Positions 1-60,876 of a DNA stretch of 60,876 bases are shown here, piece after piece (the stretch's first letter is position 1; each line of letters begins with the position of its first letter). The position numbers were made by a program, and so were the translations under genes. Under the pieces are notes generated by a model. The model saw only the letters and a program-made list of their open reading frames with translations, did not search any database and was not told the origin of the DNA. This stretch comes from Candidatus Woesearchaeota archaeon (GTDB lineage Archaea > Nanobdellota > Nanobdellia > Woesearchaeales > JACPJR01). Location: NCBI GenBank assembly GCA_016187565.1, contig JACPJR010000008.1, forward strand, positions 1 through 60,876, written 5' to 3'.

Positions 1-118
1 AAAGCTTTTGTAGTTTGACATCACTAAACACTTTGTAGCGGTACTTGGTTACCCATTGAAAGTGCCAGGTACTCCAGCCTACACCATGTTTGTATGCGTG
101 GTCTTGGTAAATGCTCAT
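1..118 (-). CDS. tnpA: IS200/IS605-family transposase TnpA, N-terminal fragment (runs off the window)
   Basis: The reverse strand encodes 39 residues beginning MSIYQDHAYKHGVGW and continuing with a Trp-His-Phe-Gln-Trp-Val-Thr-Lys-Tyr-Arg stretch, which is the usual N-terminus of the HUH (Y1) single-strand transposases of the IS200/IS605 family. The catalytic HUH motif and tyrosine would lie beyond the window edge. A purine-rich Shine-Dalgarno sequence (GAGGTGAT) sits a few bases before the ATG. The family excises and inserts single-stranded DNA by recognising subterminal hairpins, and one such hairpin lies upstream at 194-232. Whether the element is complete and carries tnpB cannot be seen. 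Confidence 0.8.
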   Translation of the reverse strand, partial: MSIYQDHAYKHGVGWSTWHFQWVTKYRYKVFSDVKLQKL

Positions 119-193
119 TGTATATCACCTCTTGTACGGGGCCCATGACTTTACCAAGCCATAGAGCATAACGCAGCAGAATTAGTATCTTTC

Positions 194-232
194 GCAATTC
201 ATCCCCAAAGCTAAAGCAGGGGATTTCTTGCT
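194..232. mobile_element. Subterminal hairpin at the left end of the IS200/IS605 element
   Basis: An imperfect palindrome has outer arms GCAA/TTGC, a 3-nt internal mismatch and inner arms ATCCCC/GGGGAT around a 12-nt loop. It lies about 75 bp upstream of the tnpA start, where the left-end hairpin bound by TnpA is found in this family. The exact element boundary and cleavage site cannot be fixed without an empty site. Confidence 0.6.
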
Positions 233-348
233 CAGAAGTTACTAAAAAAAGTGATAATTATGGATATTAAAGAAAGGATTCCATTAATGGAGAATGATGG
301 ACTGACCCCCCGGTCAACATAATATTTATATAATGGTTCGTTCTTAAT

Positions 349-573
349 ATGAAGATGTTTTTTAAAAGACGAACAAAAAAACATATATTGCCATGGTACA
401 TCTCTAATAAGCACCGTTCTTTGATCTGGGTGATATTTATCATTATTTTTATGGTTTATTATCTTTATCGGTTAATCTTTGAGAAGATATACTACATAGC
501 TATCATCTTTTTGACGTATTTCTTGATTAAAGCGATTATATTATACAAATATTACCCTAAACATGAAAAATAA
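349..573 (+). CDS. Small hypothetical membrane protein (74 aa)
   Basis: A basic N-terminus (MKMFFKRRTKK) is followed by two hydrophobic segments at about residues 25-43 and 49-66, so two membrane helices with a short cytoplasmic head are likely. No family is recognised. The stop codon overlaps the start of the next gene (ATGAAAAATAA, 563-573), so the two are probably translationally coupled and may form one complex. It is plausible as a gene mainly because of this coupling and the clean membrane topology; it could still be spurious. Confidence 0.5.
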   Translation: MKMFFKRRTKKHILPWYISNKHRSLIWVIFIIIFMVYYLYRLIFEKIYYIAIIFLTYFLIKAIILYKYYPKHEK

Positions 574-1174
574 AATCAAATATTACATCGCTGGATTCTT
601 TGCGCTGATAAGTGTAAAATTGTGCATAGCTAAAGAGGTTGCTAAAACCGCCGCAAAGACTACTGCTGCCAAGGCTACCACAACATCTGTTTTCTCGATG
701 TCTATTTTCACCATAGTGTACTCTGTTTTCAGTATACCATTAAGAAATCTGGAAGAAGTATGGTCTATAATCCCCATATACGCAGAAATGGTTATAGGAA
801 CTTTGCTTGGAGAAGATGAGATGCATTCCAATTCGGTGTGGTGCGGATTTCTTTTATTATGGTCTTCTGCAGACTGGATAAGATACTATATCATGAAAGG
901 CATTTCATTTAGTTTCTCCAACCTCAACTGGGTTATTGCATTGTCATTTGGAGTCGTTGGCCTTCTAGCTTTCATTGTAGGTTTTTCGAAGAGCTTCCTT
1001 TCAGTAGTATTTGGAAGATATAGCATATGGGGCTATTTCGCAATAGCATTTTACCCGTTACAGTACATGATGATAGAGATTTCAAGAGAGAATGTGATTG
1101 CTATACTTCTCTTTTCTGTACCGTTTATCATAGCCTATGAATCCATAGGGTTGCTTCTAAAACATAGGTCATAA
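563..1174 (+). CDS. Hypothetical polytopic membrane protein (203 aa)
   Basis: The N-terminus carries a hydrophobic segment (about residues 8-23), then an Ala/Thr/Lys-rich stretch (about 24-42). Three or four further hydrophobic helices follow (about 45-60, 122-140, 150-166, 180-198). The central part is Trp-rich (SVWCGFLLLWSSADW). I do not recognise a family. It overlaps the preceding small membrane gene by 11 nt and reads in a different frame, so co-expression is likely. Its neighbour on the left is an insertion element, so it may belong to accessory DNA. Confidence 0.55.
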   Translation: MKNKIKYYIAGFFALISVKLCIAKEVAKTAAKTTAAKATTTSVFSMSIFTIVYSVFSIPLRNLEEVWSIIPIYAEMVIGTLLGEDEMHSNSVWCGFLLLWSSADWIRYYIMKGISFSFSNLNWVIALSFGVVGLLAFIVGFSKSFLSVVFGRYSIWGYFAIAFYPLQYMMIEISRENVIAILLFSVPFIIAYESIGLLLKHRS

Positions 1175-1297
1175 AGAATCTGCTGCTTATGTTCAGTCAG
1201 TGCAATCGAAACCAAAAAAGAAAAAAGAGATGTAAGAATAAAATGCTTTGTACGCTGACATTTTTATGTTTCTCTTTCTTAGGATTTGTCGACGGTT

Positions 1298-1891
1298 TCA
1301 CTTGAATAGATATGCTTTTGTGACAGAATCCATTTTTGCATCTGCCATTTGCTTTAGGTATTCACCAAGAGTCCCGTCAATAGCGACAAGGTTAGCACTG
1401 CTTTCTACTAATCCTAAAACATGCCTTAATAACACTGCTCCTCGTTCACAAAAAGCCTCAGTAACTTGATCTTCTAGTCCAGCATCAGTCCTAAACCTTG
1501 CTGCTCCCCAGCAGGATTCAATTTGTCTTCCTGCACAACCAGAATGAAATCCAAGGGACTTATCAACTGATTGGTACCACAAAACCGCTGTTGCAAGCAT
1601 TTCTGCTCGCTCTTGTGGTTCATGCCCTTCTAAGCCATAGGTACCCAACCATTCATACGCATGACCAATCAGGTACCGTAAGCTAACTTCAACTCCAACC
1701 CTTTCACCAAACTTCCCTTGAGTTGTCTGTAATTCATTAAGATAAAAATTAATGCGGCCTTGATAATTTCCTTTCCTAACCTGGGTATTTCTTTGCGCTT
1801 CCATGTTCTGCCAGTACGTTGTCTCAGCAGGATCAAATCTCAAAACTGCTCTCAATGTTTCAAGTTGTTCTATCGTTTTTTCTCGTGTCAT
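1298..1891 (-). CDS. Hypothetical soluble protein (197 aa)
   Basis: The start is placed at 1891 because GGAGG lies 6 nt before this ATG; an in-frame upstream ATG at 1924 has no such signal. The protein is helical, with alternating aromatic and small residues (YLIGHAYEWLGTYGLEGHE, AVLWYQSVDKSLGF) that suggest a helical-repeat, possibly TPR-like, fold. No catalytic motif is visible and no family is recognised. Arg (14) exceeds Lys (8) by hand count, unlike most neighbours. It is divergent from the TrmB-family gene at 2063 and shares its 170-bp promoter region, so the regulator may control it. Confidence 0.65.
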   Translation of the reverse strand: MTREKTIEQLETLRAVLRFDPAETTYWQNMEAQRNTQVRKGNYQGRINFYLNELQTTQGKFGERVGVEVSLRYLIGHAYEWLGTYGLEGHEPQERAEMLATAVLWYQSVDKSLGFHSGCAGRQIESCWGAARFRTDAGLEDQVTEAFCERGAVLLRHVLGLVESSANLVAIDGTLGEYLKQMADAKMDSVTKAYLFK

Positions 1892-1980
1892 TTTATTCCT
1901 CCAGTAATTATACCACCTCAGCATTGATTTAGGTATTACTCTTAAGTAGTGTAAAATTCAGAGTTATATAACATTAAGCG

Positions 1981-2021
1981 GTGTTAATTGTAACCACTAA
2001 ATGTGGTGTTTATAGTAACCG
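1981..2021. promoter_or_regulatory. Tandem operator-like sites upstream of the TrmB gene
   Basis: Two copies of a 16-bp sequence, GGTGTTAATTGTAACC (1981-1996) and GGTGTTTATAGTAACC (2006-2021), agree at 14 of 16 positions and are spaced 25 bp start to start. Each has GGT/ACC ends around an A+T core. They lie immediately upstream of the TATA-like AATATATAG at 2034-2042, whose centre is 26 nt before the ATG at 2063. The position suits autoregulation by the TrmB protein or control of the divergent gene; the binding protein is an inference. Confidence 0.5.
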
Positions 2022-2062
2022 CTAACAAAAGTAATATATAGGGGAGGCGCTTTTAGAGAAAT

Positions 2063-2809
2063 ATGTATCAAGAAATACTTCAGAAGATGGGCTTAAGTAC
2101 GAATGAAGCTAAAGTTTACGAGGCTCTGCTTACACTCGGGGTTACCACGGCAAACAAGATTGCATTAGAAGCAAAGATACAACGAAGAAATGTCTACGAT
2201 ACCATAAAGAGACTTAAAGAAAAAGGCCTCTGTTCTGAGTATGTTGAAGAAAATATTAGAAAATTTAAGGCAATAAATCCACACCGCTTATTAGATATGC
2301 TCAAAGAGAAAGAAGACGCTCTTCAACAAACGCTCCCAACAATGATTAAACACTACGAAGTAATTTCTAAAGTAGAGGAAACCATTGTTTATAGAGGAAT
2401 GGAAGCCATAAAAAATGTTTATTGGGATGTGATAAAAGTTGGTGAAGATTACTATACCATTGGCGGAAGGGGAAACTGGTTAGATCCACGGTGGGAATTC
2501 TTTCTTCCCAAATTCGACAGGGAACGCCTAAAGAAAGGAATAAAATTTCGTCACTTATTTTATTACGAATTGAAAGATCCTCAACATCCACGACACGCGA
2601 TTACAAAAATGTTGAAGAATAGTAAACACCGCTTTTTACCCAAAGATTTTACGTCCTCATGTTCCATAATCATCTATGGTAATCGTGTTGGTTCTATGAC
2701 CTGGGGAGAAGAGCCTATGGTTGTCGTTACGATTAGCGATGTTATTGCAGAAGGGTATAAGAAATACTTTGAGTTTATGTGGCAGAATTGTGAGAAAGGA
2801 AACGCCTAG
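2063..2809 (+). CDS. TrmB-family transcriptional regulator
   Basis: Residues 1-75 form a TrmB-type winged helix-turn-helix (GLSTNEAKVYEALLTLG, then RRNVYDTIKRLKEKGL). A roughly 170-residue C-terminal domain follows, with the pattern TIVYRGMEAIKNVYWDVI and a final aromatic-rich helix (YKKYFEFMWQN), as in archaeal sugar- or signal-sensing TrmB relatives. The closest protein in this window is the regulator at 40065-40802, with the same layout. TrmB proteins repress or activate sugar-transport and metabolic genes; the ligand here is unknown. A TATA box centred 26 nt upstream implies a leaderless transcript. Paired 16-bp repeats just upstream are candidate operators. Confidence 0.85.
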   Translation: MYQEILQKMGLSTNEAKVYEALLTLGVTTANKIALEAKIQRRNVYDTIKRLKEKGLCSEYVEENIRKFKAINPHRLLDMLKEKEDALQQTLPTMIKHYEVISKVEETIVYRGMEAIKNVYWDVIKVGEDYYTIGGRGNWLDPRWEFFLPKFDRERLKKGIKFRHLFYYELKDPQHPRHAITKMLKNSKHRFLPKDFTSSCSIIIYGNRVGSMTWGEEPMVVVTISDVIAEGYKKYFEFMWQNCEKGNA

Positions 2810-2827
2810 ATATCATTAATTTTTTGT

Positions 2828-3823
2828 TCAATCCCACTTCAGGCTTCCACCAGTCTGATATTCAGTTACTCGTGTTTCGAAGAAATTCTTCTCTTTGCTT
2901 AAGTCAGTTACTTCAGACATCCAAGGGAAGGGATTTTCCATGTTATACACTTTTGGCAATCCAATACGCTGAAGTCGTCGATCTGCAATATAGGTAACAT
3001 AATCAGCAAACTGTTCTGCATTAATACCGAGTACCCCTTTAGGGCAGGCATCAAGTGCATATATCTTTTCAAGCTCAACCGCTTTTTTGATCAAGTGAAC
3101 AATATCATCTTGAAATTCCTTTGTCCACAATTCTGGATTTTCTGCCTTAATAGTATTGATAAGGTCACAGCCAAAGGCGAGATGGACACTTTCATCACGC
3201 ATGATGTATTCAAATTGTTCTCCGATTCCAACCATTTTTCCTTGGCGTTTTAATGCCAACATCATGGCAAATCCTGCATAGAAAAAGATGCCTTCCATAA
3301 TAACATAATAGCCAATAAGATCATGGATAAACTTCTGGATATCCTGTTGTGTTCTTGTTTCAAACATCGGATCAAAGATTGACTTGGTTAAATCAACGAC
3401 AAAGTCGTCTTTCTCCTTGATTGAAGGGATCCTCTGATACATCGTGTATATTTCATCAGGGTTTAAACCTAAAGTGTCACAACAATAGATAAACGTATCC
3501 GTATGAATCGCCTCCTCATACGCCTGTCGAAGCAAATATTGCCGTGATTCTGGATTCGTGACATGACGATAAATGGCAAGAACAATATTATTAGCAGTAA
3601 GCGATTCTGCGGTAGAAAAAAATCCAAGATTCCAAAGGATCAATCGGCGTTCTGTTTCATTAAGAAACTGAGGATTCTTCCATTGCTCGACATCCTTCTG
3701 CATCGAAATCTCTTCAGGAACCCAATTGTTGGCAACACCGGTTTTATAATGTTCACGAGCCCAGTTGTAGGTCATTGGTAAGATCTTATTTGGATCGGTC
3801 TTTGGATTGTTGATGATTCCCAT
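2828..3823 (-). CDS. nrdB: Ribonucleotide reductase small subunit, class Ic (Mn/Fe, Phe at radical site)
   Basis: This 331-aa ferritin-like R2 subunit makes the oxidant used by NrdA to reduce ribonucleotides. The six metal ligands are visible: Glu73 (TAESL), Glu104 and His107 (EEAIH), Glu177 (VIMEG), Glu211 and His214 (DESVH). Residue 111, where class Ia enzymes have the radical tyrosine, is Phe, and the first ligand is Glu rather than Asp. Both features mark class Ic R2 proteins, which use a Mn(IV)/Fe(III) cofactor. Ligand spacings (31, 3, 4, 70, 34, 3) equal those of Chlamydia trachomatis R2 (E89, E120, H123, F127, E193, E227, H230). The acidic, aromatic tail matches the R1-docking peptide. 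The ATG follows GAGGGAT. Confidence 0.93.
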   Translation of the reverse strand: MGIINNPKTDPNKILPMTYNWAREHYKTGVANNWVPEEISMQKDVEQWKNPQFLNETERRLILWNLGFFSTAESLTANNIVLAIYRHVTNPESRQYLLRQAYEEAIHTDTFIYCCDTLGLNPDEIYTMYQRIPSIKEKDDFVVDLTKSIFDPMFETRTQQDIQKFIHDLIGYYVIMEGIFFYAGFAMMLALKRQGKMVGIGEQFEYIMRDESVHLAFGCDLINTIKAENPELWTKEFQDDIVHLIKKAVELEKIYALDACPKGVLGINAEQFADYVTYIADRRLQRIGLPKVYNMENPFPWMSEVTDLSKEKNFFETRVTEYQTGGSLKWD

Positions 3824-3859
3824 AGTTATCCCTCGGAGATTATTGATAACTCTTGAATA

Positions 3860-3901
3860 TAAAAAACAGACGCAAACATAGGATTTATGCTTACGTCCGT
3901 C
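3860..3901 (-). terminator. Hairpin plus T-tract between nrdA and nrdB
   Basis: On the minus strand an imperfect hairpin (arms around AGACG...CATA and TATG...CGTCT, 3866-3901) is followed directly by six T residues (3865-3860). It sits between the nrdA stop at 3950 and the nrdB start at 3823, so it could terminate the nrdR-nrdA transcript or attenuate read-through into nrdB. The T-tract runs into a TATA-like TTTTTATATTC, so nrdB may have its own promoter here. Confidence 0.5.
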
Positions 3902-3949
3902 TTCTCATTTGTTAAGGGGGAATGAGTATGATCACCTAAAGATTATAAT

Positions 3950-6763
3950 CTATTGACAAGCCTCGCAGTGAGGATCATTAAGCGAGCACACTTTTGGTGC
4001 CTTCTCAGCCGTCGTACTTTTTACTCCTTCCTGCATTGCTAAGCCCTCTTCTTCCTGTTGGCTTGTTTCTGATGCAAGCGCTTTGTATTCTCGCTTCTGA
4101 GTAAATCCATATTTTGCAGCATCGAGCGTTGACTTTTCAATTTGACTTGCACCCAATGAACGTAAGTAATAAGTAGTTTTGAGTCCCATGCGCCATGCAT
4201 AGAGATAGATATCATGCAACTCTCTTCCCGAAGTTCCTTTGTAAAAAATATTTACTGACTGACTCTGATCAATCCATTTCTGGCGGACAGCGGCATGGCG
4301 AATAATCCAATGCGGATCAATGGTAAAGGCCTCTTTGTACTTTTCCTTGAGATGTTCAGGAATGCCTGCAATCATTTGGAGATTTCCATCATAGTATTTT
4401 AAAAGTTCAAGCATCTCCTGATTCCAGAGGTGCAATTTCTTTAAATCTTCAACAAGGTAGGTATTCACTATGGTAAACTCACCGCTGATATTTGCTTTGA
4501 CATAGATGTTTTTGTAAATGGGCTCAATGCAGGGGAAGCACCCGGCAATATTGGAAATCGTTGCTGTTGGAGCTATAGCCATGGTGTTTGAATTTCTCAT
4601 GCCATATTTCTGAACATGCTCTCGAACCTTCTCCCAGGGAAGGGTTGTGTCTTTTGGTACCTCAATAGCCACTCCTCTTTCTTGTTCAAGCAACTGTAAT
4701 GAATCAATGGGAAAGATCCCTCGGTCCCATTTTGAACCTTTATAGGACGCATAGGTTCCTCGTTCCTTAGCCAATAGCGAAGATGCAAGAATAGCGTGAA
4801 AGGAAATGAATTCAAACAATTCATCGGCAAAACGAACCGCTTCTTCATTATCAAAAGGAAGATCAAGCATAAAGAGTACATCCTGTAATCCCATAACTCC
4901 TAAGCCTACAGGACGATGACGCAGGTTTGCCTGCTTTGCTTCCTGAGTTGGATAAAAATTAATATCAATAACATTGTCGAGCATACGAAGTGTCATGGCA
5001 ATCGTTTGTCCAAGAAGCTCTTTGTCTAGCCTTCCCTTTTCCACGTGTCGTGCAAGATTGATGCTTGCCAAATTACAGACAGCGGTTTCCTCAGCTGACG
5101 TGTTTAAGGTAATTTCAGTGCAGAGGTTAGAGCTATGAACAACACCGACATGGTCTTGGGGTGAACGAACATTACACGGATCTTTAAAAGTCATCCATGG
5201 ATGTCCGGTTTCGAAGAGCATAGTAATCATCTTACGCCAGAGCTGTTGAGCAGGTATTACCTTGAAGCGTTTTATCTTTCCTTCTTTTGCCTGTTGCTCA
5301 TAAGCCGTGTATTTTTGTTCAAAAGCTCTTCCATAACTATGGTGAAGGTCAGGGACTTCATGGGGAGAAAATAATGTCCAGTCTTGATGAGCAATAACGC
5401 GCTTCATGAAAAGGTCAGGAATCCAATTTGCCGTGTTCATATCATGCGTTCTTCGTCGTTCATCTCCAGTATTTTTTCGCAAATCCAAGAAATCTTCAAT
5501 GTCAAGATGCCAGGTTTCAAGATAAGCACAGGTAGCGCCTCGACGTTTTCCTGAACGGTTGATAGCAACCGTAACATCATTTGCTATCTTTAAAAAAGGA
5601 ACAACACCCTGACTTTCTACTTTCGTACTCTGGATATCTGCTCCTGTTGCCCGAATATTGGTCCAATCATTTCCTAGACCACCAGACCATTTTGAAAGTT
5701 GGGCATTATCACCAATACATTTGAAGATATGGCTAAGATCATCATTAATCGTTGTCAGATAGCAAGAGCTCAACTGTGGATGGGCCAATCCAGAATGGAA
5801 TAAGGTTGGGGTTGAAGACACGACCCGTAAACTTGAAAGCGCTTCATAAAAGCTTAGCGCAGCTGCTTCCTTTCGTGGCTCGTGCAATGCAAGGCCCATC
5901 GCAACACGCATCCAAAAGGATTGGGGCAATTCAAGTTTCTTATTGTTACATGTAACAAAGTAACGTTCATATAAGGTTTGTAGTCCAAGATACGTAAAAA
6001 AATCATCCCGCTCTGGCTTTAATCCCTGAGCAAGTGTTTCAAGGTTAAAGGAAAGAAGTTGTTTATCCATAATCTCAGAAGCAACTGCCTCTTGAATACC
6101 CCGAACAAACGCTTCTTGATAAAGTGCATGAAGTTGCCCCTCTTCCATTGACTGGTCAAATACCTCTTTGTAGAGTTTCTGGAGAAATAATCGTGCTGCA
6201 ACTTTATTATAGGCAGGATCTCGTTCAATAAATGCCGTACTTGCCAGGACAATGGCCTTTGCAAGTTCACCAGTTGGAATCTGGTCATATATATTTTTAA
6301 TAACTTCTTTTTCAATCGAGGTAAGGTCAACATCGTGCTCATATCCTTTGCTTGCGCGTTCAAGAGATTTTCGCAATTTCGTGAGATTAAAGAGTACTTG
6401 TTTCCCATCACGCTTTTGAACCGTTAATTTTCCTAATTTTGCACGTTGCATAACCTGTTCTTTCTGTTGTTCCCGTTCTTTTTGCCGCTCAGAACGGTAG
6501 AGGATGTAGGCTTTTGCAACCTCATACCATCCAGCCTTAACAAGGTGTTTTTCAACAACATCCTGGATGTTTTCAACATTTGGGTAGAAATCAGTAAATC
6601 TACTCTCAATTTCTTCAGTGATGGTTTTTACCAAGAGATCAAGTTCTTCTGGGCTTATTTTTGCTGCTACTGCACGAACTGCCTTAAGCAGGGCATTCCT
6701 TATCCGGACGACATCAAAATCAACAATTTCTCCCGTACGTTTGACAACCTTAAGCATACTCAT
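3950..6763 (-). CDS. nrdA: Ribonucleoside-diphosphate reductase large subunit
   Basis: The 937-residue R1 subunit reduces ribonucleoside diphosphates using the radical from NrdB. It starts with two ATP-cone regulatory domains in tandem (about residues 3-100, VVKRTG, and 113-205, VQKRDG). The catalytic barrel follows, with the first redox Cys in LSSCYL (about 331), the thiyl-radical Cys and Glu in NLCTEI (about 548), the partner Cys in AVCNLAS (about 562) and the [17 protein letters not shown] signature. The tail ends CEACQ, the shuttle cysteine pair. Multiple ATP cones are also typical of chlamydial R1, fitting the class Ic partner. The ATG overlaps the nrdR stop (ATGA), so nrdR-nrdA are coupled. 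Confidence 0.95.
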
Positions 6764-7221
6764 TGATGATCACCCTTATTTTGTAGCAAAGCAAAAACCT
6801 CTTTTTGAAAATGGGCTATATCTTCAAATTCTCGGTAGACAGAGGCAAAACGAATATACGCCACTTTATCCAGTTGTTTGAGTTTTGCCATAACCAGCTC
6901 GCCAATCTCATTACTTGGTATCTCGACGGAATCTCGTTTCCGTAATTCCTGTTCGATTTCGTGTACCACCTTTTCCAAGACCTCCATAGTAATCGGCCGC
7001 TTTTCGCATGCCTTCACGAGTCCTTTCATGAGTTTTGCACGATCAAAGGCTTCACGCCTGCCATCTTTCTTGACAACGAGAAGATCTACCATTTCTACTC
7101 GTTCATAGGTTGTAAAACGTTTTTCGCATTGAAGACACTCTCTTCTTCTTCGTACAGCATTTTCACTTTCTCTGCTATCAAGCACCTTTGTTTCTGTATG
7201 TTGGCAATAAGGACAACGCAT
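6760..7221 (-). CDS. nrdR: NrdR, ATP-cone transcriptional repressor of ribonucleotide reductase
   Basis: The 153-residue protein has an N-terminal zinc ribbon (CPYC ... CLQC, residues 3-34, with the conserved ETKVLDSRE and [20 protein letters not shown]) and a C-terminal ATP-cone ([16 protein letters not shown] onward). NrdR senses ATP/dATP through the cone and represses reductase genes. The start is set at MRCPYC (7221) because GAGGAG lies 8 nt before it; upstream in-frame GTG and ATG codons (7230, 7227) sit on or against this signal. It is the first gene of an operon with nrdA. A candidate NrdR box lies in its promoter. NrdR is mainly bacterial, so its presence in an archaeon is notable. 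Confidence 0.92.
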
Positions 7222-7247
7222 CGTCATCACTCCTCACTCGTGAACGT

Positions 7248-7266
7248 ACCCCACCTGTTGTGGGGT
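7248..7266. repeat. 7-bp palindrome in the nrdR leader
   Basis: ACCCCAC (7248-7254) and GTGGGGT (7260-7266) form a perfect inverted repeat around a 5-nt spacer. Its centre is about 30 bp from the centre of the NrdR-like box at 7280-7295. It would lie in the 5' leader of nrdR, between the predicted start of transcription and the Shine-Dalgarno sequence. It may be an RNA hairpin or a second, divergent operator half of the usual paired NrdR boxes. Confidence 0.4.
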
Positions 7267-7279
7267 TAATTGAGCATAA

Positions 7280-7295
7280 CCACAATATATGGTAG
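7280..7295. promoter_or_regulatory. Candidate NrdR box
   Basis: CCACAATATATGGTAG matches the bacterial NrdR-box consensus (acaCwAtATaTwGtgt) at 12 of 16 positions. It lies just downstream of the TATA box at 7301-7310 and covers the expected transcription start of nrdR, the classic place for a repressor site. The family assignment of the binding protein is supported by nrdR being the first gene of this operon. Confidence 0.55.
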
Positions 7296-7300
7296 ATCTC

Positions 7301-7310
7301 CTATTTAAAC
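7301..7310 (-). promoter_or_regulatory. TATA box of the nrdR-nrdA operon
   Basis: On the minus strand GTTTAAATAG resembles an archaeal TATA element and is preceded by a purine-rich stretch that could act as BRE. Transcription would start near 7281, giving a leader of about 60 nt before the nrdR start, in keeping with its Shine-Dalgarno sequence. Confidence 0.5.
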
Positions 7311-7523
7311 TTTGTTATGGTAAAGGCTATAGATTAAAGCATACAGGTACGTAACTAGAGGCTACGCAGTAGATCCTTTCTACGAACTTGCAAGAAACTG
7401 TTTTATCTCACTCACTCTTCGCTGATTTAAAGAAAGATGATCGTCAGAACCTTTACCTGAACTGTTTGTACATTGATGTATAATAACGAAAGACTTAAAT
7501 AGTGGCTTGTTTTCAATACCGTC

Positions 7524-7856
7524 ATGAAAGAAGAATCAATCTTTTTGGATCATGTTGGAGATAATCCCCGAATGAGGATATTGCAATACTTCATAGAAGG
7601 TCGTGACTTTGATTACACTCTTACCGATTTACTCAATGCAGGAGTGAGTTGGGGCACTTTAAATTCTTTGGTCCCTAAACTTTTAGATTTAGGGATTGTC
7701 GTAAAGACAAGAAAGATTGGGAGAGCTACTCTTTACAAAATAAATCAAAAAAACGTTGCAGTTAAACAATTAATTGAGTTGTATGATAATTTACTGTTGG
7801 AAAAATTAAACAATATACAAGAAGAAACAGAAAAGAGAGTAGAAATTCCAGCATAA
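7524..7856 (+). CDS. Small winged-helix DNA-binding protein
   Basis: The 110-residue protein starts MKEESIFLDHVGDNPRMRIL, the opening of a family of small archaeal ArsR-like winged-helix proteins. It has a recognisable helix-turn-helix (DYTLTDLLNAGVSWGTLNSLVPKL) and a beta wing (GIVVKTRKIGRATLYKI). The C-terminal quarter is a charged helix that may dimerise. No metal-binding cysteines are present, so a metal sensor is unlikely. TTAAATAG is centred 26 nt upstream, implying a leaderless message. It stands alone, 58 nt before the next start on the same strand, and its target is unknown. Confidence 0.7.
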   Translation: MKEESIFLDHVGDNPRMRILQYFIEGRDFDYTLTDLLNAGVSWGTLNSLVPKLLDLGIVVKTRKIGRATLYKINQKNVAVKQLIELYDNLLLEKLNNIQEETEKRVEIPA

Positions 7857-7923
7857 GCAAAACCTTAAAAATTCTTCAGTGAATCAAAGATAATAAAACT
7901 ATAATAAATAAAAGGTGATGATA

Positions 7924-8925
7924 ATGAAAACAACTCTTCTTGTGGTTATTAGTCTGCTTATGCTCTTCCTTACTCTGCCCCCGAGTATTGCTGAAGAAGC
8001 AACAACTAGCGAGGGAGCGGTAAGCCAAGATGTTGGGATTCTACCTGACAGCCCTTGGTATGGGAGCAAACGATTCTTTGAGACCGTTGGTACCTTCTTT
8101 ACCGTCGGAGAGGAACAAAAAACCGAACGAGCATTGCAGTTGGCAGATCGACGCCTTCTTGAGGCTCAGGTCATGGCACGCGAAGGAAAAACAGCATATA
8201 TTGCTCCACTAACCCAAGAGTATCAGGATAAAGTTACCATTGCTTCTTCGTATGTTACCAAGAGTACAGAATATAAGGAACGTCTTGCAGAAACCGTGTC
8301 AGAAGCGACCTCACGCCAGATTAAGGTACTGGATAGCTTTGAAACCATCATTCCTGTTGAGGCAACTGCAACAGCAAAAGAAGCACGAAGCACAACCATT
8401 GCTGCTAACAAAGGAGCATTACAGGAGTTAAGCCAGTATAACCCCGTGCGAGCTGCTGAGATTGCTATGGGTGTTGCAGAAACAAGAGCTCAAGCAGTAA
8501 AGGAATATGCTGAACAAGGGTCTAGCGAGAGAGTTATTACTGCTGCTGCTGAATACGAGGAATATGCTACCTTCGGACAGGAGATTTCTACGATTGCTCG
8601 ACAGATAGGAACAGGAGAAACTGCTGTTGGAGAGGTTGTGGCTACGGCAACTGCCGTACATGTTGAAGTGTTGCAAAACGTTGCAACCATTGTTCCTGAT
8701 CAGGCACGAGAAAAAATTGAAGAGGTCATCGCAAAAGGTCAGGCCGTAGGAGAGGCTGTTGAAGGCAGAGGAGAGGCGATTCCTCCACCACCGTTACCAA
8801 CGGTTACCTCTGGACAAAGACCACCACAATCAATACGACCGAACGAGCAGATGGTTGAACAACCTCGGGTTGAAACAGGCACCAGCTCTGATACCATTGT
8901 TGAAAGTAATGTTGGTAGAGGGTAA
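7924..8925 (+). CDS. Secreted DUF5667-like helical protein
   Basis: MKTTLLVVISLLMLFLTLPPS is a Sec-type signal peptide, with likely cleavage around Ala-Glu-Glu at residue 24. The mature protein begins with VGILPDSPWYGSKRFFETV, the hallmark of DUF5667 (a LPDSPLYPLKR-like motif) common in archaeal and actinobacterial exported proteins. A long Ala/Glu-rich helical region follows (about 60-270), then a Pro-rich tail with no membrane anchor. The start at 7924 is chosen because AGGTG lies 6 nt before it; in-frame GTG and ATG codons at 7915 and 7918 overlap this signal. The role is unknown; it is probably an extracellular or cell-surface helical protein. Confidence 0.75.
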   Translation: MKTTLLVVISLLMLFLTLPPSIAEEATTSEGAVSQDVGILPDSPWYGSKRFFETVGTFFTVGEEQKTERALQLADRRLLEAQVMAREGKTAYIAPLTQEYQDKVTIASSYVTKSTEYKERLAETVSEATSRQIKVLDSFETIIPVEATATAKEARSTTIAANKGALQELSQYNPVRAAEIAMGVAETRAQAVKEYAEQGSSERVITAAAEYEEYATFGQEISTIARQIGTGETAVGEVVATATAVHVEVLQNVATIVPDQAREKIEEVIAKGQAVGEAVEGRGEAIPPPPLPTVTSGQRPPQSIRPNEQMVEQPRVETGTSSDTIVESNVGRG

Positions 8926-8985
8926 AGCTCAAAAAAAGGAGCAAGATTAAGAAGATTTATGAATCTATGCTAGTTACCGTGAACC

Positions 8986-9816
8986 ATGGAAACAAAAGAA
9001 GCCTATGATTTTTTTGAGCAGATGATTCAGCTGGCAGTACGCGAGGTTATGCAGGTTACGTGCAACCAGAACTGGGGTGTTGACCTCAAGAAGAACAATA
9101 CGCCAGTTACCAAGGCGGATAAACAGATCGATAAAACCTTAACAGCGTATGCAAAGGCAAAAGGCTTTTCAGTTATCTCTGAAGAAGGGGACCATGAGAA
9201 AGCTATCGTACAATCCGCCTCTTATGTAACCATTGATCCTATCGATGGAACCTTGGGCTATATTGCTCATGTTGAAGCTGCTCTTGCCTCAAAAAATATC
9301 AAGGCATTTCTTGACGACACCATGAAGCCAAGTACTGATTTCTGCCTGCTCATAGGAATTGTCGAACAGGGAAAGGCGCGATTTGGTTGCTGTTATCATT
9401 ACCTCACCAAAGAACGGATTTTTATTGACAGTAATCACAAAGAACGATGTATTACCCAGAATAAAAAAAGGTTGTACACGGGAAAAGACGTCCTCTATAC
9501 AGACCCTACGGTTACCAGTACCATCGTGGAACAGATTAAAAAAATGGCTGATATTAAAGTCATTTCGCTCCATCCCCTCGGCTTAACATCCCAGTACTGC
9601 TTCATTAACGACCATGCAAACGCAGCAACAGTTATTGAACATTCTCATCCAGGAATTTGGGATCTTGTGCCGGGTATGGCAACGGCACAGGCATTTGGTG
9701 GTGTTGTGGCTGATGGAAACGGAGATCCAATCACCTTAAATAAGTACATCATGATCCCCGGCAATGGGTGCCGTGTCATAAGAGGAGAACGATTTCTATT
9801 TTTGCGTAACTTTTAA
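8986..9816 (+). CDS. Inositol monophosphatase-family phosphatase
   Basis: The 276-residue protein carries the Li+-sensitive phosphatase motifs in order: a substrate-side Thr/Asp element (TPVTKADKQID, about 39-49), the metal ligand Glu in SEEG (about 65), the core DPIDGTLGY (about 84-92) and the second core IWDLVPGMATAQAFGG (about 224-239). These residues hold Mg2+ for hydrolysis of sugar- or nucleotide-phosphates. The family includes inositol-1-phosphatase, fructose-1,6-bisphosphatase and 3'-phosphoadenosine phosphatase (CysQ); the sequence alone does not decide between them. It is followed 23 nt later by dus on the same strand. Confidence 0.85.
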   Translation: METKEAYDFFEQMIQLAVREVMQVTCNQNWGVDLKKNNTPVTKADKQIDKTLTAYAKAKGFSVISEEGDHEKAIVQSASYVTIDPIDGTLGYIAHVEAALASKNIKAFLDDTMKPSTDFCLLIGIVEQGKARFGCCYHYLTKERIFIDSNHKERCITQNKKRLYTGKDVLYTDPTVTSTIVEQIKKMADIKVISLHPLGLTSQYCFINDHANAATVIEHSHPGIWDLVPGMATAQAFGGVVADGNGDPITLNKYIMIPGNGCRVIRGERFLFLRNF

Positions 9817-9839
9817 AGTGAAGCCTCTTTCTGATACTC

Positions 9840-10775
9840 ATGGCATCTTTCCCTAAGCTTACGAGTAGAGCATTGCTGAGTCCTATGGCTGGCATCACTG
9901 ATGTTGCGTTTCGCGCACTTGCTAGAACATACGGTGCTGGATTAACCTACACGGAATTCGTGAGTAGTGCTGCGGTAGTTCGAAGGGATGCAAAGACGAT
10001 AAGGCTTCTCCAACTCGATCCCTCTGAGAGGCCATGTGCAGTACAGGTATTTGGCAACAATCTTGCAGAGGTTGTTGGTGCAGCAAAACTTCTTGAGCAC
10101 ACTTTTGATATTATCGACGTCAACTGTGGTTGTCCAGCCTGGAAGGTCATTAAGACAGGAGCAGGAAGTGCGTTGCTTAACAACCCTGAGAAGATCCATC
10201 ATTTCATCAAGACCTTAACGAGTGCTGTCCATAAACCGGTGACGCTGAAAATCAGGCTGGGTATTGACGAGCACCATCTTACCGCAGTAGAAATTGCCAA
10301 ACGTGCAGAAGAAGCTGGAGCAACTGCGATTGCTGTTCATGGGAGAACACAAAAACAAGGCTTCAGTGGAAAAGCTGATTGGGAAATGATAAAGAAAGTA
10401 AAAAAAGCAGTGTCTATCCCTGTTATCGGCAATGGAGATATTTTTACTCCTCAAGATTTCAAAAAAAGACTTGATGAAAGTGGTGTAGACTATATCCTCA
10501 TAGGAAGAGGTGCCATTGGCAATCCGTTTTTATTCAAACAGATCAACGACTATCTTGAGAAAGGAAATTACGAGGAAAAAAATAAGACAGAACAATTCTG
10601 GGAATATGCGAAACTTGCCAACCATTATGAGCTTCCCTTTATCACCATAAAACAACAGGCAATGGGATTTACCAAAGGAATGAACAGAAGTACCCAGATA
10701 CGGGAAATGATCAGCGGATGTAAAGACAGCAAGGAATTACAACAGCTTTTCAACAATCTACCTAATCATGGTTAA
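9840..10775 (+). CDS. dus: tRNA-dihydrouridine synthase
   Basis: This 311-residue FMN TIM-barrel enzyme reduces specific uridines in tRNA to dihydrouridine. Diagnostic motifs are LLSPMAGITDVAFRALAR at the start, VQVFGNN, the catalytic-Cys region IDVNCGCPAWKV (about 96-107), KIRLGI, AVHGRTQKQGFSGKADW and IPVIGNGDI with GRGAIGNPFLF. Length and order match the Dus family. The ATG lies 23 nt after the phosphatase gene, so the two may be cotranscribed, although no functional link is obvious. It adds to the tRNA-modifying genes in this window. Confidence 0.93.
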   Translation: MASFPKLTSRALLSPMAGITDVAFRALARTYGAGLTYTEFVSSAAVVRRDAKTIRLLQLDPSERPCAVQVFGNNLAEVVGAAKLLEHTFDIIDVNCGCPAWKVIKTGAGSALLNNPEKIHHFIKTLTSAVHKPVTLKIRLGIDEHHLTAVEIAKRAEEAGATAIAVHGRTQKQGFSGKADWEMIKKVKKAVSIPVIGNGDIFTPQDFKKRLDESGVDYILIGRGAIGNPFLFKQINDYLEKGNYEEKNKTEQFWEYAKLANHYELPFITIKQQAMGFTKGMNRSTQIREMISGCKDSKELQQLFNNLPNHG

Positions 10776-10977
10776 GTTTTCATCTTCATTGGCTAGCTGT
10801 ACGTTTTAGAGATGAAACGAGGCTATTTTTGAGAATTTAGTGATGTTTTTTTCAAAGCATAGCAATATACGGTCAAATCACTTATAAATACGTTGAGTTT
10901 TTATTGACTTTTTTGAAAATTGACAAGGTAGGGTCATCTATGAAGTTAGACCAACGTGAAGTAAGAGGAATAAGACC

Positions 10978-12030
10978 ATGTTTGTACCTGTTCATAACGA
11001 AACAAGTGAGGTCATGTTAGGAAAAACGCAAGCTACTGCTGTTTCTCATGTCAATATTGGAGAGGCACATCGTCGATCGCTCAGGTATGCGGGAACAGAA
11101 GGAGTTCTTGCTCCCTCCTATACACTCTTACCATACCTTCCTTCATTACCTGGCACGGTTGTTCCTCATACTGAAGAGATATATGGTTTTGACCATAAAG
11201 GGATATATTACACCCCAGGAACACCGGTTGTTATCACCTACCATGGCGGACGAAACAGCGTACTTTCACCCCAGAAAAAATTGCAAGCCCTCGCACTTCA
11301 TGAACATGCAGCGAATGTCCGAAAAGCTGCGCGAAGTGATATAACTGTTCGTGAGGATGATGATGTACTAGAAGCAAGGATACGAAACAATTTTAATGTG
11401 GGTTTTCTTCGTTGGGCACGGGCAGAGGCAGAAGTCTACAGCTCTGAACCATTATCCTTGACAGAGGCACACGATGGTTTATGTTATGAGGCTCCCCACC
11501 AAGGAATAACCCGTGTTGGGACGGTTGTGCTTGATGAAATTTATCCTGGAGAAGACGTTTATACGAGGAGGGATATTGTTGGAGAAATGCTTGCAGGAAG
11601 AATGCCTGATGGTTCCCCTCTAGTAGTCTTTCCTTATGGCTGGTATTTCCGGGAAGGTGCTCCGTCTGGTTATAAGCCCCATGCAGTCGTTCGCCCACTT
11701 GATCTTGTTCGCGAGTCGTTTTCTGGATACCAAGAACTGGGAAATCTCCTTGATGACACCGGAAGAGTAAAGGATTCACAGCTGGTTGTTTTGGCAGGAG
11801 GAGGTCAGCGGCCGTATGCATTTCTCCAGAGATTATGCGATGGTCTTAGAAAAAGAGAAATTGCACCTGGGTGGGGGAGCATTGGACTTTCACATCCCTA
11901 CAACCACTCTGCATTCGACGAGAGTACTCCTCAGGCTCGATGGTTAAGCCTTAGCTCTCAACCCGGAGCTGCGCTTGGTGAAGAGACACTTCCTACCTTT
12001 GGGAGGTATATCGTTGTCCCACAGATTTAA
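10978..12030 (+). CDS. Hypothetical protein (350 aa), Arg-rich orphan
   Basis: A long open frame with no family I recognise. It is soluble, with no signal peptide or membrane helix. Visible blocks are a Tyr/Pro-rich region (about 40-80), a Gly-rich turn HGGRNSVLSPQKK and two aromatic stretches near FPYGWYFREG and GWGSIGLSHPYNHSAF. By hand count it has about 25 Arg against 8 Lys, unlike typical neighbours. A TATA-like CTTATAAATA lies about 90 bp upstream, leaving a leader of about 70 nt; AGAGGA lies 8 nt before the ATG. It ends 39 bp before the deacetylase-fold gene at 12069, which has its own promoter. Confidence 0.65.
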   Translation: MFVPVHNETSEVMLGKTQATAVSHVNIGEAHRRSLRYAGTEGVLAPSYTLLPYLPSLPGTVVPHTEEIYGFDHKGIYYTPGTPVVITYHGGRNSVLSPQKKLQALALHEHAANVRKAARSDITVREDDDVLEARIRNNFNVGFLRWARAEAEVYSSEPLSLTEAHDGLCYEAPHQGITRVGTVVLDEIYPGEDVYTRRDIVGEMLAGRMPDGSPLVVFPYGWYFREGAPSGYKPHAVVRPLDLVRESFSGYQELGNLLDDTGRVKDSQLVVLAGGGQRPYAFLQRLCDGLRKREIAPGWGSIGLSHPYNHSAFDESTPQARWLSLSSQPGAALGEETLPTFGRYIVVPQI

Positions 12031-12034
12031 CCCC

Positions 12035-12050
12035 AAGGTATTTATACCTT
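12035..12050. promoter_or_regulatory. Palindromic TATA element of the deacetylase-fold gene
   Basis: AAGGTATTTATACCTT has 6-bp inverted arms (AAGGTA/TACCTT) that embed the TATA box TATTTATA (12039-12046). The TATA centre is 26-27 nt before the ATG at 12069, so transcription should start at or next to the start codon. The palindromic arms could be a repressor site that blocks TBP binding. Confidence 0.45.
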
Positions 12051-12068
12051 AACAAATCCCCGGTAAGC

Positions 12069-13259
12069 ATGGTACCTCTATTTACCATTACTCATTATCA
12101 TCAGCCTGGGCTGGAGTGGGAGTATAATGGTTCTTTAGAGGAGTATCACCTTCCAGGTGTTACGCTGGAGAGAGTAGCTTCTTCTTTACAAGAGGATGGA
12201 GATAAGATAATTGCCCTTGACCAAGGTAGGCTCGATCACAGCCGTATTGATCACTGGGTTACCCAGGTACATTCACCTCTCTACTGGGAGAGTATTAAGT
12301 CATTAGCAAGATTTGCAAGGGTTTTAAGCGAGGTTGATGGAAGAGACGTTTATCTTAATGCTGGAGTTCATAATCTACGTTCTGTACATCGATGGCAAAG
12401 GGACCAACGAAGGAAGCTAGTCCACAATACAGGGGTGCTTGAAAGAATTGCTTCGGGAGATATGAGTCAGGTTAAAGATGAGGCAAGCCAAGTTGTGACT
12501 GATCTTGTTGATTACGTGTTAGGGGATAATTATACAAAAATCGGAGAATTAACCTTGACCTCTTTACGAGAATCTATAGGTGCAACGCTTGCTGCAGTAG
12601 ATGACATCTTTCAAGAGCGCTCTTCATTAAACCATGCTCTTCCTATCGCGGGACATCACGCAGGATACGATCTTGCAAGTGGTTACTGTTTTGTCAACAA
12701 TACGGTCATTGCAGCAGTCTATGCACTTGCGCAGCATCTTAATCCTCGCCAAGACGGTTCAGTAGTTCTTATTTATGATATTGATAATCATTTTGGAAAT
12801 GGATTTACCTCCATTTCAAAAAAGCATTCACGACTTCCTACAACTACAAGCCATTTTATTCTTAATGACATTGTCTATGTTTCTCAGCATGCTGATACTT
12901 TCAATCACTTCCCTCGAGTTGGTGGTTCACGAAGTGATCCTGGACGGAATATTTTTAACGTCCCCCTTCCTCATGGTACTGAGGGAGAAGAATACGTAAG
13001 AAGAGCAAGAGAGGTACTAACTGACGTAAAAGAAAGATATGGTGATAGGGTACGTTACCTTATTGTTGGCTTCGGAACAGATGCGCATAAGGACGATGCT
13101 ATTGGGAAACTGAAATTAGATGATCAAACCTATAGCCATCTTGGTATGCTTATAAAAGAGTTATTCCCCCATGTACCCATCAGCGTTATTCAAGAAGGAG
13201 GCTATAATGCCGACTCTGCTGGACGCTTAACCACTAATTTTTCGCGTGCATTGCGTTAG
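12069..13259 (+). CDS. Histone-deacetylase superfamily amidohydrolase
   Basis: The 396-residue protein shows the arginase/deacetylase-fold zinc site: AGHHAGYD (paired His, about 197), GYCFVNNTVIAA, then DIDNHFGNG (zinc ligands Asp and His, about 236-240), GFGTDAH (third zinc ligand, about 339) and QEGGYN (about 377). The family removes acetyl groups from lysine or from small amines such as acetylpolyamines. In archaea the substrate is usually unknown; Alba and histones are candidates. The N-terminal 150 residues are unusually long and divergent compared with acetoin-utilisation proteins. It has its own leaderless promoter, and the upstream orphan at 10978 is its nearest neighbour. Confidence 0.85.
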   Translation: MVPLFTITHYHQPGLEWEYNGSLEEYHLPGVTLERVASSLQEDGDKIIALDQGRLDHSRIDHWVTQVHSPLYWESIKSLARFARVLSEVDGRDVYLNAGVHNLRSVHRWQRDQRRKLVHNTGVLERIASGDMSQVKDEASQVVTDLVDYVLGDNYTKIGELTLTSLRESIGATLAAVDDIFQERSSLNHALPIAGHHAGYDLASGYCFVNNTVIAAVYALAQHLNPRQDGSVVLIYDIDNHFGNGFTSISKKHSRLPTTTSHFILNDIVYVSQHADTFNHFPRVGGSRSDPGRNIFNVPLPHGTEGEEYVRRAREVLTDVKERYGDRVRYLIVGFGTDAHKDDAIGKLKLDDQTYSHLGMLIKELFPHVPISVIQEGGYNADSAGRLTTNFSRALR

Positions 13260-13276
13260 CAGTTAAAAACGTGGAC

Positions 13277-16117
13277 TTAGCAATTGATCTTTCCAGCTTC
13301 TCGTTCGTATCGTTCCACAGCTTTCGGATTTCCGAGGAGAATTCTTCGTATGGTGTTAAAGACACTTGGCTGTTTTTCTTTATCTACTGTTTTAAGGACA
13401 CCAACAAGAACGTTAACTACATCGACATGGTATTCTGGTGCAATCTTATCGATGTTCCCAAAGACATTCAATATAATGACGGTAGTGTATTCATTCACCT
13501 GCGCCAGTTTTGTGAGTATTTCCTGAAGATATGTTCTTCCCTCTTTCGTTAACAAAGATCTTTTTTTATTGAGCGCAAACCTTCCATACAGTGCTCGTTG
13601 GTCATTGGATTGTTCAATACGAAATGCTTTGGCACATTCAACTTCGCGAATCAATGCAAGAGCTTGTTTACTGTCATTGCCACCAACAACCGTTAAAAAT
13701 AACTCCCAGCTTACCAGATGTTGCTTTGCTTCTTCCTGATATTCTCTGAGGATCTGCACATTGTCAGGAGCAGCACTATTCATGTACAAGCGAAAGGCAA
13801 CAAGTTTATCAGTAGCAGCACGAGCAGATAAGAATTGCTCTTTTATGAGTTGCTGGATAGGGGGAGTGTCATGAGCTGCAAGAAGAGTAAGGATACTGTT
13901 TTTCACCTGCCTGGCTTTTAGAGCACTGATCTGTTGTTGAAATTCATGAGCCTGTGGAAACGATAAGGTCGTTTGGTCATGATACCTGCGGTACAACACT
14001 AACAGCTCCTTTTCGTAGCGTTCAGCAACGCTCTGCAAGATTTTCTTTTTCACATCATAGAGCTCCTGATAACGATGTGCCCATGTCTGATCCTCAACAG
14101 ACTCGAAGATCGTCAGGAAATTAGGCACTTCCTGCATGAGTGTTTTATTGCACAAAAATTCGTAAATAAGGTCACGAATTTCAGCCCTTACTTTTTCGTG
14201 TGGATTTGTTAAAAGACGCATTTTTTCGCGATCAAGCAAATGATAAAAAGCCATGTAACGATTAACAATGTCAGCATCATGCTTTACCTGAGAAAAAAGT
14301 TCTTTCTCTGTTGTTTGATCAATAATTTTTCCATAGACAGAAAAATCACGATTCATAGAAACAAATGCTGGTTGTGGAACATTCGCAAAGGTAATATTTC
14401 CTTTACTGCTCTGTATCCATGTTGTCTTTTCTTCCAGAGTTTTCCCATTTTTGTCAACAAGCGCAATCTGGAGGGGGAATTCCCATACCTGTTTCACATG
14501 ACTTTCTTCTTGGGTGAAAATAATGGTGTAGACACGCTTCTTTGGATCATACATCCGCGTAAGATGAAGTGTTGGAAACCCTGTTTGTTTTAACCACTGC
14601 TTTGCCATTTGCTGAAAATTCGTCCCAGAAATTTCTTCCATACATGCCAGCCATTGTGCTCGTGTGGCATTTGCATGGGCATATCGTTGATGGTATAATG
14701 CGAGTGCTTTAACGAATTTCTCTTTACCCATCAGGGTTTGGATCATCCGTACAAACTCTGGTGCCTTCACATACGTAATACCCGTAATCAGCTCATTAGG
14801 GTCATTAAAGCCATCGGGCTCAATGGGCATTGATGTTGCACCTGAATCAAGCTGAAGCGTACCGCCATCAGGAGACAGAATTTGTAAAACCGTTTGTAAT
14901 CGTGAATACGCTTCACCAAACAAGAATGCATGATATTGCTTTTCAATATAGACGGTAACTGCCTCATTGAGCCAGAGCTCAAAAGGACTCCACCCAGTAA
15001 CCTCAGAACCATTGAGATTATGATAGTACTCATGCACCTTTACACAAATCATATATTCGAATAAAGGATCAGTCATAAAAAGGAAGGGCATGATGCGATT
15101 CGTGCTTATGGTAGTATTACCAACATTTTCCATGCCGCCAAAATCAGAGTTCTGCATGCCGATTTCCCGGTAAACCGTTCCTGTATATTTATAACCCAAG
15201 ATAAGTGATAAGGCTAATGTCTTTATTTCTCTTCTTAATTTTTTAAGTTCCTGTTCCTTTTTTGGGGAAGATTCCTTCTCTGTTAATGCATCACGCTGTT
15301 TTACCAACGAAAAGAGTTTTTTTTTCTGCTCAACTCCAGTAAAGGCTTCTGGCCCGGTAAAAATCCTTACCCAAAGAATAGCATCTGCAAGAGCATCAAG
15401 TGCCTGTTGAGCAATAGCTGGATCTGATTGTGGAGGAACAAGCAGTTCAAGCTGGAAGATGTCTCCATCAGGATCTTCAAAGGCTTTGGTAAAGGTAGCA
15501 TAGGTTCCAACACCAAGGAAAAAAAGGTAGGGAGCCATCGGAGTTTTGGTATTGGCATACGTTATCATTGCTCGTCCGTTTCCCAATGATCGTTTTGTCT
15601 CAATGACATCCCCATTCGTAATCATATTGGTGTAACGTTCATCAGCAATAATCGTGGTGGTGTAGGTACATTTTGCCGTCATATCATCAATGCACGGTAC
15701 GAGTCGTTGAAATCCCCACTGCTGACATTGGGTGATTTGCGTGGGAGGACATCCGGGTGGTGTTTCATCATAATAGAGACCTTCCAGAATATGTTTTGTT
15801 GGCCGACAAATGGTTTTTGTCTCGAGGATGAATGTCGTTCCAGGCTTCAGAGTCTTTGCAAAAGAGACATGAAGTTTATTTTTTGGTTCATCATATTGAT
15901 AAGTTACCTGCATGTCTCTACCCGTAACTTCAAGAATTTGAAGATTCTTTGCATCCATAGCGAGTTCGCGAATAGATCGTCGTGTTTTCGCAGTAAAGAG
16001 AGAAGTAACAACCGTATGATCATCATAGACATCAAAAGTCAGATCGAGGTGAAGGACTTTAACTGTAAGCTCACCAAAATCTTGGGGATAATATTTGAAT
16101 AGCCGTTTCATAACCAT
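13277..16117 (-). CDS. M1-family zinc aminopeptidase
   Basis: The 946-residue protein is a gluzincin. The exopeptidase motif GGMENVGNTT (about residue 330) binds the peptide N-terminus. The zinc site HEYYHNLNGSEVTGW (about 360) and the third ligand in LNEAVT (about 383) give HExxHx(18)E. The N-terminal beta-domain and the long helical C-terminal domain match the PepN/tricorn-interacting-factor layout. It releases N-terminal amino acids from peptides in the cytosol; no signal peptide is present. The start ATGGTTATG could be either Met. An insertion element begins about 30 bp upstream (16149), so its promoter region may have been displaced. Confidence 0.9.
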   Translation of the reverse strand: MVMKRLFKYYPQDFGELTVKVLHLDLTFDVYDDHTVVTSLFTAKTRRSIRELAMDAKNLQILEVTGRDMQVTYQYDEPKNKLHVSFAKTLKPGTTFILETKTICRPTKHILEGLYYDETPPGCPPTQITQCQQWGFQRLVPCIDDMTAKCTYTTTIIADERYTNMITNGDVIETKRSLGNGRAMITYANTKTPMAPYLFFLGVGTYATFTKAFEDPDGDIFQLELLVPPQSDPAIAQQALDALADAILWVRIFTGPEAFTGVEQKKKLFSLVKQRDALTEKESSPKKEQELKKLRREIKTLALSLILGYKYTGTVYREIGMQNSDFGGMENVGNTTISTNRIMPFLFMTDPLFEYMICVKVHEYYHNLNGSEVTGWSPFELWLNEAVTVYIEKQYHAFLFGEAYSRLQTVLQILSPDGGTLQLDSGATSMPIEPDGFNDPNELITGITYVKAPEFVRMIQTLMGKEKFVKALALYHQRYAHANATRAQWLACMEEISGTNFQQMAKQWLKQTGFPTLHLTRMYDPKKRVYTIIFTQEESHVKQVWEFPLQIALVDKNGKTLEEKTTWIQSSKGNITFANVPQPAFVSMNRDFSVYGKIIDQTTEKELFSQVKHDADIVNRYMAFYHLLDREKMRLLTNPHEKVRAEIRDLIYEFLCNKTLMQEVPNFLTIFESVEDQTWAHRYQELYDVKKKILQSVAERYEKELLVLYRRYHDQTTLSFPQAHEFQQQISALKARQVKNSILTLLAAHDTPPIQQLIKEQFLSARAATDKLVAFRLYMNSAAPDNVQILREYQEEAKQHLVSWELFLTVVGGNDSKQALALIREVECAKAFRIEQSNDQRALYGRFALNKKRSLLTKEGRTYLQEILTKLAQVNEYTTVIILNVFGNIDKIAPEYHVDVVNVLVGVLKTVDKEKQPSVFNTIRRILLGNPKAVERYEREAGKINC

Positions 16118-16148
16118 CAGGGAACAGGGGAATTATTTAAAGTTATAG

Positions 16149-16330
16149 GTAAGTGCAGCTTCATCCAACAATTCGCTAACGCTCAAGTTAGCAGCTTCAA
16201 AGTCCTCTCTGTTGTGTATGATCGCCGACATTCCCCGTAAGGGACATCCCCCTTGTCGGTTGGATTCAATAATGTGATGGGACTTTGACTTGAGGCTGCT
16301 AACCCTTTTTTTGGATGAAGCTGGTAAGTG
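16149..16330. mobile_element. Probable MITE with terminal inverted repeats and target-site duplication
   Basis: A 168-bp non-coding segment (16156-16323) is bounded by perfect 13-bp inverted repeats, CAGCTTCATCCAA (16156-16168) and its complement (16311-16323). Directly outside are identical 7-bp direct repeats GTAAGTG (16149-16155 and 16324-16330), a typical target-site duplication. Inside are nested inverted repeats: GTTAGCAGC (16187-16195) with GCTGCTAAC (16295-16303), TCAAAGTCC with GGACTTTGA, and a central CCGACA/TGTCGG hairpin. No transposase is encoded, so it would depend on one elsewhere. The right duplication touches the stop codon of a decayed regulator gene. Confidence 0.8.
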
Positions 16331-16584
16331 CTAAAATGGTAGATATTTAACCTTAAGCGTATCAAGAAGGACTACCAATTCATAATCACCAACAAGTGCT
16401 GGAAAGGTCAACTTGAGTTCTTCGATAAATCGAAAGAGATGGTCATTCGAAGGAACCATCAGTTCGATGTCTATATCTGCTGGCAAACCAATGCCTTCCA
16501 CAATATAAATAATTTACACAACTCATGTAGAATCGCTCGATCAAGAGAATCAATAATTTCAGCGATTGCTTTTGCTATTGCACC
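16331..16584 (-). pseudogene. Decayed Lrp/AsnC-type transcriptional regulator
   Basis: The minus strand carries two pieces in different frames. The C-terminal piece (about 16331-16503) reads DIDIELMVPSNDHLFRF, then IEELKLTFP and KVKYLPF before a stop at 16331. This is the ligand-binding end of archaeal Lrp proteins, with their final Lys-x-x-Tyr-Leu-Pro. The N-terminal piece (about 16510-16584) reads IIDSLDRAILHELC, the first helix of an Lrp-type HTH. The HTH core and linker are missing, the frames differ and no start codon is left. An internal deletion plus frame change is the simplest reading. Confidence 0.6.
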
Positions 16585-16884
16585 TTACCATTACTTGGCG
16601 AAAGCTGGCCAGAGGCTCTTGCAACAATAGTAGCCAGTTCTCAGCAGGGTGTTGTCAGTATCTACGATCATGAACAGCTTCCACTGCTTGCCCAGTACTA
16701 CGCTTCTGCAGGATTTGCACCAACGGTTGAGGGAGGAAGTATCACCTTGTCTGGTGGCTATACCTACACCTGTCTCTCTGTTGAAGAGGTTATGGGGGTT
16801 GTTGCAAGGCAGGGATCTCAAACAAGAACTGAACACTGTGGCCTAGGCAATCTTATTTTCTGGGAAGGACAAAAAGATAATTAG
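16585..16884 (+). pseudogene. 5'-truncated orphan gene remnant
   Basis: An open frame of 100 codons ends in TAG at 16884 and has protein-like composition (LPLLGESWPEALATIVASS, then VSIYDHEQLPLLAQYYASAGF and LSGGYTYTCLSVEEVMGVV). It lacks a start codon apart from one Met about 30 residues before its end. Its left edge coincides with the truncated N-terminus of the opposite-strand Lrp remnant, so one deletion may have removed the shared promoter region and the 5' ends of two divergent genes. The family is not recognised. Confidence 0.45.
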
Positions 16885-16907
16885 TAAGAAAACGTAACCT
16901 CTTTATT

Positions 16908-17279
16908 TCATTTACTCGTTGGCTTTGGTAAAGCCCTAAAGCCAAAAATCTGTTCTGTTGTACCAAATGCTTGAACAACAACTCCTTCAAGACTGGTTCC
17001 ATCAGGCACTCCTAAAACATTCCTCACTACCGGGTCAAGCTCGGTCCTTAATGTTAAGGTAGATGTACCACGGCTAGGAACGTTAAGATCATAAGACCTA
17101 AATTGGTCCTTGAGAACTCTCGTTGCACGAATGGTACTTGGATATAATTCTCCATGTGCTTCCTGAACAGCAGCTGCAAAGCAGTTCTCATTCATATAAC
17201 CACTCTGATGCTGGTAGTGTTCCATAAAAAAAGCATCAGCAAAAATCTTTCCATCAGTGTAGATTGTTTTCCAAGTCAT
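16908..17279 (-). CDS. Hypothetical protein (123 aa)
   Basis: A compact soluble protein with no family I recognise. It opens MTWKTIYTDGKIFADAFF, has an aromatic/His segment (MEHYQHQSGYMNENCF) and a C-terminal half rich in beta-type residues (STLTLRTELDPVVRNVLGV). No membrane segment or metal-binding cluster is visible. TTTAAATAG on the minus strand is centred about 27 nt before the ATG, which supports a real leaderless gene. It is divergent from the giant surface-protein gene at 17374, with back-to-back TATA boxes about 40 bp apart. Confidence 0.6.
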   Translation of the reverse strand: MTWKTIYTDGKIFADAFFMEHYQHQSGYMNENCFAAAVQEAHGELYPSTIRATRVLKDQFRSYDLNVPSRGTSTLTLRTELDPVVRNVLGVPDGTSLEGVVVQAFGTTEQIFGFRALPKPTSK

Positions 17280-17373
17280 TGTACCGGAGAAAACAAAATC
17301 GGTTTAAATAGTTATGGGTGTCTTGGATTGAGTATTGACAATTTTTATAAAGAGATCCCTGTTCCCTCTATGA

Positions 17374-20300
17374 ATGAAGGGGCAGGCATATTTTTTAATG
17401 ATTATTTGTCTTGTTATACTGAGTGCAAGTACCAGTATGGCTGTTGAATGTTCTGTGGATTTAAAAACAGGATGTACGGTCTCTGATAGAACAATCCTCA
17501 ACCCAGGGACCTACGCTCTCGAGAACATAACCTTTATTAATCCTATTTCATGGAAGAATTTTTCTGGCGATGGCCAACAAACAGAGTTTTTTCTCAACGA
17601 ATTTGATGTTGAAAATATTACCAGTGTTCGTGCATGGCTTCAGACAAATAATAGCTACCGAACGCTCAACAAAGACGAATATAATATCCGTTATGAACCA
17701 AATCCATATCTTGGTACATCAGCCATAAGTGTTGAAATAATTGCAGGTATACCACGGAACAATACGCAAGTTGATCTGTGGTTCTCAAAACGTGTTGTGC
17801 TCGATTGCAATGGGGCAATCTTAACCGGAAGTGGAACGGGTGTGCGGATAAAAAATTATGCTTATCTCACCAACTGTCTCTTCCGTGGATATCAGTATGG
17901 TGCTTCTATCGAGGATGGAACGAAGATAACACTGACGCAAAATACTTTTGCTCACAACTACTATGGTATTGGTAAGATTTATCGAAGAACAGCACAACAG
18001 AATGAATATCAAGGAAATGTGTTTTTTAATAACACCTATGGTATCTTGATGAATCAATATACAGGAACAGAGTTTAGTAATAATCGGGTTTATAACAACA
18101 CGTTCATCAATAACCGTCAGTATGGCATGTCAATCAGAGGGGGAATTAACGTAACGTATGTACAAAATTTTTTTGTAAATAACACGTACCAAGGTCTTGA
18201 CGTTTCCAATGAGAATAGCTCGTTTCTCAACAATACAGTAAAAAATAATCCTGGATCAGGGAGTTCAGTAAGCGGAAAAAATAATCTCATCCGTGATAAC
18301 TCATTCCAAAATAACGATGTAGGTTTACAGGTCTCAAGTGAAAACAGCACCATTACGATGAATGAATTCAGGGATAACAACATCGGAGCAAGCGGAGGAA
18401 GTGATAAGACGGTGTTTATTGATAATCTATTTTGGTATAACGCTGAAGCAGGAACATACATTACAGGAACTGGAGCTATAATTATACATAATGACTTCTA
18501 TGGCACAGGCATGAAAATAGCCAACACCAATGTCACGTATTGTGATCAAGAAGAACCAAATGCCTTCTATGACGGCGCTATTGGACAAGACGATTGCAAC
18601 TGTTTTAAGCCCTGGCATGATCAAATATATGTTTCAGTCGACACCGTATTCTGCCCAGGAAGATATAATTCCTCTCAACATACTCTTGATTCTGTTTCCC
18701 TTATCTGTAGAGGAACAATTCTTCAAGGAAACAATACCCAAGATGGTCTCATTCTCAATGATAATAGCCACGTTGAAGGATGCACCTTACAAAAGTTTGA
18801 GAATGGGATCTATGCAGAGGATACCGTCCATACGGTAATCTATAACAACACGTTGCTTGAAAATGACAATGGAGTTCAAATCTACCGCCTGTCGAGATAC
18901 GGAACACCGTCATATAATAATACGCTGATACGTAACAGTTTCATCAACAATAGTAACGGATTATCATTCTCAGGCTATTCAGGAAGACGAGGCGAGCAAA
19001 ATCAAATTCATAACAATACATTTTTGCGGAACCGTAATGGAATGACAAGTTATGCAAACAAAAATAATATGACGTATAATTTGTTTAGTAATAATGAGCG
19101 TGGTATTTCTATTGACGCAGGACAGAACCAAAGCATTATAGGCAATACCATCCAAAACAGTACCTACACCGGTCTCTCTCTGTGGGATAATGGAGGATAC
19201 GCCGAGTATAGTGTCCTTCGTGGGAATACCTTTGCTTTTAACAACGGAGGAGTACGGATTAATGGACGTCAAAATACTATCATCAAGAACGTATTCCAAT
19301 ACAACAATTTCAGTGGGCTTTATCTTGACGAATATAGTAGCGAGAATGTCATTGCTGAAAATAGTTTCTATGGCTCAGATATGATTGTTACCGATACTGA
19401 TAACATTTTTTGTATAACTGAAGAACCCAATCGTTTTTATAATGGAGGAAGAGGCCAAGATCAATGCCATTGTTTTAAACCATTTTTTGATGACGTTCAG
19501 CTGTCTATCAATACAACGTTTTGTGCAGGAACCTATAGTAGCGCTGGGCATGAGGTAGATGATGCCTTACTTTGTAACCAAACCGTTCTCGTAGGGAATA
19601 GATCATTAATTGGGTTATATCCCCACTCTGGTTCAATAATTGACGGTTGTACCTTAAACGGTTATGATGTTGGAATCTCAACCAAAGGAAGCAATATTCT
19701 CTTCAAAGAAAACAAGATATCTAACACCAGAAATGGTATTGAGCTCTATTATGAAGAATACTACATCCCTAATAATATTACGGTAAGAGAGAATCTCCTC
19801 ACTGATAATGATAATGGGATCTATCTTCGCAGGGCAGAAAATAATACGATTAGTAATAACACTCTCGAACAGAACAATGACGGAATCGTTCTTGATTATT
19901 CCTCTCATGGCAATCTCATAAGTAATAACCGTATGACAAACAATACCTATTCAGGTATACAGATTCGAGGAGAAAGAAATAAGCTGTTTGATAATGTCAT
20001 TACGCTAAGTGTTTATGGGGCATATGGGCTGTATGGAGAAAGTGTTAATAATACCTTTTCTCGAAATACCTTTCTCCTCAATGGGTATGGAATATATTTA
20101 AGCCACAGTCAGAGTAATACCATTACCTATAATGCATTCCTCAATAACACAGAACAGGGCATCTTTAGCGATGAGTATTCCTCAGAGAACATCATTGCAG
20201 TGAATGATTTTTACCAAACAGGGATGCAGATCTACAATACCTATAATAAATTCTGCTTGGGAGAGCAACCGAATTACCTGTATGGAGGAGCTGAAGGACA

Positions 20301-23300
20301 GGATGACTGTAACTGTTTCAAACCCATGAATAATAATACGCGAATAAACACGCGAATTGAAGGAGAAACTATCTTTTGCTCAGGAGATTATTACACTGGT
20401 GGATATATCCTTGTGTATGCGGGAAAGCTATGGTGCAATACTACTCGTCTCTTAGGAGAAAATGATGAGTTCGGAATTAAACTCGACAGTCGTACTTACC
20501 TGGAAGGGTGTTCATTACTTGGCTATGATCAAGGAATTTTTGCTGAGGGAGGTATTGTGAATAGTCAGGTTTACAATAATTACCTCAGCGACAACACCTA
20601 TGGTATGTATGCAACCTACAAAAACACTGCTTATCCAACAAACATTACTCTGGGGTCTAATGTTTTTGAAGATAATACCTACGGGGTTTATTTTAATAGT
20701 GCAAAAAATTCCACAATCCTTTCTAATCTCTTTATCAATAATAATGCAGGAATCAAATTGTATTATGCACCAAATAATTTTATAGCCTATAATCTGATAG
20801 AGCATAGTACCGATGGTATATCGCTGAGTGGGAATAACAATACCCTTCGTGAGAATATTATTCGAGAGAATAGGAACGGTATTGCACTGTTTGATGACTA
20901 TAATGTCATTGAGTCAAACACCATTGAGAACAATACGGGCATGGGTATTAATGATGCTGCACGTGACGGGAATACGGTCCAGTATAATATCATACGAAAC
21001 AATATTCAGTATAACTATTACAATGGTCCATACAATGGGGAAAAGGATGCTCGATTCAATAATTGGGGCCTAGATACTACTGAAGCGATTGATGCAAGCA
21101 TCTATGATGATGAGGAAAATAATCGCTCGGGGAAGGTGTATTTTGAACCTTGGATTGGAGACGGTCAACAAAACCCAGTGGTATTAGTTCATGGATACTG
21201 TAGCTCTCCTGATGCATGGACAGATGAAGATTTCAACTATGAAGAGAAATTACGAGATGCTGGCTATACTGTTTACATCGCGGATTATGAACCAGGTCCA
21301 TGTCTGCCCTTTGTTCTTACCATGCCTGGATGTGCAAATGGTGATATTAAAAATAATGGGGAAAAACTTGGAGAGATAATCCAAGAAGTCAAGAAAGAGA
21401 CAGGAGCCAGGAAGGTTGATCTCATTGCAAGCAGCATGGGTGGATTAGTCAGCAGAAGCTATATTGAAAGCAGTGTGTATGCTCAGGATGTAAATCAATT
21501 GATTATGATTGGAACACCTAATCACGGATCGACCTTGGCTGACCTTTCGGTTATTGCAAATGTTGCTCTAACTCTCGGAGGAGGATTCGATCCAACAATG
21601 TTCCATTGCATGTCCCAACTTGGCTTTGCCACGGTTCAGATGTCTGAGCTCAGCTCATACCTCTCAAAATTAAATTATGATGAACTATTCTTTAACATAA
21701 ACACCTGGATGACCAAAGAGAACTTATACCCGAACATTAACTACAAAATTCTTGCTGGAACAGAATACCCAACCATGGTTGTTCTCAAAGATAAGGTACT
21801 TGGTGTGCCCTTTACCTATCCGTGGATAACTGAATTAGGAGATGGTATTGTGGCTGCCTATTCTCTCAAACTTCAAGATATTGGATGTCATGAAACAAGA
21901 GAATGGCATCTCGGCGAGCTTCACAATCAGGATATTTATGAGAATGTGTTGAGCTATCTTGAAAATCCTTACAAACCTCAGGGAGATGATTGTCGTGCTG
22001 AAGAAAGAATTACTGCATTACAACAAGAGTTGCTTTATCTTCAGTCAAGCCCAACAGAAAAAGGTTTACTCTCTGGTGGTGAGGTAAACACCTACACTAT
22101 AACCATTGATTCGATGAGTTACAATACTACTTTTATGGTGATCTGGCAAGATCTTATCAATAATCTTAGCATAACCATCATTGATCCTGAAGATCGTTTA
22201 GTCAATGATACAACCTCTAACATAACAAAGTTGACCTTCCCTGGCTTTTTTATTCTCCGTATTCAGGGAAACAGCACACCAGGAAACTGGACAGTGCAAA
22301 TACATAATCCAAATCAAGAAGAGATTTCCTATACCCTTGATACCTCTTTTATGACCCCTCTTTATTTTACCTTACAACCCTTTGGACAAGGAACAACACT
22401 ACAACCGTACGATAATCTTACGATCCTTGGTTATGCGAAAATAGGACAACAGAAGATTTTATCTTCTACTATTAACGTCAATATAACCCACCCTGACAGG
22501 CAGGAAAGCACCCAAATCCAGCTCTACGATGATGGATTACACAATGATCTTCAAGCTGCTGATGGATATTTCGGCAATTCCTTTAATCAAACTGAAGTAA
22601 ATGGAGTTTATGGTGTCAAGGGGATACTGGTCACTGATTACGTAAATGAAACTATTATCCGAGAAGAGGAATTCTTTTTCAGTGTTGAAACGGTTACTGA
22701 TGGAAAAATAGATTATGTCAATCTTAGCTATGAAAAAGCAAATGAAGGCATACCTGTAGTGATTGCCATGAATGTTTCTAACAGAGGGAATCAAACATTA
22801 CACGACCTTACGCTCGTGGTGTATGATAATCTCCCTGACAACAACGGTACCTTGATTAGAAAAATAATTGTTGAAGATATTTTACCTTCTCAAACCCTCC
22901 AAGAAACATTGTTGTGGCAGGCAACACACGGGAATAAAACAATTACCGTAATGATAAGTCCGTTTGATGACTACATTGATACGAATGAAAGTAACAACAT
23001 ACTAACTGCTCCTCCTCTTTACTTCAATGGAAAACCAATTATTAAAGGGGAACAAGAGCTAATAGTTATCAAAACCTTTGGGTATAATATAACCGCATCT
23101 GCATACGATCCAGAGAATGAGTCATTGAGCTGCACACTGTTGCATAAGCCAAGTAATAAGGTATCATTTGAATGGCTATCGGGTGTTGTGGACGTGAATG
23201 GAACGTGCTGGACAGCGCTCACGACCAATACAACCTATGAAGGACAACCATACCGTGCTGGAGAGAATGTAACAATCAGTATTCGCTTCACCGACATCCA

Positions 23301-23415
23301 TAATGCTTCTGTAACCACCAATAGCACAACCTTTGTTATTCCTACCTGCTATCCGATCAATAATTTCTTAGGAGAATGTATCCGTGGGGGCATAAGATAC
23401 AAAGTCTTTAATTAA
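17374..23415 (+). CDS. Giant secreted beta-helix / lipase / CARDB protein (2013 aa)
   Basis: MKGQAYFLMIICLVILS is a secretion signal, possibly class III (Lys-Gly then Gln-Ala-Tyr). Residues about 30-1240 form right-handed parallel beta-helix (pectate-lyase/NosD-like) rungs with many N-x-S/T sequons. Three Cys-bearing modules (EEPNAFYDG...GQDDCNCFKP, near residues 388, 678 and 959) divide the helix into blocks of 280-290 residues. An alpha/beta-hydrolase follows (about 1265-1540): VVLVHGYCSS, nucleophile in ASSMGGL (about 1353), Asp in GDGIVAAYS and His in GELHNQD. After it come beta-sandwich regions and a CARDB domain (about 1778-1886). It is probably a cell-surface glycoprotein with esterase activity. 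No C-terminal anchor is seen. A TATA box is centred 26 nt upstream. Confidence 0.85.
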   Translation: MKGQAYFLMIICLVILSASTSMAVECSVDLKTGCTVSDRTILNPGTYALENITFINPISWKNFSGDGQQTEFFLNEFDVENITSVRAWLQTNNSYRTLNKDEYNIRYEPNPYLGTSAISVEIIAGIPRNNTQVDLWFSKRVVLDCNGAILTGSGTGVRIKNYAYLTNCLFRGYQYGASIEDGTKITLTQNTFAHNYYGIGKIYRRTAQQNEYQGNVFFNNTYGILMNQYTGTEFSNNRVYNNTFINNRQYGMSIRGGINVTYVQNFFVNNTYQGLDVSNENSSFLNNTVKNNPGSGSSVSGKNNLIRDNSFQNNDVGLQVSSENSTITMNEFRDNNIGASGGSDKTVFIDNLFWYNAEAGTYITGTGAIIIHNDFYGTGMKIANTNVTYCDQEEPNAFYDGAIGQDDCNCFKPWHDQIYVSVDTVFCPGRYNSSQHTLDSVSLICRGTILQGNNTQDGLILNDNSHVEGCTLQKFENGIYAEDTVHTVIYNNTLLENDNGVQIYRLSRYGTPSYNNTLIRNSFINNSNGLSFSGYSGRRGEQNQIHNNTFLRNRNGMTSYANKNNMTYNLFSNNERGISIDAGQNQSIIGNTIQNSTYTGLSLWDNGGYAEYSVLRGNTFAFNNGGVRINGRQNTIIKNVFQYNNFSGLYLDEYSSENVIAENSFYGSDMIVTDTDNIFCITEEPNRFYNGGRGQDQCHCFKPFFDDVQLSINTTFCAGTYSSAGHEVDDALLCNQTVLVGNRSLIGLYPHSGSIIDGCTLNGYDVGISTKGSNILFKENKISNTRNGIELYYEEYYIPNNITVRENLLTDNDNGIYLRRAENNTISNNTLEQNNDGIVLDYSSHGNLISNNRMTNNTYSGIQIRGERNKLFDNVITLSVYGAYGLYGESVNNTFSRNTFLLNGYGIYLSHSQSNTITYNAFLNNTEQGIFSDEYSSENIIAVNDFYQTGMQIYNTYNKFCLGEQPNYLYGGAEGQDDCNCFKPMNNNTRINTRIEGETIFCSGDYYTGGYILVYAGKLWCNTTRLLGENDEFGIKLDSRTYLEGCSLLGYDQGIFAEGGIVNSQVYNNYLSDNTYGMYATYKNTAYPTNITLGSNVFEDNTYGVYFNSAKNSTILSNLFINNNAGIKLYYAPNNFIAYNLIEHSTDGISLSGNNNTLRENIIRENRNGIALFDDYNVIESNTIENNTGMGINDAARDGNTVQYNIIRNNIQYNYYNGPYNGEKDARFNNWGLDTTEAIDASIYDDEENNRSGKVYFEPWIGDGQQNPVVLVHGYCSSPDAWTDEDFNYEEKLRDAGYTVYIADYEPGPCLPFVLTMPGCANGDIKNNGEKLGEIIQEVKKETGARKVDLIASSMGGLVSRSYIESSVYAQDVNQLIMIGTPNHGSTLADLSVIANVALTLGGGFDPTMFHCMSQLGFATVQMSELSSYLSKLNYDELFFNINTWMTKENLYPNINYKILAGTEYPTMVVLKDKVLGVPFTYPWITELGDGIVAAYSLKLQDIGCHETREWHLGELHNQDIYENVLSYLENPYKPQGDDCRAEERITALQQELLYLQSSPTEKGLLSGGEVNTYTITIDSMSYNTTFMVIWQDLINNLSITIIDPEDRLVNDTTSNITKLTFPGFFILRIQGNSTPGNWTVQIHNPNQEEISYTLDTSFMTPLYFTLQPFGQGTTLQPYDNLTILGYAKIGQQKILSSTINVNITHPDRQESTQIQLYDDGLHNDLQAADGYFGNSFNQTEVNGVYGVKGILVTDYVNETIIREEEFFFSVETVTDGKIDYVNLSYEKANEGIPVVIAMNVSNRGNQTLHDLTLVVYDNLPDNNGTLIRKIIVEDILPSQTLQETLLWQATHGNKTITVMISPFDDYIDTNESNNILTAPPLYFNGKPIIKGEQELIVIKTFGYNITASAYDPENESLSCTLLHKPSNKVSFEWLSGVVDVNGTCWTALTTNTTYEGQPYRAGENVTISIRFTDIHNASVTTNSTTFVIPTCYPINNFLGECIRGGIRYKVFN

Positions 23416-23491
23416 CCACAGAAGATGGGGAAAAAGAGAAACTTTCGAATTTTCCCTAACTTTTTTAAATGCCAGAGTATCTCCTTGACCT

Positions 23492-24373
23492 ATGAAAAAT
23501 ATACTCTTTTACAAATACATAGTTATCGATAATCCCGAGGAACTGCAGAAGGAGCAACGCGAACACTGCAGACTATGGGACCTCAAAGGTACGATCCTTA
23601 TTGCCACCGAGGGAATAAATGGTTGCTTGACCGGAACAGAGGGAAATATACAGAAGTATCAAGAATGGCTACATGATGATCAACGCTTTTGTGATCTCGA
23701 ATTTAAGCAAGGACTAACGAGTACGCATAATTTTGATAAACTTCTGGTTAAAGTCAGGAAAGAGATCGTAACCTCTGGACTGGCTTCTGATATTCTGCAA
23801 CAGAGAGGAGAGTATATAGAACCAGAGGTATTCAACAGATTACTCGACTCTGGAGAAGAGGTTTATGTTGTTGATGCAAGAAACAACTACGAAAGCAATG
23901 TTGGTCATTTTTATAATGCTATTACACCAAATATCAATAACTTTCGAGAATGGCCTACAGCAGTAAAGCAGCTCGAGCATCTGAAAGAAAAACCTATTGT
24001 GCTCTACTGTACCGGTGGTATTCGCTGTGAGAAAGCATCTGCGTATATGAAACAGCAAGGATTCACAAATGTTCGTCACCTCCGTGGTGGTATCATCAAC
24101 TATGGTCACGAAATAGGTAATAAACATTGGGATGGAAAGTGTTTTGTGTTTGACAAAAGAATGACCATTGCTCTTGGTACCTCTCAGCAAACAAAGATCA
24201 TCACTTCGTGTAGCAGCTGCTCACTGCCAGCTGATACGTATTACCATTGTGCCTATACAAGATGTGATAAACGCTTTATCGCCTGTGATGACTGCATGCA
24301 AAAACTAAAGAGCTGTTGTTCACCAGCGTGTTTTCAGAGTATTTTACAGTATCCTGAACTAAAGGCGCAGTAA
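23492..24373 (+). CDS. trhO: tRNA uridine(34) hydroxylase, TrhO/YceA type
   Basis: This 293-residue UPF0176 protein has an N-terminal acylphosphatase-like domain (FYKYIVIDNPEELQ, GTILIATEGINGCLTG), then a rhodanese domain (VVDARNNYESNVGHF, active-site loop YCTGGIRCEKAS at about 169-180, LRGGIINY), and a Cys-rich C-terminal domain (CSSC, CAYTRCDKRF, CDDC, CC) that probably binds zinc. In bacteria TrhO installs 5-hydroxyuridine at the wobble position of tRNA with molecular oxygen or another oxygen donor. TTTTTTAAATG centred 26 nt upstream points to a leaderless transcript. Finding it beside an Elp3/NcsA pathway in one archaeon is unusual. Confidence 0.9.
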   Translation: MKNILFYKYIVIDNPEELQKEQREHCRLWDLKGTILIATEGINGCLTGTEGNIQKYQEWLHDDQRFCDLEFKQGLTSTHNFDKLLVKVRKEIVTSGLASDILQQRGEYIEPEVFNRLLDSGEEVYVVDARNNYESNVGHFYNAITPNINNFREWPTAVKQLEHLKEKPIVLYCTGGIRCEKASAYMKQQGFTNVRHLRGGIINYGHEIGNKHWDGKCFVFDKRMTIALGTSQQTKIITSCSSCSLPADTYYHCAYTRCDKRFIACDDCMQKLKSCCSPACFQSILQYPELKAQ

Positions 24374-24399
24374 GAGGAATAATTGCTGAGGTTTAGATT

Positions 24400-25080
24400 A
24401 TGCGTAATCTTTTTCGTGAGATGTATGGGAACGACCATAACCCGAAGGATGGGTGGGATTTTAGCGACTTTTATCCTCATGAAGGTGGTTCGCAATTAAC
24501 TCCTGATCAGCTCCTCGCAGCTTCGTGGAATAGAATGACTGAGGGGTTACTGATAGATTTAGTTGCTGAAGCATCTGGACGAAAAGTAAGAAGAGTTACC
24601 TATCCAAACCTTATCTATGATCCAGCGAATCGACGGATAGTATTAGGTGATAGGAATATTGATCCAGTCGCTGATCTCCTTACGAATACAGGAAAGATGC
24701 AGGTCATTGAAAAACTAAGGCCTGGATCGTGGTTAGAGCGAAGAATTGATACGCTGTACCACGATCTCAGCTTATATTATCAACCTCGGGGGGTTACGGT
24801 TAATGGCCTTGAGGTTAGTGAAGTTGAACCGTGTAGGCTTTTGTGGAGTAATGGGTCGAGAAGCTACTCAGAACAAATTGGATCCTCATACTATCTGGAA
24901 GTAGACCTTAGCCCTAAAGAACGGTTTCCACGCGGATGTCTTCTTCTAACATCAGGAGACCGTATTGTCTACCAGGTCACTGCTTATTATAAAAATGATC
25001 GGAAAGTTGTTATGGCCGGTGTCTTATCTGGTCGCCAAAATAGTATTGAACATGAGATTTTACATTCTTTGACTAATTGA
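24400..25080 (+). CDS. Hypothetical protein (226 aa), Arg-rich orphan
   Basis: No family recognised. The protein is soluble. The N-terminal 35 residues are aromatic and acidic (DGWDFSDFYPHEGG), followed by a helical stretch (LLAASWNRMTEGLLIDLVAEASGRK) and a C-terminal half dominated by beta-type segments ending in HEILHSL. Hand count gives 20 Arg and 7 Lys. TGAGGT lies about 10 nt before the ATG, and only 26 nt separate it from trhO, so cotranscription with trhO is possible. It converges on the ACT-domain gene with a 3-nt gap. Confidence 0.6.
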   Translation: MRNLFREMYGNDHNPKDGWDFSDFYPHEGGSQLTPDQLLAASWNRMTEGLLIDLVAEASGRKVRRVTYPNLIYDPANRRIVLGDRNIDPVADLLTNTGKMQVIEKLRPGSWLERRIDTLYHDLSLYYQPRGVTVNGLEVSEVEPCRLLWSNGSRSYSEQIGSSYYLEVDLSPKERFPRGCLLLTSGDRIVYQVTAYYKNDRKVVMAGVLSGRQNSIEHEILHSLTN

Positions 25081-25083
25081 AGG

Positions 25084-25740
25084 TTATTCTGCTGGCTTAC
25101 AGAGATTAAAGAGGATCTCATAACTCTTCACGACATCCTTCTGTTGGACAAAAAACAACATTTCCGGGACACAACTCATTGCTTCCATGATATTAATCTC
25201 ATGAACCATTAATTCAGTCGTTAAGACTGCGACAATACCTGGCGTCATAAGTGCATCCTTGGAAAGTTGAATATTGATTTCTGCTAAGTGATCATCGACC
25301 TGGAAAATAGACTGTTTCGGGAATAACGCAAGAATCTTTTTTTTATTCTTTTCATTAATTAAGAGTTTAATGGCCTGCTCTCCCTGGATGATGAGGAAGA
25401 TTTCTCCCTTGTCATAATCTATTAAAGAAAATGCCTTGGGCAAAATATCCTGAATCTGTTTTGTTTTTTCAAACCAGATTCTAACAATATTGCTGGTAAT
25501 ACGAATATCATCTGATTTTGCAAGCATGTGGCGTGCATTTTCAAAAGTCTTTTCAAGAGGCTGTTCTTCTCGATAACGTCGGATAGCACTAATGACGGCA
25601 TCAGGCGTTGCCTCTACTCCCTTATGCTTCATCAAATAGATGGCAAGACCTTTAAGGCTGATTATGCCTTTTGCTAACGCGCTTCGTACGATAACATCTT
25701 CGTCTATCTCTTTCCAGATCTGTTGGGTTATCGATGTCAT
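25084..25740 (-). CDS. HTH- and ACT-domain regulatory protein
   Basis: Residues 1-65 form a helical DNA-binding-like domain (QQIWKEIDEDVIVRSALAKG, ATPDAVISAIRRY). The rest contains two ACT-like segments, the second reading PGIVAVLTTELMVHEINIM, a typical ACT sensor turn. Such archaeal proteins are thought to sense amino acids or other small ligands, but the target is unknown. The start at 25740 is chosen because GGTGAGG lies about 6 nt before the ATG; an in-frame GTG at 25752 overlaps that signal. ATTTATAAAT lies at about 25763-25772. It converges with the orphan at 24400. Confidence 0.7.
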   Translation of the reverse strand: MTSITQQIWKEIDEDVIVRSALAKGIISLKGLAIYLMKHKGVEATPDAVISAIRRYREEQPLEKTFENARHMLAKSDDIRITSNIVRIWFEKTKQIQDILPKAFSLIDYDKGEIFLIIQGEQAIKLLINEKNKKKILALFPKQSIFQVDDHLAEINIQLSKDALMTPGIVAVLTTELMVHEINIMEAMSCVPEMLFFVQQKDVVKSYEILFNLCKPAE

Positions 25741-26064
25741 TTTTGACCTCACCTTGCCTAGATTTATAAATGTTATGCCAAGTTTAGCTATTCTGTGCCT
25801 TTTAGACTGTTATCTAGCCTGCATGATGTTATATGCTTTCAGAACTCAGACAACCATGAAATGTTCCAAGACCCCGAAAACAAATAAACATCACACAAGT
25901 CTTGGTTATCCCACGATAGGTAGCAGTAGCATGCGCTCGTCACATTCAATAGTCCAAAGCAAACAACTACTGCTCATGAGAAATACTTTTATCATTGTTT
26001 TATATAAATTTTTTGGTTTTTCGTTGTTTATGTTTATGCTAACTGGTTTAAAGAAGTTGACATC
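25741..26064. other. 324-bp intergenic region
   Basis: No gene is supported. It holds the promoter of the ACT-domain gene at its left end (ATTTATAAAT near 25765), an 8-bp inverted repeat AGCAGTAG (25922-25929) / CTACTGCT (25967-25974), and an A+T-rich stretch near 26000-26020. I tested it for C/D-box sRNA motifs and found no convincing C and D pair. Confidence 0.5.
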
Positions 26065-27195
26065 TTATGTACTGAGAGCATATGTACTGATAGCATCCAT
26101 TACCTGAATGTTATTTACTGTAGCTGCAATATTTACGTCAAACCCGATGGTAAACGAAGCCATAGCTCCTCGTCTTGTGTGTGACCTCCTAAAGTAAACA
26201 ATAGGTGGCCGACAAGGAAAATCTGGATATTGAGACGAAAATGCTCTTATGTCAGGAGGTTCAGGAGGGAGATGATAAGGTGCAGTACTATCCTCCGTAG
26301 AAATACAAACTAAACTGTTATTTTCTAAAAGAGGGCTGAAGTAACCATGCTTTTCAAACTGAGTCAAAGATTTAAACTCGGCTTCGATTTCTTCTTCTCT
26401 CAATTTTCCTGAAATCGTCGCAATATAAAATGGATGTGTCATCGGAGAACTCACAAATGTAGTGACGGTGCTTACACCGGTAAGTAAACTAAATTCATTA
26501 CTTTTTCTTCTCCCATAAGAATCAGTAAAGTAGAACGTGTTATCAAATTCGCTTTTTGGTCCTTTACCAACGTTTCTATCGGTAACAAAATGAATATACC
26601 ATTCTTCGAAAAATTGTTTTAAGAGGGCTAAAACAGGAATCGTACCCCCCAACGAACAGTCTGCAGCCCTATATACTCCCTCTGGTTTTTGATTTTTTGT
26701 TTCTCTAAGAGGTGGCACATACAATGTTCCATATCCATAGTTATTTGATTGAACAATTACGGGTATATTCCGATTAGCTCTTCTTACTCTTTCTACAAAA
26801 TCCTTTGCATTATACGTGAAGTCTACATAAAGATCTACTTCTAATTGGCTAGGATCGAAGTCCTTTTCATTATACACATGAAATCCATCACCAACGATTT
26901 CTTTCAATGTTCTTTCATCTTTAGCATCACCGGCAACAAAAAAGGTAGTGCCTTGCTCAAGGAATTCTCTCTCTACTAAAAAGGTTAGATTTGTTAACGT
27001 AATATCATCCGGTCTAATTATGCCATATCTAAAACAGATTCTTCTTCTCGCTGTTGGAAATCCGTTTGAGGGCTGGCCAGCGAGATAGTGTACTTTAGAT
27101 CCCATATTACCAAGACCTACAAATGCTGCACTCATTTGGTTATGTTGATCGCTATCTGGAAGATAGTCGTGTTGAGAGAGAGATGGATTATGCAT
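26065..27195 (-). CDS. Divergent GAPDH-fold NAD(P)-dependent dehydrogenase
   Basis: The protein has an N-terminal Rossmann motif (AAFVGLGNMGSKV, about residues 22-34) and a middle segment YRAADCSLGGTIPVLALLKQFF that lines up with the active-site Cys helix of glyceraldehyde-3-phosphate and related dehydrogenases. HFVTDRNVGKGPKSEF and TVTTFVSSPMTHPFYIATI are consistent with the catalytic domain, and the tail ATVNNIQVMDAI resembles the end of archaeal GAPDH. Sequence is too divergent for a substrate call; it is not an ordinary phosphorylating GAPDH. The ATG at 27195 has GGTGA 5 nt upstream; an in-frame TTG at 27213 would add six residues, and a Met just before the Rossmann motif is another option. 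Confidence 0.55.
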   Translation of the reverse strand: MHNPSLSQHDYLPDSDQHNQMSAAFVGLGNMGSKVHYLAGQPSNGFPTARRRICFRYGIIRPDDITLTNLTFLVEREFLEQGTTFFVAGDAKDERTLKEIVGDGFHVYNEKDFDPSQLEVDLYVDFTYNAKDFVERVRRANRNIPVIVQSNNYGYGTLYVPPLRETKNQKPEGVYRAADCSLGGTIPVLALLKQFFEEWYIHFVTDRNVGKGPKSEFDNTFYFTDSYGRRKSNEFSLLTGVSTVTTFVSSPMTHPFYIATISGKLREEEIEAEFKSLTQFEKHGYFSPLLENNSLVCISTEDSTAPYHLPPEPPDIRAFSSQYPDFPCRPPIVYFRRSHTRRGAMASFTIGFDVNIAATVNNIQVMDAISTYALST

Positions 27196-27494
27196 AAGAG
27201 TCACCGTAGACAAGGGGTTTATAGAATAAGAATAAGCACTAACTCAGAAAGAGATTTAACTTTAGAAGAAACACCCTGATTCTTTGTTCCAGATCTTGTA
27301 GTAAAGGGGATAAACCACATATTTACGTCATGCATGAGGTATTAAATTAATCAGTTGTATTAAATCGTTGTGACAGAATTTTTTCACATGACCTAAATTA
27401 TAAGAAGATTTTGCTAGGAATATGCCTCATTGTCAAATTCGTCATTATCTGGTCTTTTTGCGCAGAATATAAAATGTCTCGTGTAAACCAAAGC
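27196..27494. other. Intergenic region of about 300 bp
   Basis: No gene is supported between the divergent dehydrogenase and ATPase genes. The stretch is A+T-rich, with several TATA-like words (for example TTAAATTAAT near 27345) and no long inverted repeat that I could confirm. It probably contains only the two divergent promoters. Confidence 0.45.
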
Positions 27495-27503
27495 ATATAA
27501 ATA
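27495..27503 (+). promoter_or_regulatory. TATA box that fixes the start of the HerA-like ATPase
   Basis: ATATAAATA ends one base before an in-frame ATG at 27505, too close for that codon to be used. Its centre is 27 nt before the next in-frame ATG at 27526, the spacing seen at other leaderless genes here. The annotated start is therefore 27526. Confidence 0.6.
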
Positions 27504-27525
27504 GATGGATTTTATTAAAGGTTGT

Positions 27526-29526
27526 ATGGAGATCGTTATTGGAAAACGAAAAAATGAATTGCTTACATTACAAAGCAAAACATTACAGAAACATCTGGTA
27601 GCGCTTGGAGGAAGTGGAAGTGGAAAGACGGTTCTCCTCAAAGGAATTATTGAAGAAGCAGCCCTTCAAGGAATTCCGAGTATTGTTTTTGACCTGCAGG
27701 GAGATCTCAGTTCACTTGGGCTTAAGGCAAGTCTTGAAGAGGTTCAGAAAAATGGGCGATCTCAGGATTCATTAATACCGTTTAGTAATGTTTCAGTACG
27801 AATTTATACGCCAGGTGCAGAAATTGGACTCCCCCTTCGTATAAGCCCATTTGTCGTTCCCAAAACTCAGGAATATGATGAACAATTATTGAACGTGTCT
27901 GTTGCAAATCTCATCAATCTTTTAGGTTATACCCCCTCCTCGGAGAAGTATCAAACTGCAGCAGCTTTGTTGCGTCAGGTATTAAGTAACCAGACGAAGC
28001 ATCAGACAATTACAGAACTTTCTGAGCTCATTGACCTCCTGTTAGATCAACAAGAAGCCCTTCAAGAGGAAACACTTTGTTCAGAAGCAGAAATTAAAAC
28101 ACTCATCAAGAAGTTAAAAACAACACTGCTCAGCCCTAGTGCTAAACTCTTAACGCATGGCATTCCCTTAAGCATTGATCTCTTTATGAACAAAAATCAG
28201 ATCAGTGTTATTTATCTAAATCATCTCGTAAATGAACGGGAAAAAGACTTTTTTATAACAACGTTTGTCATGGAACTTTATCGATGGATGCTGCACCATC
28301 CCTCACAAGAGCTGCAGCTTCTCTTTTGTCTTGATGAGATTGCTCCCTACTTACCTGCAGGGATGAAACAAACCGCAGCAAAAGAAAGTTTGAAGCTTTT
28401 CTTTAAGCAAGCCAGAAAGTATGGTATTGGTTGTCTTGTTGCAACACAAAATCCAGGAGACATTGATTACAAAGCATTTGCTCAGTTCTCAACATGGTGT
28501 TTGGGAAGATTAACAACCGAGCAGGATCGAAAAAAAGTAAAAGAATCATTAGAAAGTTTTGGAACTTCTCTTGATATCAAGACTCTTGCGAGCATGCAGC
28601 AGGGACATTTTCTTCTCTTCTCTCCTGATGAAAAAATGGATATTACCGATTTCCAGACGCAATGGCTTCTCAGCCGCCATAAAACACTAACCGAAGGAGA
28701 AATAAAAGAGCTTATGCAGCCATATCAACCACTACTTCCCACAGAAAAGAAAAAGAAATTTGAGATTGATAAGGGTAGTTTCAATGTTTCTCAGCAAAAA
28801 AGTTATCGGTATGTTCAGCAAAATTTTAGCGAAGAAGAAATACATGAAACTATCGAAAAAAATAGAAAAAAGATTAGCTTGTTCCCATCAAAAAAAGAAG
28901 AAGTTGCATCGATAACAACAATGTTTTTTCCATTGCTGAAACTTCAGATTAGGGGAAAAGAAAAGAAATTGTTAGGGTTTTCCTCTGAAACAAAAGAGTT
29001 TGACATCCTTGTTGATCTTTATACTGGTGATGTCCTTCAGTATAAGAATGGATCTATGAAAAAAAAGACTGGACTGCAAGATCTCTTTACTTTACAAAAA
29101 GATGAGATACTCCTGCTTAAGAAGCTTATTTCAGGGGTAGAAGAAGAAGAAGCATTGGCAAAAATGCTTAATCTGAGTGACTATTTGCTCAAAAAAAATC
29201 TTCTTAGTCTTAAAAGAAAGGGACATATCGAGCAAATAAAAAAAGATACTTCAAAGTCACGATGGAGGGTAACTAAACGTTCTTATCTACCGCCCTCTGC
29301 TGAAAAGCTCCATACTGATCAACTGAGTTACGGCGTTTCAGAAAAAGGAAAAAAATTACCAGAAAACATTGATCAGAAGCAGGTTATTCTTGCTATTACA
29401 ACATGGTTTGGTTATGCCATCGTAAACACCATGGTCGTCTATCTTCCAGTTGTGGAAATGATATTACAAGGTAAGCATAAACGGATTATCCAATTTAATG
29501 GATTCACGAAAGAGAAAATACAGTAA
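27526..29526 (+). CDS. HerA/FtsK-like P-loop ATPase (DUF87/DUF853 type)
   Basis: MEIVIGKRKNELLTLQSKTL precedes a Walker A motif GGSGSGKT (about residues 29-36). IVFDLQGDLSSL follows, then Walker B LLFCLDEIAPYLP (about 265) and a sensor-like VATQNPGDIDYKAF. This layout is that of the HerA-like ATPases annotated as DUF853, hexameric translocases of uncertain substrate. The C-terminal 250 residues are Lys-rich and include a winged-helix-like repeat (LISGVEEEEALAKMLNLSDYLLKKN). No nurA or other end-resection gene is nearby, so a role in recombination is not supported here. A cryptic translocation role is the safer reading. Confidence 0.8.
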   Translation: MEIVIGKRKNELLTLQSKTLQKHLVALGGSGSGKTVLLKGIIEEAALQGIPSIVFDLQGDLSSLGLKASLEEVQKNGRSQDSLIPFSNVSVRIYTPGAEIGLPLRISPFVVPKTQEYDEQLLNVSVANLINLLGYTPSSEKYQTAAALLRQVLSNQTKHQTITELSELIDLLLDQQEALQEETLCSEAEIKTLIKKLKTTLLSPSAKLLTHGIPLSIDLFMNKNQISVIYLNHLVNEREKDFFITTFVMELYRWMLHHPSQELQLLFCLDEIAPYLPAGMKQTAAKESLKLFFKQARKYGIGCLVATQNPGDIDYKAFAQFSTWCLGRLTTEQDRKKVKESLESFGTSLDIKTLASMQQGHFLLFSPDEKMDITDFQTQWLLSRHKTLTEGEIKELMQPYQPLLPTEKKKKFEIDKGSFNVSQQKSYRYVQQNFSEEEIHETIEKNRKKISLFPSKKEEVASITTMFFPLLKLQIRGKEKKLLGFSSETKEFDILVDLYTGDVLQYKNGSMKKKTGLQDLFTLQKDEILLLKKLISGVEEEEALAKMLNLSDYLLKKNLLSLKRKGHIEQIKKDTSKSRWRVTKRSYLPPSAEKLHTDQLSYGVSEKGKKLPENIDQKQVILAITTWFGYAIVNTMVVYLPVVEMILQGKHKRIIQFNGFTKEKIQ

Positions 29527-29638
29527 ATCTTTCGTTCACAAACCTTATAAATGAATTCACTATAGGGAGTGATTATTTAGACTTATTTATACTCAAAGAC
29601 ATTAATTTTCGTAATAATTTGTATGTCTTTTCCTAATA

Positions 29639-29678
29639 AGCAAAGGACATAAAGTTACGATTATTAGTGTCCTTTGCT
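29639..29678. promoter_or_regulatory. 11-bp inverted repeat upstream of ccdA
   Basis: AGCAAAGGACA (29639-29649) and TGTCCTTTGCT (29668-29678) are perfectly complementary around an 18-nt loop. The element lies just upstream of a TATA-like ATTTAAATT (about 29689-29697) and 39 bp before the ccdA start. It has no T-tract, so it looks more like an operator for a regulator of the redox genes than a terminator. Confidence 0.45.
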
Positions 29679-29716
29679 ATAAAACTGATTTAAATTTTAA
29701 GAGAAGAAGTCAAAAG

Positions 29717-30466
29717 ATGACCATGGCATCACAACGAAACTGGACTATTTTTTTTTGTAGCGTCTTTTTTGTCCTTGGATTTTCTCTGATATTTTCACTT
29801 CTTGGGGCATTGTTACAAAGTGTTCTCGTAAGCTTTGCTTATGAAACACAGCAATGGCTCGGTCGCATTGGCGGCATTATTATCATACTCTTTGGCATCT
29901 CCTTATTGGGGCTCATCAGCATTCCTTTCCTCAATACTGAGCACAAATTGTTAGTCAAAAAAAGATTTCAGTCTGCCTATCTTACCTCTTTTCTGTTTGG
30001 GGCTGCATTTGCCATTGGATGGACTCCGTGTGTAGGCTCTGTGCTCGGAGCTGTACTTACTTTAGCTATAACACAGCCTACTGGAGCATTCTTTCTGCTT
30101 CTCGCCTATTCCCTCGGCTTGGGCTTGCCATTCTTACTCCTTGGACTTTTTACCAATAAAGCACAATCCCTTTTACAAACAGTTAATCCTTGGCTGAAAT
30201 ACCTCCAGATCTTTTTTGGGATTATCCTCATTGGCGTAGGTATTCTTGTGTTTACGAATCAATTGGGCAAGTTAGCCAACTTTGCGCTTGCATCAGACGT
30301 TCTCTTAAGGCTTGAATCCTCGACACTAAGCCTCGACTCAGGAGCATCAGTAACCTTGGGTATTGCCTTTTTCGCTGGTCTTGTTTCCTTCCTCAGCCCT
30401 TGTGTACTTCCCATCCTTCCAGGATTTTTGTCATACCTTGCTTCAATTGCCGTAAAAAAAGAATAG
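29717..30466 (+). CDS. ccdA: Circularly permuted CcdA-type thiol-electron transporter
   Basis: The 249-residue, six-helix membrane protein carries both redox cysteines of the CcdA/DsbD-beta family: Cys105 in GWTPCVG and Cys229 in FLSPCVLP. In CcdA the helix with SPCVLP is the first; here it is the last, and the protein begins with the segment that normally follows it (FFVLGFSLIFSLLGAL). Helix order is 2-3-4-5-6-1. No copy of the missing helix is encoded upstream. CcdA moves electrons from cytosolic thioredoxin to extracytoplasmic thiol proteins. It is followed 18 nt later by a DipZ-like thioredoxin and then a VKOR homologue. Confidence 0.85.
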   Translation: MTMASQRNWTIFFCSVFFVLGFSLIFSLLGALLQSVLVSFAYETQQWLGRIGGIIIILFGISLLGLISIPFLNTEHKLLVKKRFQSAYLTSFLFGAAFAIGWTPCVGSVLGAVLTLAITQPTGAFFLLLAYSLGLGLPFLLLGLFTNKAQSLLQTVNPWLKYLQIFFGIILIGVGILVFTNQLGKLANFALASDVLLRLESSTLSLDSGASVTLGIAFFAGLVSFLSPCVLPILPGFLSYLASIAVKKE

Positions 30467-30484
30467 ATTTTTGAAAAAATAACA

Positions 30485-31681
30485 ATGCAAAAAAAAACAA
30501 TTTTGTTGGGCATAGTCGTTCTATCCATCATCGCTATCATTTACGCTATTGAACATCAAAGAGCAAGCACCCTAACAACCGAGGAGGGAAGCATAGAACT
30601 CGTTGATAAAGGAGAACAACGAATTGTAAAAAATCCTACTGAACTCAACAGCACCATAGAATCTCTTGAAGATGAGAATGAAAGAGCAAAGAGAATTGTA
30701 GAAAAAGAGAAACAATATCAACGTGCACCAGAATTAGTAGGGATACAAGGGTATCTTAACACTGAGGATGGGCTAAAGATTTCAGATTTAGATAATAAAG
30801 TAGTGCTTGTTGATTTTTGGACCTACACCTGTATCAATTGTATCAGAACCTTACCACATCTCAATGCGTGGAATCAAAAGTATGGTGATAAAGGTCTGGT
30901 CATCATCGGTGTCCATACACCTGAATTTGCCTTTGAAAAAGAATATGAAAATGTAAGGATAGCTGTTGAAAAATACGGCATTAAATACCCTGTTGTGCTT
31001 GATAATGATTATAAAACATGGCGTGCATATCAAAATAGATATTGGCCACACAAGTATCTTATTGATGTTGATGGTTTTATCAGGTATGATCATATCGGTG
31101 AAGGCTCATACGATGAAACTGAAGAGAAGATCCGAGAACTTTTAACAGAAACCGGTGTTTCGCTTGATGAAAGTACCAACGTTCAAGATCTAACACCTCA
31201 AAAAAGAGGTACTCCAGAACTCTATACGGGCTATGACTTTGCTATCCCCCGTGGACAGAATATAGGAAACGATGAGGGACTACAGCGTAACCAAATGATC
31301 AATTACACCTTTCCATCAACCACGAGAAAAAATACCATTTACCTTAGTGGTCTGTGGAAGAGCAACCCAGAAAACCTTGAAAGTAGCGAAAAGAATGGTT
31401 CATTACTTTTAGACTACGAAGCGAGCTCGGTAAATTTTGTTGCAATGCCTTTAGAAAATGGAAATCCAGTAAGAGTTTTTGTCAGTTTTGATAATCATCC
31501 ATTGCCAAAAACAATGGCTGGTGAAGACGTCCAGTTCACCAATGACACCGATGCTGCATTTATTCTCGTCAGTGAGCCAAGACTATACAATGTTATCAAG
31601 AGTAATGAGTGGGACATGCATCTGCTCATCTTAACAGCAGAACAAGAAGGATTTGTTCTCAGTGCCTTTACATTTGGATAA
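30485..31681 (+). CDS. Membrane-anchored DipZ-like thioredoxin
   Basis: An N-terminal hydrophobic anchor (about residues 5-22) precedes a TlpA-type thioredoxin domain with active site CINC in VDFWTYTCINCIRTLP (about 110-125) and HTPEF, GIKYPVVLDNDYKTWRAY, and the cis-Pro region WPHKYLID. A C-terminal beta-rich domain (about 240-398; YTGYDFAIPRGQNIGND) resembles the last domain of DipZ. In DipZ these parts are fused to CcdA; here they are encoded by separate genes 18 nt apart. It probably accepts electrons from CcdA outside the membrane and reduces partner disulfides. Confidence 0.88.
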   Translation: MQKKTILLGIVVLSIIAIIYAIEHQRASTLTTEEGSIELVDKGEQRIVKNPTELNSTIESLEDENERAKRIVEKEKQYQRAPELVGIQGYLNTEDGLKISDLDNKVVLVDFWTYTCINCIRTLPHLNAWNQKYGDKGLVIIGVHTPEFAFEKEYENVRIAVEKYGIKYPVVLDNDYKTWRAYQNRYWPHKYLIDVDGFIRYDHIGEGSYDETEEKIRELLTETGVSLDESTNVQDLTPQKRGTPELYTGYDFAIPRGQNIGNDEGLQRNQMINYTFPSTTRKNTIYLSGLWKSNPENLESSEKNGSLLLDYEASSVNFVAMPLENGNPVRVFVSFDNHPLPKTMAGEDVQFTNDTDAAFILVSEPRLYNVIKSNEWDMHLLILTAEQEGFVLSAFTFG

Positions 31682-31708
31682 TGGTACAAGAACCTTAATC
31701 ATGTAACC

Positions 31709-32116
31709 ATGGTACAAGTAACACAAGCTATCCAATGGATTTCCGTTCTTGGTTTCCTGCTATCAGCGTATGCGCTTTGGGTTGAGTATCATGCTCGAAA
31801 AAAATGGTCAAAAAAGCCATACAAAGCATTGTGTGATCTTGCTGAGCAAATATCTTGTACCAAAGCATTTCAAAGTCCGTATGGACGGATTTTTGGCATA
31901 TCTAATGGGGTTTACGGGCTTATGGTATACAGTCTTATATTATTTCTTACGTGGAGTTATCCCCTGTTGATTGTTCCAGTGAGCTTGATTACTGTAGTTG
32001 TTTCAATATATCTCGGTTTTATTTCCTTTTTTAGGATCAAGAATTTCTGTCTAGTGTGTATGCTTATCTATGGCATTAATGTTGCTCTCTTAATTTTAAG
32101 CGTTTCCCTCTTGTAA
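31709..32116 (+). CDS. Vitamin K epoxide reductase (VKOR) family protein
   Basis: The 135-residue protein has four membrane helices, the loop cysteines Cys42 and Cys50 (LCDLAEQISC), the conserved SN in GISNGVYG (65-66) and the active-site CLVC (Cys114-Cys117). VKOR homologues reoxidise a DsbA-like partner and pass electrons to quinone, so this is an oxidising enzyme next to the reducing CcdA/DipZ pair. The gene begins 27 nt after the thioredoxin gene and likely belongs to the same operon. No DsbA homologue is visible nearby. Confidence 0.9.
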   Translation: MVQVTQAIQWISVLGFLLSAYALWVEYHARKKWSKKPYKALCDLAEQISCTKAFQSPYGRIFGISNGVYGLMVYSLILFLTWSYPLLIVPVSLITVVVSIYLGFISFFRIKNFCLVCMLIYGINVALLILSVSLL

Positions 32117-32158
32117 TGATTCATAAGATTTATAAAACAACAACCTTGTGTTAGACCT

Positions 32159-33253
32159 ATGATTGCAGTTATCGGAGCCGGTCCTGCGGGGTGCCATTAT
32201 GCCAGCAAGGTTGATGCTGATGTGACTATTTTTGAAGAGCATAAACGTGTTGGATATCCGGTTGCGTGTACGGGTATTGTGACGAATTCTATCTATCGAA
32301 ATGTTTCTTTACCAAAAGATCTTGAAGTAAGTCGAATCCATACTTTCAGATTAGTGTCTCCTAATGGCAAATCTGTTGATATTCATCTTGACAAAGAAAA
32401 CATCGTGATGGACCGTGCTAAATTTGATCAGTGGCTTATGGAAAAAGCACTTGACAATGGTGCAAAACTTTTAACAGGACATAAATTCCTAGGCTATAAA
32501 GATGGTTACAAAAAAGATGGTAAAACCGTCATCAAAACGTCTCAAGGAAATTTTACAACTGAAATGGTTGTTGGTGCAGATGGCCCAAAAAGTACGGTAG
32601 CGAAAACAGCAGGGCTTTATGGAAAGCGTCAGTTTCTCTCGGGACTACAAGCAAGAGCACGTTACCATGGAGAAATGGGCGTTACCGAAGTTCATCTGGG
32701 AAAAGGAGAATTTGCCTGGGTTGTTCCTGAAGACGAACATGTTGCACGAGTTGGTGTGATCGGAACAAAGGTAGCAGGCGCGTATAAAACGCTTCTCAAA
32801 GGCTGTAAAATTCTTGAAGATCAGAGTGGCATTGTTCCCCTTTACAACCCAAAACAGCGTTTACGAAAGAAGAATGTTTTCCTCATTGGAGATGCAGCTA
32901 CCCAGGTGAAGGCAACAACCTATGGTGGGATTATCTATGGTCTGGTTGCAGGCTCGTATCTTGCAGAAAATCCAGAAACGTATGAGAAACGATTTAATGA
33001 AAAATTAGGGAAGGATCTCTGGATCAGTTTAAAAATGAGGCAAGCCATGAACACTATGACAACCAAACAGTGCGATGAGTTGGTTCGTATCTTTAACAAT
33101 GAAAGTACCAAAGCAATTATTGAAAAACATGATCGTGATTTCCCTAGTAAGTTTATTCTTCAGCTTCTTATGAAAGAGACAAAATTATGGAAACTGGGCT
33201 TCCAGATATTAGGAAAAAGTCTGCTCACTCGAAAAAGTCTAGCGCCGCGATAA
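32159..33253 (+). CDS. Geranylgeranyl reductase family flavoprotein
   Basis: The 364-residue protein begins IAVIGAGPAGCHYA, an FAD-binding Rossmann motif, followed by FEEHKRVGYPVACTGIV, typical of archaeal geranylgeranyl reductases. VVGADGPKSTVAKTAG and FLIGDAATQVKATTYGGI are the second and third FAD motifs. These enzymes saturate the double bonds of isoprenoid side chains in archaeal ether lipids or quinones. Homologues of this length also act on other prenyl groups, so the exact substrate is open. ATTTATAAAA is centred 27 nt upstream, implying a leaderless transcript separate from the redox genes. Confidence 0.88.
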   Translation: MIAVIGAGPAGCHYASKVDADVTIFEEHKRVGYPVACTGIVTNSIYRNVSLPKDLEVSRIHTFRLVSPNGKSVDIHLDKENIVMDRAKFDQWLMEKALDNGAKLLTGHKFLGYKDGYKKDGKTVIKTSQGNFTTEMVVGADGPKSTVAKTAGLYGKRQFLSGLQARARYHGEMGVTEVHLGKGEFAWVVPEDEHVARVGVIGTKVAGAYKTLLKGCKILEDQSGIVPLYNPKQRLRKKNVFLIGDAATQVKATTYGGIIYGLVAGSYLAENPETYEKRFNEKLGKDLWISLKMRQAMNTMTTKQCDELVRIFNNESTKAIIEKHDRDFPSKFILQLLMKETKLWKLGFQILGKSLLTRKSLAPR

Positions 33254-33276
33254 CGTGAGTAGGACGTGTTAGTTAT

Positions 33277-33516
33277 TTATTCCTTCTCTTTTGTTGGATC
33301 AACAACTCTACCTAAGAATAATATATTTCCTGTTTCTTTTTCCTGAATTATAAAGATAAATGGATGATCTGCTCTAAACATTGGAATTCTTGGTCCTACT
33401 GAGTCAATTCCAACAACAACTGCTGTTGCAGCAGCCGCCTCAGTTCCTTCTTCATTAACTTCTACAAATGCTTGGTGGATTACATTTTGGATAAGAAGAC
33501 TCTTTGTGCCATCCAT
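33277..33516 (-). pseudogene. Serpin C-terminal fragment
   Basis: The 79 codons encode only the end of a serpin: VIHQAFVEVNEEGTEAAAAT is the reactive-centre hinge and strand signature, then a short reactive loop (IDSVGPR), then the FRADHPFIFIIQ and GNILFLGRVVDP signatures. A full serpin needs about 370 residues, so this piece cannot fold into an inhibitor. No upstream coding remnant is found; the DNA above the Met is A+T-rich spacer. It is most likely a remnant of a lost gene. Intact conserved residues suggest either recent truncation or retention as a peptide. Confidence 0.75.
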
Positions 33517-33621
33517 TCAACAAAAGAAGGAAAAAAATAGTCCGTTTGTCAAAAAAAGGCTTTTTGTAAAAAAGAACGAGAAAAAGTAAATTATTTAAAG
33601 GAAGTGACTCTCCTCTTGTCA

Positions 33622-34986
33622 ATGCTCATTTGGAGAGATATCGGCTTTAAGAAGCACGAAACTTGGCGTGACCGTGAAAGAGTTAGTGGTCTTGCGTATG
33701 GTTATGCCGAGAGAATTGGTCAATTGCCTAACCCAGGAGATTCTTATGACGCTCCATCCATAGCTTCTTCTATCCTTAGGGCGTATGAGCAATTCCTTGA
33801 AGAGACGAAAACTGTTTTGAGATGGGATGATGTTCCTAAAGACAAGCAACGATTCGACCATGAACAACTCATACGTGCAATGTTCGTCGGATATAAAGGC
33901 CACTTTGATTCTTCACCTGAAGAAATTGAACAAGAACTAGAGAGATTTTCTGGAACCACATTAGACAAAGATAAAGGGTTGTCATGGTATCATTCAATGG
34001 AAGGTGTTGTTGCTTTTTGTGAAGGTGTTCGTTTTACTCGAGAAGAAGCAGTCGTATTTCTCAACACGTTATTAGGGAAGAAAGCTCTTTATGACCCGCT
34101 CTATGTACACGAAGCATTAAACCATCCAGAACGATTTAGATTTGGCGAACAATCCAGAAACCCTGAAGAACTAGCTCGAGCAATTGCTGGAAATTATGAA
34201 CGGTCATTTTCTTATGAGAGAAATGATTCTGGGAGAAATGAAGTGCTAAGGATTAATGATGAACGAACTCTCGCAGAAGAATTTTTTGCGCGAAGAGAAA
34301 AAGAAGGAGCATTTCCAGGCAAATTTGTGGTTCATAGTATCGATAGTCAGGCATCTGCAAAAGCCTGGAGAACCTATGAACAATTTGCCACAATAACCGC
34401 AGCAAAATTAGGATCTATCGCCACCTATGGTCTTGTTCCCGGAGGAGTTGTCAGTGGTATTAATCCAGCAGAGCTTTATGGCACGCTTGATCGTGCTGAT
34501 TTAATGATCATGAACTGGTATCCGCGATTTCAAGGAGGTGTAGTCATTCCCGTAGAGCTATTTGCTCAAAATGGTTTTGGTTGTGAATTTACTAACAGCA
34601 TGTCGGTAATGATTGATGGAGAGAAGGGGACGGGAACAGATGTTATAGCAAGACCAAATGAAGAAGGAATTTTACCTTATTTATCCCCCTCTGCATTCGT
34701 TGCTGTGATTCCACGAGAGCTTCAATCAACAACCATAGATGAGATAGCCCGTTTACATGGCCTGTTGCAAAGGTCTTCCCATGAAATACCAAAAACACTT
34801 GAACAGTGCATTGGCTATGATCCTAGCCTCTGGAAGAACTTTCATTATTTCAACGAATGGCTGCAAACAACTCCTCAGGGAAATGCTCTCCTTGAAGCAA
34901 GAATTGGTCGTCCAGTTTCTGGTTTAAAAAGTACTGAGAAAATTAAAGCAAATATTAGAGATGGAAGATACTTTCAGAATTCATAG
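33622..34986 (+). CDS. Hypothetical protein (454 aa), orphan
   Basis: No family recognised. The protein is soluble, with an N-terminal helical half rich in Arg/Glu (WRDRERVSGLAYGYAERIG, SSPEEIEQELERF, REEAVVFLNTLLG). The C-terminal half contains Gly-rich loops (YGLVPGGVVSGINPAELYGT) and a beta-type core (MIMNWYPRFQGGVVIPVELF), reminiscent of an enzyme but without a recognisable motif. The start at 33622 is preferred over an in-frame GTG at 33604 because TTATTTAAAG is centred 27 nt before it. It has no operon partners. Confidence 0.65.
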   Translation: MLIWRDIGFKKHETWRDRERVSGLAYGYAERIGQLPNPGDSYDAPSIASSILRAYEQFLEETKTVLRWDDVPKDKQRFDHEQLIRAMFVGYKGHFDSSPEEIEQELERFSGTTLDKDKGLSWYHSMEGVVAFCEGVRFTREEAVVFLNTLLGKKALYDPLYVHEALNHPERFRFGEQSRNPEELARAIAGNYERSFSYERNDSGRNEVLRINDERTLAEEFFARREKEGAFPGKFVVHSIDSQASAKAWRTYEQFATITAAKLGSIATYGLVPGGVVSGINPAELYGTLDRADLMIMNWYPRFQGGVVIPVELFAQNGFGCEFTNSMSVMIDGEKGTGTDVIARPNEEGILPYLSPSAFVAVIPRELQSTTIDEIARLHGLLQRSSHEIPKTLEQCIGYDPSLWKNFHYFNEWLQTTPQGNALLEARIGRPVSGLKSTEKIKANIRDGRYFQNS

Positions 34987-35018
34987 AGCCTGTCCATGCC
35001 GTTTCTGCTCAACAATCA

Positions 35019-36725
35019 TTATAACCATTTGACCATGTACGGGCCTTCTCGTTCATAACCCAATTTACGATAATATTCGCGAACACCTATACCGCTAATG
35101 ACAACCATTTTTTTCTTTCCCTGTATTTTTGCAATATCTTCAGCTTTTGCCATAAGCTGTTTTCCAATACCTTTATGCTGTACCTTTGCTGTTTCTCGCG
35201 TTCCTATTGCTACGGCACTTCCATAGACATGGAGTTCTCGAATAAGCCCGCTCTGTAACGTAATAGCAGAATGTAAAGATCGTGGAGGCAAGCGTAATCG
35301 AACAAACCCCAATAAGCTATCCTCTGCTTCTATACTGATAAAAAATTCCTTACCTTTACTTGCGTTATATTCCCGTATAATCAGTTGGGGAGTTGCGTTG
35401 ATAGCAAGAGTTCTTGCTTCTCGGCAACGGATACATCGGCATCGTATACCTTGTTGCTTGGCTAATTGATCAACATACTGTCGAAGGTTAGTTTTATCAA
35501 CACCTGCCTCAGTAACATAGGTTGGAATATCACGCTGAACACGCATAATACGACAATATTCAGGGACGAATTGTTTTGCCTCAACAATCAGCTCTGCTGC
35601 CTCAGGAGTCGTTAATGGTTGGAATATTCCTGTTTTGTAGTCTCGTTCAAGTGCTGTCCCTGGCATAACTAAACAAGGGTAGATTTTAAGCATGTCTGGC
35701 TGATATGCCTCATCGGTAAAAAGGGTCTTTAAACTGACAAGATCCTCTTCTTTGCTCAAGCGTTTTCCCTCTTTCCCCGGTAAACCAGGCATCATATGAA
35801 AATTTAATTTGAATCCTAAATCACGGAGATCTGCAATACTCTTTTTTGTATCTGCAAGGGTATGACCACGGTTAACTTTTTTGAGAACTTCATCATAAAT
35901 CGTTTGTACACCCAGTTCAATTCGGGTTGCGCCAAGATCAAGAAGTTTTATGCCCTGTGCAGCAAAAGCCCAGTCTGGTTTAGTCTCTATGGTTAGTCCG
36001 ATGCATCGAATAAAAGAATTTTCGTTTATTGTTTGCTCTTCTTCCAATGTTTTTTTTTCTTTATCTTTAATGGCCAGAATCTTCTCGGTAATTCTTTGTT
36101 CACGGTACTGATCATGCTTATCATTGTGAGAGGCAGGCAGCTCAAAGAAGGCTTTGAATGCAGACAAATTGAGGACTCCATTTTCATAAAATAACTGGGA
36201 AAAATCATTATAGGCTTTAAAAGAATAATAAACATAGTCTTGCTGATAGGCTAAGGGGAAGGCAGTGAAGGTACCCCCCATGATAATCTGATCTACTTTA
36301 TCTGGATTTTGGCCAAGAAGAATGTACTGCTCAAGGCGATTAAAAACAATACGATAGGCATCATACTCATTTCTTCTTCCTCGCATAGTGCTCGGCTCTC
36401 TTCCGGTGTAACTTTTAGGAGTATCACCAAAAAAACTGTTTAACCCTCCAGGACAAAACGTACAACTCCCATGGGGACAGTTAAATGGCTTGGTCATGGT
36501 AGCTACAACAGCAACACCAGAGCCAGTACGGGTAGGTTTTGTCTGAACATACGGCCGAATAAGAACACCATCAGCATCAGAAGCATGGAGATAAACTTCA
36601 ATGGTCGTTGGAATTCGTCGCATGCTGTGTTTTCGGCAGAGGAGTAACTTTTTGGCTTCAAGCTCCCCTCTTGTTGGTTGAGCTACCTTAATCCATGCAA
36701 TAAGCTCATCAAAAAAAGCATTCAT
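35019..36725 (-). CDS. elp3: Elp3-type tRNA uridine(34) acetyltransferase
   Basis: The 568-residue protein joins a radical-SAM domain to a GNAT acetyltransferase domain. The iron-sulfur cysteines are Cys83, Cys88 and Cys91 in NCPHGSCTFCPGG, followed by KSYTGREPSTMRGRRNEYD. The GNAT P-loop is GIGKQLMAKAED near residue 525. Archaeal Elp3 alone uses acetyl-CoA and SAM to build 5-carboxymethyl-uridine at the tRNA wobble position. The start overlaps the stop of the upstream thiolase gene (36722-36725), so the two are coupled with a sulfur-carrier gene in front. Together they supply both modifications of wobble uridine. Confidence 0.95.
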   Translation of the reverse strand: MNAFFDELIAWIKVAQPTRGELEAKKLLLCRKHSMRRIPTTIEVYLHASDADGVLIRPYVQTKPTRTGSGVAVVATMTKPFNCPHGSCTFCPGGLNSFFGDTPKSYTGREPSTMRGRRNEYDAYRIVFNRLEQYILLGQNPDKVDQIIMGGTFTAFPLAYQQDYVYYSFKAYNDFSQLFYENGVLNLSAFKAFFELPASHNDKHDQYREQRITEKILAIKDKEKKTLEEEQTINENSFIRCIGLTIETKPDWAFAAQGIKLLDLGATRIELGVQTIYDEVLKKVNRGHTLADTKKSIADLRDLGFKLNFHMMPGLPGKEGKRLSKEEDLVSLKTLFTDEAYQPDMLKIYPCLVMPGTALERDYKTGIFQPLTTPEAAELIVEAKQFVPEYCRIMRVQRDIPTYVTEAGVDKTNLRQYVDQLAKQQGIRCRCIRCREARTLAINATPQLIIREYNASKGKEFFISIEAEDSLLGFVRLRLPPRSLHSAITLQSGLIRELHVYGSAVAIGTRETAKVQHKGIGKQLMAKAEDIAKIQGKKKMVVISGIGVREYYRKLGYEREGPYMVKWL

Positions 36726-37654
36726 GTAATGAGCTTGAGATGGAGCTCTTTCACCAGTTTACAGGCATTGCAAATCTCTCTAGCACAAGCATCACCACAT
36801 TCCTGACAATAAGAAAATGGTTTTTCATGCTGATAGGTTGTTTTCAAAAGTGGAAGGACCTCTAAAAAAGAATTGACAATACTATGCTTAACCCCGGGAA
36901 CTTGAGCCTCAAGCTCATTGAGTTTATCCCGAATAGAAGCACGGAAAGAAAGATGGATATTTGGACATTCGCTGAATTCAATTTGGAATCCTTTCAAGTA
37001 GCAAAATAATTTCGTCTCTCGTTCAGATACAAAATATAACGGCTTCACACGTTGCACAAATTTATTGTTCGTTGTTAATCCAGTTACCGGGCCTAATGCA
37101 GCATTATGACGCATATTTCCCAATAAAGTGTTCATCAGAAAAGATTGTGACTCGTCATCAAGATTGTGCCCTGTTGCTATCTTTGTTGCGCCTAATTCAC
37201 GCGCTGCACGATTGAGTAATGTTCGTCTGAAAATACCGCACACGGTGCATGGTTTTTTTCCATTCTCTGTATAGGCACGTTCCTGGAATTCGTCCAAACG
37301 AGAACCAAAAGCCTCTTGAAACGAAGCGATATGGAGGGGAATATCATACTGGGTACAAAACTGTTTGAGATCTTGTAATGTCCGCTCACGATAATCATGA
37401 ATACCTTCATCAATGGCAAGTGCGAAATAATGTAGTGGATGATCTTTTGCATATTGCCGAATGAGATAGAGTAATGCAAGTGAGTCTTTTCCACCAGAGG
37501 TTGCCACACAAACCTTATCTCCTTTCGTGAATAATTGATATCGTTTTATTGTTCTGAATACCTTTGTCTTAACATAATCAAAAAAATGAGTTTTACAGAG
37601 CAGATGGTGATTTTCCCTATAGACTGCATTCCTTGGACATTTTGTGCATTGCAT
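36722..37654 (-). CDS. ncsA: tRNA 2-thiouridine synthetase, NcsA/Ncs6 type
   Basis: The 310-residue protein has an N-terminal Cys cluster (CTKC, LLCKTH), the PP-loop SGGKDS (residues 53-58) that adenylates tRNA, the catalytic cysteine in CTVCG, GHNLDDESQ, and a C-terminal zinc motif (CQECGDACAREICNAC). This is the TtuA/Ncs6 family, which thiolates C2 of uridine; the Ncs6 branch acts at position 34 and the TtuA branch at 54. Its place between a ubiquitin-like sulfur carrier and Elp3 argues for position 34. AAGGTGA lies 3 nt before the start. Confidence 0.92.
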   Translation of the reverse strand: MQCTKCPRNAVYRENHHLLCKTHFFDYVKTKVFRTIKRYQLFTKGDKVCVATSGGKDSLALLYLIRQYAKDHPLHYFALAIDEGIHDYRERTLQDLKQFCTQYDIPLHIASFQEAFGSRLDEFQERAYTENGKKPCTVCGIFRRTLLNRAARELGATKIATGHNLDDESQSFLMNTLLGNMRHNAALGPVTGLTTNNKFVQRVKPLYFVSERETKLFCYLKGFQIEFSECPNIHLSFRASIRDKLNELEAQVPGVKHSIVNSFLEVLPLLKTTYQHEKPFSYCQECGDACAREICNACKLVKELHLKLIT

Positions 37655-37662
37655 ACGTCACC

Positions 37663-37857
37663 TTATCCGCCGGAGATTACCGACAGGAGCTTAACGTCAT
37701 CAGTTTCAGCAAGTTTTTCTTCAGGAAAAGCGATTTCGCCGTTACGAACAATCAAGACGGTCGTTGGAACAATACTTAATTGTGCAAGAAGTTCAAAGCC
37801 AGTGCATGCCTTGGTAATTTCAATCTCCTGGTTATCTTTCTCAATCAAAACTTTCAT
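37663..37857 (-). CDS. Ubiquitin-like sulfur carrier protein (Urm1/SAMP/MoaD-like)
   Basis: The 64-residue protein has the beta-grasp pattern (MKVLIEKDNQEIEI, ending KLLSVISGG) and a C-terminal Gly-Gly, the site of adenylation and thiocarboxylation by an E1-like enzyme. It would hand sulfur to the thiolase encoded 8 nt downstream. GGAGGAG lies 3-4 nt before the ATG at 37857, which decides this start over an upstream in-frame ATG at 37890. The order carrier-thiolase-Elp3 mirrors the eukaryotic Urm1/Ncs6/Elp3 route. A role in molybdopterin synthesis is less likely in this context. Confidence 0.85.
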   Translation of the reverse strand: MKVLIEKDNQEIEITKACTGFELLAQLSIVPTTVLIVRNGEIAFPEEKLAETDDVKLLSVISGG

Positions 37858-38040
37858 TGACTCCTCCGAGACTAATTCCCGTGAAATCATTCATATAATG
37901 GAGGAAAAAACATATTAAAAACTATTGTCCTCTATTATATCTTTCAAGGAAGAGAAGAGAATGAATGAGGATTATAAAAATGTTGCGTAAGCAGATAGAT
38001 TTAAATAATTTAACGTAATTATGTTTTTTTACATAAGCAT

Positions 38041-38062
38041 TTATTCGGAACCGGTCGAATAA
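38041..38062. promoter_or_regulatory. Candidate VapB operator
   Basis: TTATTCG (38041-38047) and CGAATAA (38056-38062) form a perfect inverted repeat around GAACCGGT. It lies between a TATA-like TTTAAATAA (about 38001-38010) and the antitoxin start at 38094, where autoregulatory VapBC complexes normally bind. A second palindrome, TTATGT/ACATAA, lies at 38019-38036. Confidence 0.5.
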
Positions 38063-38093
38063 TTAACGAATGTATATCAGGAGGACATATAAG

Positions 38094-38336
38094 ATGGTAA
38101 GCGTAACCTTATCTCTCCCACAGGATGTCAAAGAAAAAATGAAACAATTTCCAGAAATGAATTGGTCTGGCTTTATTCGAAAAACAATACTCGAAAAAGT
38201 CGAGCAACTTGAATGGAAAGAGAAAATGCTCAAACAGGTAAAAAAGGACCATGAAATAAGCGAATGGGCTATTGAGCTTGTTAAGCCAAACAGAAGAGAA
38301 CGGTTAAAGGAACTCCAAAAGAAAGGATGGCTATGA
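38094..38336 (+). CDS. vapB: VapB-type antitoxin (ribbon-helix-helix)
   Basis: The 80-residue protein begins VSVTLSLPQDVKEKMKQFPE, a ribbon-helix-helix DNA-binding domain, with WSGFIRKTILEKV forming the helix pair. The charged, flexible C-terminal region (about 45-80, ending ERLKELQKKGWL) would wrap and inhibit the PIN toxin encoded next. AGGAGG 9 nt before the ATG at 38094 sets this start over an in-frame upstream ATG at 38070. It overlaps the toxin gene by 4 nt (ATGA), so the pair is coupled. Confidence 0.85.
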   Translation: MVSVTLSLPQDVKEKMKQFPEMNWSGFIRKTILEKVEQLEWKEKMLKQVKKDHEISEWAIELVKPNRRERLKELQKKGWL

Positions 38337-38767
38337 TGTTATTCGTCATTGATTCAAATGTTATCTTTACCTATTTTTGGAAAACTTCTGTCCTTCAGCG
38401 GGTTATTCAAGAGAATAACGTAAGACTCGTATCACCAGTGTTTGGCTTTGTTGAATTACAAAAATATGAAGACCAACTGCAAAAAAAAGTACAGGTAAGT
38501 AATCCTGAATTTCAAAAGATGAAACAGGAACTCACCGCAAAAGTGAATTTTGTTCCTTTGAAATGGTACGCCTCAGCCTTACCTGCTATCGCAAAAATCG
38601 CTCAAGAACTTCCGCTACAGGAGAGCACAGAATTAATGTATGATGTCGATTTTCTTGCATTGGCGTTAACATGTGGCTGTCCTCTGTGGTCTAACGATAA
38701 ACTTCTCAAGAAACAACAAAAAGTACTTGTCTATACTACTGAGGAAATCCTTCTTCTTATCGACTAA
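38333..38767 (+). CDS. vapC: VapC-type PIN-domain toxin
   Basis: The 144-residue protein is a PIN nuclease. Four acidic residues expected at the Mg2+ site are visible: Asp in VIDSN (residue 7), Glu in FGFVELQKY, Asp in YDVDFLALAL and Asp in WSNDKLL. VapC toxins cleave tRNA or rRNA when the antitoxin is degraded. The start at 38333 is chosen because AAAGGA lies 5 nt before it; an in-frame ATG at 38327 would sit on that signal. Its 3' end overlaps the end of lplA on the other strand by 11 nt. Confidence 0.88.
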   Translation: MMLFVIDSNVIFTYFWKTSVLQRVIQENNVRLVSPVFGFVELQKYEDQLQKKVQVSNPEFQKMKQELTAKVNFVPLKWYASALPAIAKIAQELPLQESTELMYDVDFLALALTCGCPLWSNDKLLKKQQKVLVYTTEEILLLID

Positions 38768-39506
38768 AATTCCAATTGTCGTTCTGATAACGCTCCTGCA
38801 CTAAGCGTTTGGCGTGCGTTAATTCGTCGACGCTTAATGTTCCCGGTGTATAAGATTTACCAGTCAAAAATCCCTCTCTGAGCGCATGATAGAGCTCTTC
38901 CTTGCTTATCTTTGGAGCAACATTACTAACAGAGGTAACTCGCTCCTGAACCGTTGCAATCATCTTATCACGAATCTTTTCATTGGGTACTTTTAAGAGT
39001 GAAAACATCTTCGCAACATCAACCGTATAGAGAATAGTCCCATGCTGCAGGACAACACCTCTTCTTCTGGTTTGTGCATTTCCGCTGATCTTTTTACCCT
39101 GAACAATAACATCATTAATCGGCTTAAATGCAGCCTCTAATCCAATGAGAGCAAGAGCGTCTACAATCCAACCACAGATAAGATGATAGGATTGGGTAAT
39201 ATCTTTGGGAAACAGCGCTTCTGGGGCAAGAATACTGTAGGTCAACTCTCCGTCATAGTCATGGTAAACAGCTCCTCCACCAGTAATCCTTCGCACGCAG
39301 TGAACTCCGGCAGCCTTACATTTCGAAATGTCGACTTCCTCCTGCATGCCCTGAAAACAACCGATAGAGACAGCACTTGGCTTCCATTGATAGATTCTTA
39401 GTGTGGGAGGTGATTTGCCATCGGCGATCGCAGTAAGGATTGCCTCATCTATAGCCATATTCAGTGCAGCAGTTTGCGTGCTTAAGGGGATAAATCGCCA
39501 GTGCAT
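38757..39506 (-). CDS. lplA: Lipoate-protein ligase A, catalytic domain
   Basis: The 249-residue protein contains the biotin/lipoate ligase signature RRITGGGAVYHD (about 72-83), a preceding aromatic TLRIYQWKPSAVSIGCFQ and NDVIVQGKKISGNAQTRR with the adenylate-binding lysine. It attaches lipoate, or octanoate, to E2 proteins. The C-terminal accessory domain found in long LplA enzymes is missing and is encoded by the overlapping upstream gene, as in the two-part LplA/LplB of Thermoplasma. The E2 at 42141 is its probable substrate. Confidence 0.92.
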   Translation of the reverse strand: MHWRFIPLSTQTAALNMAIDEAILTAIADGKSPPTLRIYQWKPSAVSIGCFQGMQEEVDISKCKAAGVHCVRRITGGGAVYHDYDGELTYSILAPEALFPKDITQSYHLICGWIVDALALIGLEAAFKPINDVIVQGKKISGNAQTRRRGVVLQHGTILYTVDVAKMFSLLKVPNEKIRDKMIATVQERVTSVSNVAPKISKEELYHALREGFLTGKSYTPGTLSVDELTHAKRLVQERYQNDNWNFSR

Positions 39507-39787
39507 GATCCTGCCTCCAGTATCGCCTGCGTTATTGATTCAACCGTCATTCCGATCAGTTGGATTTTTTCTTGTCGAATAATTTCGTACAGATGATTTG
39601 TGATTTGCTCTTTTTTCAATGGGATTCCTTTCAGTGACTTTTCAATAATCAGAAGCTTTTCTTCTGGATAGAGGAAAAAATCACCGGTAATCTCGATGGC
39701 TTCAATGACCCCTGTATAAGAAAGTTTTACCTTTACCAATTTTCCGCCTGGATCTTTTACGGTTCCAAATCCGTTTTGCATTGTCAT
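39482..39787 (-). CDS. lplB: Lipoate-protein ligase accessory subunit
   Basis: The 101-residue protein resembles the C-terminal accessory domain of lipoate ligases (GKLVKVKLSYTGVIEAIEITGDFFLYPEEKL, with IEKSLKGIPLKKEQI). In Thermoplasma the separate LplB is needed for LplA to activate lipoate. It overlaps lplA by 25 nt in another frame, so they are coupled. Start choice is uncertain: ATG 39787, or ATG 39781, which lies 27 nt from the centre of the TATA-like AATATATAAA on the minus strand. Confidence 0.82.
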   Translation of the reverse strand: MTMQNGFGTVKDPGGKLVKVKLSYTGVIEAIEITGDFFLYPEEKLLIIEKSLKGIPLKKEQITNHLYEIIRQEKIQLIGMTVESITQAILEAGSCTGDLSP

Positions 39788-39828
39788 GAGAAACGAATGT
39801 TTATATATTCCTCTTATTTGATAAAGGT

Positions 39829-40062
39829 ATGCTTGGTCTTTTTAAAATCATCGGTGCTTTGGGAATAGTGTTCATTACGCTGGGCATCCTTACCAAACAA
39901 CGAAAGATGCAGGATCTGTACTACATCTTTGGTGGTGTTTGCCTTGAGGTTTACAGCTTGCTCATAGGAGATATCATTTTTATCATACTTCAGATCATAT
40001 TTCTTTGCGCCGTCGTTTATGATATCATCAGGATCAAAAGAGCAGAAACAACCACGAGATAA
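39829..40062 (+). CDS. Small membrane protein (77 aa)
   Basis: Three hydrophobic segments (about residues 3-20, 29-46, 47-66) and a basic tail (IIRIKRAETTTR) indicate a small integral membrane protein with a cytoplasmic C-terminus. No family is recognised. AAAGGT lies next to the ATG. It is divergent from lplB, sharing a 41-bp spacer with TATA-like sequence, and its stop is 2 nt from the stop of the TrmB gene. The compact, clean layout supports a real gene. Confidence 0.6.
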   Translation: MLGLFKIIGALGIVFITLGILTKQRKMQDLYYIFGGVCLEVYSLLIGDIIFIILQIIFLCAVVYDIIRIKRAETTTR

Positions 40063-40064
40063 GT

Positions 40065-40802
40065 CTATGGTTTGCTCTGCGCCCACATAAAATAAAAGTA
40101 TTGGCGATAACTTTCGGCAACCGCAGTATTTTTGATGAAAAATGCCATAGGCGTATCTTCTGCTACACCAATCAAGGTCATATCTTTGTAGGTTGAAACC
40201 CATGAAGGAGTAACGATTCGTTGGGGCATAAATCGAATGTGTACTGGTCTGTATTTCCGTTTCAATTTCCCAAAGTGTTTGTTGTTTTCATTGAATAATA
40301 ATCGTGCAGGAATTTTCATCTTGGATCTTCGTTCGTGGAAATCATTAAAAAATGCATCTAATTTTTTATGCAGTTCTCGTGAAGCGCCGACCATGAGATA
40401 TTCCCCACCAGCTCCTGATTTCATAGCTTTGAAATAGTTCTCTTGTGCTGCCCTGATTCCCTTCCAACCCTCATACACAAAAGCCCCTTGCTCCAATGGC
40501 ACCTTGCGTCGAATACTCATCAAATAACTCACTGCTGATTTCGCCACTATTTCTTTTTGTTGAAGGAAAGCAAAGAGCTGTTGTGGATCTTCAGCTTCAA
40601 AATGTTTTCTGTTTTTCTGCAGAGAATACTTAACCAGTCCTAATCGTATGAGTTTTTCAAGGGTGTCATAAACCATAACCCGGTAAAGTCCTGTCTTTTT
40701 AATAAGCGGACCCGTAGTAGAAGGGCCTAATCCCAAGAGGGCTATATAGATTTTTGCTTCATTTGCTGAAAGGCCTATTTCTTTCAAATCATCGACGATC
40801 AT
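40065..40802 (-). CDS. TrmB-family transcriptional regulator
   Basis: Residues 1-75 are a TrmB winged helix-turn-helix (GLSANEAKIYIALLGLG, then YRVMVYDTLEKLIRLGL). The rest is a ligand-binding-like domain with GAFVYEGWKGIRAAQENYF and a closing aromatic helix YRQYFYFMWAQ. The layout matches the regulator at 2063-2809, so the two are probably paralogues with different ligands. CTTATATAG on the minus strand lies about 25 nt before the start. An 8-bp palindrome between this gene and the divergent gene at 40903 is a candidate operator. Confidence 0.85.
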   Translation of the reverse strand: MIVDDLKEIGLSANEAKIYIALLGLGPSTTGPLIKKTGLYRVMVYDTLEKLIRLGLVKYSLQKNRKHFEAEDPQQLFAFLQQKEIVAKSAVSYLMSIRRKVPLEQGAFVYEGWKGIRAAQENYFKAMKSGAGGEYLMVGASRELHKKLDAFFNDFHERRSKMKIPARLLFNENNKHFGKLKRKYRPVHIRFMPQRIVTPSWVSTYKDMTLIGVAEDTPMAFFIKNTAVAESYRQYFYFMWAQSKP

Positions 40803-40844
40803 CCTGATAGTGAAGCGTACATGCTATATAAGTTTTTCTCTTTT

Positions 40845-40864
40845 GTTATAAATTTTTTTATAAC
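40845..40864. promoter_or_regulatory. 8-bp palindrome in the divergent TrmB promoter
   Basis: GTTATAAATTTTTTTATAAC has 8-bp arms and a 4-bp spacer. It lies between the two TATA boxes of the divergent genes (minus-strand CTTATATAG near 40823-40832 and plus-strand GTATAAATAG at 40869-40878). The position would let one regulator control both genes, including its own. The A+T richness makes chance occurrence possible. Confidence 0.4.
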
Positions 40865-40902
40865 TAAAGTATAAATAGTTCGCACGTATCTCTACAACAG
40901 TG

Positions 40903-42129
40903 ATGACAATGGACCAAGACGTAGGAATAAAAGAAAGAGCCCGAGAACCAACAGAATATGCAGGCATGCACCGCTACCGATCACTTATCAAGCTTCTGGG
41001 TTCTAAGCATGATACTAGTACGGTTTTCGAAATCGCTTCTCATTATGATTATGAAGAAAAAAGAAGAAATAGAGTAACGCAATGGAACGAGCCAACATCG
41101 TATCGAAATGTGTTAGGAGCTTTACTTTCCTTTCTTCCACTTACTGAAGAACAGTATGCATCATTAACAGCAAGTGCACAGAGCTATCGAGCAGAGCGCC
41201 AAAACGAAACGGAAAAAGGGTATGAACAGAAGTTTGCAACTGAAAAGGGTGTTCGTAAATTGCTTGCCCGAGCAATATTGGAACAACGAGTTTTTGAGGG
41301 CATTGCTGTTGCTGAAATTGGGGGAACAGTTCTTGATCAGCTTCTCACCCCATTAGGAGCAACGGTTCATTACCAAGATGCTGATCTTGGTTGGTTTGAT
41401 ATGCCTAACGAAAAAAGATTAGTGACCTTAGCAAACTATCATCAAGTATTTCCACAACAGTACGATTTTACCGTTACCAACTGGGTTTTTGGTAGTGGTG
41501 CAGAACAGAGTGGTGTCAGTGATATACATGATGGTTTAGAAGGAGCAACCATGAAAGGAGTCTTTACTGAGATGTTTGCCCTTCTCTGGAATCTCACAAA
41601 GCCAGGAGGTTATAGTATTCATGCTGCGGTAGACACCGATCATATTTCGCCAACTGCATTAACACAAATGGGATTTGAGATCGTCTACGCAAGTTATAAC
41701 GGAAATATAGCAGAACCGAGTTACTTTGAGAGAAGAGATACGGGTGAGATTGTTCGTGCATGTGATCTGAGACCACAAAAAGAGACAGAAGTTTGGGATA
41801 TGCGAGAGGTACTCAGCAGTTATCGTACACTAAGAGATCTTCTTGGTAGTGTTTACAAAGACTTCGATTCATTTTGGGAGAAACATTATCCCAACTATGT
41901 TGATTTGCTCATCTTAAAAAAGCAGACAACCCCCACCTTTGAAACGAATTGGGGATACGTGTTTGGACAAGATCCAAAGACATGGGATAGAAAAGTGCTT
42001 CGATTTAATCAAGTGAACAGAAGGTACACCATAACTACAGTATCTCCACAGGAATGGATAGCAAGGTGGGAATCGCGAAGACCATGGAAAGGGGGAATGA
42101 CGGGAGAAGCACGGGAAAGAGAGGAGTAA
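40903..42129 (+). CDS. Hypothetical protein with a degenerate methyltransferase-like core
   Basis: The protein of about 408 residues shows a possible Rossmann-type SAM-binding region: GIAVAEIGGTVLDQLLTPLG, then HYQDADLGWFD (acidic end of strand 2), YDFTVTNWVFGSG, and LLWNLTKPGGYSIHAAVDTD before GFEIVYASY. The glycine motif is atypical, so activity is uncertain. N- and C-terminal regions (about 130 residues each) have no known match. GTATAAATAG is centred about 29 nt before the ATG at 40903; GTG 40900 and ATG 40909 are alternatives. It is divergent from the TrmB gene. Confidence 0.6.
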   Translation: MTMDQDVGIKERAREPTEYAGMHRYRSLIKLLGSKHDTSTVFEIASHYDYEEKRRNRVTQWNEPTSYRNVLGALLSFLPLTEEQYASLTASAQSYRAERQNETEKGYEQKFATEKGVRKLLARAILEQRVFEGIAVAEIGGTVLDQLLTPLGATVHYQDADLGWFDMPNEKRLVTLANYHQVFPQQYDFTVTNWVFGSGAEQSGVSDIHDGLEGATMKGVFTEMFALLWNLTKPGGYSIHAAVDTDHISPTALTQMGFEIVYASYNGNIAEPSYFERRDTGEIVRACDLRPQKETEVWDMREVLSSYRTLRDLLGSVYKDFDSFWEKHYPNYVDLLILKKQTTPTFETNWGYVFGQDPKTWDRKVLRFNQVNRRYTITTVSPQEWIARWESRRPWKGGMTGEAREREE

Positions 42130-42140
42130 ACATACGCTGC

Positions 42141-43646
42141 TTATCCGAGGAACATCCAATACGGCTCTTGCAATGATTTGATAAGGTCATTCATGAAGCG
42201 TGCTGCTTCTGCCCCATCAATTAAGCGGTGATCAAAGGTAAGAGAAAGGGGAAGACATTTTCGAATAACAATAGCACCATCGCTAACGACGGGCTTCTCT
42301 TCAAGTCTTCCTATCCAAAGCAGGGCTACTTCAGGATAGTTGAGAATAGGCGTTGCAAGTTTTCCACCAACAGAACCTCCATTACTAACAGTAAAGGTTC
42401 CACCCATCATATCAGCGGGATCAAGCTTTCTGTTCTGTGCCAAATCATGGAGTTTAGTTATCTCTTGGGCAAGTTCAAGGAGAGATTTGTTGTTTGCAAT
42501 CTTAATAACAGGTACTACCAATCCATAGGGCGTATCGGTTGCAATACCTATGTTATAATATTTCTTCAAAATAATTTGCTGGGTAGCATCATCAATCTCG
42601 GCATTTAATGAAGGATGTTTCTGGAGTACTGCAATAACCGATTTCACGATAAAAGGAAGAAAGGTAAGATGGATCTGCTTATCTCCAAGTGTTGCATTCA
42701 AGGATTTTCTGATTTCCACTAATTGGGTAATGTCTGCCTCATCAAAGTGAGTTACCGAAGCTGTTTTTTGCTGTGATTCCATCATTCTCTGAGCAATGAT
42801 CTTTCGAATGCCCTTCAGCGGCATGGTTTCAATATAGCCATACAGATCATACTCACGTTCTTTGATCGTTACTCCCTTCTTTTCAGACGCTGGTATTTTA
42901 TCTTCTGTAGAATCTGCTGCTGAAACTCTCCTGTTTTCTCCTGCAGTAAGGTCCTCTTTTGTTACCTGACCATGCTTTCCTGTCGCCTTAACCTTGCTTA
43001 CATCAATGCCTTTTTCTTTTGCTTCTTTTCGGACGCCAGGCATTGCCTTAACCATCGATGTTACACCAGATAAGTACTCCACGATTGCTTGTTTTGTTTT
43101 CATACCTCTGATTATGTCTGCTGCTTGTTTTTGATGCAGACTCTGTTCTATCCAATTCGCAAAATCATTCTTCTGTTCGTTCACATGATGGGCAAATGTT
43201 CCATCATCGATACGAGGTAAAATCCTTTTGAAATCCTCAAAAGTACGAATGATTTGACCATCCTTAAGGTAAAATGGCGCTGGTTGTGATGGTTCTTCAT
43301 ATTCAGGAAGCTGCCCAACAACAGCACCAGGATCTTTTCGTTCCTCTGACTCCGGTATTGCTGGACTTTGAAGAACTGGCTGAGAAATGGGTTGGGAAAT
43401 AGTTTCTTGGTGCTCGGCAAACGTAACAAGAACATCGTTAACATGAATCGTGCTTCCTTCCTGTGCATGAAGTTTCATAACTCTTCCTTGACGAGGGCTG
43501 GGAAGCTCAACAACCGCTTTATCAGTCTCAACTTCAGCAAGTACCTGATCCTCTGTAACGAGATCTCCCTCTTTCACTTTCCAAGCAACCAGTTCTCCTT
43601 CGGTGATTCCCTCACCAACATCAGGGAATTTAAATTCAAATCCCAT
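42141..43646 (-). CDS. 2-oxoacid dehydrogenase E2 (dihydrolipoyl acyltransferase) with an extra inserted domain
   Basis: The 501-residue protein begins with a lipoyl domain (FKFPDVGEGITEGELVAW; lipoyl Lys43 in ETDKAVVE). Residues about 125-195 are an extra domain not found in ordinary E2 (FYLKDGQIIRTFEDF, THEN a HHVNEQKNDFANWI core); it resembles a small archaeal domain I recall as DUF5752-like. A peripheral-subunit-binding domain (about 199-234) and the catalytic acyltransferase domain follow, with FTVSNGGSVGG and the active-site DHRLIDGAEAARF. It transfers the acyl group from E1 to CoA. It lies last in the lipA-E1alpha-E1beta-E2 series. Confidence 0.93.
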   Translation of the reverse strand: MGFEFKFPDVGEGITEGELVAWKVKEGDLVTEDQVLAEVETDKAVVELPSPRQGRVMKLHAQEGSTIHVNDVLVTFAEHQETISQPISQPVLQSPAIPESEERKDPGAVVGQLPEYEEPSQPAPFYLKDGQIIRTFEDFKRILPRIDDGTFAHHVNEQKNDFANWIEQSLHQKQAADIIRGMKTKQAIVEYLSGVTSMVKAMPGVRKEAKEKGIDVSKVKATGKHGQVTKEDLTAGENRRVSAADSTEDKIPASEKKGVTIKEREYDLYGYIETMPLKGIRKIIAQRMMESQQKTASVTHFDEADITQLVEIRKSLNATLGDKQIHLTFLPFIVKSVIAVLQKHPSLNAEIDDATQQIILKKYYNIGIATDTPYGLVVPVIKIANNKSLLELAQEITKLHDLAQNRKLDPADMMGGTFTVSNGGSVGGKLATPILNYPEVALLWIGRLEEKPVVSDGAIVIRKCLPLSLTFDHRLIDGAEAARFMNDLIKSLQEPYWMFLG

Positions 43647-43694
43647 GGTATTTCGTTTATCTCTTTTGTTTATTTTTGTTTACTTTAGTGCGTC

Positions 43695-44669
43695 TTAAAA
43701 GTTCATAACCTTTTCTATGGCTTTTATGATTCTTTCTTCATCAGGTAAATAGGTAAGCTCATTACGGTATAAGGGCATGACAACATCAAACCCAGTAACG
43801 CGTTCAACAGGAGCTTCAAGTGAAAAAATTGCTTTTTCATTGATCTGGGCAATAATCTCTCCTGCAGGACCAAAGGACCGAGGTGCTTCATGCACAATAA
43901 CACATCTTCCTGTTTTTTGTACTGATCGAATAATGGTCTCAGTATCAGGAGGAAAAATCGTGCGAAGGTCAATAAGCTCCACCTCATATTTGTTTCCCAT
44001 TTTTTCAAGTGCTTTTTTGGTGATCCACAACATAGCACCCCAGGCAATAACGGTTAGGTCATTTCCTTGAGTAACCATCTGCGCTTGTCCTAGAGGGATC
44101 GTGTATGTTTCTACGGGAACATCTTCCTTAATAGCCCTGTACACTCGTGACGGCTCCATGAAAATAACGGGGTCTGGGTCTCTAATGGAGCTTAATAACA
44201 GACCTTTTGCTTGGTACGGTGTAGAAGGAATAACTACCTTTAATCCAGGAGTATGAGCATACAAGACTTCCATACTCTCTGAGTGATGCTCCAATGCACG
44301 AATGCCTCCAGAATACGGAGTTCGTACAACCAGAGGACAGGTAAATTTTCCTCGTGACCGGTTTCGTATGCGAGAGGCATGATTGATCAATTGGTTCATC
44401 CCGAGATATAAAAAACCCGAAAATTGTATCTCTGCGACGGGTTTAAATCCATAGATGGCAAGGCCAATCGAGGTTCCAATAATGCCTGCTTCTGCTAATG
44501 GTGTGTCAATAACACGGGCATCACCAAACTCTTTTTGTAAGCCATCAGTAACACGAAAGACCCCGCCATCAACGCCAACATCTTCTCCTAAAACTAAAAC
44601 ACTGGAGTCAGCTTTCATTTCCTGCTGTAGTGCCTGTCGAAGGGCTTCGACCATATTCAGAAGGGTCAT
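43695..44669 (-). CDS. 2-oxoacid dehydrogenase E1 beta subunit
   Basis: The 324-residue protein matches the pyrimidine-binding half of heterotetrameric E1: LVLGEDVGVDGGVFRVTDGL, RVIDTPLAEAGIIGTSIGLA, GGIRALEHHSESMEVLYAH and VIFMEPSRVYR. With E1 alpha it decarboxylates a 2-oxoacid using thiamine diphosphate. The start overlaps the alpha-subunit stop by 4 nt (ATGA), so equal synthesis is likely. Sequence does not settle whether pyruvate or a branched-chain 2-oxoacid is used. Confidence 0.94.
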   Translation of the reverse strand: MTLLNMVEALRQALQQEMKADSSVLVLGEDVGVDGGVFRVTDGLQKEFGDARVIDTPLAEAGIIGTSIGLAIYGFKPVAEIQFSGFLYLGMNQLINHASRIRNRSRGKFTCPLVVRTPYSGGIRALEHHSESMEVLYAHTPGLKVVIPSTPYQAKGLLLSSIRDPDPVIFMEPSRVYRAIKEDVPVETYTIPLGQAQMVTQGNDLTVIAWGAMLWITKKALEKMGNKYEVELIDLRTIFPPDTETIIRSVQKTGRCVIVHEAPRSFGPAGEIIAQINEKAIFSLEAPVERVTGFDVVMPLYRNELTYLPDEERIIKAIEKVMNF

Positions 44670-45730
44670 TTTTTCTCAAAAGTTTCACGTTGTTCTTTCA
44701 CGATTGGAGGGAGTGTTGCATACATAAACGAAAACATGTCTGCTGGTGTTGGTAAAGGTATTTTCTCAAATGCCTCAATCTCAGCAGCAATTTGTTGCTC
44801 GATGTCAAACTGTAGTTTGCGTTCCTGTTCATCATTCCACTTTTTCGTTGCTTGTAACCATTTCCGCAAACGTTCGATGGGGTCTTTTTTTTCCCAAATC
44901 TTTACTTCTTCAGGATTTCGATATTTCTTTGCATCATCCGATGTCGTATGATCCTGAAGCCGGTAGGTAAGGCATTCAATAAAGCTGGGACCTTTACCCA
45001 TTCGTGCATTCTCTACTGCATCATGAACTGCAGTATAAACGGCAAAAACATCATTGCCATCAACACGTATACCATTAAAACCATAGGCAATAGCCTTCTG
45101 CGCTAGAGTTTGTGCTGCAGTTTGTTTACTCAGTGGTGTTGAAATAGCATACTGGTTATTCTGACAAATAAAAATGCAGGGAACTTGAAATCTGCCGGCA
45201 AAGTTCATTGCTTCATGAACTTCTCCCTCAGAGGTTGCACCATCGCCCAAAAAGGTTACAGCAACGGTTCTTTGCTGCTTCAGTTTCATTCCCCAGGCAA
45301 TACCAACGGCATGTAATGGCTGGGACCCAACGGGAATAGAAACTGGTAAATCATGCTGTTCTCCTTCTACCATGCTTCCACGTTCATCTCCGGCAGAGTA
45401 AAGAAGGATATTCCGTAAAGGAAGGCCACGATAGATCGCTGCTGGATGTTCACGAAATGAAGGAATAACCCAATCATCTTTCGTCAAACAAGCCATCACT
45501 GGGATTTGAGATGCCTCTTGTCCTTTTGCTGAGGCAACCGTGCCTATACGACCCTGACGCTGCAAGGCAAGGAGTTTTGCATCAAAAACTCGTGCCAATA
45601 CCATGGTCTTATAGATCCGCAAGATGAGTTCATCAGAGAGAGTAGGAACTAAGGTTGCATCTGCATTTCCCAGTTCATCCAAAATCTCGAGGAATTCAAC
45701 TGCAAATTGCTGAAGGATTGTTCGCGGCAT
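44666..45730 (-). CDS. 2-oxoacid dehydrogenase E1 alpha subunit
   Basis: The 354-residue protein has the thiamine-diphosphate motif GDGATSEGEVHEAMNFAGRF ending in the CQNNQYAIS region, with the phosphorylation-loop-like YRLQDHTTSDDAKKYR. It starts at MPRTILQQFAVEFL (45730): this Met gives the normal family length, while an in-frame ATG upstream at 45937 would lie deep inside lipA. The 5' end still overlaps lipA by 35 nt, so the genes are tightly packed. With E1 beta and E2 it forms the archaeal 2-oxoacid dehydrogenase complex. Confidence 0.93.
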   Translation of the reverse strand: MPRTILQQFAVEFLEILDELGNADATLVPTLSDELILRIYKTMVLARVFDAKLLALQRQGRIGTVASAKGQEASQIPVMACLTKDDWVIPSFREHPAAIYRGLPLRNILLYSAGDERGSMVEGEQHDLPVSIPVGSQPLHAVGIAWGMKLKQQRTVAVTFLGDGATSEGEVHEAMNFAGRFQVPCIFICQNNQYAISTPLSKQTAAQTLAQKAIAYGFNGIRVDGNDVFAVYTAVHDAVENARMGKGPSFIECLTYRLQDHTTSDDAKKYRNPEEVKIWEKKDPIERLRKWLQATKKWNDEQERKLQFDIEQQIAAEIEAFEKIPLPTPADMFSFMYATLPPIVKEQRETFEKK

Positions 45731-46694
45731 GTTCTTCTTCGTTGTTTGTTTTTTGGTTTTGCTGAGCGTGCTTCGGTGAAAAGTTTTGATGGTCGCTTTG
45801 AAGATAATATTTCGTGAAGAGTTCTCCTGCTTTATACGAGCTTCTAACCAATGGCCCTGCGGCAACAAAGGCAAAGCCCAAGGATTCACCAATTTCTCGA
45901 TATCGATTAAATTGTTCAGGATGAACATACTCCACAACCGGAAGATGTTTTTTACTGGGTTGTAAATATTGACCTAAGGTAAGAATAGTAACACCATGAC
46001 TTCTCAGATCTCTCATTGTGTGGACAACCTCCTCGGGCTGTTCACCCAAGCCCAACATGAGCGAAGACTTGGTGACAATGGATGGTTCTGTTTTTTTTAC
46101 GTGCGCAAGAACGTGTAAGGATTGGATATAGGTCGCTCGGCCATCTCTCACCTTTCGTTGAAGCCGCTCGACAGTCTCAATGTTATGGCCGATAACATTA
46201 GGACGTGCATTGATAATCTGCTGTAAACAGGCTTCTGATCCACGAAAATCAGGAATAAGGACTTCAACAAGCATCTTTGGGTTCCATTGTTTAATAGCCT
46301 GAATACAGGCTGCAAAATGACTGCTCCCCTGATCCTCAAGGTCATCACGATCAACAGAAGTAATCACAACATAATCAAAAATGCGCATCTCTGCAAGGGC
46401 CTTAACCAACTGTTGAGGTTCTTGAGGATCTAAAGGATTTCCTGTTCTTGCAGTCTTGACCTGACAAAATCGACATCCTCTCGTACATGTATCACCCATC
46501 ACCATAAACGTTACCGTGCCTGTGCTCCAACATTCTGCTAGATTTGGACAGTGTGCTTCTTGGCAGACTGTTGCAATCTTATATTTTTCCTGGATAGCTT
46601 TGATTTCAGGGTATCGGTGAGAAGGAGGCCTGATGTGCAACCAAGAAGGTTTCTGCAGAGATGATTCTCTGATCGTTACCAATGGTTGATACAT
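45696..46694 (-). CDS. lipA: Lipoyl synthase
   Basis: The 332-residue radical-SAM enzyme inserts two sulfurs into protein-bound octanoate. It has the auxiliary cluster motif CQEAHCPNLAEC, the radical-SAM motif CTRGCRFC, the GNPLDPQEP and SVDRDDL segments and the C-terminal RSSYKAGE. The last 30 residues are a Gln/Asn-rich tail overlapping the E1 alpha start. GGGGGTGA lies upstream of the ATG. Being first in the operon, it makes the cofactor that E2 needs. Octanoyl transfer could be done by LplA/LplB, since no lipB is seen. Confidence 0.94.
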   Translation of the reverse strand: MYQPLVTIRESSLQKPSWLHIRPPSHRYPEIKAIQEKYKIATVCQEAHCPNLAECWSTGTVTFMVMGDTCTRGCRFCQVKTARTGNPLDPQEPQQLVKALAEMRIFDYVVITSVDRDDLEDQGSSHFAACIQAIKQWNPKMLVEVLIPDFRGSEACLQQIINARPNVIGHNIETVERLQRKVRDGRATYIQSLHVLAHVKKTEPSIVTKSSLMLGLGEQPEEVVHTMRDLRSHGVTILTLGQYLQPSKKHLPVVEYVHPEQFNRYREIGESLGFAFVAAGPLVRSSYKAGELFTKYYLQSDHQNFSPKHAQQNQKTNNEEEHAANNPSAICS

Positions 46695-46778
46695 ATATGT
46701 TCACCCCCTTTTGCTTCATTGCGATAAGGACAGTTGTTGTTGAAAGTTAAAACAACAAAAAAACATTTTGACTATGAA

Positions 46779-47045
46779 CTACACAGATTTTCCTGTAGCC
46801 CATTCTTTAAGCTTATCGTAATTCGTTGCTCCACAGATCCATGAGCCTGTTTCTTCATTAAAAAAGAATGGAATACCTCGACATTTTCCTGCTGCACGCT
46901 GTTTAAATTCAGCCTGGTTTTGCGCATTGTGCCATATCTCTTTCCGAATGACCGTTAGCTTTAACTCCTGCTCTAAGCGCTGAATCAGCGGTTCCATATG
47001 CTTACAGTGAACGCATTCGTCTCCGGTGTATTTTACCAGTGCCAT
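46779..47045 (-). CDS. Small thioredoxin/glutaredoxin-like protein
   Basis: The 88-residue protein begins VKYTGDECVHCKHMEPLIQRLE: a thioredoxin-fold strand followed by the redox motif CVHC. GIPFFFNEETGSWICGAT corresponds to the cis-Pro region and following strand. It may reduce disulfides in the cytosol. AGTATAAAAAG lies about 34 nt before the ATG. It is 84 nt upstream of lipA on the same strand, so read-through into that operon is possible; sulfur or redox support for LipA would be a speculative link. Confidence 0.75.
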   Translation of the reverse strand: MALVKYTGDECVHCKHMEPLIQRLEQELKLTVIRKEIWHNAQNQAEFKQRAAGKCRGIPFFFNEETGSWICGATNYDKLKEWATGKSV

Positions 47046-47113
47046 GTCCTATCAAGTAAAGCCTAGAGAACTACCCTTTTTATACTTTGTGGATTTAAAG
47101 AGCATATCAACGT

Positions 47114-48043
47114 TTATCTTCTCTCGATGTCGTCTTGCAGGTCAAGAAGAAAAATAGAAGGCGTATGGGAATGCCGAGCGACTAATGACCGAATATGTTT
47201 ATTCCTTCGAACTTTTGAAGACGGATCATAGGATTGCGCCAAGGCAACAAGGAAACCATGCATGGTGGTTAAGGTGAATGGATCAACTTTATCGATCGTA
47301 TCTTCTTTGGTATTAATCCAGTTAGCCCACGAAGGCAAAAGCGGTCCTTCTAAATGGCCGTCAAGCTCATGCTTACGAATAGTACAGAGATAGGTTGCCG
47401 GCATGCCCTTTCTCAGGAAAGAAACATGGTCTGAGCCATAGGCAAGGCGTATGGCATACGGAATTTTCTGAGCAGCACAAACCGATAATGCACGATTATT
47501 AAGCGACTGAGAATGTGGAAGACACCAAATCTCCGTATTTCTTCTCTCAACAACCGTACCGGTAGCAGCCGCAACAACCTCTCCTTGACCTGCACAATCA
47601 ATATTATACACGTTATCATACCTACAAGAGGATCGTGCATGGTATGCTGACCCTAAACGGCTCGTTTCGTCTACTGTTGTCTCTTGTCTTTCTTCTGCAT
47701 CAAAGAATGCAAAGGTAATGTGTACCTTTGGTGGTGTTGGGCTTGTAAGCAAGCTTTCAACTGTCCCCAAGAGTTCAATAACTGCTGCACCATTATCATG
47801 TGCACCCTGGCCTTCATGTACTCGATCATAATGGGCACCGAAGAGAATGTGTGGCCTATTAGTTCGCAGAGGATCATTTGTATTATTAAATTCATAGAAA
47901 ATATTTTCAAAAACAATTCCATGGCCCGGGAATGGCTGCGTGCAGGGTTCTATACCCATTTCATGGAGTTTTCGTTTGATATATACTCCCCGTCGGTGGG
48001 CTTCCTGGCTACACAGTTCCTGTAGGTTTGTATAGAGATCCAT
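47114..48043 (-). CDS. M28-family zinc aminopeptidase
   Basis: The 309-residue protein shows the co-catalytic zinc ligands of M28: His in FGAHYDRV (about 72), Asp in GAHDNGAAVIEL (about 83), Glu pair in FFDAEE (about 117), Asp in YNIDCAG and His in SDHVSF (about 213). No signal peptide is present, so it probably acts in the cytosol. The C-terminal 40 residues (VRRNKHIRSLVARHSHTPS) are basic and atypical. The gene is 26 nt downstream of the small Cys-rich gene at 48070 on the same strand, so they may be cotranscribed. Confidence 0.85.
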   Translation of the reverse strand: MDLYTNLQELCSQEAHRRGVYIKRKLHEMGIEPCTQPFPGHGIVFENIFYEFNNTNDPLRTNRPHILFGAHYDRVHEGQGAHDNGAAVIELLGTVESLLTSPTPPKVHITFAFFDAEERQETTVDETSRLGSAYHARSSCRYDNVYNIDCAGQGEVVAAATGTVVERRNTEIWCLPHSQSLNNRALSVCAAQKIPYAIRLAYGSDHVSFLRKGMPATYLCTIRKHELDGHLEGPLLPSWANWINTKEDTIDKVDPFTLTTMHGFLVALAQSYDPSSKVRRNKHIRSLVARHSHTPSIFLLDLQDDIERR

Positions 48044-48069
48044 GTTACTTAAATTCAGGCTTTAATTCT

Positions 48070-48408
48070 CTATTCATCTCCTAAATAATGTTTTGCTTCC
48101 TTAACGCAAGGTTCACAGAGTCTTAGACCATAGATTGGTCCAACGTTTGACAAAGAAACGCAACCGCGGCTACATCCAATGACTATCTCCTCATCAGGAC
48201 AATTTGGCAACAAATAATCGGATAAATCTACATAACCTTTTTGATCATCAGCTCCAACATATCTTCTTTGCCTCGCGAAAAAACAACAAATTGGACCAAT
48301 GCCTTGACGTTCCCAAGCTTCAATTTGGGTCCTCATCATTTCTATAACTTCTGCTACGGGATTTTCAGTCGATCCAACCAATCGAATCATTTGATATAAA
48401 TCAGACAT
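48070..48408 (-). CDS. Hypothetical Cys-rich protein (112 aa), possible zinc binder
   Basis: No family recognised. It has a helical N-terminal part (AEVIEMMRTQIEAWE), then three Cys clusters: PICCFFARQ, NCPDEEIVIGCSRGCV and LRLCEPCVKE. Seven cysteines suggest a zinc site or structural metal site. GGTGAT lies 3-4 nt before the ATG. It precedes the M28 peptidase gene, which could make it a partner or chaperone, but there is no direct evidence. Confidence 0.55.
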   Translation of the reverse strand: MSDLYQMIRLVGSTENPVAEVIEMMRTQIEAWERQGIGPICCFFARQRRYVGADDQKGYVDLSDYLLPNCPDEEIVIGCSRGCVSLSNVGPIYGLRLCEPCVKEAKHYLGDE

Positions 48409-48517
48409 TTTATCACCATTGAGATGTGGAAAGATCTGTTCTTTTAAAAATTAGTCTCTTGTTAAGTATTCTCATTTAATCGGAAGCTTTAAATAGTTGA
48501 ACTATAAGTATATACTC

Positions 48518-49921
48518 ATGAGTATATTTGTCAACAGAAAACAAGAGTTGAAATTCCTGGAAGCTAAATATGGCTCTACCCGCGCCGAGCTTTTGGTCCT
48601 ATACGGCAGAAGAAGGATTGGAAAAACCGAACTGCTGATGAATTTCTGCAGGAATAAAAAAAGCCTTTTTTTTATGGGCCGGCTAGAATCACGAGAAGAT
48701 ACCCTGAAAAGGTTCAATCACCTGCTTATAGAAGGATTCAACGATAAAAACCTCTTTAATTCCCCTCTTCAAAATTGGGACGCTTTTCTCAATTACCTCG
48801 CTGAAAAGACAGATAAAAGACTGCTCCTTATTATTGATGAATTCCCCTTTTTAGTTGAGAGATTTCCTGAAATGGTTTCGGTGTTGCAAGATAACTGGGA
48901 CTCCAAGTTAAAAAGCTCAAAGATCATGTTAGTTCTTTCCGGCTCAAGTATCAGTATGATGGAGAAATATGCTTTAGACTATAAAAGCCCGCTCTATGGG
49001 CGAAGAACCGGACAGTGGAAAATCGATAAGATGAACATATCCCACCTAAAAGAGTTTTTTCCTGCCTACTCCACTGAAGAGATAATAAGGCTTTTTTCCT
49101 GTGTAGACTGCATTCCAGGATACTTGACTTTATTCTCTCCGGAGAAGACTCTCGTGGAAAACCTGAAAGAAAAAGTGTTTTCCAAAGGAGAATTCTTATA
49201 TGAAGAGATAGAAATACTGTTGAGGGAAGAATTTCGTGATCCTGCCAATTATATGTCAATTCTTTCTGCCATTGCCGGCGGATTGACGACCTTTAATGAA
49301 ATCTTCAATAAAACAAGTCTCGACAAGAGCCTTCTTTCAAAATATCTCGGTGTTCTTGAGAATGTAGCAATAATAAAAAAAGAGCTGCCCATAACGGATA
49401 GTTATAAGTCTAAACTTAAAGCAAAAGGTGCGCTCTATTCCTTAAACGACAATTTTTTTGATTTTTGGTTTAGGTTTGTCTACGTGAACAAACAGGAGCT
49501 AGAAAAAGGCAATGCAGAGGCAGTATTAAGACCTTTTAAGGTAGATTTTGAGTTATTTGTCAGCAGGAAATTTGAAAATTATATTCTAGAGGCATTATCT
49601 ATAGGAAAGTTACCAGAATTAGGCAGAATAGACAGAATTGGCCGCTGGTGGCACAAGGAACAAGAAATAGATATAGTTGCTCTCGATGAAAACAATAAAA
49701 AGGTCCTCTTTGGCGAATGTAAATGGCAGGACAAAGTTGATGCAGAAAAATGTGTCAAAGACTGCATGGAAAAATCAAAGCAGGTAAATTGGAACAAGGA
49801 AAATAGAAAAGAGAGCTTTGCGGTTTTTGCCAAATCCTTCCGCAAGAGGATTAAGCAAGTGGAAGGAAAAAAGGTTTATTGCTTTGATTTAAACGATATT
49901 GGAAGAATTAAACTCTTTTGA
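48518..49921 (+). CDS. Archaeal AAA ATPase with C-terminal DUF234 nuclease-like domain
   Basis: The protein opens MSIFVNRKQELKFLEAKYGS, has Walker A in YGRRRIGKTELLMNF (about 32-46), Walker B LLLIIDEFPFLVERF (about 103), and sensor LVLSGSSISMM. The C-terminal part (RIGRWWHKEQEIDIVALDE...VLFGECKW) carries the D...E-x-K signature of a PD-(D/E)XK nuclease-like fold, the DUF234 pattern. Such STAND-like ATPases are scattered through archaea as accessory genes of unknown role. The start at 48518 is preferred to an in-frame TTG at 48497 because CTTTAAATAG is centred about 27 nt before it. Codon use looks less A+T-biased than neighbours, hinting at transfer. Confidence 0.85.
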   Translation: MSIFVNRKQELKFLEAKYGSTRAELLVLYGRRRIGKTELLMNFCRNKKSLFFMGRLESREDTLKRFNHLLIEGFNDKNLFNSPLQNWDAFLNYLAEKTDKRLLLIIDEFPFLVERFPEMVSVLQDNWDSKLKSSKIMLVLSGSSISMMEKYALDYKSPLYGRRTGQWKIDKMNISHLKEFFPAYSTEEIIRLFSCVDCIPGYLTLFSPEKTLVENLKEKVFSKGEFLYEEIEILLREEFRDPANYMSILSAIAGGLTTFNEIFNKTSLDKSLLSKYLGVLENVAIIKKELPITDSYKSKLKAKGALYSLNDNFFDFWFRFVYVNKQELEKGNAEAVLRPFKVDFELFVSRKFENYILEALSIGKLPELGRIDRIGRWWHKEQEIDIVALDENNKKVLFGECKWQDKVDAEKCVKDCMEKSKQVNWNKENRKESFAVFAKSFRKRIKQVEGKKVYCFDLNDIGRIKLF

Positions 49922-50663
49922 GAGACAACCCTTCTAAAGCAGGAATAGGATCAAGGGCTTCTCGAATATTCACCAAAGGAACAGGCAAGGTTGTAATGTC
50001 ATCCATACCTATACGAGGACATGCAGTGTTTACCCAACAATCGATAAACGGGTAGTTTTCACAATGCTGAAAGACAAAAGTATTATCAAGAAAAAGATAG
50101 ACCTTTTTCCCTTCTTGTTCCAGATTTTCCTTTAATCTCTTCGCAAGAGGTAGATACTGCTGACCTGGTTTTAAGCTGATAAGGACGCCAATAGTCTGAG
50201 CTGCGAGGAATTTCTTGAGATTGGCATATCTTTTTCTTTCCTGCTGTAGGATAAATGCGGGAGTAAGTATCTGTGTTTTTGCAGAAACTGGATCCCAGAT
50301 AATTACTTCTTTTTTTGTTGATTGGGATGATTGCGCTAGGAGAAGTGCTTTGGGATGAAACAGTCCATCTCCAATGTAGAGAAGAACATCAGCCTGAGTA
50401 ATGATGTCATCAGCAAAGGTATCATGATACGCATCACAACCTAAGATCTGCACGGGCACATGCGTACGTTTGGCTTTGGTGGCGAGAACTTCTATACTGT
50501 TTTCATGGAGTTGACGAATAACTGGTTCCAAGGCAAGAAACTGGACCGAGGCAAAAAGCGCAATAGTCTTTACTTTTTTCTTTTTGAACTGCCGTATAAG
50601 CTGTTGGGGAAGTTTTATTGGTTTCTCCCATCGTGCATCAATAATCAGCGTGTCCATTACCAT
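49908..50663 (-). CDS. dph2: Dph2 diphthamide synthase, C-terminal two domains
   Basis: This 251-residue frame starts MVMDTLIIDARWEKP and contains the second cluster cysteine region GCDAYHD and the third, NTACPRIGMDD, of Dph2. Dph2 builds the precursor of diphthamide on elongation factor 2 by a non-classical radical-SAM reaction. The N-terminal domain with the first cysteine is in the separate frame at 50657-50923, overlapping by 7 nt (ATGGTAA). Lengths add up to one full Dph2 (about 337 aa). It is either a genuine two-part enzyme or a frameshift of one gene. It also overlaps the DUF234 gene end by 14 nt. Confidence 0.88.
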   Translation of the reverse strand: MVMDTLIIDARWEKPIKLPQQLIRQFKKKKVKTIALFASVQFLALEPVIRQLHENSIEVLATKAKRTHVPVQILGCDAYHDTFADDIITQADVLLYIGDGLFHPKALLLAQSSQSTKKEVIIWDPVSAKTQILTPAFILQQERKRYANLKKFLAAQTIGVLISLKPGQQYLPLAKRLKENLEQEGKKVYLFLDNTFVFQHCENYPFIDCWVNTACPRIGMDDITTLPVPLVNIREALDPIPALEGLSLKRV

Positions 50664-50923
50664 CCCTCACGTGATTTATGGTAGAAATTATGTCCCCATT
50701 GAATAAGAAGTTCCACACCTACGGTATTCAATCCAAGAGGGATGTCACAGGCACCAAAACAACTTCCCAGCCAAATGATAGTGGTTGCTCCTGTTTCCTT
50801 TTCAATAGTGTCAACAATTTCCTTTGCCCGCGGTTTAAGTCCATCAGGAAGCTGAATAAGAACGAGCTTACTCTTTCTCTGTTTTATTTCTGCAATAACA
50901 CGGTCAAGTTCGAGTGCAAACAT
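50657..50923 (-). CDS. dph2: Dph2 diphthamide synthase, N-terminal domain
   Basis: The 88-residue frame reads MFALELDRVIAEIKQRKSKL, VLIQLPDGLKPRAKEIVDTI and IIWLGSCFGACDIPLGLN, ending at GVELLIQWGHNFYH plus a few residues. This is the first Dph2 domain, with its cluster cysteine in SCFGACD. The following domains are in the next frame. A change of -1 at the GGGATGG of the overlap would join both. The start at 50923 gives the normal N-terminus; an upstream in-frame start at 50950 would overlap taw1. Taw1 and Dph2 both affect decoding at the ribosome and are 14 nt apart. Confidence 0.8.
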   Translation of the reverse strand: MFALELDRVIAEIKQRKSKLVLIQLPDGLKPRAKEIVDTIEKETGATTIIWLGSCFGACDIPLGLNTVGVELLIQWGHNFYHKSREGW

Positions 50924-50937
50924 GTTCGTTAAACGGG

Positions 50938-52116
50938 TTAGAGAGGACAACTCTGACAGGATTGTGGAGCTGTTGTTGCTTCAATTGGTGCTAATATTTT
51001 TCTTCCTCCTAAACCTTTCTCTCCAAGACTCATTTCTCCACTACTATCTATTTCGGTAAACATTCGTTTGGTGATAACCCCACTTAGTCCAACCTTTGGT
51101 GTTGGTTTGAGGTAATCCATTGAGGTAAAGTTCTTTCCAGAAAGCGCAAGCTCCTGAAACTTAGGAAAATCAATCCAGGTATGCCATTTGTTGTTTATGT
51201 TGAACTGCTTTTTAGCCATCATAACAGCACGTGATGATACGTGCTCGGTGACGGTCTCATACCCTGGAAGTTCTTTTTCGAGTTCTTTGGCAAAATCAAC
51301 CACTTCTTCGTGATAGGGCATGTTTTCCTTGACAAGTCGTTGACGGGATGCACCAACAAACATATATCCTTTCAGCTCGATAAAATCAGGACTTGCTTTT
51401 TGAATAAGGCGGGCATATTCACTAATATTATCCATATTCATCCCCTTGATGCAGGTAAGCCGAACGGTTGTTCGTTGTTTTTTCTGAGCAAGATATGCAA
51501 GACTTTGCTGCAGGCGTTCCCAGTAATCTCTAAAGAGCGGAACATCAATTGTTTTGAGAAGATCTTTTGTCGGAGCATCAAGACTCACGTAAAGCTGAGT
51601 AACAGGAGCAAGATCTCGAATCTGTTCCGGATATTGTGCATTCGTTACCAAGAAGGTAGAAATCCCTCGCTCATGAAACAAACGGATGAGTTCATTAATT
51701 CTGGGATACGTAATCGGTTCTCCGGTTAACGAAAGGGCAACGTGTTTTATTCTTCGTGATTGTTCATAAACTTTAGGTTTAACTTGTTTATTTCCCTTAA
51801 ACCCCGCCAAGAGGTCATGATGAGCAGACAAACTTGCCTCGAGCACCATGAGGGGATCATCAACCGTCCACTTCCATTCTTTGGAGACTGGTGCTTTATA
51901 GCCACGCCAGCAGAACTGACATCTATTGGCACAGCTCATGGAGGTTGTCATCTGCATGCACTGATAACTCTGAATGCCATAAAAGGTCAATTTATAACAA
52001 CCACCTTCACTTTTCATCATACTCTTTGTCCAGTGGCAGACCTTGACAGCACTATGTTCTCCAACAACGCGATACTGTTGTTTTTCCAATTCCGCACGTG
52101 CTTCAGGGGTTAACAT
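50938..52116 (-). CDS. taw1: tRNA 4-demethylwyosine synthase
   Basis: The 392-residue radical-SAM enzyme makes the tricyclic base at position 37 of tRNA-Phe from 1-methylguanosine and pyruvate. Its radical-SAM cysteines are Cys62, Cys66 and Cys69 (CANRCQFCW), and the second cluster cysteines are Cys27, Cys40 and Cys53, nearly the numbering of Methanocaldococcus Taw1. SLTGEPITYPRINEL and VSLDAPTKDLL are typical. The tail ends in a CQSCP motif. It is followed by the two dph2 frames, suggesting a translation-quality operon. Confidence 0.95.
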   Translation of the reverse strand: MLTPEARAELEKQQYRVVGEHSAVKVCHWTKSMMKSEGGCYKLTFYGIQSYQCMQMTTSMSCANRCQFCWRGYKAPVSKEWKWTVDDPLMVLEASLSAHHDLLAGFKGNKQVKPKVYEQSRRIKHVALSLTGEPITYPRINELIRLFHERGISTFLVTNAQYPEQIRDLAPVTQLYVSLDAPTKDLLKTIDVPLFRDYWERLQQSLAYLAQKKQRTTVRLTCIKGMNMDNISEYARLIQKASPDFIELKGYMFVGASRQRLVKENMPYHEEVVDFAKELEKELPGYETVTEHVSSRAVMMAKKQFNINNKWHTWIDFPKFQELALSGKNFTSMDYLKPTPKVGLSGVITKRMFTEIDSSGEMSLGEKGLGGRKILAPIEATTAPQSCQSCPL

Positions 52117-52183
52117 GGTTACGTAAGCCAGAGAGAATGTTCGTGACGTATTAAAACATTTCGTAATTCCTGTAGTAATCCTC

Positions 52184-52438
52184 TCACTTATATCGGAGCT
52201 TTAAGCCCAACAAAATGAGAGAAAGAATAAGGGTCAAAATATTGGCTATAATTATGGGCCAGGACGTGATCAGTAAACCATAGATCAGCCAAAGGAAAAC
52301 GCCGGTGCTCAGCACCACAAAAAGCCCTAACGAAAGATCCTTAGTATGCTTAGTTGTCCATGTTTTGATAACCTGTGGCACAAACGCAAGTGTCGTGCAT
52401 GCCGCTGCGATAAATCCAATCACTTCGATGATGTCCAT
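52184..52438 (-). CDS. SemiSWEET sugar transporter
   Basis: The 84-residue protein has three membrane helices with the PQ-loop motif in TLAFVPQVIKTWTTKHTKDLSLG and LWLIYGLLITSWPIIIANI, the signature of SemiSWEET. Such proteins form dimers that let sugars move down their gradient. The ATG at 52438 follows a T/C-rich stretch with no strong Shine-Dalgarno. It is divergent from the AbiE-type pair. Substrate cannot be told from sequence. Confidence 0.88.
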   Translation of the reverse strand: MDIIEVIGFIAAACTTLAFVPQVIKTWTTKHTKDLSLGLFVVLSTGVFLWLIYGLLITSWPIIIANILTLILSLILLGLKLRYK

Positions 52439-52560
52439 AGAGAAAAGAAGAGCTATGTTCTATTTATTTGTTATGGCTTTTTACAAAAAGCAAAGCTTTA
52501 AATATATGATATACCTGGATTATGCAAATGACTAACTTTGGTTAATTATAAACGATTATC

Positions 52561-53220
52561 ATGGGACTTGCCATACCGCTTGCATTACGGATGAAGAAAG
52601 AATCACATCGAAAGATAGCTGCTGCGCAAGACATAGTTGTTAAAGAGGTCTATGGCATGTTTAATAACGCAGTCTTTCACGGTGGAACTGCCATCTGGAG
52701 ATGTTACGTAGGAAAAAGATTTTCAGAAGATCTTGATTTTTATCTCCCACGGGAGGTTACCAAAATAAATGAGCTGTTCAACAGACTTGCGAAAAAAGGA
52801 TTTACTCTCAAAAAAAGAAAAATTGCTGCGAATAGTGTTTATTCAGAAATGACGTTAGAACGGGTGAACCTTAGATTCGAAGCAACCTTTCAGAAAAAAA
52901 AGGGGCATCTGCTCGATTATGAGAATATAGACGGAACATTCACCAGTGTCTATTCCTTAACACCTGAGGAGTTCATCATCGAAAAGGTTCATGCCTATCT
53001 GAAACGAAGAAAAATACGAGATCTGTATGACCTTTTTTTCTTAACACCGTCCGTGACAAATCAGGAAAGCGTAGCACCCTACCTCCAACAGCTGATGAAA
53101 CAGTACCAAGAACCACTTGATAAACAGGATCTTAAAACAACCATCCTTGAAGGAATTATCCCTCAAGCAAAGGATATGCTCGAGTACTTGAAGAGAAAAT
53201 GGCGAAGCAAAAACACCTAG
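52561..53220 (+). CDS. abiEii: AbiEii-type nucleotidyltransferase toxin
   Basis: The 219-residue protein has the DNA-polymerase-beta-like nucleotidyltransferase motif FHGGTAIWRCYVGKRFSEDLDFYL (shown in part: GGTA...SEDLDF), LTPEEFIIEKVHAYLKRRK and RDLYDLFFL, as in AbiEii/Type IV toxins. These transfer nucleotides to tRNA or another target and can abort phage infection. The toxin gene comes first and the antitoxin-like gene second, with a 22-nt overlap, the reverse of the usual abiEi-abiEii order. ATTATAAAC lies only about 12 nt before the ATG; the better TATA-like word is about 60 nt upstream. Confidence 0.85.
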   Translation: MGLAIPLALRMKKESHRKIAAAQDIVVKEVYGMFNNAVFHGGTAIWRCYVGKRFSEDLDFYLPREVTKINELFNRLAKKGFTLKKRKIAANSVYSEMTLERVNLRFEATFQKKKGHLLDYENIDGTFTSVYSLTPEEFIIEKVHAYLKRRKIRDLYDLFFLTPSVTNQESVAPYLQQLMKQYQEPLDKQDLKTTILEGIIPQAKDMLEYLKRKWRSKNT

Positions 53221-53822
53221 AACGGACTGAGCAGCTCTTCAAAAAAAGCCCTGTTGTCTTTTTCTCTGATATCAATCGTATTGTGAAGGACAAGAAGAAC
53301 ACAGCCTATGCAAAACAACTACTCAATTCCTTGGTAAAAAAAAGAAGAGTAAAAAGGATAACCAAAGGATGTTACACCCTCTTTGATGATGTGGGATTAA
53401 GCGTGCTTTGTTTCAAACCTTCTTACCTTGGCCTTCAGTCAGCACTTAGTTTTCATGGATTATGGGAGCAAGAAACCATTCCGGTGGTTATTACGGCAAA
53501 CCCGGTACGACAGGGGATAAGAAAATGCATGGGGATGAATGTGCTTATCAGAAAATCTAACAAAAAATATATTTTTGGCTATGAATTTGTGGATGATGCT
53601 GGATATTATCTCCCGTATTCGGATATCGAAAAATCATTCATAGACTTTTTTGTCTTCAGAGAAAAACTATCCCCAGAACTTATCGAGACGTTTAAAAAAA
53701 AGATAGATGTCAAGAGATTAAAAAGGTACCTTTCTGTCTATCCAAAACGAATCAACATAAAAGTCATAAATGCGCTAGCGAAACGTGACAAAAAGCATAC
53801 TCCAGCAAAAAGCAAGGTTTAA
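53199..53822 (+). CDS. abiEi: AbiEi-type antitoxin/transcriptional regulator
   Basis: The 207-residue protein begins with a winged-helix segment (FFSDINRIVKDKKNTAYAKQ, KRRVKRITKGCYTLF), then a domain typical of AbiEi (PSYLGLQSALSFHGLWEQ, with DAGYYLPYSDIEKSFIDFF). AbiEi proteins repress their operon and neutralise AbiEii without direct binding. The ATG lies inside the toxin gene, 22 nt before its stop. The C-terminal tail is basic. Together the pair makes a Type IV toxin-antitoxin system. Confidence 0.8.
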   Translation: MAKQKHLERTEQLFKKSPVVFFSDINRIVKDKKNTAYAKQLLNSLVKKRRVKRITKGCYTLFDDVGLSVLCFKPSYLGLQSALSFHGLWEQETIPVVITANPVRQGIRKCMGMNVLIRKSNKKYIFGYEFVDDAGYYLPYSDIEKSFIDFFVFREKLSPELIETFKKKIDVKRLKRYLSVYPKRINIKVINALAKRDKKHTPAKSKV

Positions 53823-53849
53823 ATAGACTTCCTTTATCTCGCTGAACGA

Positions 53850-54431
53850 ATGGACAGAGCAAAACAGGTACTTGATGAAATCGAACAAATGGCACAGCAG
53901 CAGTTTCTTCCCCTTGTTGGAAGAGCAAAGGGAAAAATTCTCCATGAGTTAATAAAAAAACATAAGGTAAACTATATTCTTGAAGTCGGAACGCTCTTTG
54001 GCTATTCAGCAATTCTCATGGCACAAGCTCTTCCCGAAGACGGAAAAATCACAACCATTGAGATTGACGCACATCACACGACAGTTGCAGAGCAAATGAT
54101 TGCAAAGGCTGGATTGAGCAAGAAGATTACCGTTATGCATGGCGATGCCCTTGAGATTTTGCCGCAACTCTCTGATTTGTTTGACCTTATTTTCCTTGAT
54201 GCGCAGAAAACGCAGTATAGTGATTATCTTAAACACCTCGAGAAAAACCTCAAGCCAGGTAGTGTTCTCGTCGCTGATAATGTGGGCATCTTTCGTGATA
54301 AAGTTCAAGATTATCTTAAGCTTGTAAAACATTCGGGAAAATATGAAAGTAAAACAATTATCGTTCCATTAGGACTTCGTGAAGGGAATGATGCTATGGA
54401 AGTAAGCATCAGAAAAGAGATAAATAAATAA
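53850..54431 (+). CDS. Class I SAM O-methyltransferase (catechol-OMT-like)
   Basis: The 193-residue protein has the SAM motif ILEVGTLFGYSAILMAQALP (about 44-63), the acidic strand-2 end TTIEIDAHH, HGDALEILPQL, the metal-binding LIFLDAQKTQYSDYL and SVLVADNVGIF. This is the Mg2+-dependent O-methyltransferase family (COMT/CCoAOMT-like); the acceptor is unknown. TTTAAATAG, overlapping the stop of abiEi, is centred 28 nt before the ATG, so it has its own leaderless promoter rather than belonging to the toxin-antitoxin operon. Confidence 0.87.
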   Translation: MDRAKQVLDEIEQMAQQQFLPLVGRAKGKILHELIKKHKVNYILEVGTLFGYSAILMAQALPEDGKITTIEIDAHHTTVAEQMIAKAGLSKKITVMHGDALEILPQLSDLFDLIFLDAQKTQYSDYLKHLEKNLKPGSVLVADNVGIFRDKVQDYLKLVKHSGKYESKTIIVPLGLREGNDAMEVSIRKEINK

Positions 54432-54458
54432 GAAGGGAAATAAAGGAAGGAGGGGGGA

Positions 54459-55697
54459 ATGATGGAATGGCGTGTTCTTGCCAATGATGGCATGCATGAG
54501 CGTGGTGTAGAAAAACTCACTGAGGCGGGATTTAAAGTTGATACCGAGCACCGCGATCTTGATGGATTGGTTGCTGCAATTGGAGACTATGATGCACTCA
54601 TTGTCAGAAGCGCAACATCGCTTAAGGGTGATGAAGGAATGCGAGTATTTGCAGCAGGCGCAGATCGTTTGAAAGTCGTTGTCAGAGGTGGTACCGGTGT
54701 TGATAGTATTGATCTCAATGCTGCAGCGCACTATGGTGTTGGAGTTCTTAATACACCGGCTGCAAATACAACCTCGGTGGCAGAATTGGTCTTTGGTATG
54801 ATGCTTGCTTATGCCCGTCACATTCCTGAAGCAGATGCAGCAACACAAGCAGGAGAATGGAAAAAATCCAGACTCGAGGGAACAGAGCTTCGAGGAAAAA
54901 CATTAGGAATCATCGGCTGTGGAAATATCGGGAGAGAGGTTGCTCATCTTGGATTAGCATTCCATATGACTGTCGTTGGCTATGATCCCCTCAGACCATC
55001 TGGAACAAGTATTCACTATGTGGATAGTATTGAGGAGGTTTTACGAGGGGCAGATTATGTAACGATTCATACACCTGCTCAGAGAGATGGAAGACCCCTT
55101 ATCGATTCTGAGCAATTAGGATATATGAAGCGGACGGCTGTACTGATCAACACTGCACGAGGAAGTTTGATAAACGAGGAAACTGTTGCTACTGCTGTCC
55201 GTGAAGGAAGGCTTGGTGGAGTCTGCTGTGATGTGTATCATCAAGAAAAAAAGGGTACCCAGTTATTTACAAGCCCCCTCATAGGTATAGGACAACGAGG
55301 AGTTCTGACACCACATCTTGGTGCATCAACGGTTGAGGCACAGGAGCGTGTTGCTCTGGAAGCTGCGGGGTATATTATAGAGTGTCTTTCATTAGATCCT
55401 CCACAAGTTGATGGGAATATCTATGCCCGCTTTGCCAATGCACAAAATAGATCAAGAGCACTACCAGTAGATGTTGTATTCATCCACCAGTATGATAGGC
55501 CGGGAGTTAATGGCGAAGTAGGAACGGTCTTAGGAAACTATGATATCAACATCAATACCAACACGGTTGTTCCCCTAAGAGAAGGAACTGCATTAGCCGT
55601 GTATCGTACTGATCATCCGGTTACTTCTATGGCAAGAGATCAATTAAGAACATTAGATGGTGTTCTGCGGGTAAAAAACAATCCTTTGCACGTTTAA
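54459..55697 (+). CDS. serA: D-3-phosphoglycerate dehydrogenase
   Basis: The 412-residue protein catalyses the first step of serine synthesis. It shows the substrate-binding start DGLVAAIGDYDALIVRSATSL, the NAD motif GIIGCGNIGREVA (about 143-155), the catalytic Arg in NTARGSLINE, the Glu region and the His in TPHLGASTVEAQ. The C-terminal about 75 residues form an ACT domain (VVFIHQYDRPGVNGEVG), which usually gives serine feedback. GGAGGGGGGA precedes the first ATG; ATG 54462 is an alternative. It lies 27 nt after the O-methyltransferase gene. Arg clearly exceeds Lys. Confidence 0.93.
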   Translation: MMEWRVLANDGMHERGVEKLTEAGFKVDTEHRDLDGLVAAIGDYDALIVRSATSLKGDEGMRVFAAGADRLKVVVRGGTGVDSIDLNAAAHYGVGVLNTPAANTTSVAELVFGMMLAYARHIPEADAATQAGEWKKSRLEGTELRGKTLGIIGCGNIGREVAHLGLAFHMTVVGYDPLRPSGTSIHYVDSIEEVLRGADYVTIHTPAQRDGRPLIDSEQLGYMKRTAVLINTARGSLINEETVATAVREGRLGGVCCDVYHQEKKGTQLFTSPLIGIGQRGVLTPHLGASTVEAQERVALEAAGYIIECLSLDPPQVDGNIYARFANAQNRSRALPVDVVFIHQYDRPGVNGEVGTVLGNYDININTNTVVPLREGTALAVYRTDHPVTSMARDQLRTLDGVLRVKNNPLHV

Positions 55698-55815
55698 GCA
55701 CACCAGAATCCTTTTTTATTTTTCTTTCCCTTCTGTTTCTCTCTCCTCTCTCAATAATTAAGTTTATAAAGATCCTCTATTCCCCTGCTGGCTATCCTTA
55801 AAAAGAGAGGGAATA

Positions 55816-57561
55816 ATGGCGAAAGCATCTAAACCAGTCGTGAAAGAAGTTGAGCATTCAGCAGATTTAAATGAATTTATGGACAAAAAAGAGATTACTG
55901 ATAGTGCTACAAAAGCCTATGAAATGGCGAAACAACAGCGAGAGATTTCAGTAGCTGAATTCTTTGAAAAAAACAGACATCTCTTGGGATTTGATAATAA
56001 GCGAAAAGCATTGATGACCGCCATCAAAGAAGCTGTTGATAATAGCCTGGACGCATGCGAAGAGGCGAGAATTTTACCTGAAGTAATGGTTGAAATCGTT
56101 GATATGGGGAATGAGCGTTTCCGTGTTATTGTTGAAGACAATGGTCCTGGCATTGTGAAAAAACAGATCCCTAATATCTTTGCAAAATTGTTGTATGGTA
56201 GTAAGTTCCACAGATTACGCCAATCGCGTGGACAACAGGGAATCGGTATTTCTGCTGCTGCTCTGTATGGCCAGCTCACCACCGGAAGACCAATCAAGAT
56301 TACCTCAAAGATCGGCAAGAATCATAAGGCCCATTACTATGAATTACAGATTGACACCCAAAACAATAAGCCAGAGATTATCAAGGACGATGAATTTGAT
56401 TGGGAAAAGGAACATGGTACACGCGTTGAGTTGGACCTTGAAGGCTCATACCTAAAAGGCGGCCAATCGGTTGATGAATATCTGAAAGAAACTGCCATTG
56501 TCAATCCCCATGTAACGATTATTTATACTAACCCAAAAGCAGAACAGCTTATTTTTCCTCGAGCAAGTGAAGAGTTGCCCAGAGAAGCACAGGAAATCAA
56601 GCCACATCCTTATGGTGTTGAGCTTGGTATGCTGATGAAGATGCTCAAGTATACTGAAACACGGACATTGCAGAGTTTTTTGACAAACGAATTCTCCCGT
56701 GTTGGTCCAGGAACAGCGAAACAGATCTGTGAAAATGCTGCATTACTTCCTACGACGTCTCCGTCGCAGATGAGCAGAGAGATGGCAGATAAACTCATGG
56801 AAGGTATCCGGAAAACAAGGCTCATCATTCCACCATCTGACTGTGTTGTTCCTATCGGAAGCGATCTGCTTGAGAAAGGGTTACGTAAAGAAATCAATGC
56901 TGAATTTTATACCTCAGTAACACGGCCTCCTGCAGTCTACCGAGGAAATCCTTTTATCATTGAAGCAGGACTAGCTTTCGGTGGTTCTCAAGGAGCAGAA
57001 GAGCCTATGCGAGTGATGCGATTCGCCAATAGAGTCCCACTCTTGTATCAGCAGGGTGCCTGTGCAGTTACAAAATCAATTACATCAACCAACTGGCGTT
57101 CCTATGGGTTGAGTCAAAGTACCGGAGCATTGCCGATAGGAGCATGTAGTATCATTGTTCATATTGGCTCTGTCTGGGTTCCCTTTACCTCAGAAAGCAA
57201 AGAAGCAATTGCTCATTATCCTGAAATAATTAAAGAGATTAAACTGGCATTGCAGGAATGTGGCAGAAAACTGTATTCATACCTTGCAAAGAAACGACGG
57301 GTTGGCGATGAACTCAAAAAACGTGGTTATATTGAAACGTATATTCCCCATGTCAGCGAAGCCCTCAAAGAGATTTTAGCATTGAAAAATTCGGAAAAAG
57401 AAACTGTTGAGGAAAACCTAAAAGTCATCCTTGAGAAGACACGAGGAAAGATTGACTTTACTCGTTTTGATGCTGACGCAAGTGAAGATTATGATGAAAG
57501 TCTTGCAAAGTTAGGACGACAAGAAGATAAAGATGAAGATATCAATGAAGAAGAATCCTAA
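55816..57561 (+). CDS. top6B: DNA topoisomerase VI subunit B
   Basis: The 581-residue GHKL ATPase drives DNA strand passage. Its Bergerat ATP site shows [28 protein letters not shown] and the [15 protein letters not shown] lid, with the switch lysine expected in the transducer domain. GAGAGGGAATA precedes the ATG, and AGTTTATAAAG lies about 55 nt upstream, so this gene has a leader. The C-terminal 60 residues are acidic ([12 protein letters not shown]). It is followed 80 nt downstream by top6A. Confidence 0.96.
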
Positions 57562-57641
57562 TAATACAATAAAATAAACCACATTTAAACAGATAAAAAT
57601 AAAGAGAGACAAGGAAAGTAAAACTGATGATGTGATTATCA

Positions 57642-58727
57642 ATGGCAAAAAAAGTTGTCGATCAATTACGGGAAATTGCACATGCTATCTATGGAGATAT
57701 CATTAAAAAGAAGAACCCCTCAGTCAGCATGCCGCTTCGTTCATTGCAAAATGTAAAGTACAACGAAACAGAAGGGTACTTCGAACTCGTTGGGAAGGCA
57801 AAAGAAAGAACATTGACGGCTTCAACAGTAAAGACCTTTGCACAAACCCTGCGAATGATGGCACTCTCAAAGAGTTTGATTGAGACTGATGACATTGCCA
57901 CAAAGAGAGAAGCCTATTATGTGAGCAAAAACTGGGAAGAGGCACGTTTCAATGAACAACCAGAATCCGATATGATCATGGATGACGTTGAAGCCATGCT
58001 CATGGTCAATCGAGAACAGATTGGCTTTATTCCTGAAGAAAAAGGAGGCGACATTGCAGGAAGGCTTATTGTCATTGATAAAGACCAGGATACCGGAAAA
58101 GAGTTGAAGATAGACTGTACCAAGATGGGGTCTGGTGCTTATTCGATTCCTAGCTCTGTAGAAGAATTGCAGTTTGAAACCACTGCCAAATTCATTCTCG
58201 CAATCGAAACAGCAGGTATGTTCCAACGTTTGGTAAAACACAATTACTGGAAAAAGGCAAATTGTATTTTGATCTCCTTGGGAGGGGTTCCCACACGGTC
58301 ATGCCGAAGATTCATTCGACGGTTAAGTGATGAGAAAAAATTGCCCGTCTATGTCTTTACTGATGGAGATCCGTATGGATATCTCAATATTTATCGAACA
58401 TTAAAGGTTGGGAGTGGTAATGCTGCACACATCAATAAGTTTTTCTGTGTTCCTAGTGCCCAATTTTTAGGGATTACTCCACAAGACATTCTCGATTATA
58501 AGTTGCCAACACATCCCCTTAAAGATGTTGATATCAAACGAGTAAAGGATGGTATGAAAAATGACCCCTTTGTAATCCATTACAAAGAATGGCAGGCTGC
58601 ACTGAAACAACTAACTGACATGAGAAAACGTGCAGAACAGCAGGCATTAGCTAAATGGGGATTGAACTATGTCATTGATAAATACCTTCCAGATAAAACA
58701 ACCAACCCAAAAACATGGTTGCCATAA
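57642..58727 (+). CDS. top6A: DNA topoisomerase VI subunit A (Spo11-like)
   Basis: The 361-residue catalytic subunit cuts both DNA strands. The active-site Tyr lies in REAYYVSKNWEEARF (about 88), and the Toprim metal residues are Glu in AIETAGMF and Asp-x-Asp in FTDGDPYG (about 246). Its order after top6B is normal for archaea. An 80-bp spacer with the A+T-rich CATTTAAAC separates them, so a separate promoter is possible, but no other gene intervenes. Confidence 0.96.
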   Translation: MAKKVVDQLREIAHAIYGDIIKKKNPSVSMPLRSLQNVKYNETEGYFELVGKAKERTLTASTVKTFAQTLRMMALSKSLIETDDIATKREAYYVSKNWEEARFNEQPESDMIMDDVEAMLMVNREQIGFIPEEKGGDIAGRLIVIDKDQDTGKELKIDCTKMGSGAYSIPSSVEELQFETTAKFILAIETAGMFQRLVKHNYWKKANCILISLGGVPTRSCRRFIRRLSDEKKLPVYVFTDGDPYGYLNIYRTLKVGSGNAAHINKFFCVPSAQFLGITPQDILDYKLPTHPLKDVDIKRVKDGMKNDPFVIHYKEWQAALKQLTDMRKRAEQQALAKWGLNYVIDKYLPDKTTNPKTWLP

Positions 58728-58814
58728 TCATACAGTAATCAGTATTCATTATTCTCGGAAAACATGCTTACAAAGAAAGTAACTCTTATATAGACCAAAA
58801 AAATACTCTTACCA

Positions 58815-59414
58815 ATGATAAGCGTAAAAGATATGCGAGCACGTGAACAAAGTGCTGGAGTTCCGTCACAAATACTCATGGGTCGTGCAGGTACTACGGT
58901 AGTTACTGAACTGAAACAAAAGCTCGCTATTACCAAGAAACAGATTTTGGTGGTTTGTTATCATGGGAATAATGGTGGCGATGGATTCGTTGTTGCCAAT
59001 CTTCTCAGCAAAGAAGCAGAGGTTGATGTCCTTTTTCTTGGAGATGAGGAGAAATTAAGGGATCCTGCACGGCACTATTACAAAGAGGTCGTTGACAATC
59101 CGATTATCCAGTTCGTTGATGCTGAAACTGCTGATTTTTCTTCATATGCTGTCATTATCGATGCCATTTTTGGGATTGGATTTACGGGCAAGCTCCCTGA
59201 AGAGATTTATGATGTTGTCCATGCAATAAACGCGTCATCTGCGTATAAGGTATCTGTTGATGTTCCTACGGGTTTGAATGCTGATACGGGTGAGGGAACA
59301 GAACAATCAGTGCAGGCTGACTTGATTGTCACCTTTCATGACACAAAGCCAGGACTTGAGCAGTTCAAAGAAAAAGTAGTTGTCGCTGATATTGGGCTTG
59401 GCCAGTCTTCATGA
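58815..59414 (+). CDS. nnrE: NAD(P)HX epimerase (YjeF N-terminal domain)
   Basis: The 199-residue protein has the Rossmann-like epimerase pattern VVCYHGNNGGDGFVVANLL (about 45-63), IIDAIFGIGFTGKL and YKVSVDVPTGLNADTG, with the K+/Asp region DLIVTFHDTKPGL. It repairs hydrated NADH/NADPH by epimerisation. The usual C-terminal kinase (NnrD) is absent, so a separate NnrD is expected elsewhere. CTTATATAG is centred 26 nt before the ATG, giving a leaderless transcript. Confidence 0.9.
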   Translation: MISVKDMRAREQSAGVPSQILMGRAGTTVVTELKQKLAITKKQILVVCYHGNNGGDGFVVANLLSKEAEVDVLFLGDEEKLRDPARHYYKEVVDNPIIQFVDAETADFSSYAVIIDAIFGIGFTGKLPEEIYDVVHAINASSAYKVSVDVPTGLNADTGEGTEQSVQADLIVTFHDTKPGLEQFKEKVVVADIGLGQSS

Positions 59415-59443
59415 TCCAAAAATGAGTTCTGAGTACTCGTTTC

Positions 59444-60178
59444 TCACGAATGTTGTTCACGAAACATCGTTGCAGGATCAAATTGAAATTTTATTTGTAT
59501 AAAATAAGGACCAACAGGATCCCGACGATGAGAAACATCAAAGGGTTGACTTGCCAAGGGAATAGATAATGTATACGCTCCTGCGCGGTTACACCTTCCA
59601 AGATCTTGTTTTGCATCGATGACCTCTACGAAAGCATTTGTGCTATCACTCCACACATTATATCCCACAGACATTGTATTAAGAACTCCATTGCCATCAA
59701 CACGAAGTGGACTATCGGCAGCTACACACAAACTGTTTTCTATGGCGTAAAGTTTGATAGTTCTGGGGACGCTCAGCTTTTCATCTAGCCGCCAACGTCT
59801 TGGCGTATATTCCAACACTTCACCAGTCGGAGTAACACCCTGATGATTTCTCCGAGTTAAGGAATCGTAAAATCGCCGCAAGAAAGGATCGTTGCTCCTC
59901 TGAATCTCAGAAAGCAGGTCAATTGAACGTATGGCTCGACCTTCATCTGACTGCAGCGTATCACGAACAGTATCGGTAAGATCAATAACCTTCCGTGTTT
60001 CTATTCTTCGTGAAGCATTTTCACCGGAGCTGCTCCCTGGTGGGAATTCACTCATATATTGTTCCCATGAATGCTCTTGATACGTCCCATCTGCTTGTTG
60101 ATAAGAACGGACAACCCCATACAGTCCCGCGTCTTGTAAGGAATCAGCAAGAGCTGTTGGCTTGAGTATTCGTGACAT
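59444..60178 (-). CDS. Hypothetical protein (244 aa), Arg-rich orphan
   Basis: No family recognised. It is soluble. The N-terminal 60 residues are polar and Ser/Gly-rich (EFPPGSSSGENASRR), the middle is helical and Arg-rich (IQRSNDPFLRRFYDSLTRRN), and the C-terminal half is beta-type (TIKLYAIENSLCVAADSPL, PYFIQIKFQFDP). Hand count gives 23 Arg and 6 Lys. A TATA box (TATATAAAT on the minus strand) is centred about 26 nt before the ATG, so a leaderless transcript is likely. It converges on nnrE. Confidence 0.65.
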   Translation of the reverse strand: MSRILKPTALADSLQDAGLYGVVRSYQQADGTYQEHSWEQYMSEFPPGSSSGENASRRIETRKVIDLTDTVRDTLQSDEGRAIRSIDLLSEIQRSNDPFLRRFYDSLTRRNHQGVTPTGEVLEYTPRRWRLDEKLSVPRTIKLYAIENSLCVAADSPLRVDGNGVLNTMSVGYNVWSDSTNAFVEVIDAKQDLGRCNRAGAYTLSIPLASQPFDVSHRRDPVGPYFIQIKFQFDPATMFREQHS

Positions 60179-60246
60179 AGGGCTAAGAAAATAGGTTGTA
60201 TATATAAATATTTCGCTACTTAGCGGTGGTTAATAGGAAGAAATTA

Positions 60247-60320
60247 GGAAGGTATCCTGCGGAACCTTCCGAATTAAACGGACCCGGAGGCAACGGAAAT
60301 CAACGATTTCCTGGCCTCCG
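60247..60320. ncRNA. GC-rich structured patch beside tRNA-Arg (two stable hairpins)
   Basis: Hairpin 1 pairs GGAAGGT (60247-60253) with ACCTTCC (60264-60270). Hairpin 2 pairs CGGAGGC with GCCTCCG (60285-60320), extended by GGAAATC/GATTTCC around an AAC loop. Between and in the second hairpin lies ACGGACCCGGAGG (60278-60290), an exact 13-bp copy of the tRNA-Arg 3' end region (60337-60349). The local G+C content is far above the surroundings. It may be the trailer of the tRNA transcript, a small RNA or an integration scar; expression is unproved. Confidence 0.4.
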
Positions 60321-60337
60321 TTTCCTTCACAAAGTTA

Positions 60338-60443
60338 CGGACCCGGAGGGATTTGAACCCTCGATCTACAGCTCGCCTCGAGAGCAAGTACGAGACCTCT
60401 CTCGTAGAAGGCTGTCGCCCTATCCAGGCTAGGCTACGGGTCC
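60338..60443 (-). tRNA. tRNA-Arg (anticodon TCT) with a 31-nt intron
   Basis: Acceptor arms GGACCCG/CGGGTCC pair over 7 bp with discriminator G. The T arm is GAGGG TTCAAAT CCCTC, and the anticodon stem is ACAGC/GCTGT. Between those stem strands lie 38 nt; the first six, CTTCTA, give loop positions 32-37 with anticodon TCT, and the last A is position 38. The 31 nt between fit an archaeal intron at the canonical 37/38 site, and its CGAGAG/CTCTCG arms can form the central helix of a bulge-helix-bulge. CCA is not encoded. Confidence 0.85.
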
Positions 60444-60524
60444 ATGGGGAAGAGTGACCAGAGACGTTATTTAAACCTTTCCACAATGTTTATAAATTAT
60501 CTCTTATTCTTCAACGCGTTCAAA

Positions 60525-60633
60525 GCGCGGGTAGCCAAGCGGCTAAGGCGATCGGCTGCAGACCGATTATTCAAGGGTTCGAGAATGTTGTGTGGAACTT
60601 TTCATGCAATTAACGAAAATCCCTTCCCGCGCT
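60525..60633 (+). tRNA. tRNA-Cys (anticodon GCA) with a 36-nt insertion in the T loop
   Basis: The acceptor GCGCGGG/CCCGCGC pairs over 7 bp, the anticodon arm is ATCGG CTGCAGA CCGAT (anticodon GCA), and the T stem is AAGGG/CCCTT. The T loop should have 7 nt but has 43: TTCGA, then a stretch ending in AAT. The extra 36 nt must be an intron at a non-canonical T-loop site, or an insertion that disables the gene. Discriminator T fits tRNA-Cys. TTTATAAAT lies about 33 nt upstream, and TTTTTT (60633-60638) terminates the gene. CCA is not encoded. Confidence 0.75.
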
Positions 60634-60745
60634 TTTTTAGTTTCTACAAATCTATACTTTTTTGTATCGCTCGGTTTAGAACAGATTTCTCGGTCATGAA
60701 ACAGTACAAAAAATAAAAAGAAATAACTCCGTTATTGTAAATAAT

Positions 60746-60797
60746 AAACAAAAGGCGGCTATCTGAGGGTTGAAACCACTCAGCGTTTCGCCGCCAT
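60746..60797 (-). terminator. Strong hairpin terminator of the right-edge gene
   Basis: On the minus strand a composite stem (GGCGGC/GCCGCC outside, CTGAG/CTCAG inside, then GGT/ACC) is followed by TTTTGTTT (60753-60746). It begins 7 nt after the stop codon of the partial gene at 60804. It could also be part of a mobile-element end, but the T-tract favours a terminator. Confidence 0.6.
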
Positions 60798-60803
60798 TAA
60801 AGC

Positions 60804-60876
60804 TTAATACGCTATCAGGCTCTTTTGTTCTCTTCTCTTATCCCAGTGTTTCTCCTGACACTCCTCGATATAGTGC
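60804..60876 (-). CDS. C-terminal end of an unidentified gene (runs off the window)
   Basis: The minus strand encodes HYIEECQEKHWDKRREQKSL plus IAY before a TAA at 60804-60806. The composition is protein-like and a terminator hairpin follows, so it is probably the end of a real gene. Only 23 residues are visible and no family can be named; a transposase tail is possible given the insertion element at the other window edge. Confidence 0.45.
   Translation of the reverse strand, partial: HYIEECQEKHWDKRREQKSLIAY

Follow-up and report, generated by a model that had tools for sequence, protein, structure and literature searches.

A CcdA-type membrane protein with a circularly permuted helix order, inferred from sequence and recurring in archaea and bacteria

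Results

Genes and features of the locus

The window analyzed here, a 60,876-nucleotide stretch of Candidatus Woesearchaeota contig JACPJR010000008.1, encodes on its forward strand a 249-residue protein (29717-30466, ATG start, stop codon 30464-30466) that we annotate as a circularly permuted CcdA. PF02683 (DsbD_TM) matches the open reading frame in two stretches, with 52.6 bits against a gathering cut-off of 27.1. FVLGFS and GWTPC motifs occur in the N-terminal portion, and SPCVLP lies in the last helix. The chain opens with the equivalent of TM2 (residues 9-34, 29741-29818), an AlphaFold2 (AF2) helix from residue 9 that corresponds to canonical profile positions from 46 onward. It is followed by TM3 (residues about 47-69, 29855-29923), placed by the AF2 model and charge analysis, and by TM4 (residues 87-118, 29975-30070), which carries GWTPC and the redox residue Cys105 (codon 30029-30031), a cysteine present in all permuted and canonical rows of our alignments. 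TM5 (residues about 122-144, 30080-30148) and TM6 (residues about 157-180, 30185-30256) were taken from the AF2 model. A new, predicted extracytoplasmic TM6-TM1 linker with few Lys or Arg residues (residues 181-208, 30257-30340), variable in length across the family, leads to the equivalent of TM1, now last (residues 209-243, 30341-30445) and broken at SPCVLP, with redox Cys229 at codon 30401-30403. All of these parts lie on the + strand. The codons thus located agree with a preliminary description, made from the DNA letters alone, which placed TPC at Cys105 and the PCVLP helix with Cys229 at the C-terminus. Its further claim that no leftover first helix lies upstream also held, as no SPC-type helix was found in any of the six frames over 29401-29760.

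Directly downstream on the + strand is a gene for a membrane-anchored TlpA/ResA-like thioredoxin (CINC) with a C-terminal Thioredoxin_10 domain (30485-31681), whose product resembles the soluble half of DipZ (PDB 2HYX, E 5.7e-57). The next gene on this strand encodes a VKOR-family disulfide-forming protein (31709-32116; PF07884, 90.4 bits), likely the oxidizing counterpart. On the + strand, the permuted ccdA is immediately preceded by a HerA/DUF87-type ATPase gene (27505-29526).

Helix order of the encoded protein

Both cysteines expected of a CcdA/DsbD_TM protein, in PC.LP of TM1 and TPC of TM4, are present as Cys229 and Cys105. The expected order 1-2-3-4-5-6 is not met, and the observed order is 2-3-4-5-6-1. 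Against the chain of Thermus thermophilus CcdA (5VKV), residues 12-191 align to 40-211 and residues 211-243 to 2-34, so that the two blocks are swapped. A profile hidden Markov model (HMM) built from 51 canonical CcdAs likewise matched the encoded order as two domains, of 214.8 bits (positions 46-234) and 44.0 bits (positions 4-41), and with the last helix put first it returned a single domain of 270.6 bits covering positions 4-234. A cut just after TM6, within the same TM6-TM1 linker, also gave one domain (261.6 bits), and rotation at cuts in the loops after TM2, TM3, TM4 or TM5 left the match in two. Because only cuts in the TM6-TM1 linker, among the loops tested, yield a one-piece match, the helix order is far beyond chance. 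When the query was doubled, the alignment check proposed at the outset, one domain of the canonical profile crossed the join. The gain on rotation was at least 29.9 bits in 58/58 permuted proteins tested (mean 55.9). Overall, the swapped 5VKV blocks, the one-piece rotated score and the conserved cysteines bear out the earlier proposal of a permuted order with both cysteines kept, and support assignment of the open reading frame, at the level of sequence, as a circularly permuted CcdA.

Some tRNAs come from permuted RNA genes that are processed through circular forms, and it is conceivable that circular RNA or splicing likewise restores the order after transcription, leaving a canonical mature protein. 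We find this scarcely credible, since the stop codon at 30464-30466 follows shortly after TM1 and a circularized message could therefore not join TM1 to TM2; the other permuted open reading frames listed end in the same way.

Predicted structure and membrane topology

AF2, run on 53 permuted proteins, returned a model with a pLDDT of 84.3 and a pTM of 0.81. SPCVLP interrupts the last helix of this model (209-224, 233-247), much as TM1 of a canonical relative is interrupted (2-16, 25-36). In Foldseek searches the sole confident PDB match of both the permuted and the canonical model was CcdA 5VKV, with TM scores of 0.47/0.51 for the permuted model versus 0.54/0.56 for the canonical control. The method depends on chain order, so the 202-column alignment of the permuted model does not place the moved helix. 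That this helix packs in the TM1 place is thus an inference without a superposition. The long TM6-TM1 linker would also permit a domain-swapped dimer, in which the last helix takes up the TM1 position in a neighboring subunit instead of in its own chain, and nothing computed excludes such a swap. We nonetheless regard it as unlikely: the canonical tails that the linker connects are of comparable length, and the monomer is modeled with confidence at the pTM given above.

Conservation across the 53 permuted proteins extends to 27 invariant columns, including P104, C105, P228, C229, P232 and P235, and both cysteines were found in 56 + 18 permuted rows and 45 canonical rows. Positive charges concentrate in the N-tail, the TM3-4 loop, the TM5-6 loop and the C-tail, and in the archaeal proteins the Lys plus Arg count (K+R) is low in the TM2-3, TM4-5 and TM6-TM1 segments. 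Mean K+R values of the new tails are about 2 (N-tail) and 1-2 (C-tail), and those of archaeal permuted versus canonical proteins are about 5.9 versus 5.1 in TM3-4 and about 2.8 versus 3.1 in TM5-6. Canonical CcdA/DsbD-beta begins on the outer side and, after six helices, ends there. By the positive-inside rule, the K+R pattern therefore predicts that both termini of the permuted protein are cytosolic, opposite to those of canonical CcdA, which implies that helix orientation is kept and the ends switch side. A flipped topology of the termini, as first suspected, is consistent with these charges. As the halves of CcdA are known inverted pseudo-repeats, the whole protein might instead insert upside down, with its termini outside and its cysteines facing the other way. 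However, archaeal permuted proteins have their Lys/Arg-rich loops at the same places in the fold as canonical ones, and the new tails carry positive charge, leaving this arrangement very improbable.

Distribution and coexistence of both orders

Overall, DPANN archaea and Chloroflexota yielded about 75 permuted CcdAs and Actinomycetota one more, with both cysteines present; these counts include some near relatives, start codons in the alignments were chosen automatically, and certain permuted lineages are known from few sequences. In the phylum of the window, 59/371 genomes had a match at E 1e-20, of which, judged from match ranges, about 32 were collinear (permuted) and about 28 canonical, with 1 genome holding both. 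Sequences read out in full place permuted forms in Woesearchaeota, Aenigmatarchaeota, Micrarchaeota, one Diapherotrites and one Ryanbacteria-labeled genome, and 8/12 matches in a Micrarchaeota sample were permuted. When a permuted protein from Chloroflexi served as the query, many Chloroflexota matches were collinear, and the fetched loci bear out no fewer than 18 distinct permuted proteins in addition to canonical ones. One permuted protein came from an Actinomycetota sample. At the thresholds used, matches in the Thermoproteota, Pseudomonadota and Bacillota samples were all canonical, with no permuted form. The look at related genomes suggested at the outset thus finds this order in dozens of independent ones.

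This recurrence also disposes of the concern that the gene might reflect an assembly error, a sequencing error or decay, which the fragmented state of the window's genome (35 contigs) could otherwise raise. The order is shared by dozens of genomes from several phyla, the frames are open and the invariant columns noted above persist across 53 proteins. Recurrence across genomes rules out assembly error as the source of the permuted order, and we give artifact or decay practically no weight.

Three permuted sequences and one discarded candidate merit separate mention. The Actinomycetota protein (L168, 2534-3277) has CIGCIG instead of TPC in TM4 and possibly represents a third lineage. The one from the Ryanbacteria-labeled genome (L003) groups inside the archaeal clade, pointing to horizontal transfer or a misbinned contig. 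A Chloroflexota permuted CcdA (L149/L140, G579:C91:8453-9121) carries a long additional hydrophobic segment, which looks like extra helices placed between TM2 and TM3. L080, on a cut-off contig, was dropped because its TM1 hit fell inside the body match, at the TM4 pseudo-repeat.

Identity between permuted and canonical proteins reaches about 57%, and one woesearchaeal genome (L169) encodes both. Its permuted gene (3533-4279) has a DipZ-like partner and its canonical gene (8827-9534) a TlpA-like partner; the two lie about 4.5 kb apart, are 51% identical and are each followed by their own, different thioredoxin gene. In archaea, most permuted ccdA genes are immediately followed by a DipZ-like thioredoxin gene, a neighbor that they share with close canonical ccdA genes, those of Nitrosopumilus among them. 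Bacterial neighborhoods vary: in Chloroflexota, one permuted gene adjoins DsbA-like thioredoxin and rhodanese genes, another adjoins a rhodanese gene, and others have unrelated neighbors.

Number of origins

Trees restricted to TM2-TM6 placed the permuted proteins of archaea and those of bacteria in distinct, well supported groups, with canonical proteins interspersed in both. A single clade was rejected for all permuted proteins together (log-likelihood difference 145.6, p-AU 1.5e-5) but not for the archaeal ones alone (p-AU 0.284) or the bacterial ones alone (p-AU 0.157). Because the joint clade is rejected and the single archaeal and bacterial clades are not, the order is inferred from these sequences to have changed at least twice; the trees do not fix the direction or the exact number of events. 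Permuted CcdA is thus widespread, arose more than once and usually occupies the operon position of canonical CcdA, which goes beyond what a first reading of the sequence alone could provide.

Discussion

We put the probability at roughly 90% that the protein, a natural circular permutation by one TM helix, functions as a transmembrane thiol electron carrier of the CcdA type. The data show the helix order, its retention across genomes, the retained cysteines, the operon and more than one origin. Function and topology are inferred, without experimental data; a working CcdA with an ordinary fold and relocated termini is the most likely reading, and its working mechanism is most likely that of ordinary CcdA. 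The chain begins at TM2 and finishes with TM1. A linker of about 25-30 residues would bridge the former C-terminus, behind TM6, and the former N-terminus, ahead of TM1, both on the outer side of the membrane. The new ends would be located in the former cytosolic TM1-TM2 loop, shifting the termini from outside to inside. Each helix could retain its place and orientation, so a disulfide between Cys229 of the old TM1 and Cys105 of TM4 would still be possible. We infer that this intramembrane disulfide would take electrons from cytosolic thioredoxin and pass them to the neighbor-encoded TlpA/DipZ-like thioredoxin, a step for which the operon is the only support. A likely origin, also inferred, would be the in-frame fusion of tandem ccdA copies with subsequent loss of the first TM1 and the last TM2-TM6.

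The closest precedent is the relationship of VKOR to DsbB, which a 2015 paper put forward as the first instance of circularly permuted helical membrane proteins (PMC4555120). It too concerns a disulfide-pathway membrane protein with a natural permutation, but there a helix pair moved (ABCD to CDAB), the termini stay on their side and the families are remote (PMC4555120). In CcdA, by contrast, one helix moved, the termini are predicted to switch side, the two orders reach the identity given above and they coexist in one genome. Helix pairs have been suggested as the building block of helical membrane proteins and the smallest unit that can be permuted (PMC4555120), a view that a single-helix permutation, if true, would contradict. 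The preliminary description knew of no described permuted CcdA, and the open-access literature searched here yielded no account of CcdA or DsbD in permuted form, most subscription journals being outside the scope of that search. We consider it very likely that these proteins represent a natural, recurrent single-helix permutation of a polytopic membrane protein in which the termini change side, fold and function are kept and both orders coexist in at least one genome. With identity of up to about 57%, equivalent operons and coexistence in one cell, no twilight-zone comparison is needed, which makes permuted CcdA an exceptionally clear natural example of circular permutation in a membrane protein. 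Together, the two orders offer a natural experiment on insertion order and terminal topology as constraints on membrane protein folding. For automatic annotation, a family profile may mask the altered topology.

Relative to known systems, the protein shares with CcdA (PF02683; 5VKV) six helices, both intramembrane cysteines, the SPCVLP and GWTPC motifs and the charge pattern, and differs in its order, predicted cytosolic termini and extra TM6-TM1 linker. DipZ fuses CcdA to an extracytoplasmic thioredoxin/Thioredoxin_10 half (2HYX), of which the neighboring gene encodes a close homologue. Unlike in DipZ, CcdA and thioredoxin are here on separate genes (29717-30466 and 30485-31681) rather than in one polypeptide, and a thioredoxin fused to the permuted C-terminus would end up on the wrong side of the membrane. 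The DsbD beta domain belongs to the same transmembrane family, but the permuted protein has only six helices in its 249 residues, a different order and neither the N- nor the C-terminal soluble extracytoplasmic domain. The window's genome also encodes a canonical-order CcdA-family paralogue of 333 residues (L109, 1225-2223; G000:C9), which has an N-terminal signal-like stretch and adjoins a small cupredoxin-looking protein.

Follow-up and report, generated by a model that had tools for sequence, protein, structure and literature searches.

The tRNA-Cys(GCA) gene of Candidatus Woesearchaeota archaeon is very probably a functional, expressed gene with a non-canonical archaeal intron of the bulge-helix-bulge (BHB) type between tRNA positions 59 and 60. 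It lies at 60525-60633 on the plus strand of the window, by which we mean the whole stretch of 60,876 nucleotides that was analysed. The kind of intron is already known, as is its position, but the setting is new: it occurs in a lineage for which no description was found and beside a type of splicing endonuclease (EndA) that is said not to support it. We found no relevant paper on tRNA introns in Woesearchaeota or DPANN, subscription papers and GtRNAdb being outside the scope of the search. The intron is neither isolated nor the mark of a dead gene, since related introns are found in other tRNAs of the same genome and in many genomes of the order.

The tRNA-Cys gene and its T-loop insertion

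Read directly, the gene is a tRNA-Cys(GCA) with a 36-nt insertion inside the T loop. The 7-bp acceptor stem, D arm, anticodon stem-loop, T stem (AAGGG/CCCTT) and discriminator U73 are all intact, in agreement with the initial annotation, which had described unbroken helices and 36 extra nucleotides in the T loop. Exon 1 (60525-60583, tRNA positions 1-59), delimited by the cloverleaf fold and by ARAGORN after splicing, is 86-93% identical to its best relatives and carries the anticodon GCA at 60558-60560, which ARAGORN also reports. The 5' strand of the T stem (60573-60577) pairs with 60621-60625 in the minimum free energy (MFE) fold. The 36 nt at 60584-60619 are assigned as the intron by comparison with intronless orthologues and with the tRNA-Cys genes of two relatives (G080 and G165) that have an intron at the same site. 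Exon 2 (60620-60633), with positions 60-72 and U73 (60633), is defined by complementarity in the T and acceptor stems. Upstream there is a TATA-box-like TTTATAAAT at 60489-60497, and a T run at 60633-60638, which overlaps U73, is a possible terminator; these two elements were recognised from sequence only.

ARAGORN finds no tRNA at 60525-60633 in the unspliced gene, which scores only 17 bits with the Rfam tRNA model. Removal of the 36 nt gives a complete tRNA, and only then does ARAGORN call tRNA-Cys(GCA).

The initial annotation had raised the matter of another tRNA-Cys in the genome. None was detected there by a low-stringency DNA search or by a search with the Rfam tRNA covariance model, both at E <= 10. 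The genome (1.94 Mb) consists of 35 contigs and has a completeness of 96.7%, which leaves some room for a second copy in a gap. The initial annotation was also right that the partner tRNA-Arg has a canonical intron: this divergent tRNA-Arg(UCU) lies at 60338-60443 on the minus strand (Rfam tRNA, 56.6 bits) and has a 31-nt anticodon-loop intron according to ARAGORN. Directly downstream of it on its strand is an inverted repeat, GGAGGCAACGGAAATC...GATTTCCTGGCCTCC, at 60286-60325, possibly a terminator or a small RNA hairpin; its sole Rfam match is far under the cut-off of that family.

Splice motif and junction

The splice structure is the same in the MFE folds of the complete 109-mer and of the isolated T arm. 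Next to the T stem AAGGG:CCCUU, a 3-nt bulge AAU lies on the 3' side. Beyond it, a helix of four pairs (UUCG:CGAA) leads to a 5x3 internal loop, and this in turn to an intron hairpin of 10 bp (60587-60610). Against dinucleotide shuffles, z is -3.3 for the unspliced 109-mer and -2.75 for the T arm alone. The central helix joins exon and intron; it is formed by the T-loop UUCG (tRNA positions 54-57, at 60578-60581) and the CGAA of the intron (60614-60617), and covariation supports both strands. The 3-nt bulge AA^U (60618-60620) is the predicted 3' splice site, with the cut after 60619, and the introns of relatives also point to it. The gene thus has two features of a BHB, the exon/intron helix of four pairs and the 3-nt bulge at the 3' splice site, whereas its 5' side is the 5x3 internal loop instead of the second bulge of a canonical 3-4-3 motif. 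Therefore, the intron is a relaxed and not a canonical member of the BHB class.

This changes the initial annotation in part. It had reported that no full BHB could be built at the T-loop site, and the 5' side is indeed relaxed, but the central helix and the 3' bulge do exist. It had also concluded that a relaxed motif, another mechanism or a dead gene was needed; the relaxed motif stands, and because a splice motif exists, neither a new mechanism nor a dead gene is required.

In BHB introns, cleavage follows the second base in each of the two bulges, which places the junction at 59/60 and gives the spliced T loop UUCGAGU. Among 25 parsed intronless tRNA-Cys orthologues of the order, the loop is UUCGAGU in 19 and UUCGAAU in three. 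The tRNA-Cys of G080 has an intron at the same site with a perfect 3-4-3 BHB. In the tRNA-Cys of G165 (L121, from 1501, plus strand), an intron of about 80 nt at the same site has a 3-bp central helix, UUC:GAA. Since this last intron lacks CGAA, the intron class is wider than the pattern used in the survey described below.

Related introns in the same genome

T-loop inserts are also present in three further tRNAs of this genome, those for Lys, Asp and Ala. A loose scan for T-loop introns in the genome gave mostly chance matches, and only those with a 7-bp acceptor stem and a recognisable splice signal were kept. The tRNA-Lys(UUU) (L020) has a 30-nt insert with a weaker motif, UUC:GAA, of three pairs, which is absent from the unconstrained MFE fold. 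The tRNA-Asp(GUC) (L012, minus strand) has a 17-nt T-loop insert ending in CGAAAA and also a D-arm intron, and it is a clean tRNA-Asp once both introns are taken out by hand. The tRNA-Ala(UGC) (L287) has a 39-nt insert ending in UGAAGG in addition to an anticodon-loop intron; its T loop has UUCA and its intron UGAA, and the unconstrained MFE fold favours another pairing.

D-arm introns were also observed in this genome, in tRNA-Gln(CUG) (L017, 1501-1587, minus strand), in the tRNA-Asp(GUC) on L012 (minus strand) and probably in a tRNA-Ala (L281, about 1501-1590, minus strand). Some of these tRNAs hold a second intron, and many of the genes with D-arm introns are overlooked or misnamed by general tRNA finders.

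T-loop introns across the order

We surveyed 352 genomes of the order with the pattern GGTTCGA-N22..52-CGAARRTCC; the host's own family holds one genome. Matches were present in 101 of the 352, at about 150 places compared with about 42 for a reversed-pattern control, as counted by hand. ARAGORN called a tRNA across the junction after intron removal in 127 of 148 distinct fetched matches. These 127 tRNAs span about 19 isotype calls, and ARAGORN found only a handful of the genes in unspliced form. The two bases preceding U were AG in 105 of the introns, AA in 20 and GG in two, under a pattern that fixes RR and U in advance. Because the pattern presets the 3' motif, the uniformity of CGAA is not independent evidence. 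The independent evidence for the intron class is the tRNA context, the inner helix and covariation.

As for the inner helix, offsets (5' minus 3') of 2 or 3 are far commoner than in shuffled introns; a helix start of 3/1, for instance, occurs 27 times versus 2.9 in the shuffled set. All four central pairs appear in the MFE fold of 116 of the 127 isolated T arms, and a strict 3-4-3 BHB is found in 15 of the 127 introns.

Covariation is seen at tRNA position 57, which is G or A. Among 150 TTCA matches listed and counted by hand, TGAA was found in 139 and CGAA in 11; TTCG with TGAA, which leaves a G-U pair, accounted for 54 matches. For genomes G000-G123 the counts were 37 for TTCG/CGAA, 16 for TTCG/TGAA, 11 for TTCA/CGAA and 139 for TTCA/TGAA (Fisher p = 2e-18, an indicative value because the raw counts hold chance matches and related genomes). 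Among the fetched TTCA cases, 23 of 30 splice to tRNAs, and all 23 have TGAA. Judged from these counts, the use of UGAA in place of CGAA in UUCA tRNAs is a compensatory change.

The combined pattern also points to such introns in other orders of the class (for example in G355, G367, G389 and G405), where they were recognised by eye on the basis of the signal. The initial annotation had regarded T-arm introns as known mainly from Thermoproteales-type Crenarchaeota. This restriction does not hold, as by the pattern survey they are also common in this woesearchaeotal order and occur in its sister orders.

The splicing machinery

The genome has one RtcB ligase gene and one EndA gene, which encodes 177 aa (L021, 1474-2007, minus strand) and gives one PF01974 match. 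The EndA is 84% identical to the EndA of a Woesearchaeota metagenome-assembled genome (MAG), and almost all of its remaining top matches come from MAGs of Woesearchaeota or Nanoarchaeota. A PF01974 match is present in 316 of the 352 genomes of the order and is nearly always single; the same search found no second EndA-like gene or partner subunit in this genome and essentially none across the order. One short subunit per genome (about 177 aa) is, as far as sequence can tell, an alpha4-like gene content, and gene content together with length points to a homotetramer.

The fold of the enzyme and its loop content are settled by sequence alignment with solved structures. No insertion at the CSL position is present in this EndA or in 79 relatives aligned with the Sulfolobus tokodaii enzyme; the CSL segment has 14-15 residues in Woesearchaeota versus 25 in S. 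tokodaii. The catalytic Tyr, His and Lys are conserved. Trp174 is invariant in 80 of 80 Woesearchaeota sequences, is Tyr in Methanocaldococcus jannaschii, and aligns with Trp384 of ARMAN-2 through the motif YYEIxW. Trp at this residue is common to crenarchaeal and ARMAN enzymes. Position 40 is Lys or Arg in 72 of 82 aligned rows. In ARMAN-2, Trp384 clamps the first bulged base in an Arg-Trp sandwich (PMC12397907).

Alternative explanations

The evidence above has to be weighed against other readings of the insertion. It is very improbable that the gene is a pseudogene disrupted by a chance insertion while the real tRNA-Cys falls in a gap of the assembly. The incompleteness of the assembly leaves room for a missing copy, but every stem and U73 are intact, the insertion brings a splice signal that is common to more than 100 other tRNAs, and inserts are found in the T loops of three further tRNAs of the same genome. 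Less credible still is that the insertion arose in sequencing or assembly, or that this end of the contig is chimeric: only 243 bases separate the gene from the end, but about 100 independent genomes have insertions of this kind at the same tRNA position, accompanied by compensatory changes, and this recurrence effectively refutes the reading. Both readings were considered and rejected. Also rejected were a group I intron, which could not be as short as 36 nt, and a permuted or split arrangement of the gene, since the two exons follow each other in the normal order on the same strand.

Two further alternatives accept a real intron and differ from ours in its boundaries or its nuclease. If the junction were at 58/59 or a neighbouring site, the product would have UUCGAAU and not UUCGAGU. 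A shift of one base still gives a 7-nt loop, and UUCGAAU does occur in a few of the intronless orthologues; however, the usual BHB rule gives 59/60 and UUCGAGU prevails among those orthologues, and we consider a shifted junction improbable. Rather less remote, but still unlikely, is the idea that a different nuclease cleaves these introns, or that EndA does so with the help of a divergent partner subunit that escaped detection. Alpha4 and alpha'2 enzymes are described as cutting canonical BHB motifs only (PMC4033280; PMC6379350), and efficient cleavage of relaxed motifs is credited only to (alpha-beta)2 and epsilon2 enzymes (PMC6379350), types which bear CSL or ASL loops (PMC6379350; PMC12397907). 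The non-canonical 5' side of the tRNA-Cys intron therefore counts against our own explanation and in favour of a partner or another nuclease, and Nanoarchaeum equitans does have a beta subunit. On the other side, genomes of the order have essentially a single PF01974 gene each. A sequence search with this EndA still recovers the Nanoarchaeum beta subunit at 4e-15, and a partner of that kind would thus have been expected to turn up.

Proposed splicing and spread of the introns

Our preferred explanation, a functional tRNA-Cys with a relaxed BHB intron at 59/60, can be stated as a sequence of steps. In the pre-tRNA, the T-loop UUCG would pair with the CGAA near the 3' end of the intron, stacked on the T stem. 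In this fold the 3' splice site would lie in the 3-nt bulge A-A^U and the 5' splice site in a relaxed internal loop, A-G^A-A-U. EndA, the single enzyme of alpha4 type, would then cut within both, and RtcB would join the exons to give the normal 7-nt T loop UUCGAGU. Trp174, together with the strict 3' bulge, may let a plain homotetramer accept the relaxed 5' side. The analysis itself establishes the sequence, its predicted structure, the covariation, the distribution and the single EndA and RtcB genes, whereas transcription, cleavage, ligation and the use of the relaxed 5' side by EndA are predictions. Tentatively, and rating it somewhat short of probable, we propose more generally that Woesearchaeota evolved an additional way of recognising introns broadly, in which an alpha4 homotetramer, with a crenarchaeal-type Trp at the bulge but with neither CSL/ASL nor a partner, removes relaxed T-loop introns across the tRNA set.

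The sequence UUCR is nearly invariant in tRNA T loops. For this reason a single type of intron, with YGAA-AR^U, can suit nearly every tRNA, and this fit may explain the spread of the introns over isotypes. Individual genomes have similar introns in several isotypes, such as the His, Gly, Cys and Leu tRNAs of G157. A shared intron core, ATAAGG...CCTTATCAACC, was observed across isotypes in G157 (L179-L182), in G160 and G161 (L185-L188) and in G169 (L195). T-loop introns with this core were also seen in a second order (G355 and G389), and introns with this core do not have the usual inner-helix register. The presence of a shared core in different isotypes and in a second order suggests intron transposition.

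If the proposal of a broad alpha4 enzyme is true, relaxed-motif introns need not go together with enzymes of the (alpha-beta)2 or epsilon2 type, and spreading introns would have a universal docking site in the near-invariant UUCR. Relaxed T-loop introns are numerous in this DPANN order, whose only EndA is alpha4-like. This makes the published rule of intron and EndA co-evolution, which links non-canonical introns to (alpha-beta)2 or epsilon2 enzymes bearing extra loops, directly testable with one small protein and short RNAs. In addition, essential tRNAs are missed by tRNA finders that are not built for T-loop introns, as ARAGORN misses this tRNA-Cys.

Comparison with known systems

Position 59/60 is listed among the known sites of non-canonical tRNA introns (PMC4090602). 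T-arm introns at this site and at others in the arm are recorded from Crenarchaeota, Thaumarchaeota and Nanoarchaeum, according to the account of Marck and Grosjean 2003 and Sugahara et al. 2008 in a review (PMC4090602). The introns described here resemble them in the T-loop site, in a BHB-like helix made of exon 1 and intron strands and in the 7-nt loop left after joining. They differ in belonging to Woesearchaeota, a lineage absent from the papers that we found, in the stereotyped UUCR/YGAA pairing and AR^U over about 19 isotypes, and in the accompanying EndA, which is alpha4-like and not (alpha-beta)2 or epsilon2.

The enzyme itself resembles the alpha4 EndA of M. jannaschii (PDB 1A79): it is a single subunit of similar length encoded by one gene per genome, it keeps the catalytic Tyr, His and Lys, and it has no Crenarchaea- or ARMAN-specific loop. 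Unlike that enzyme, it has Trp instead of Tyr at residue 174 and, in most sequences, Lys or Arg at position 40, and its apparent substrates include relaxed T-loop introns. With the epsilon2 EndA of ARMAN-2 it shares the C-terminal YYEIxW motif, in which Trp174 is aligned to Trp384. It differs from both epsilon2 and (alpha-beta)2 enzymes, as it lacks the extra loop and no partner subunit was found. Finally, the occurrence of very similar introns across isotypes of one genome recalls the transposed tRNA introns of Thermoproteales (Fujishima et al. 2010, as cited in PMC4090602), whereas in Woesearchaeota the site is the T loop and a second order has related introns.
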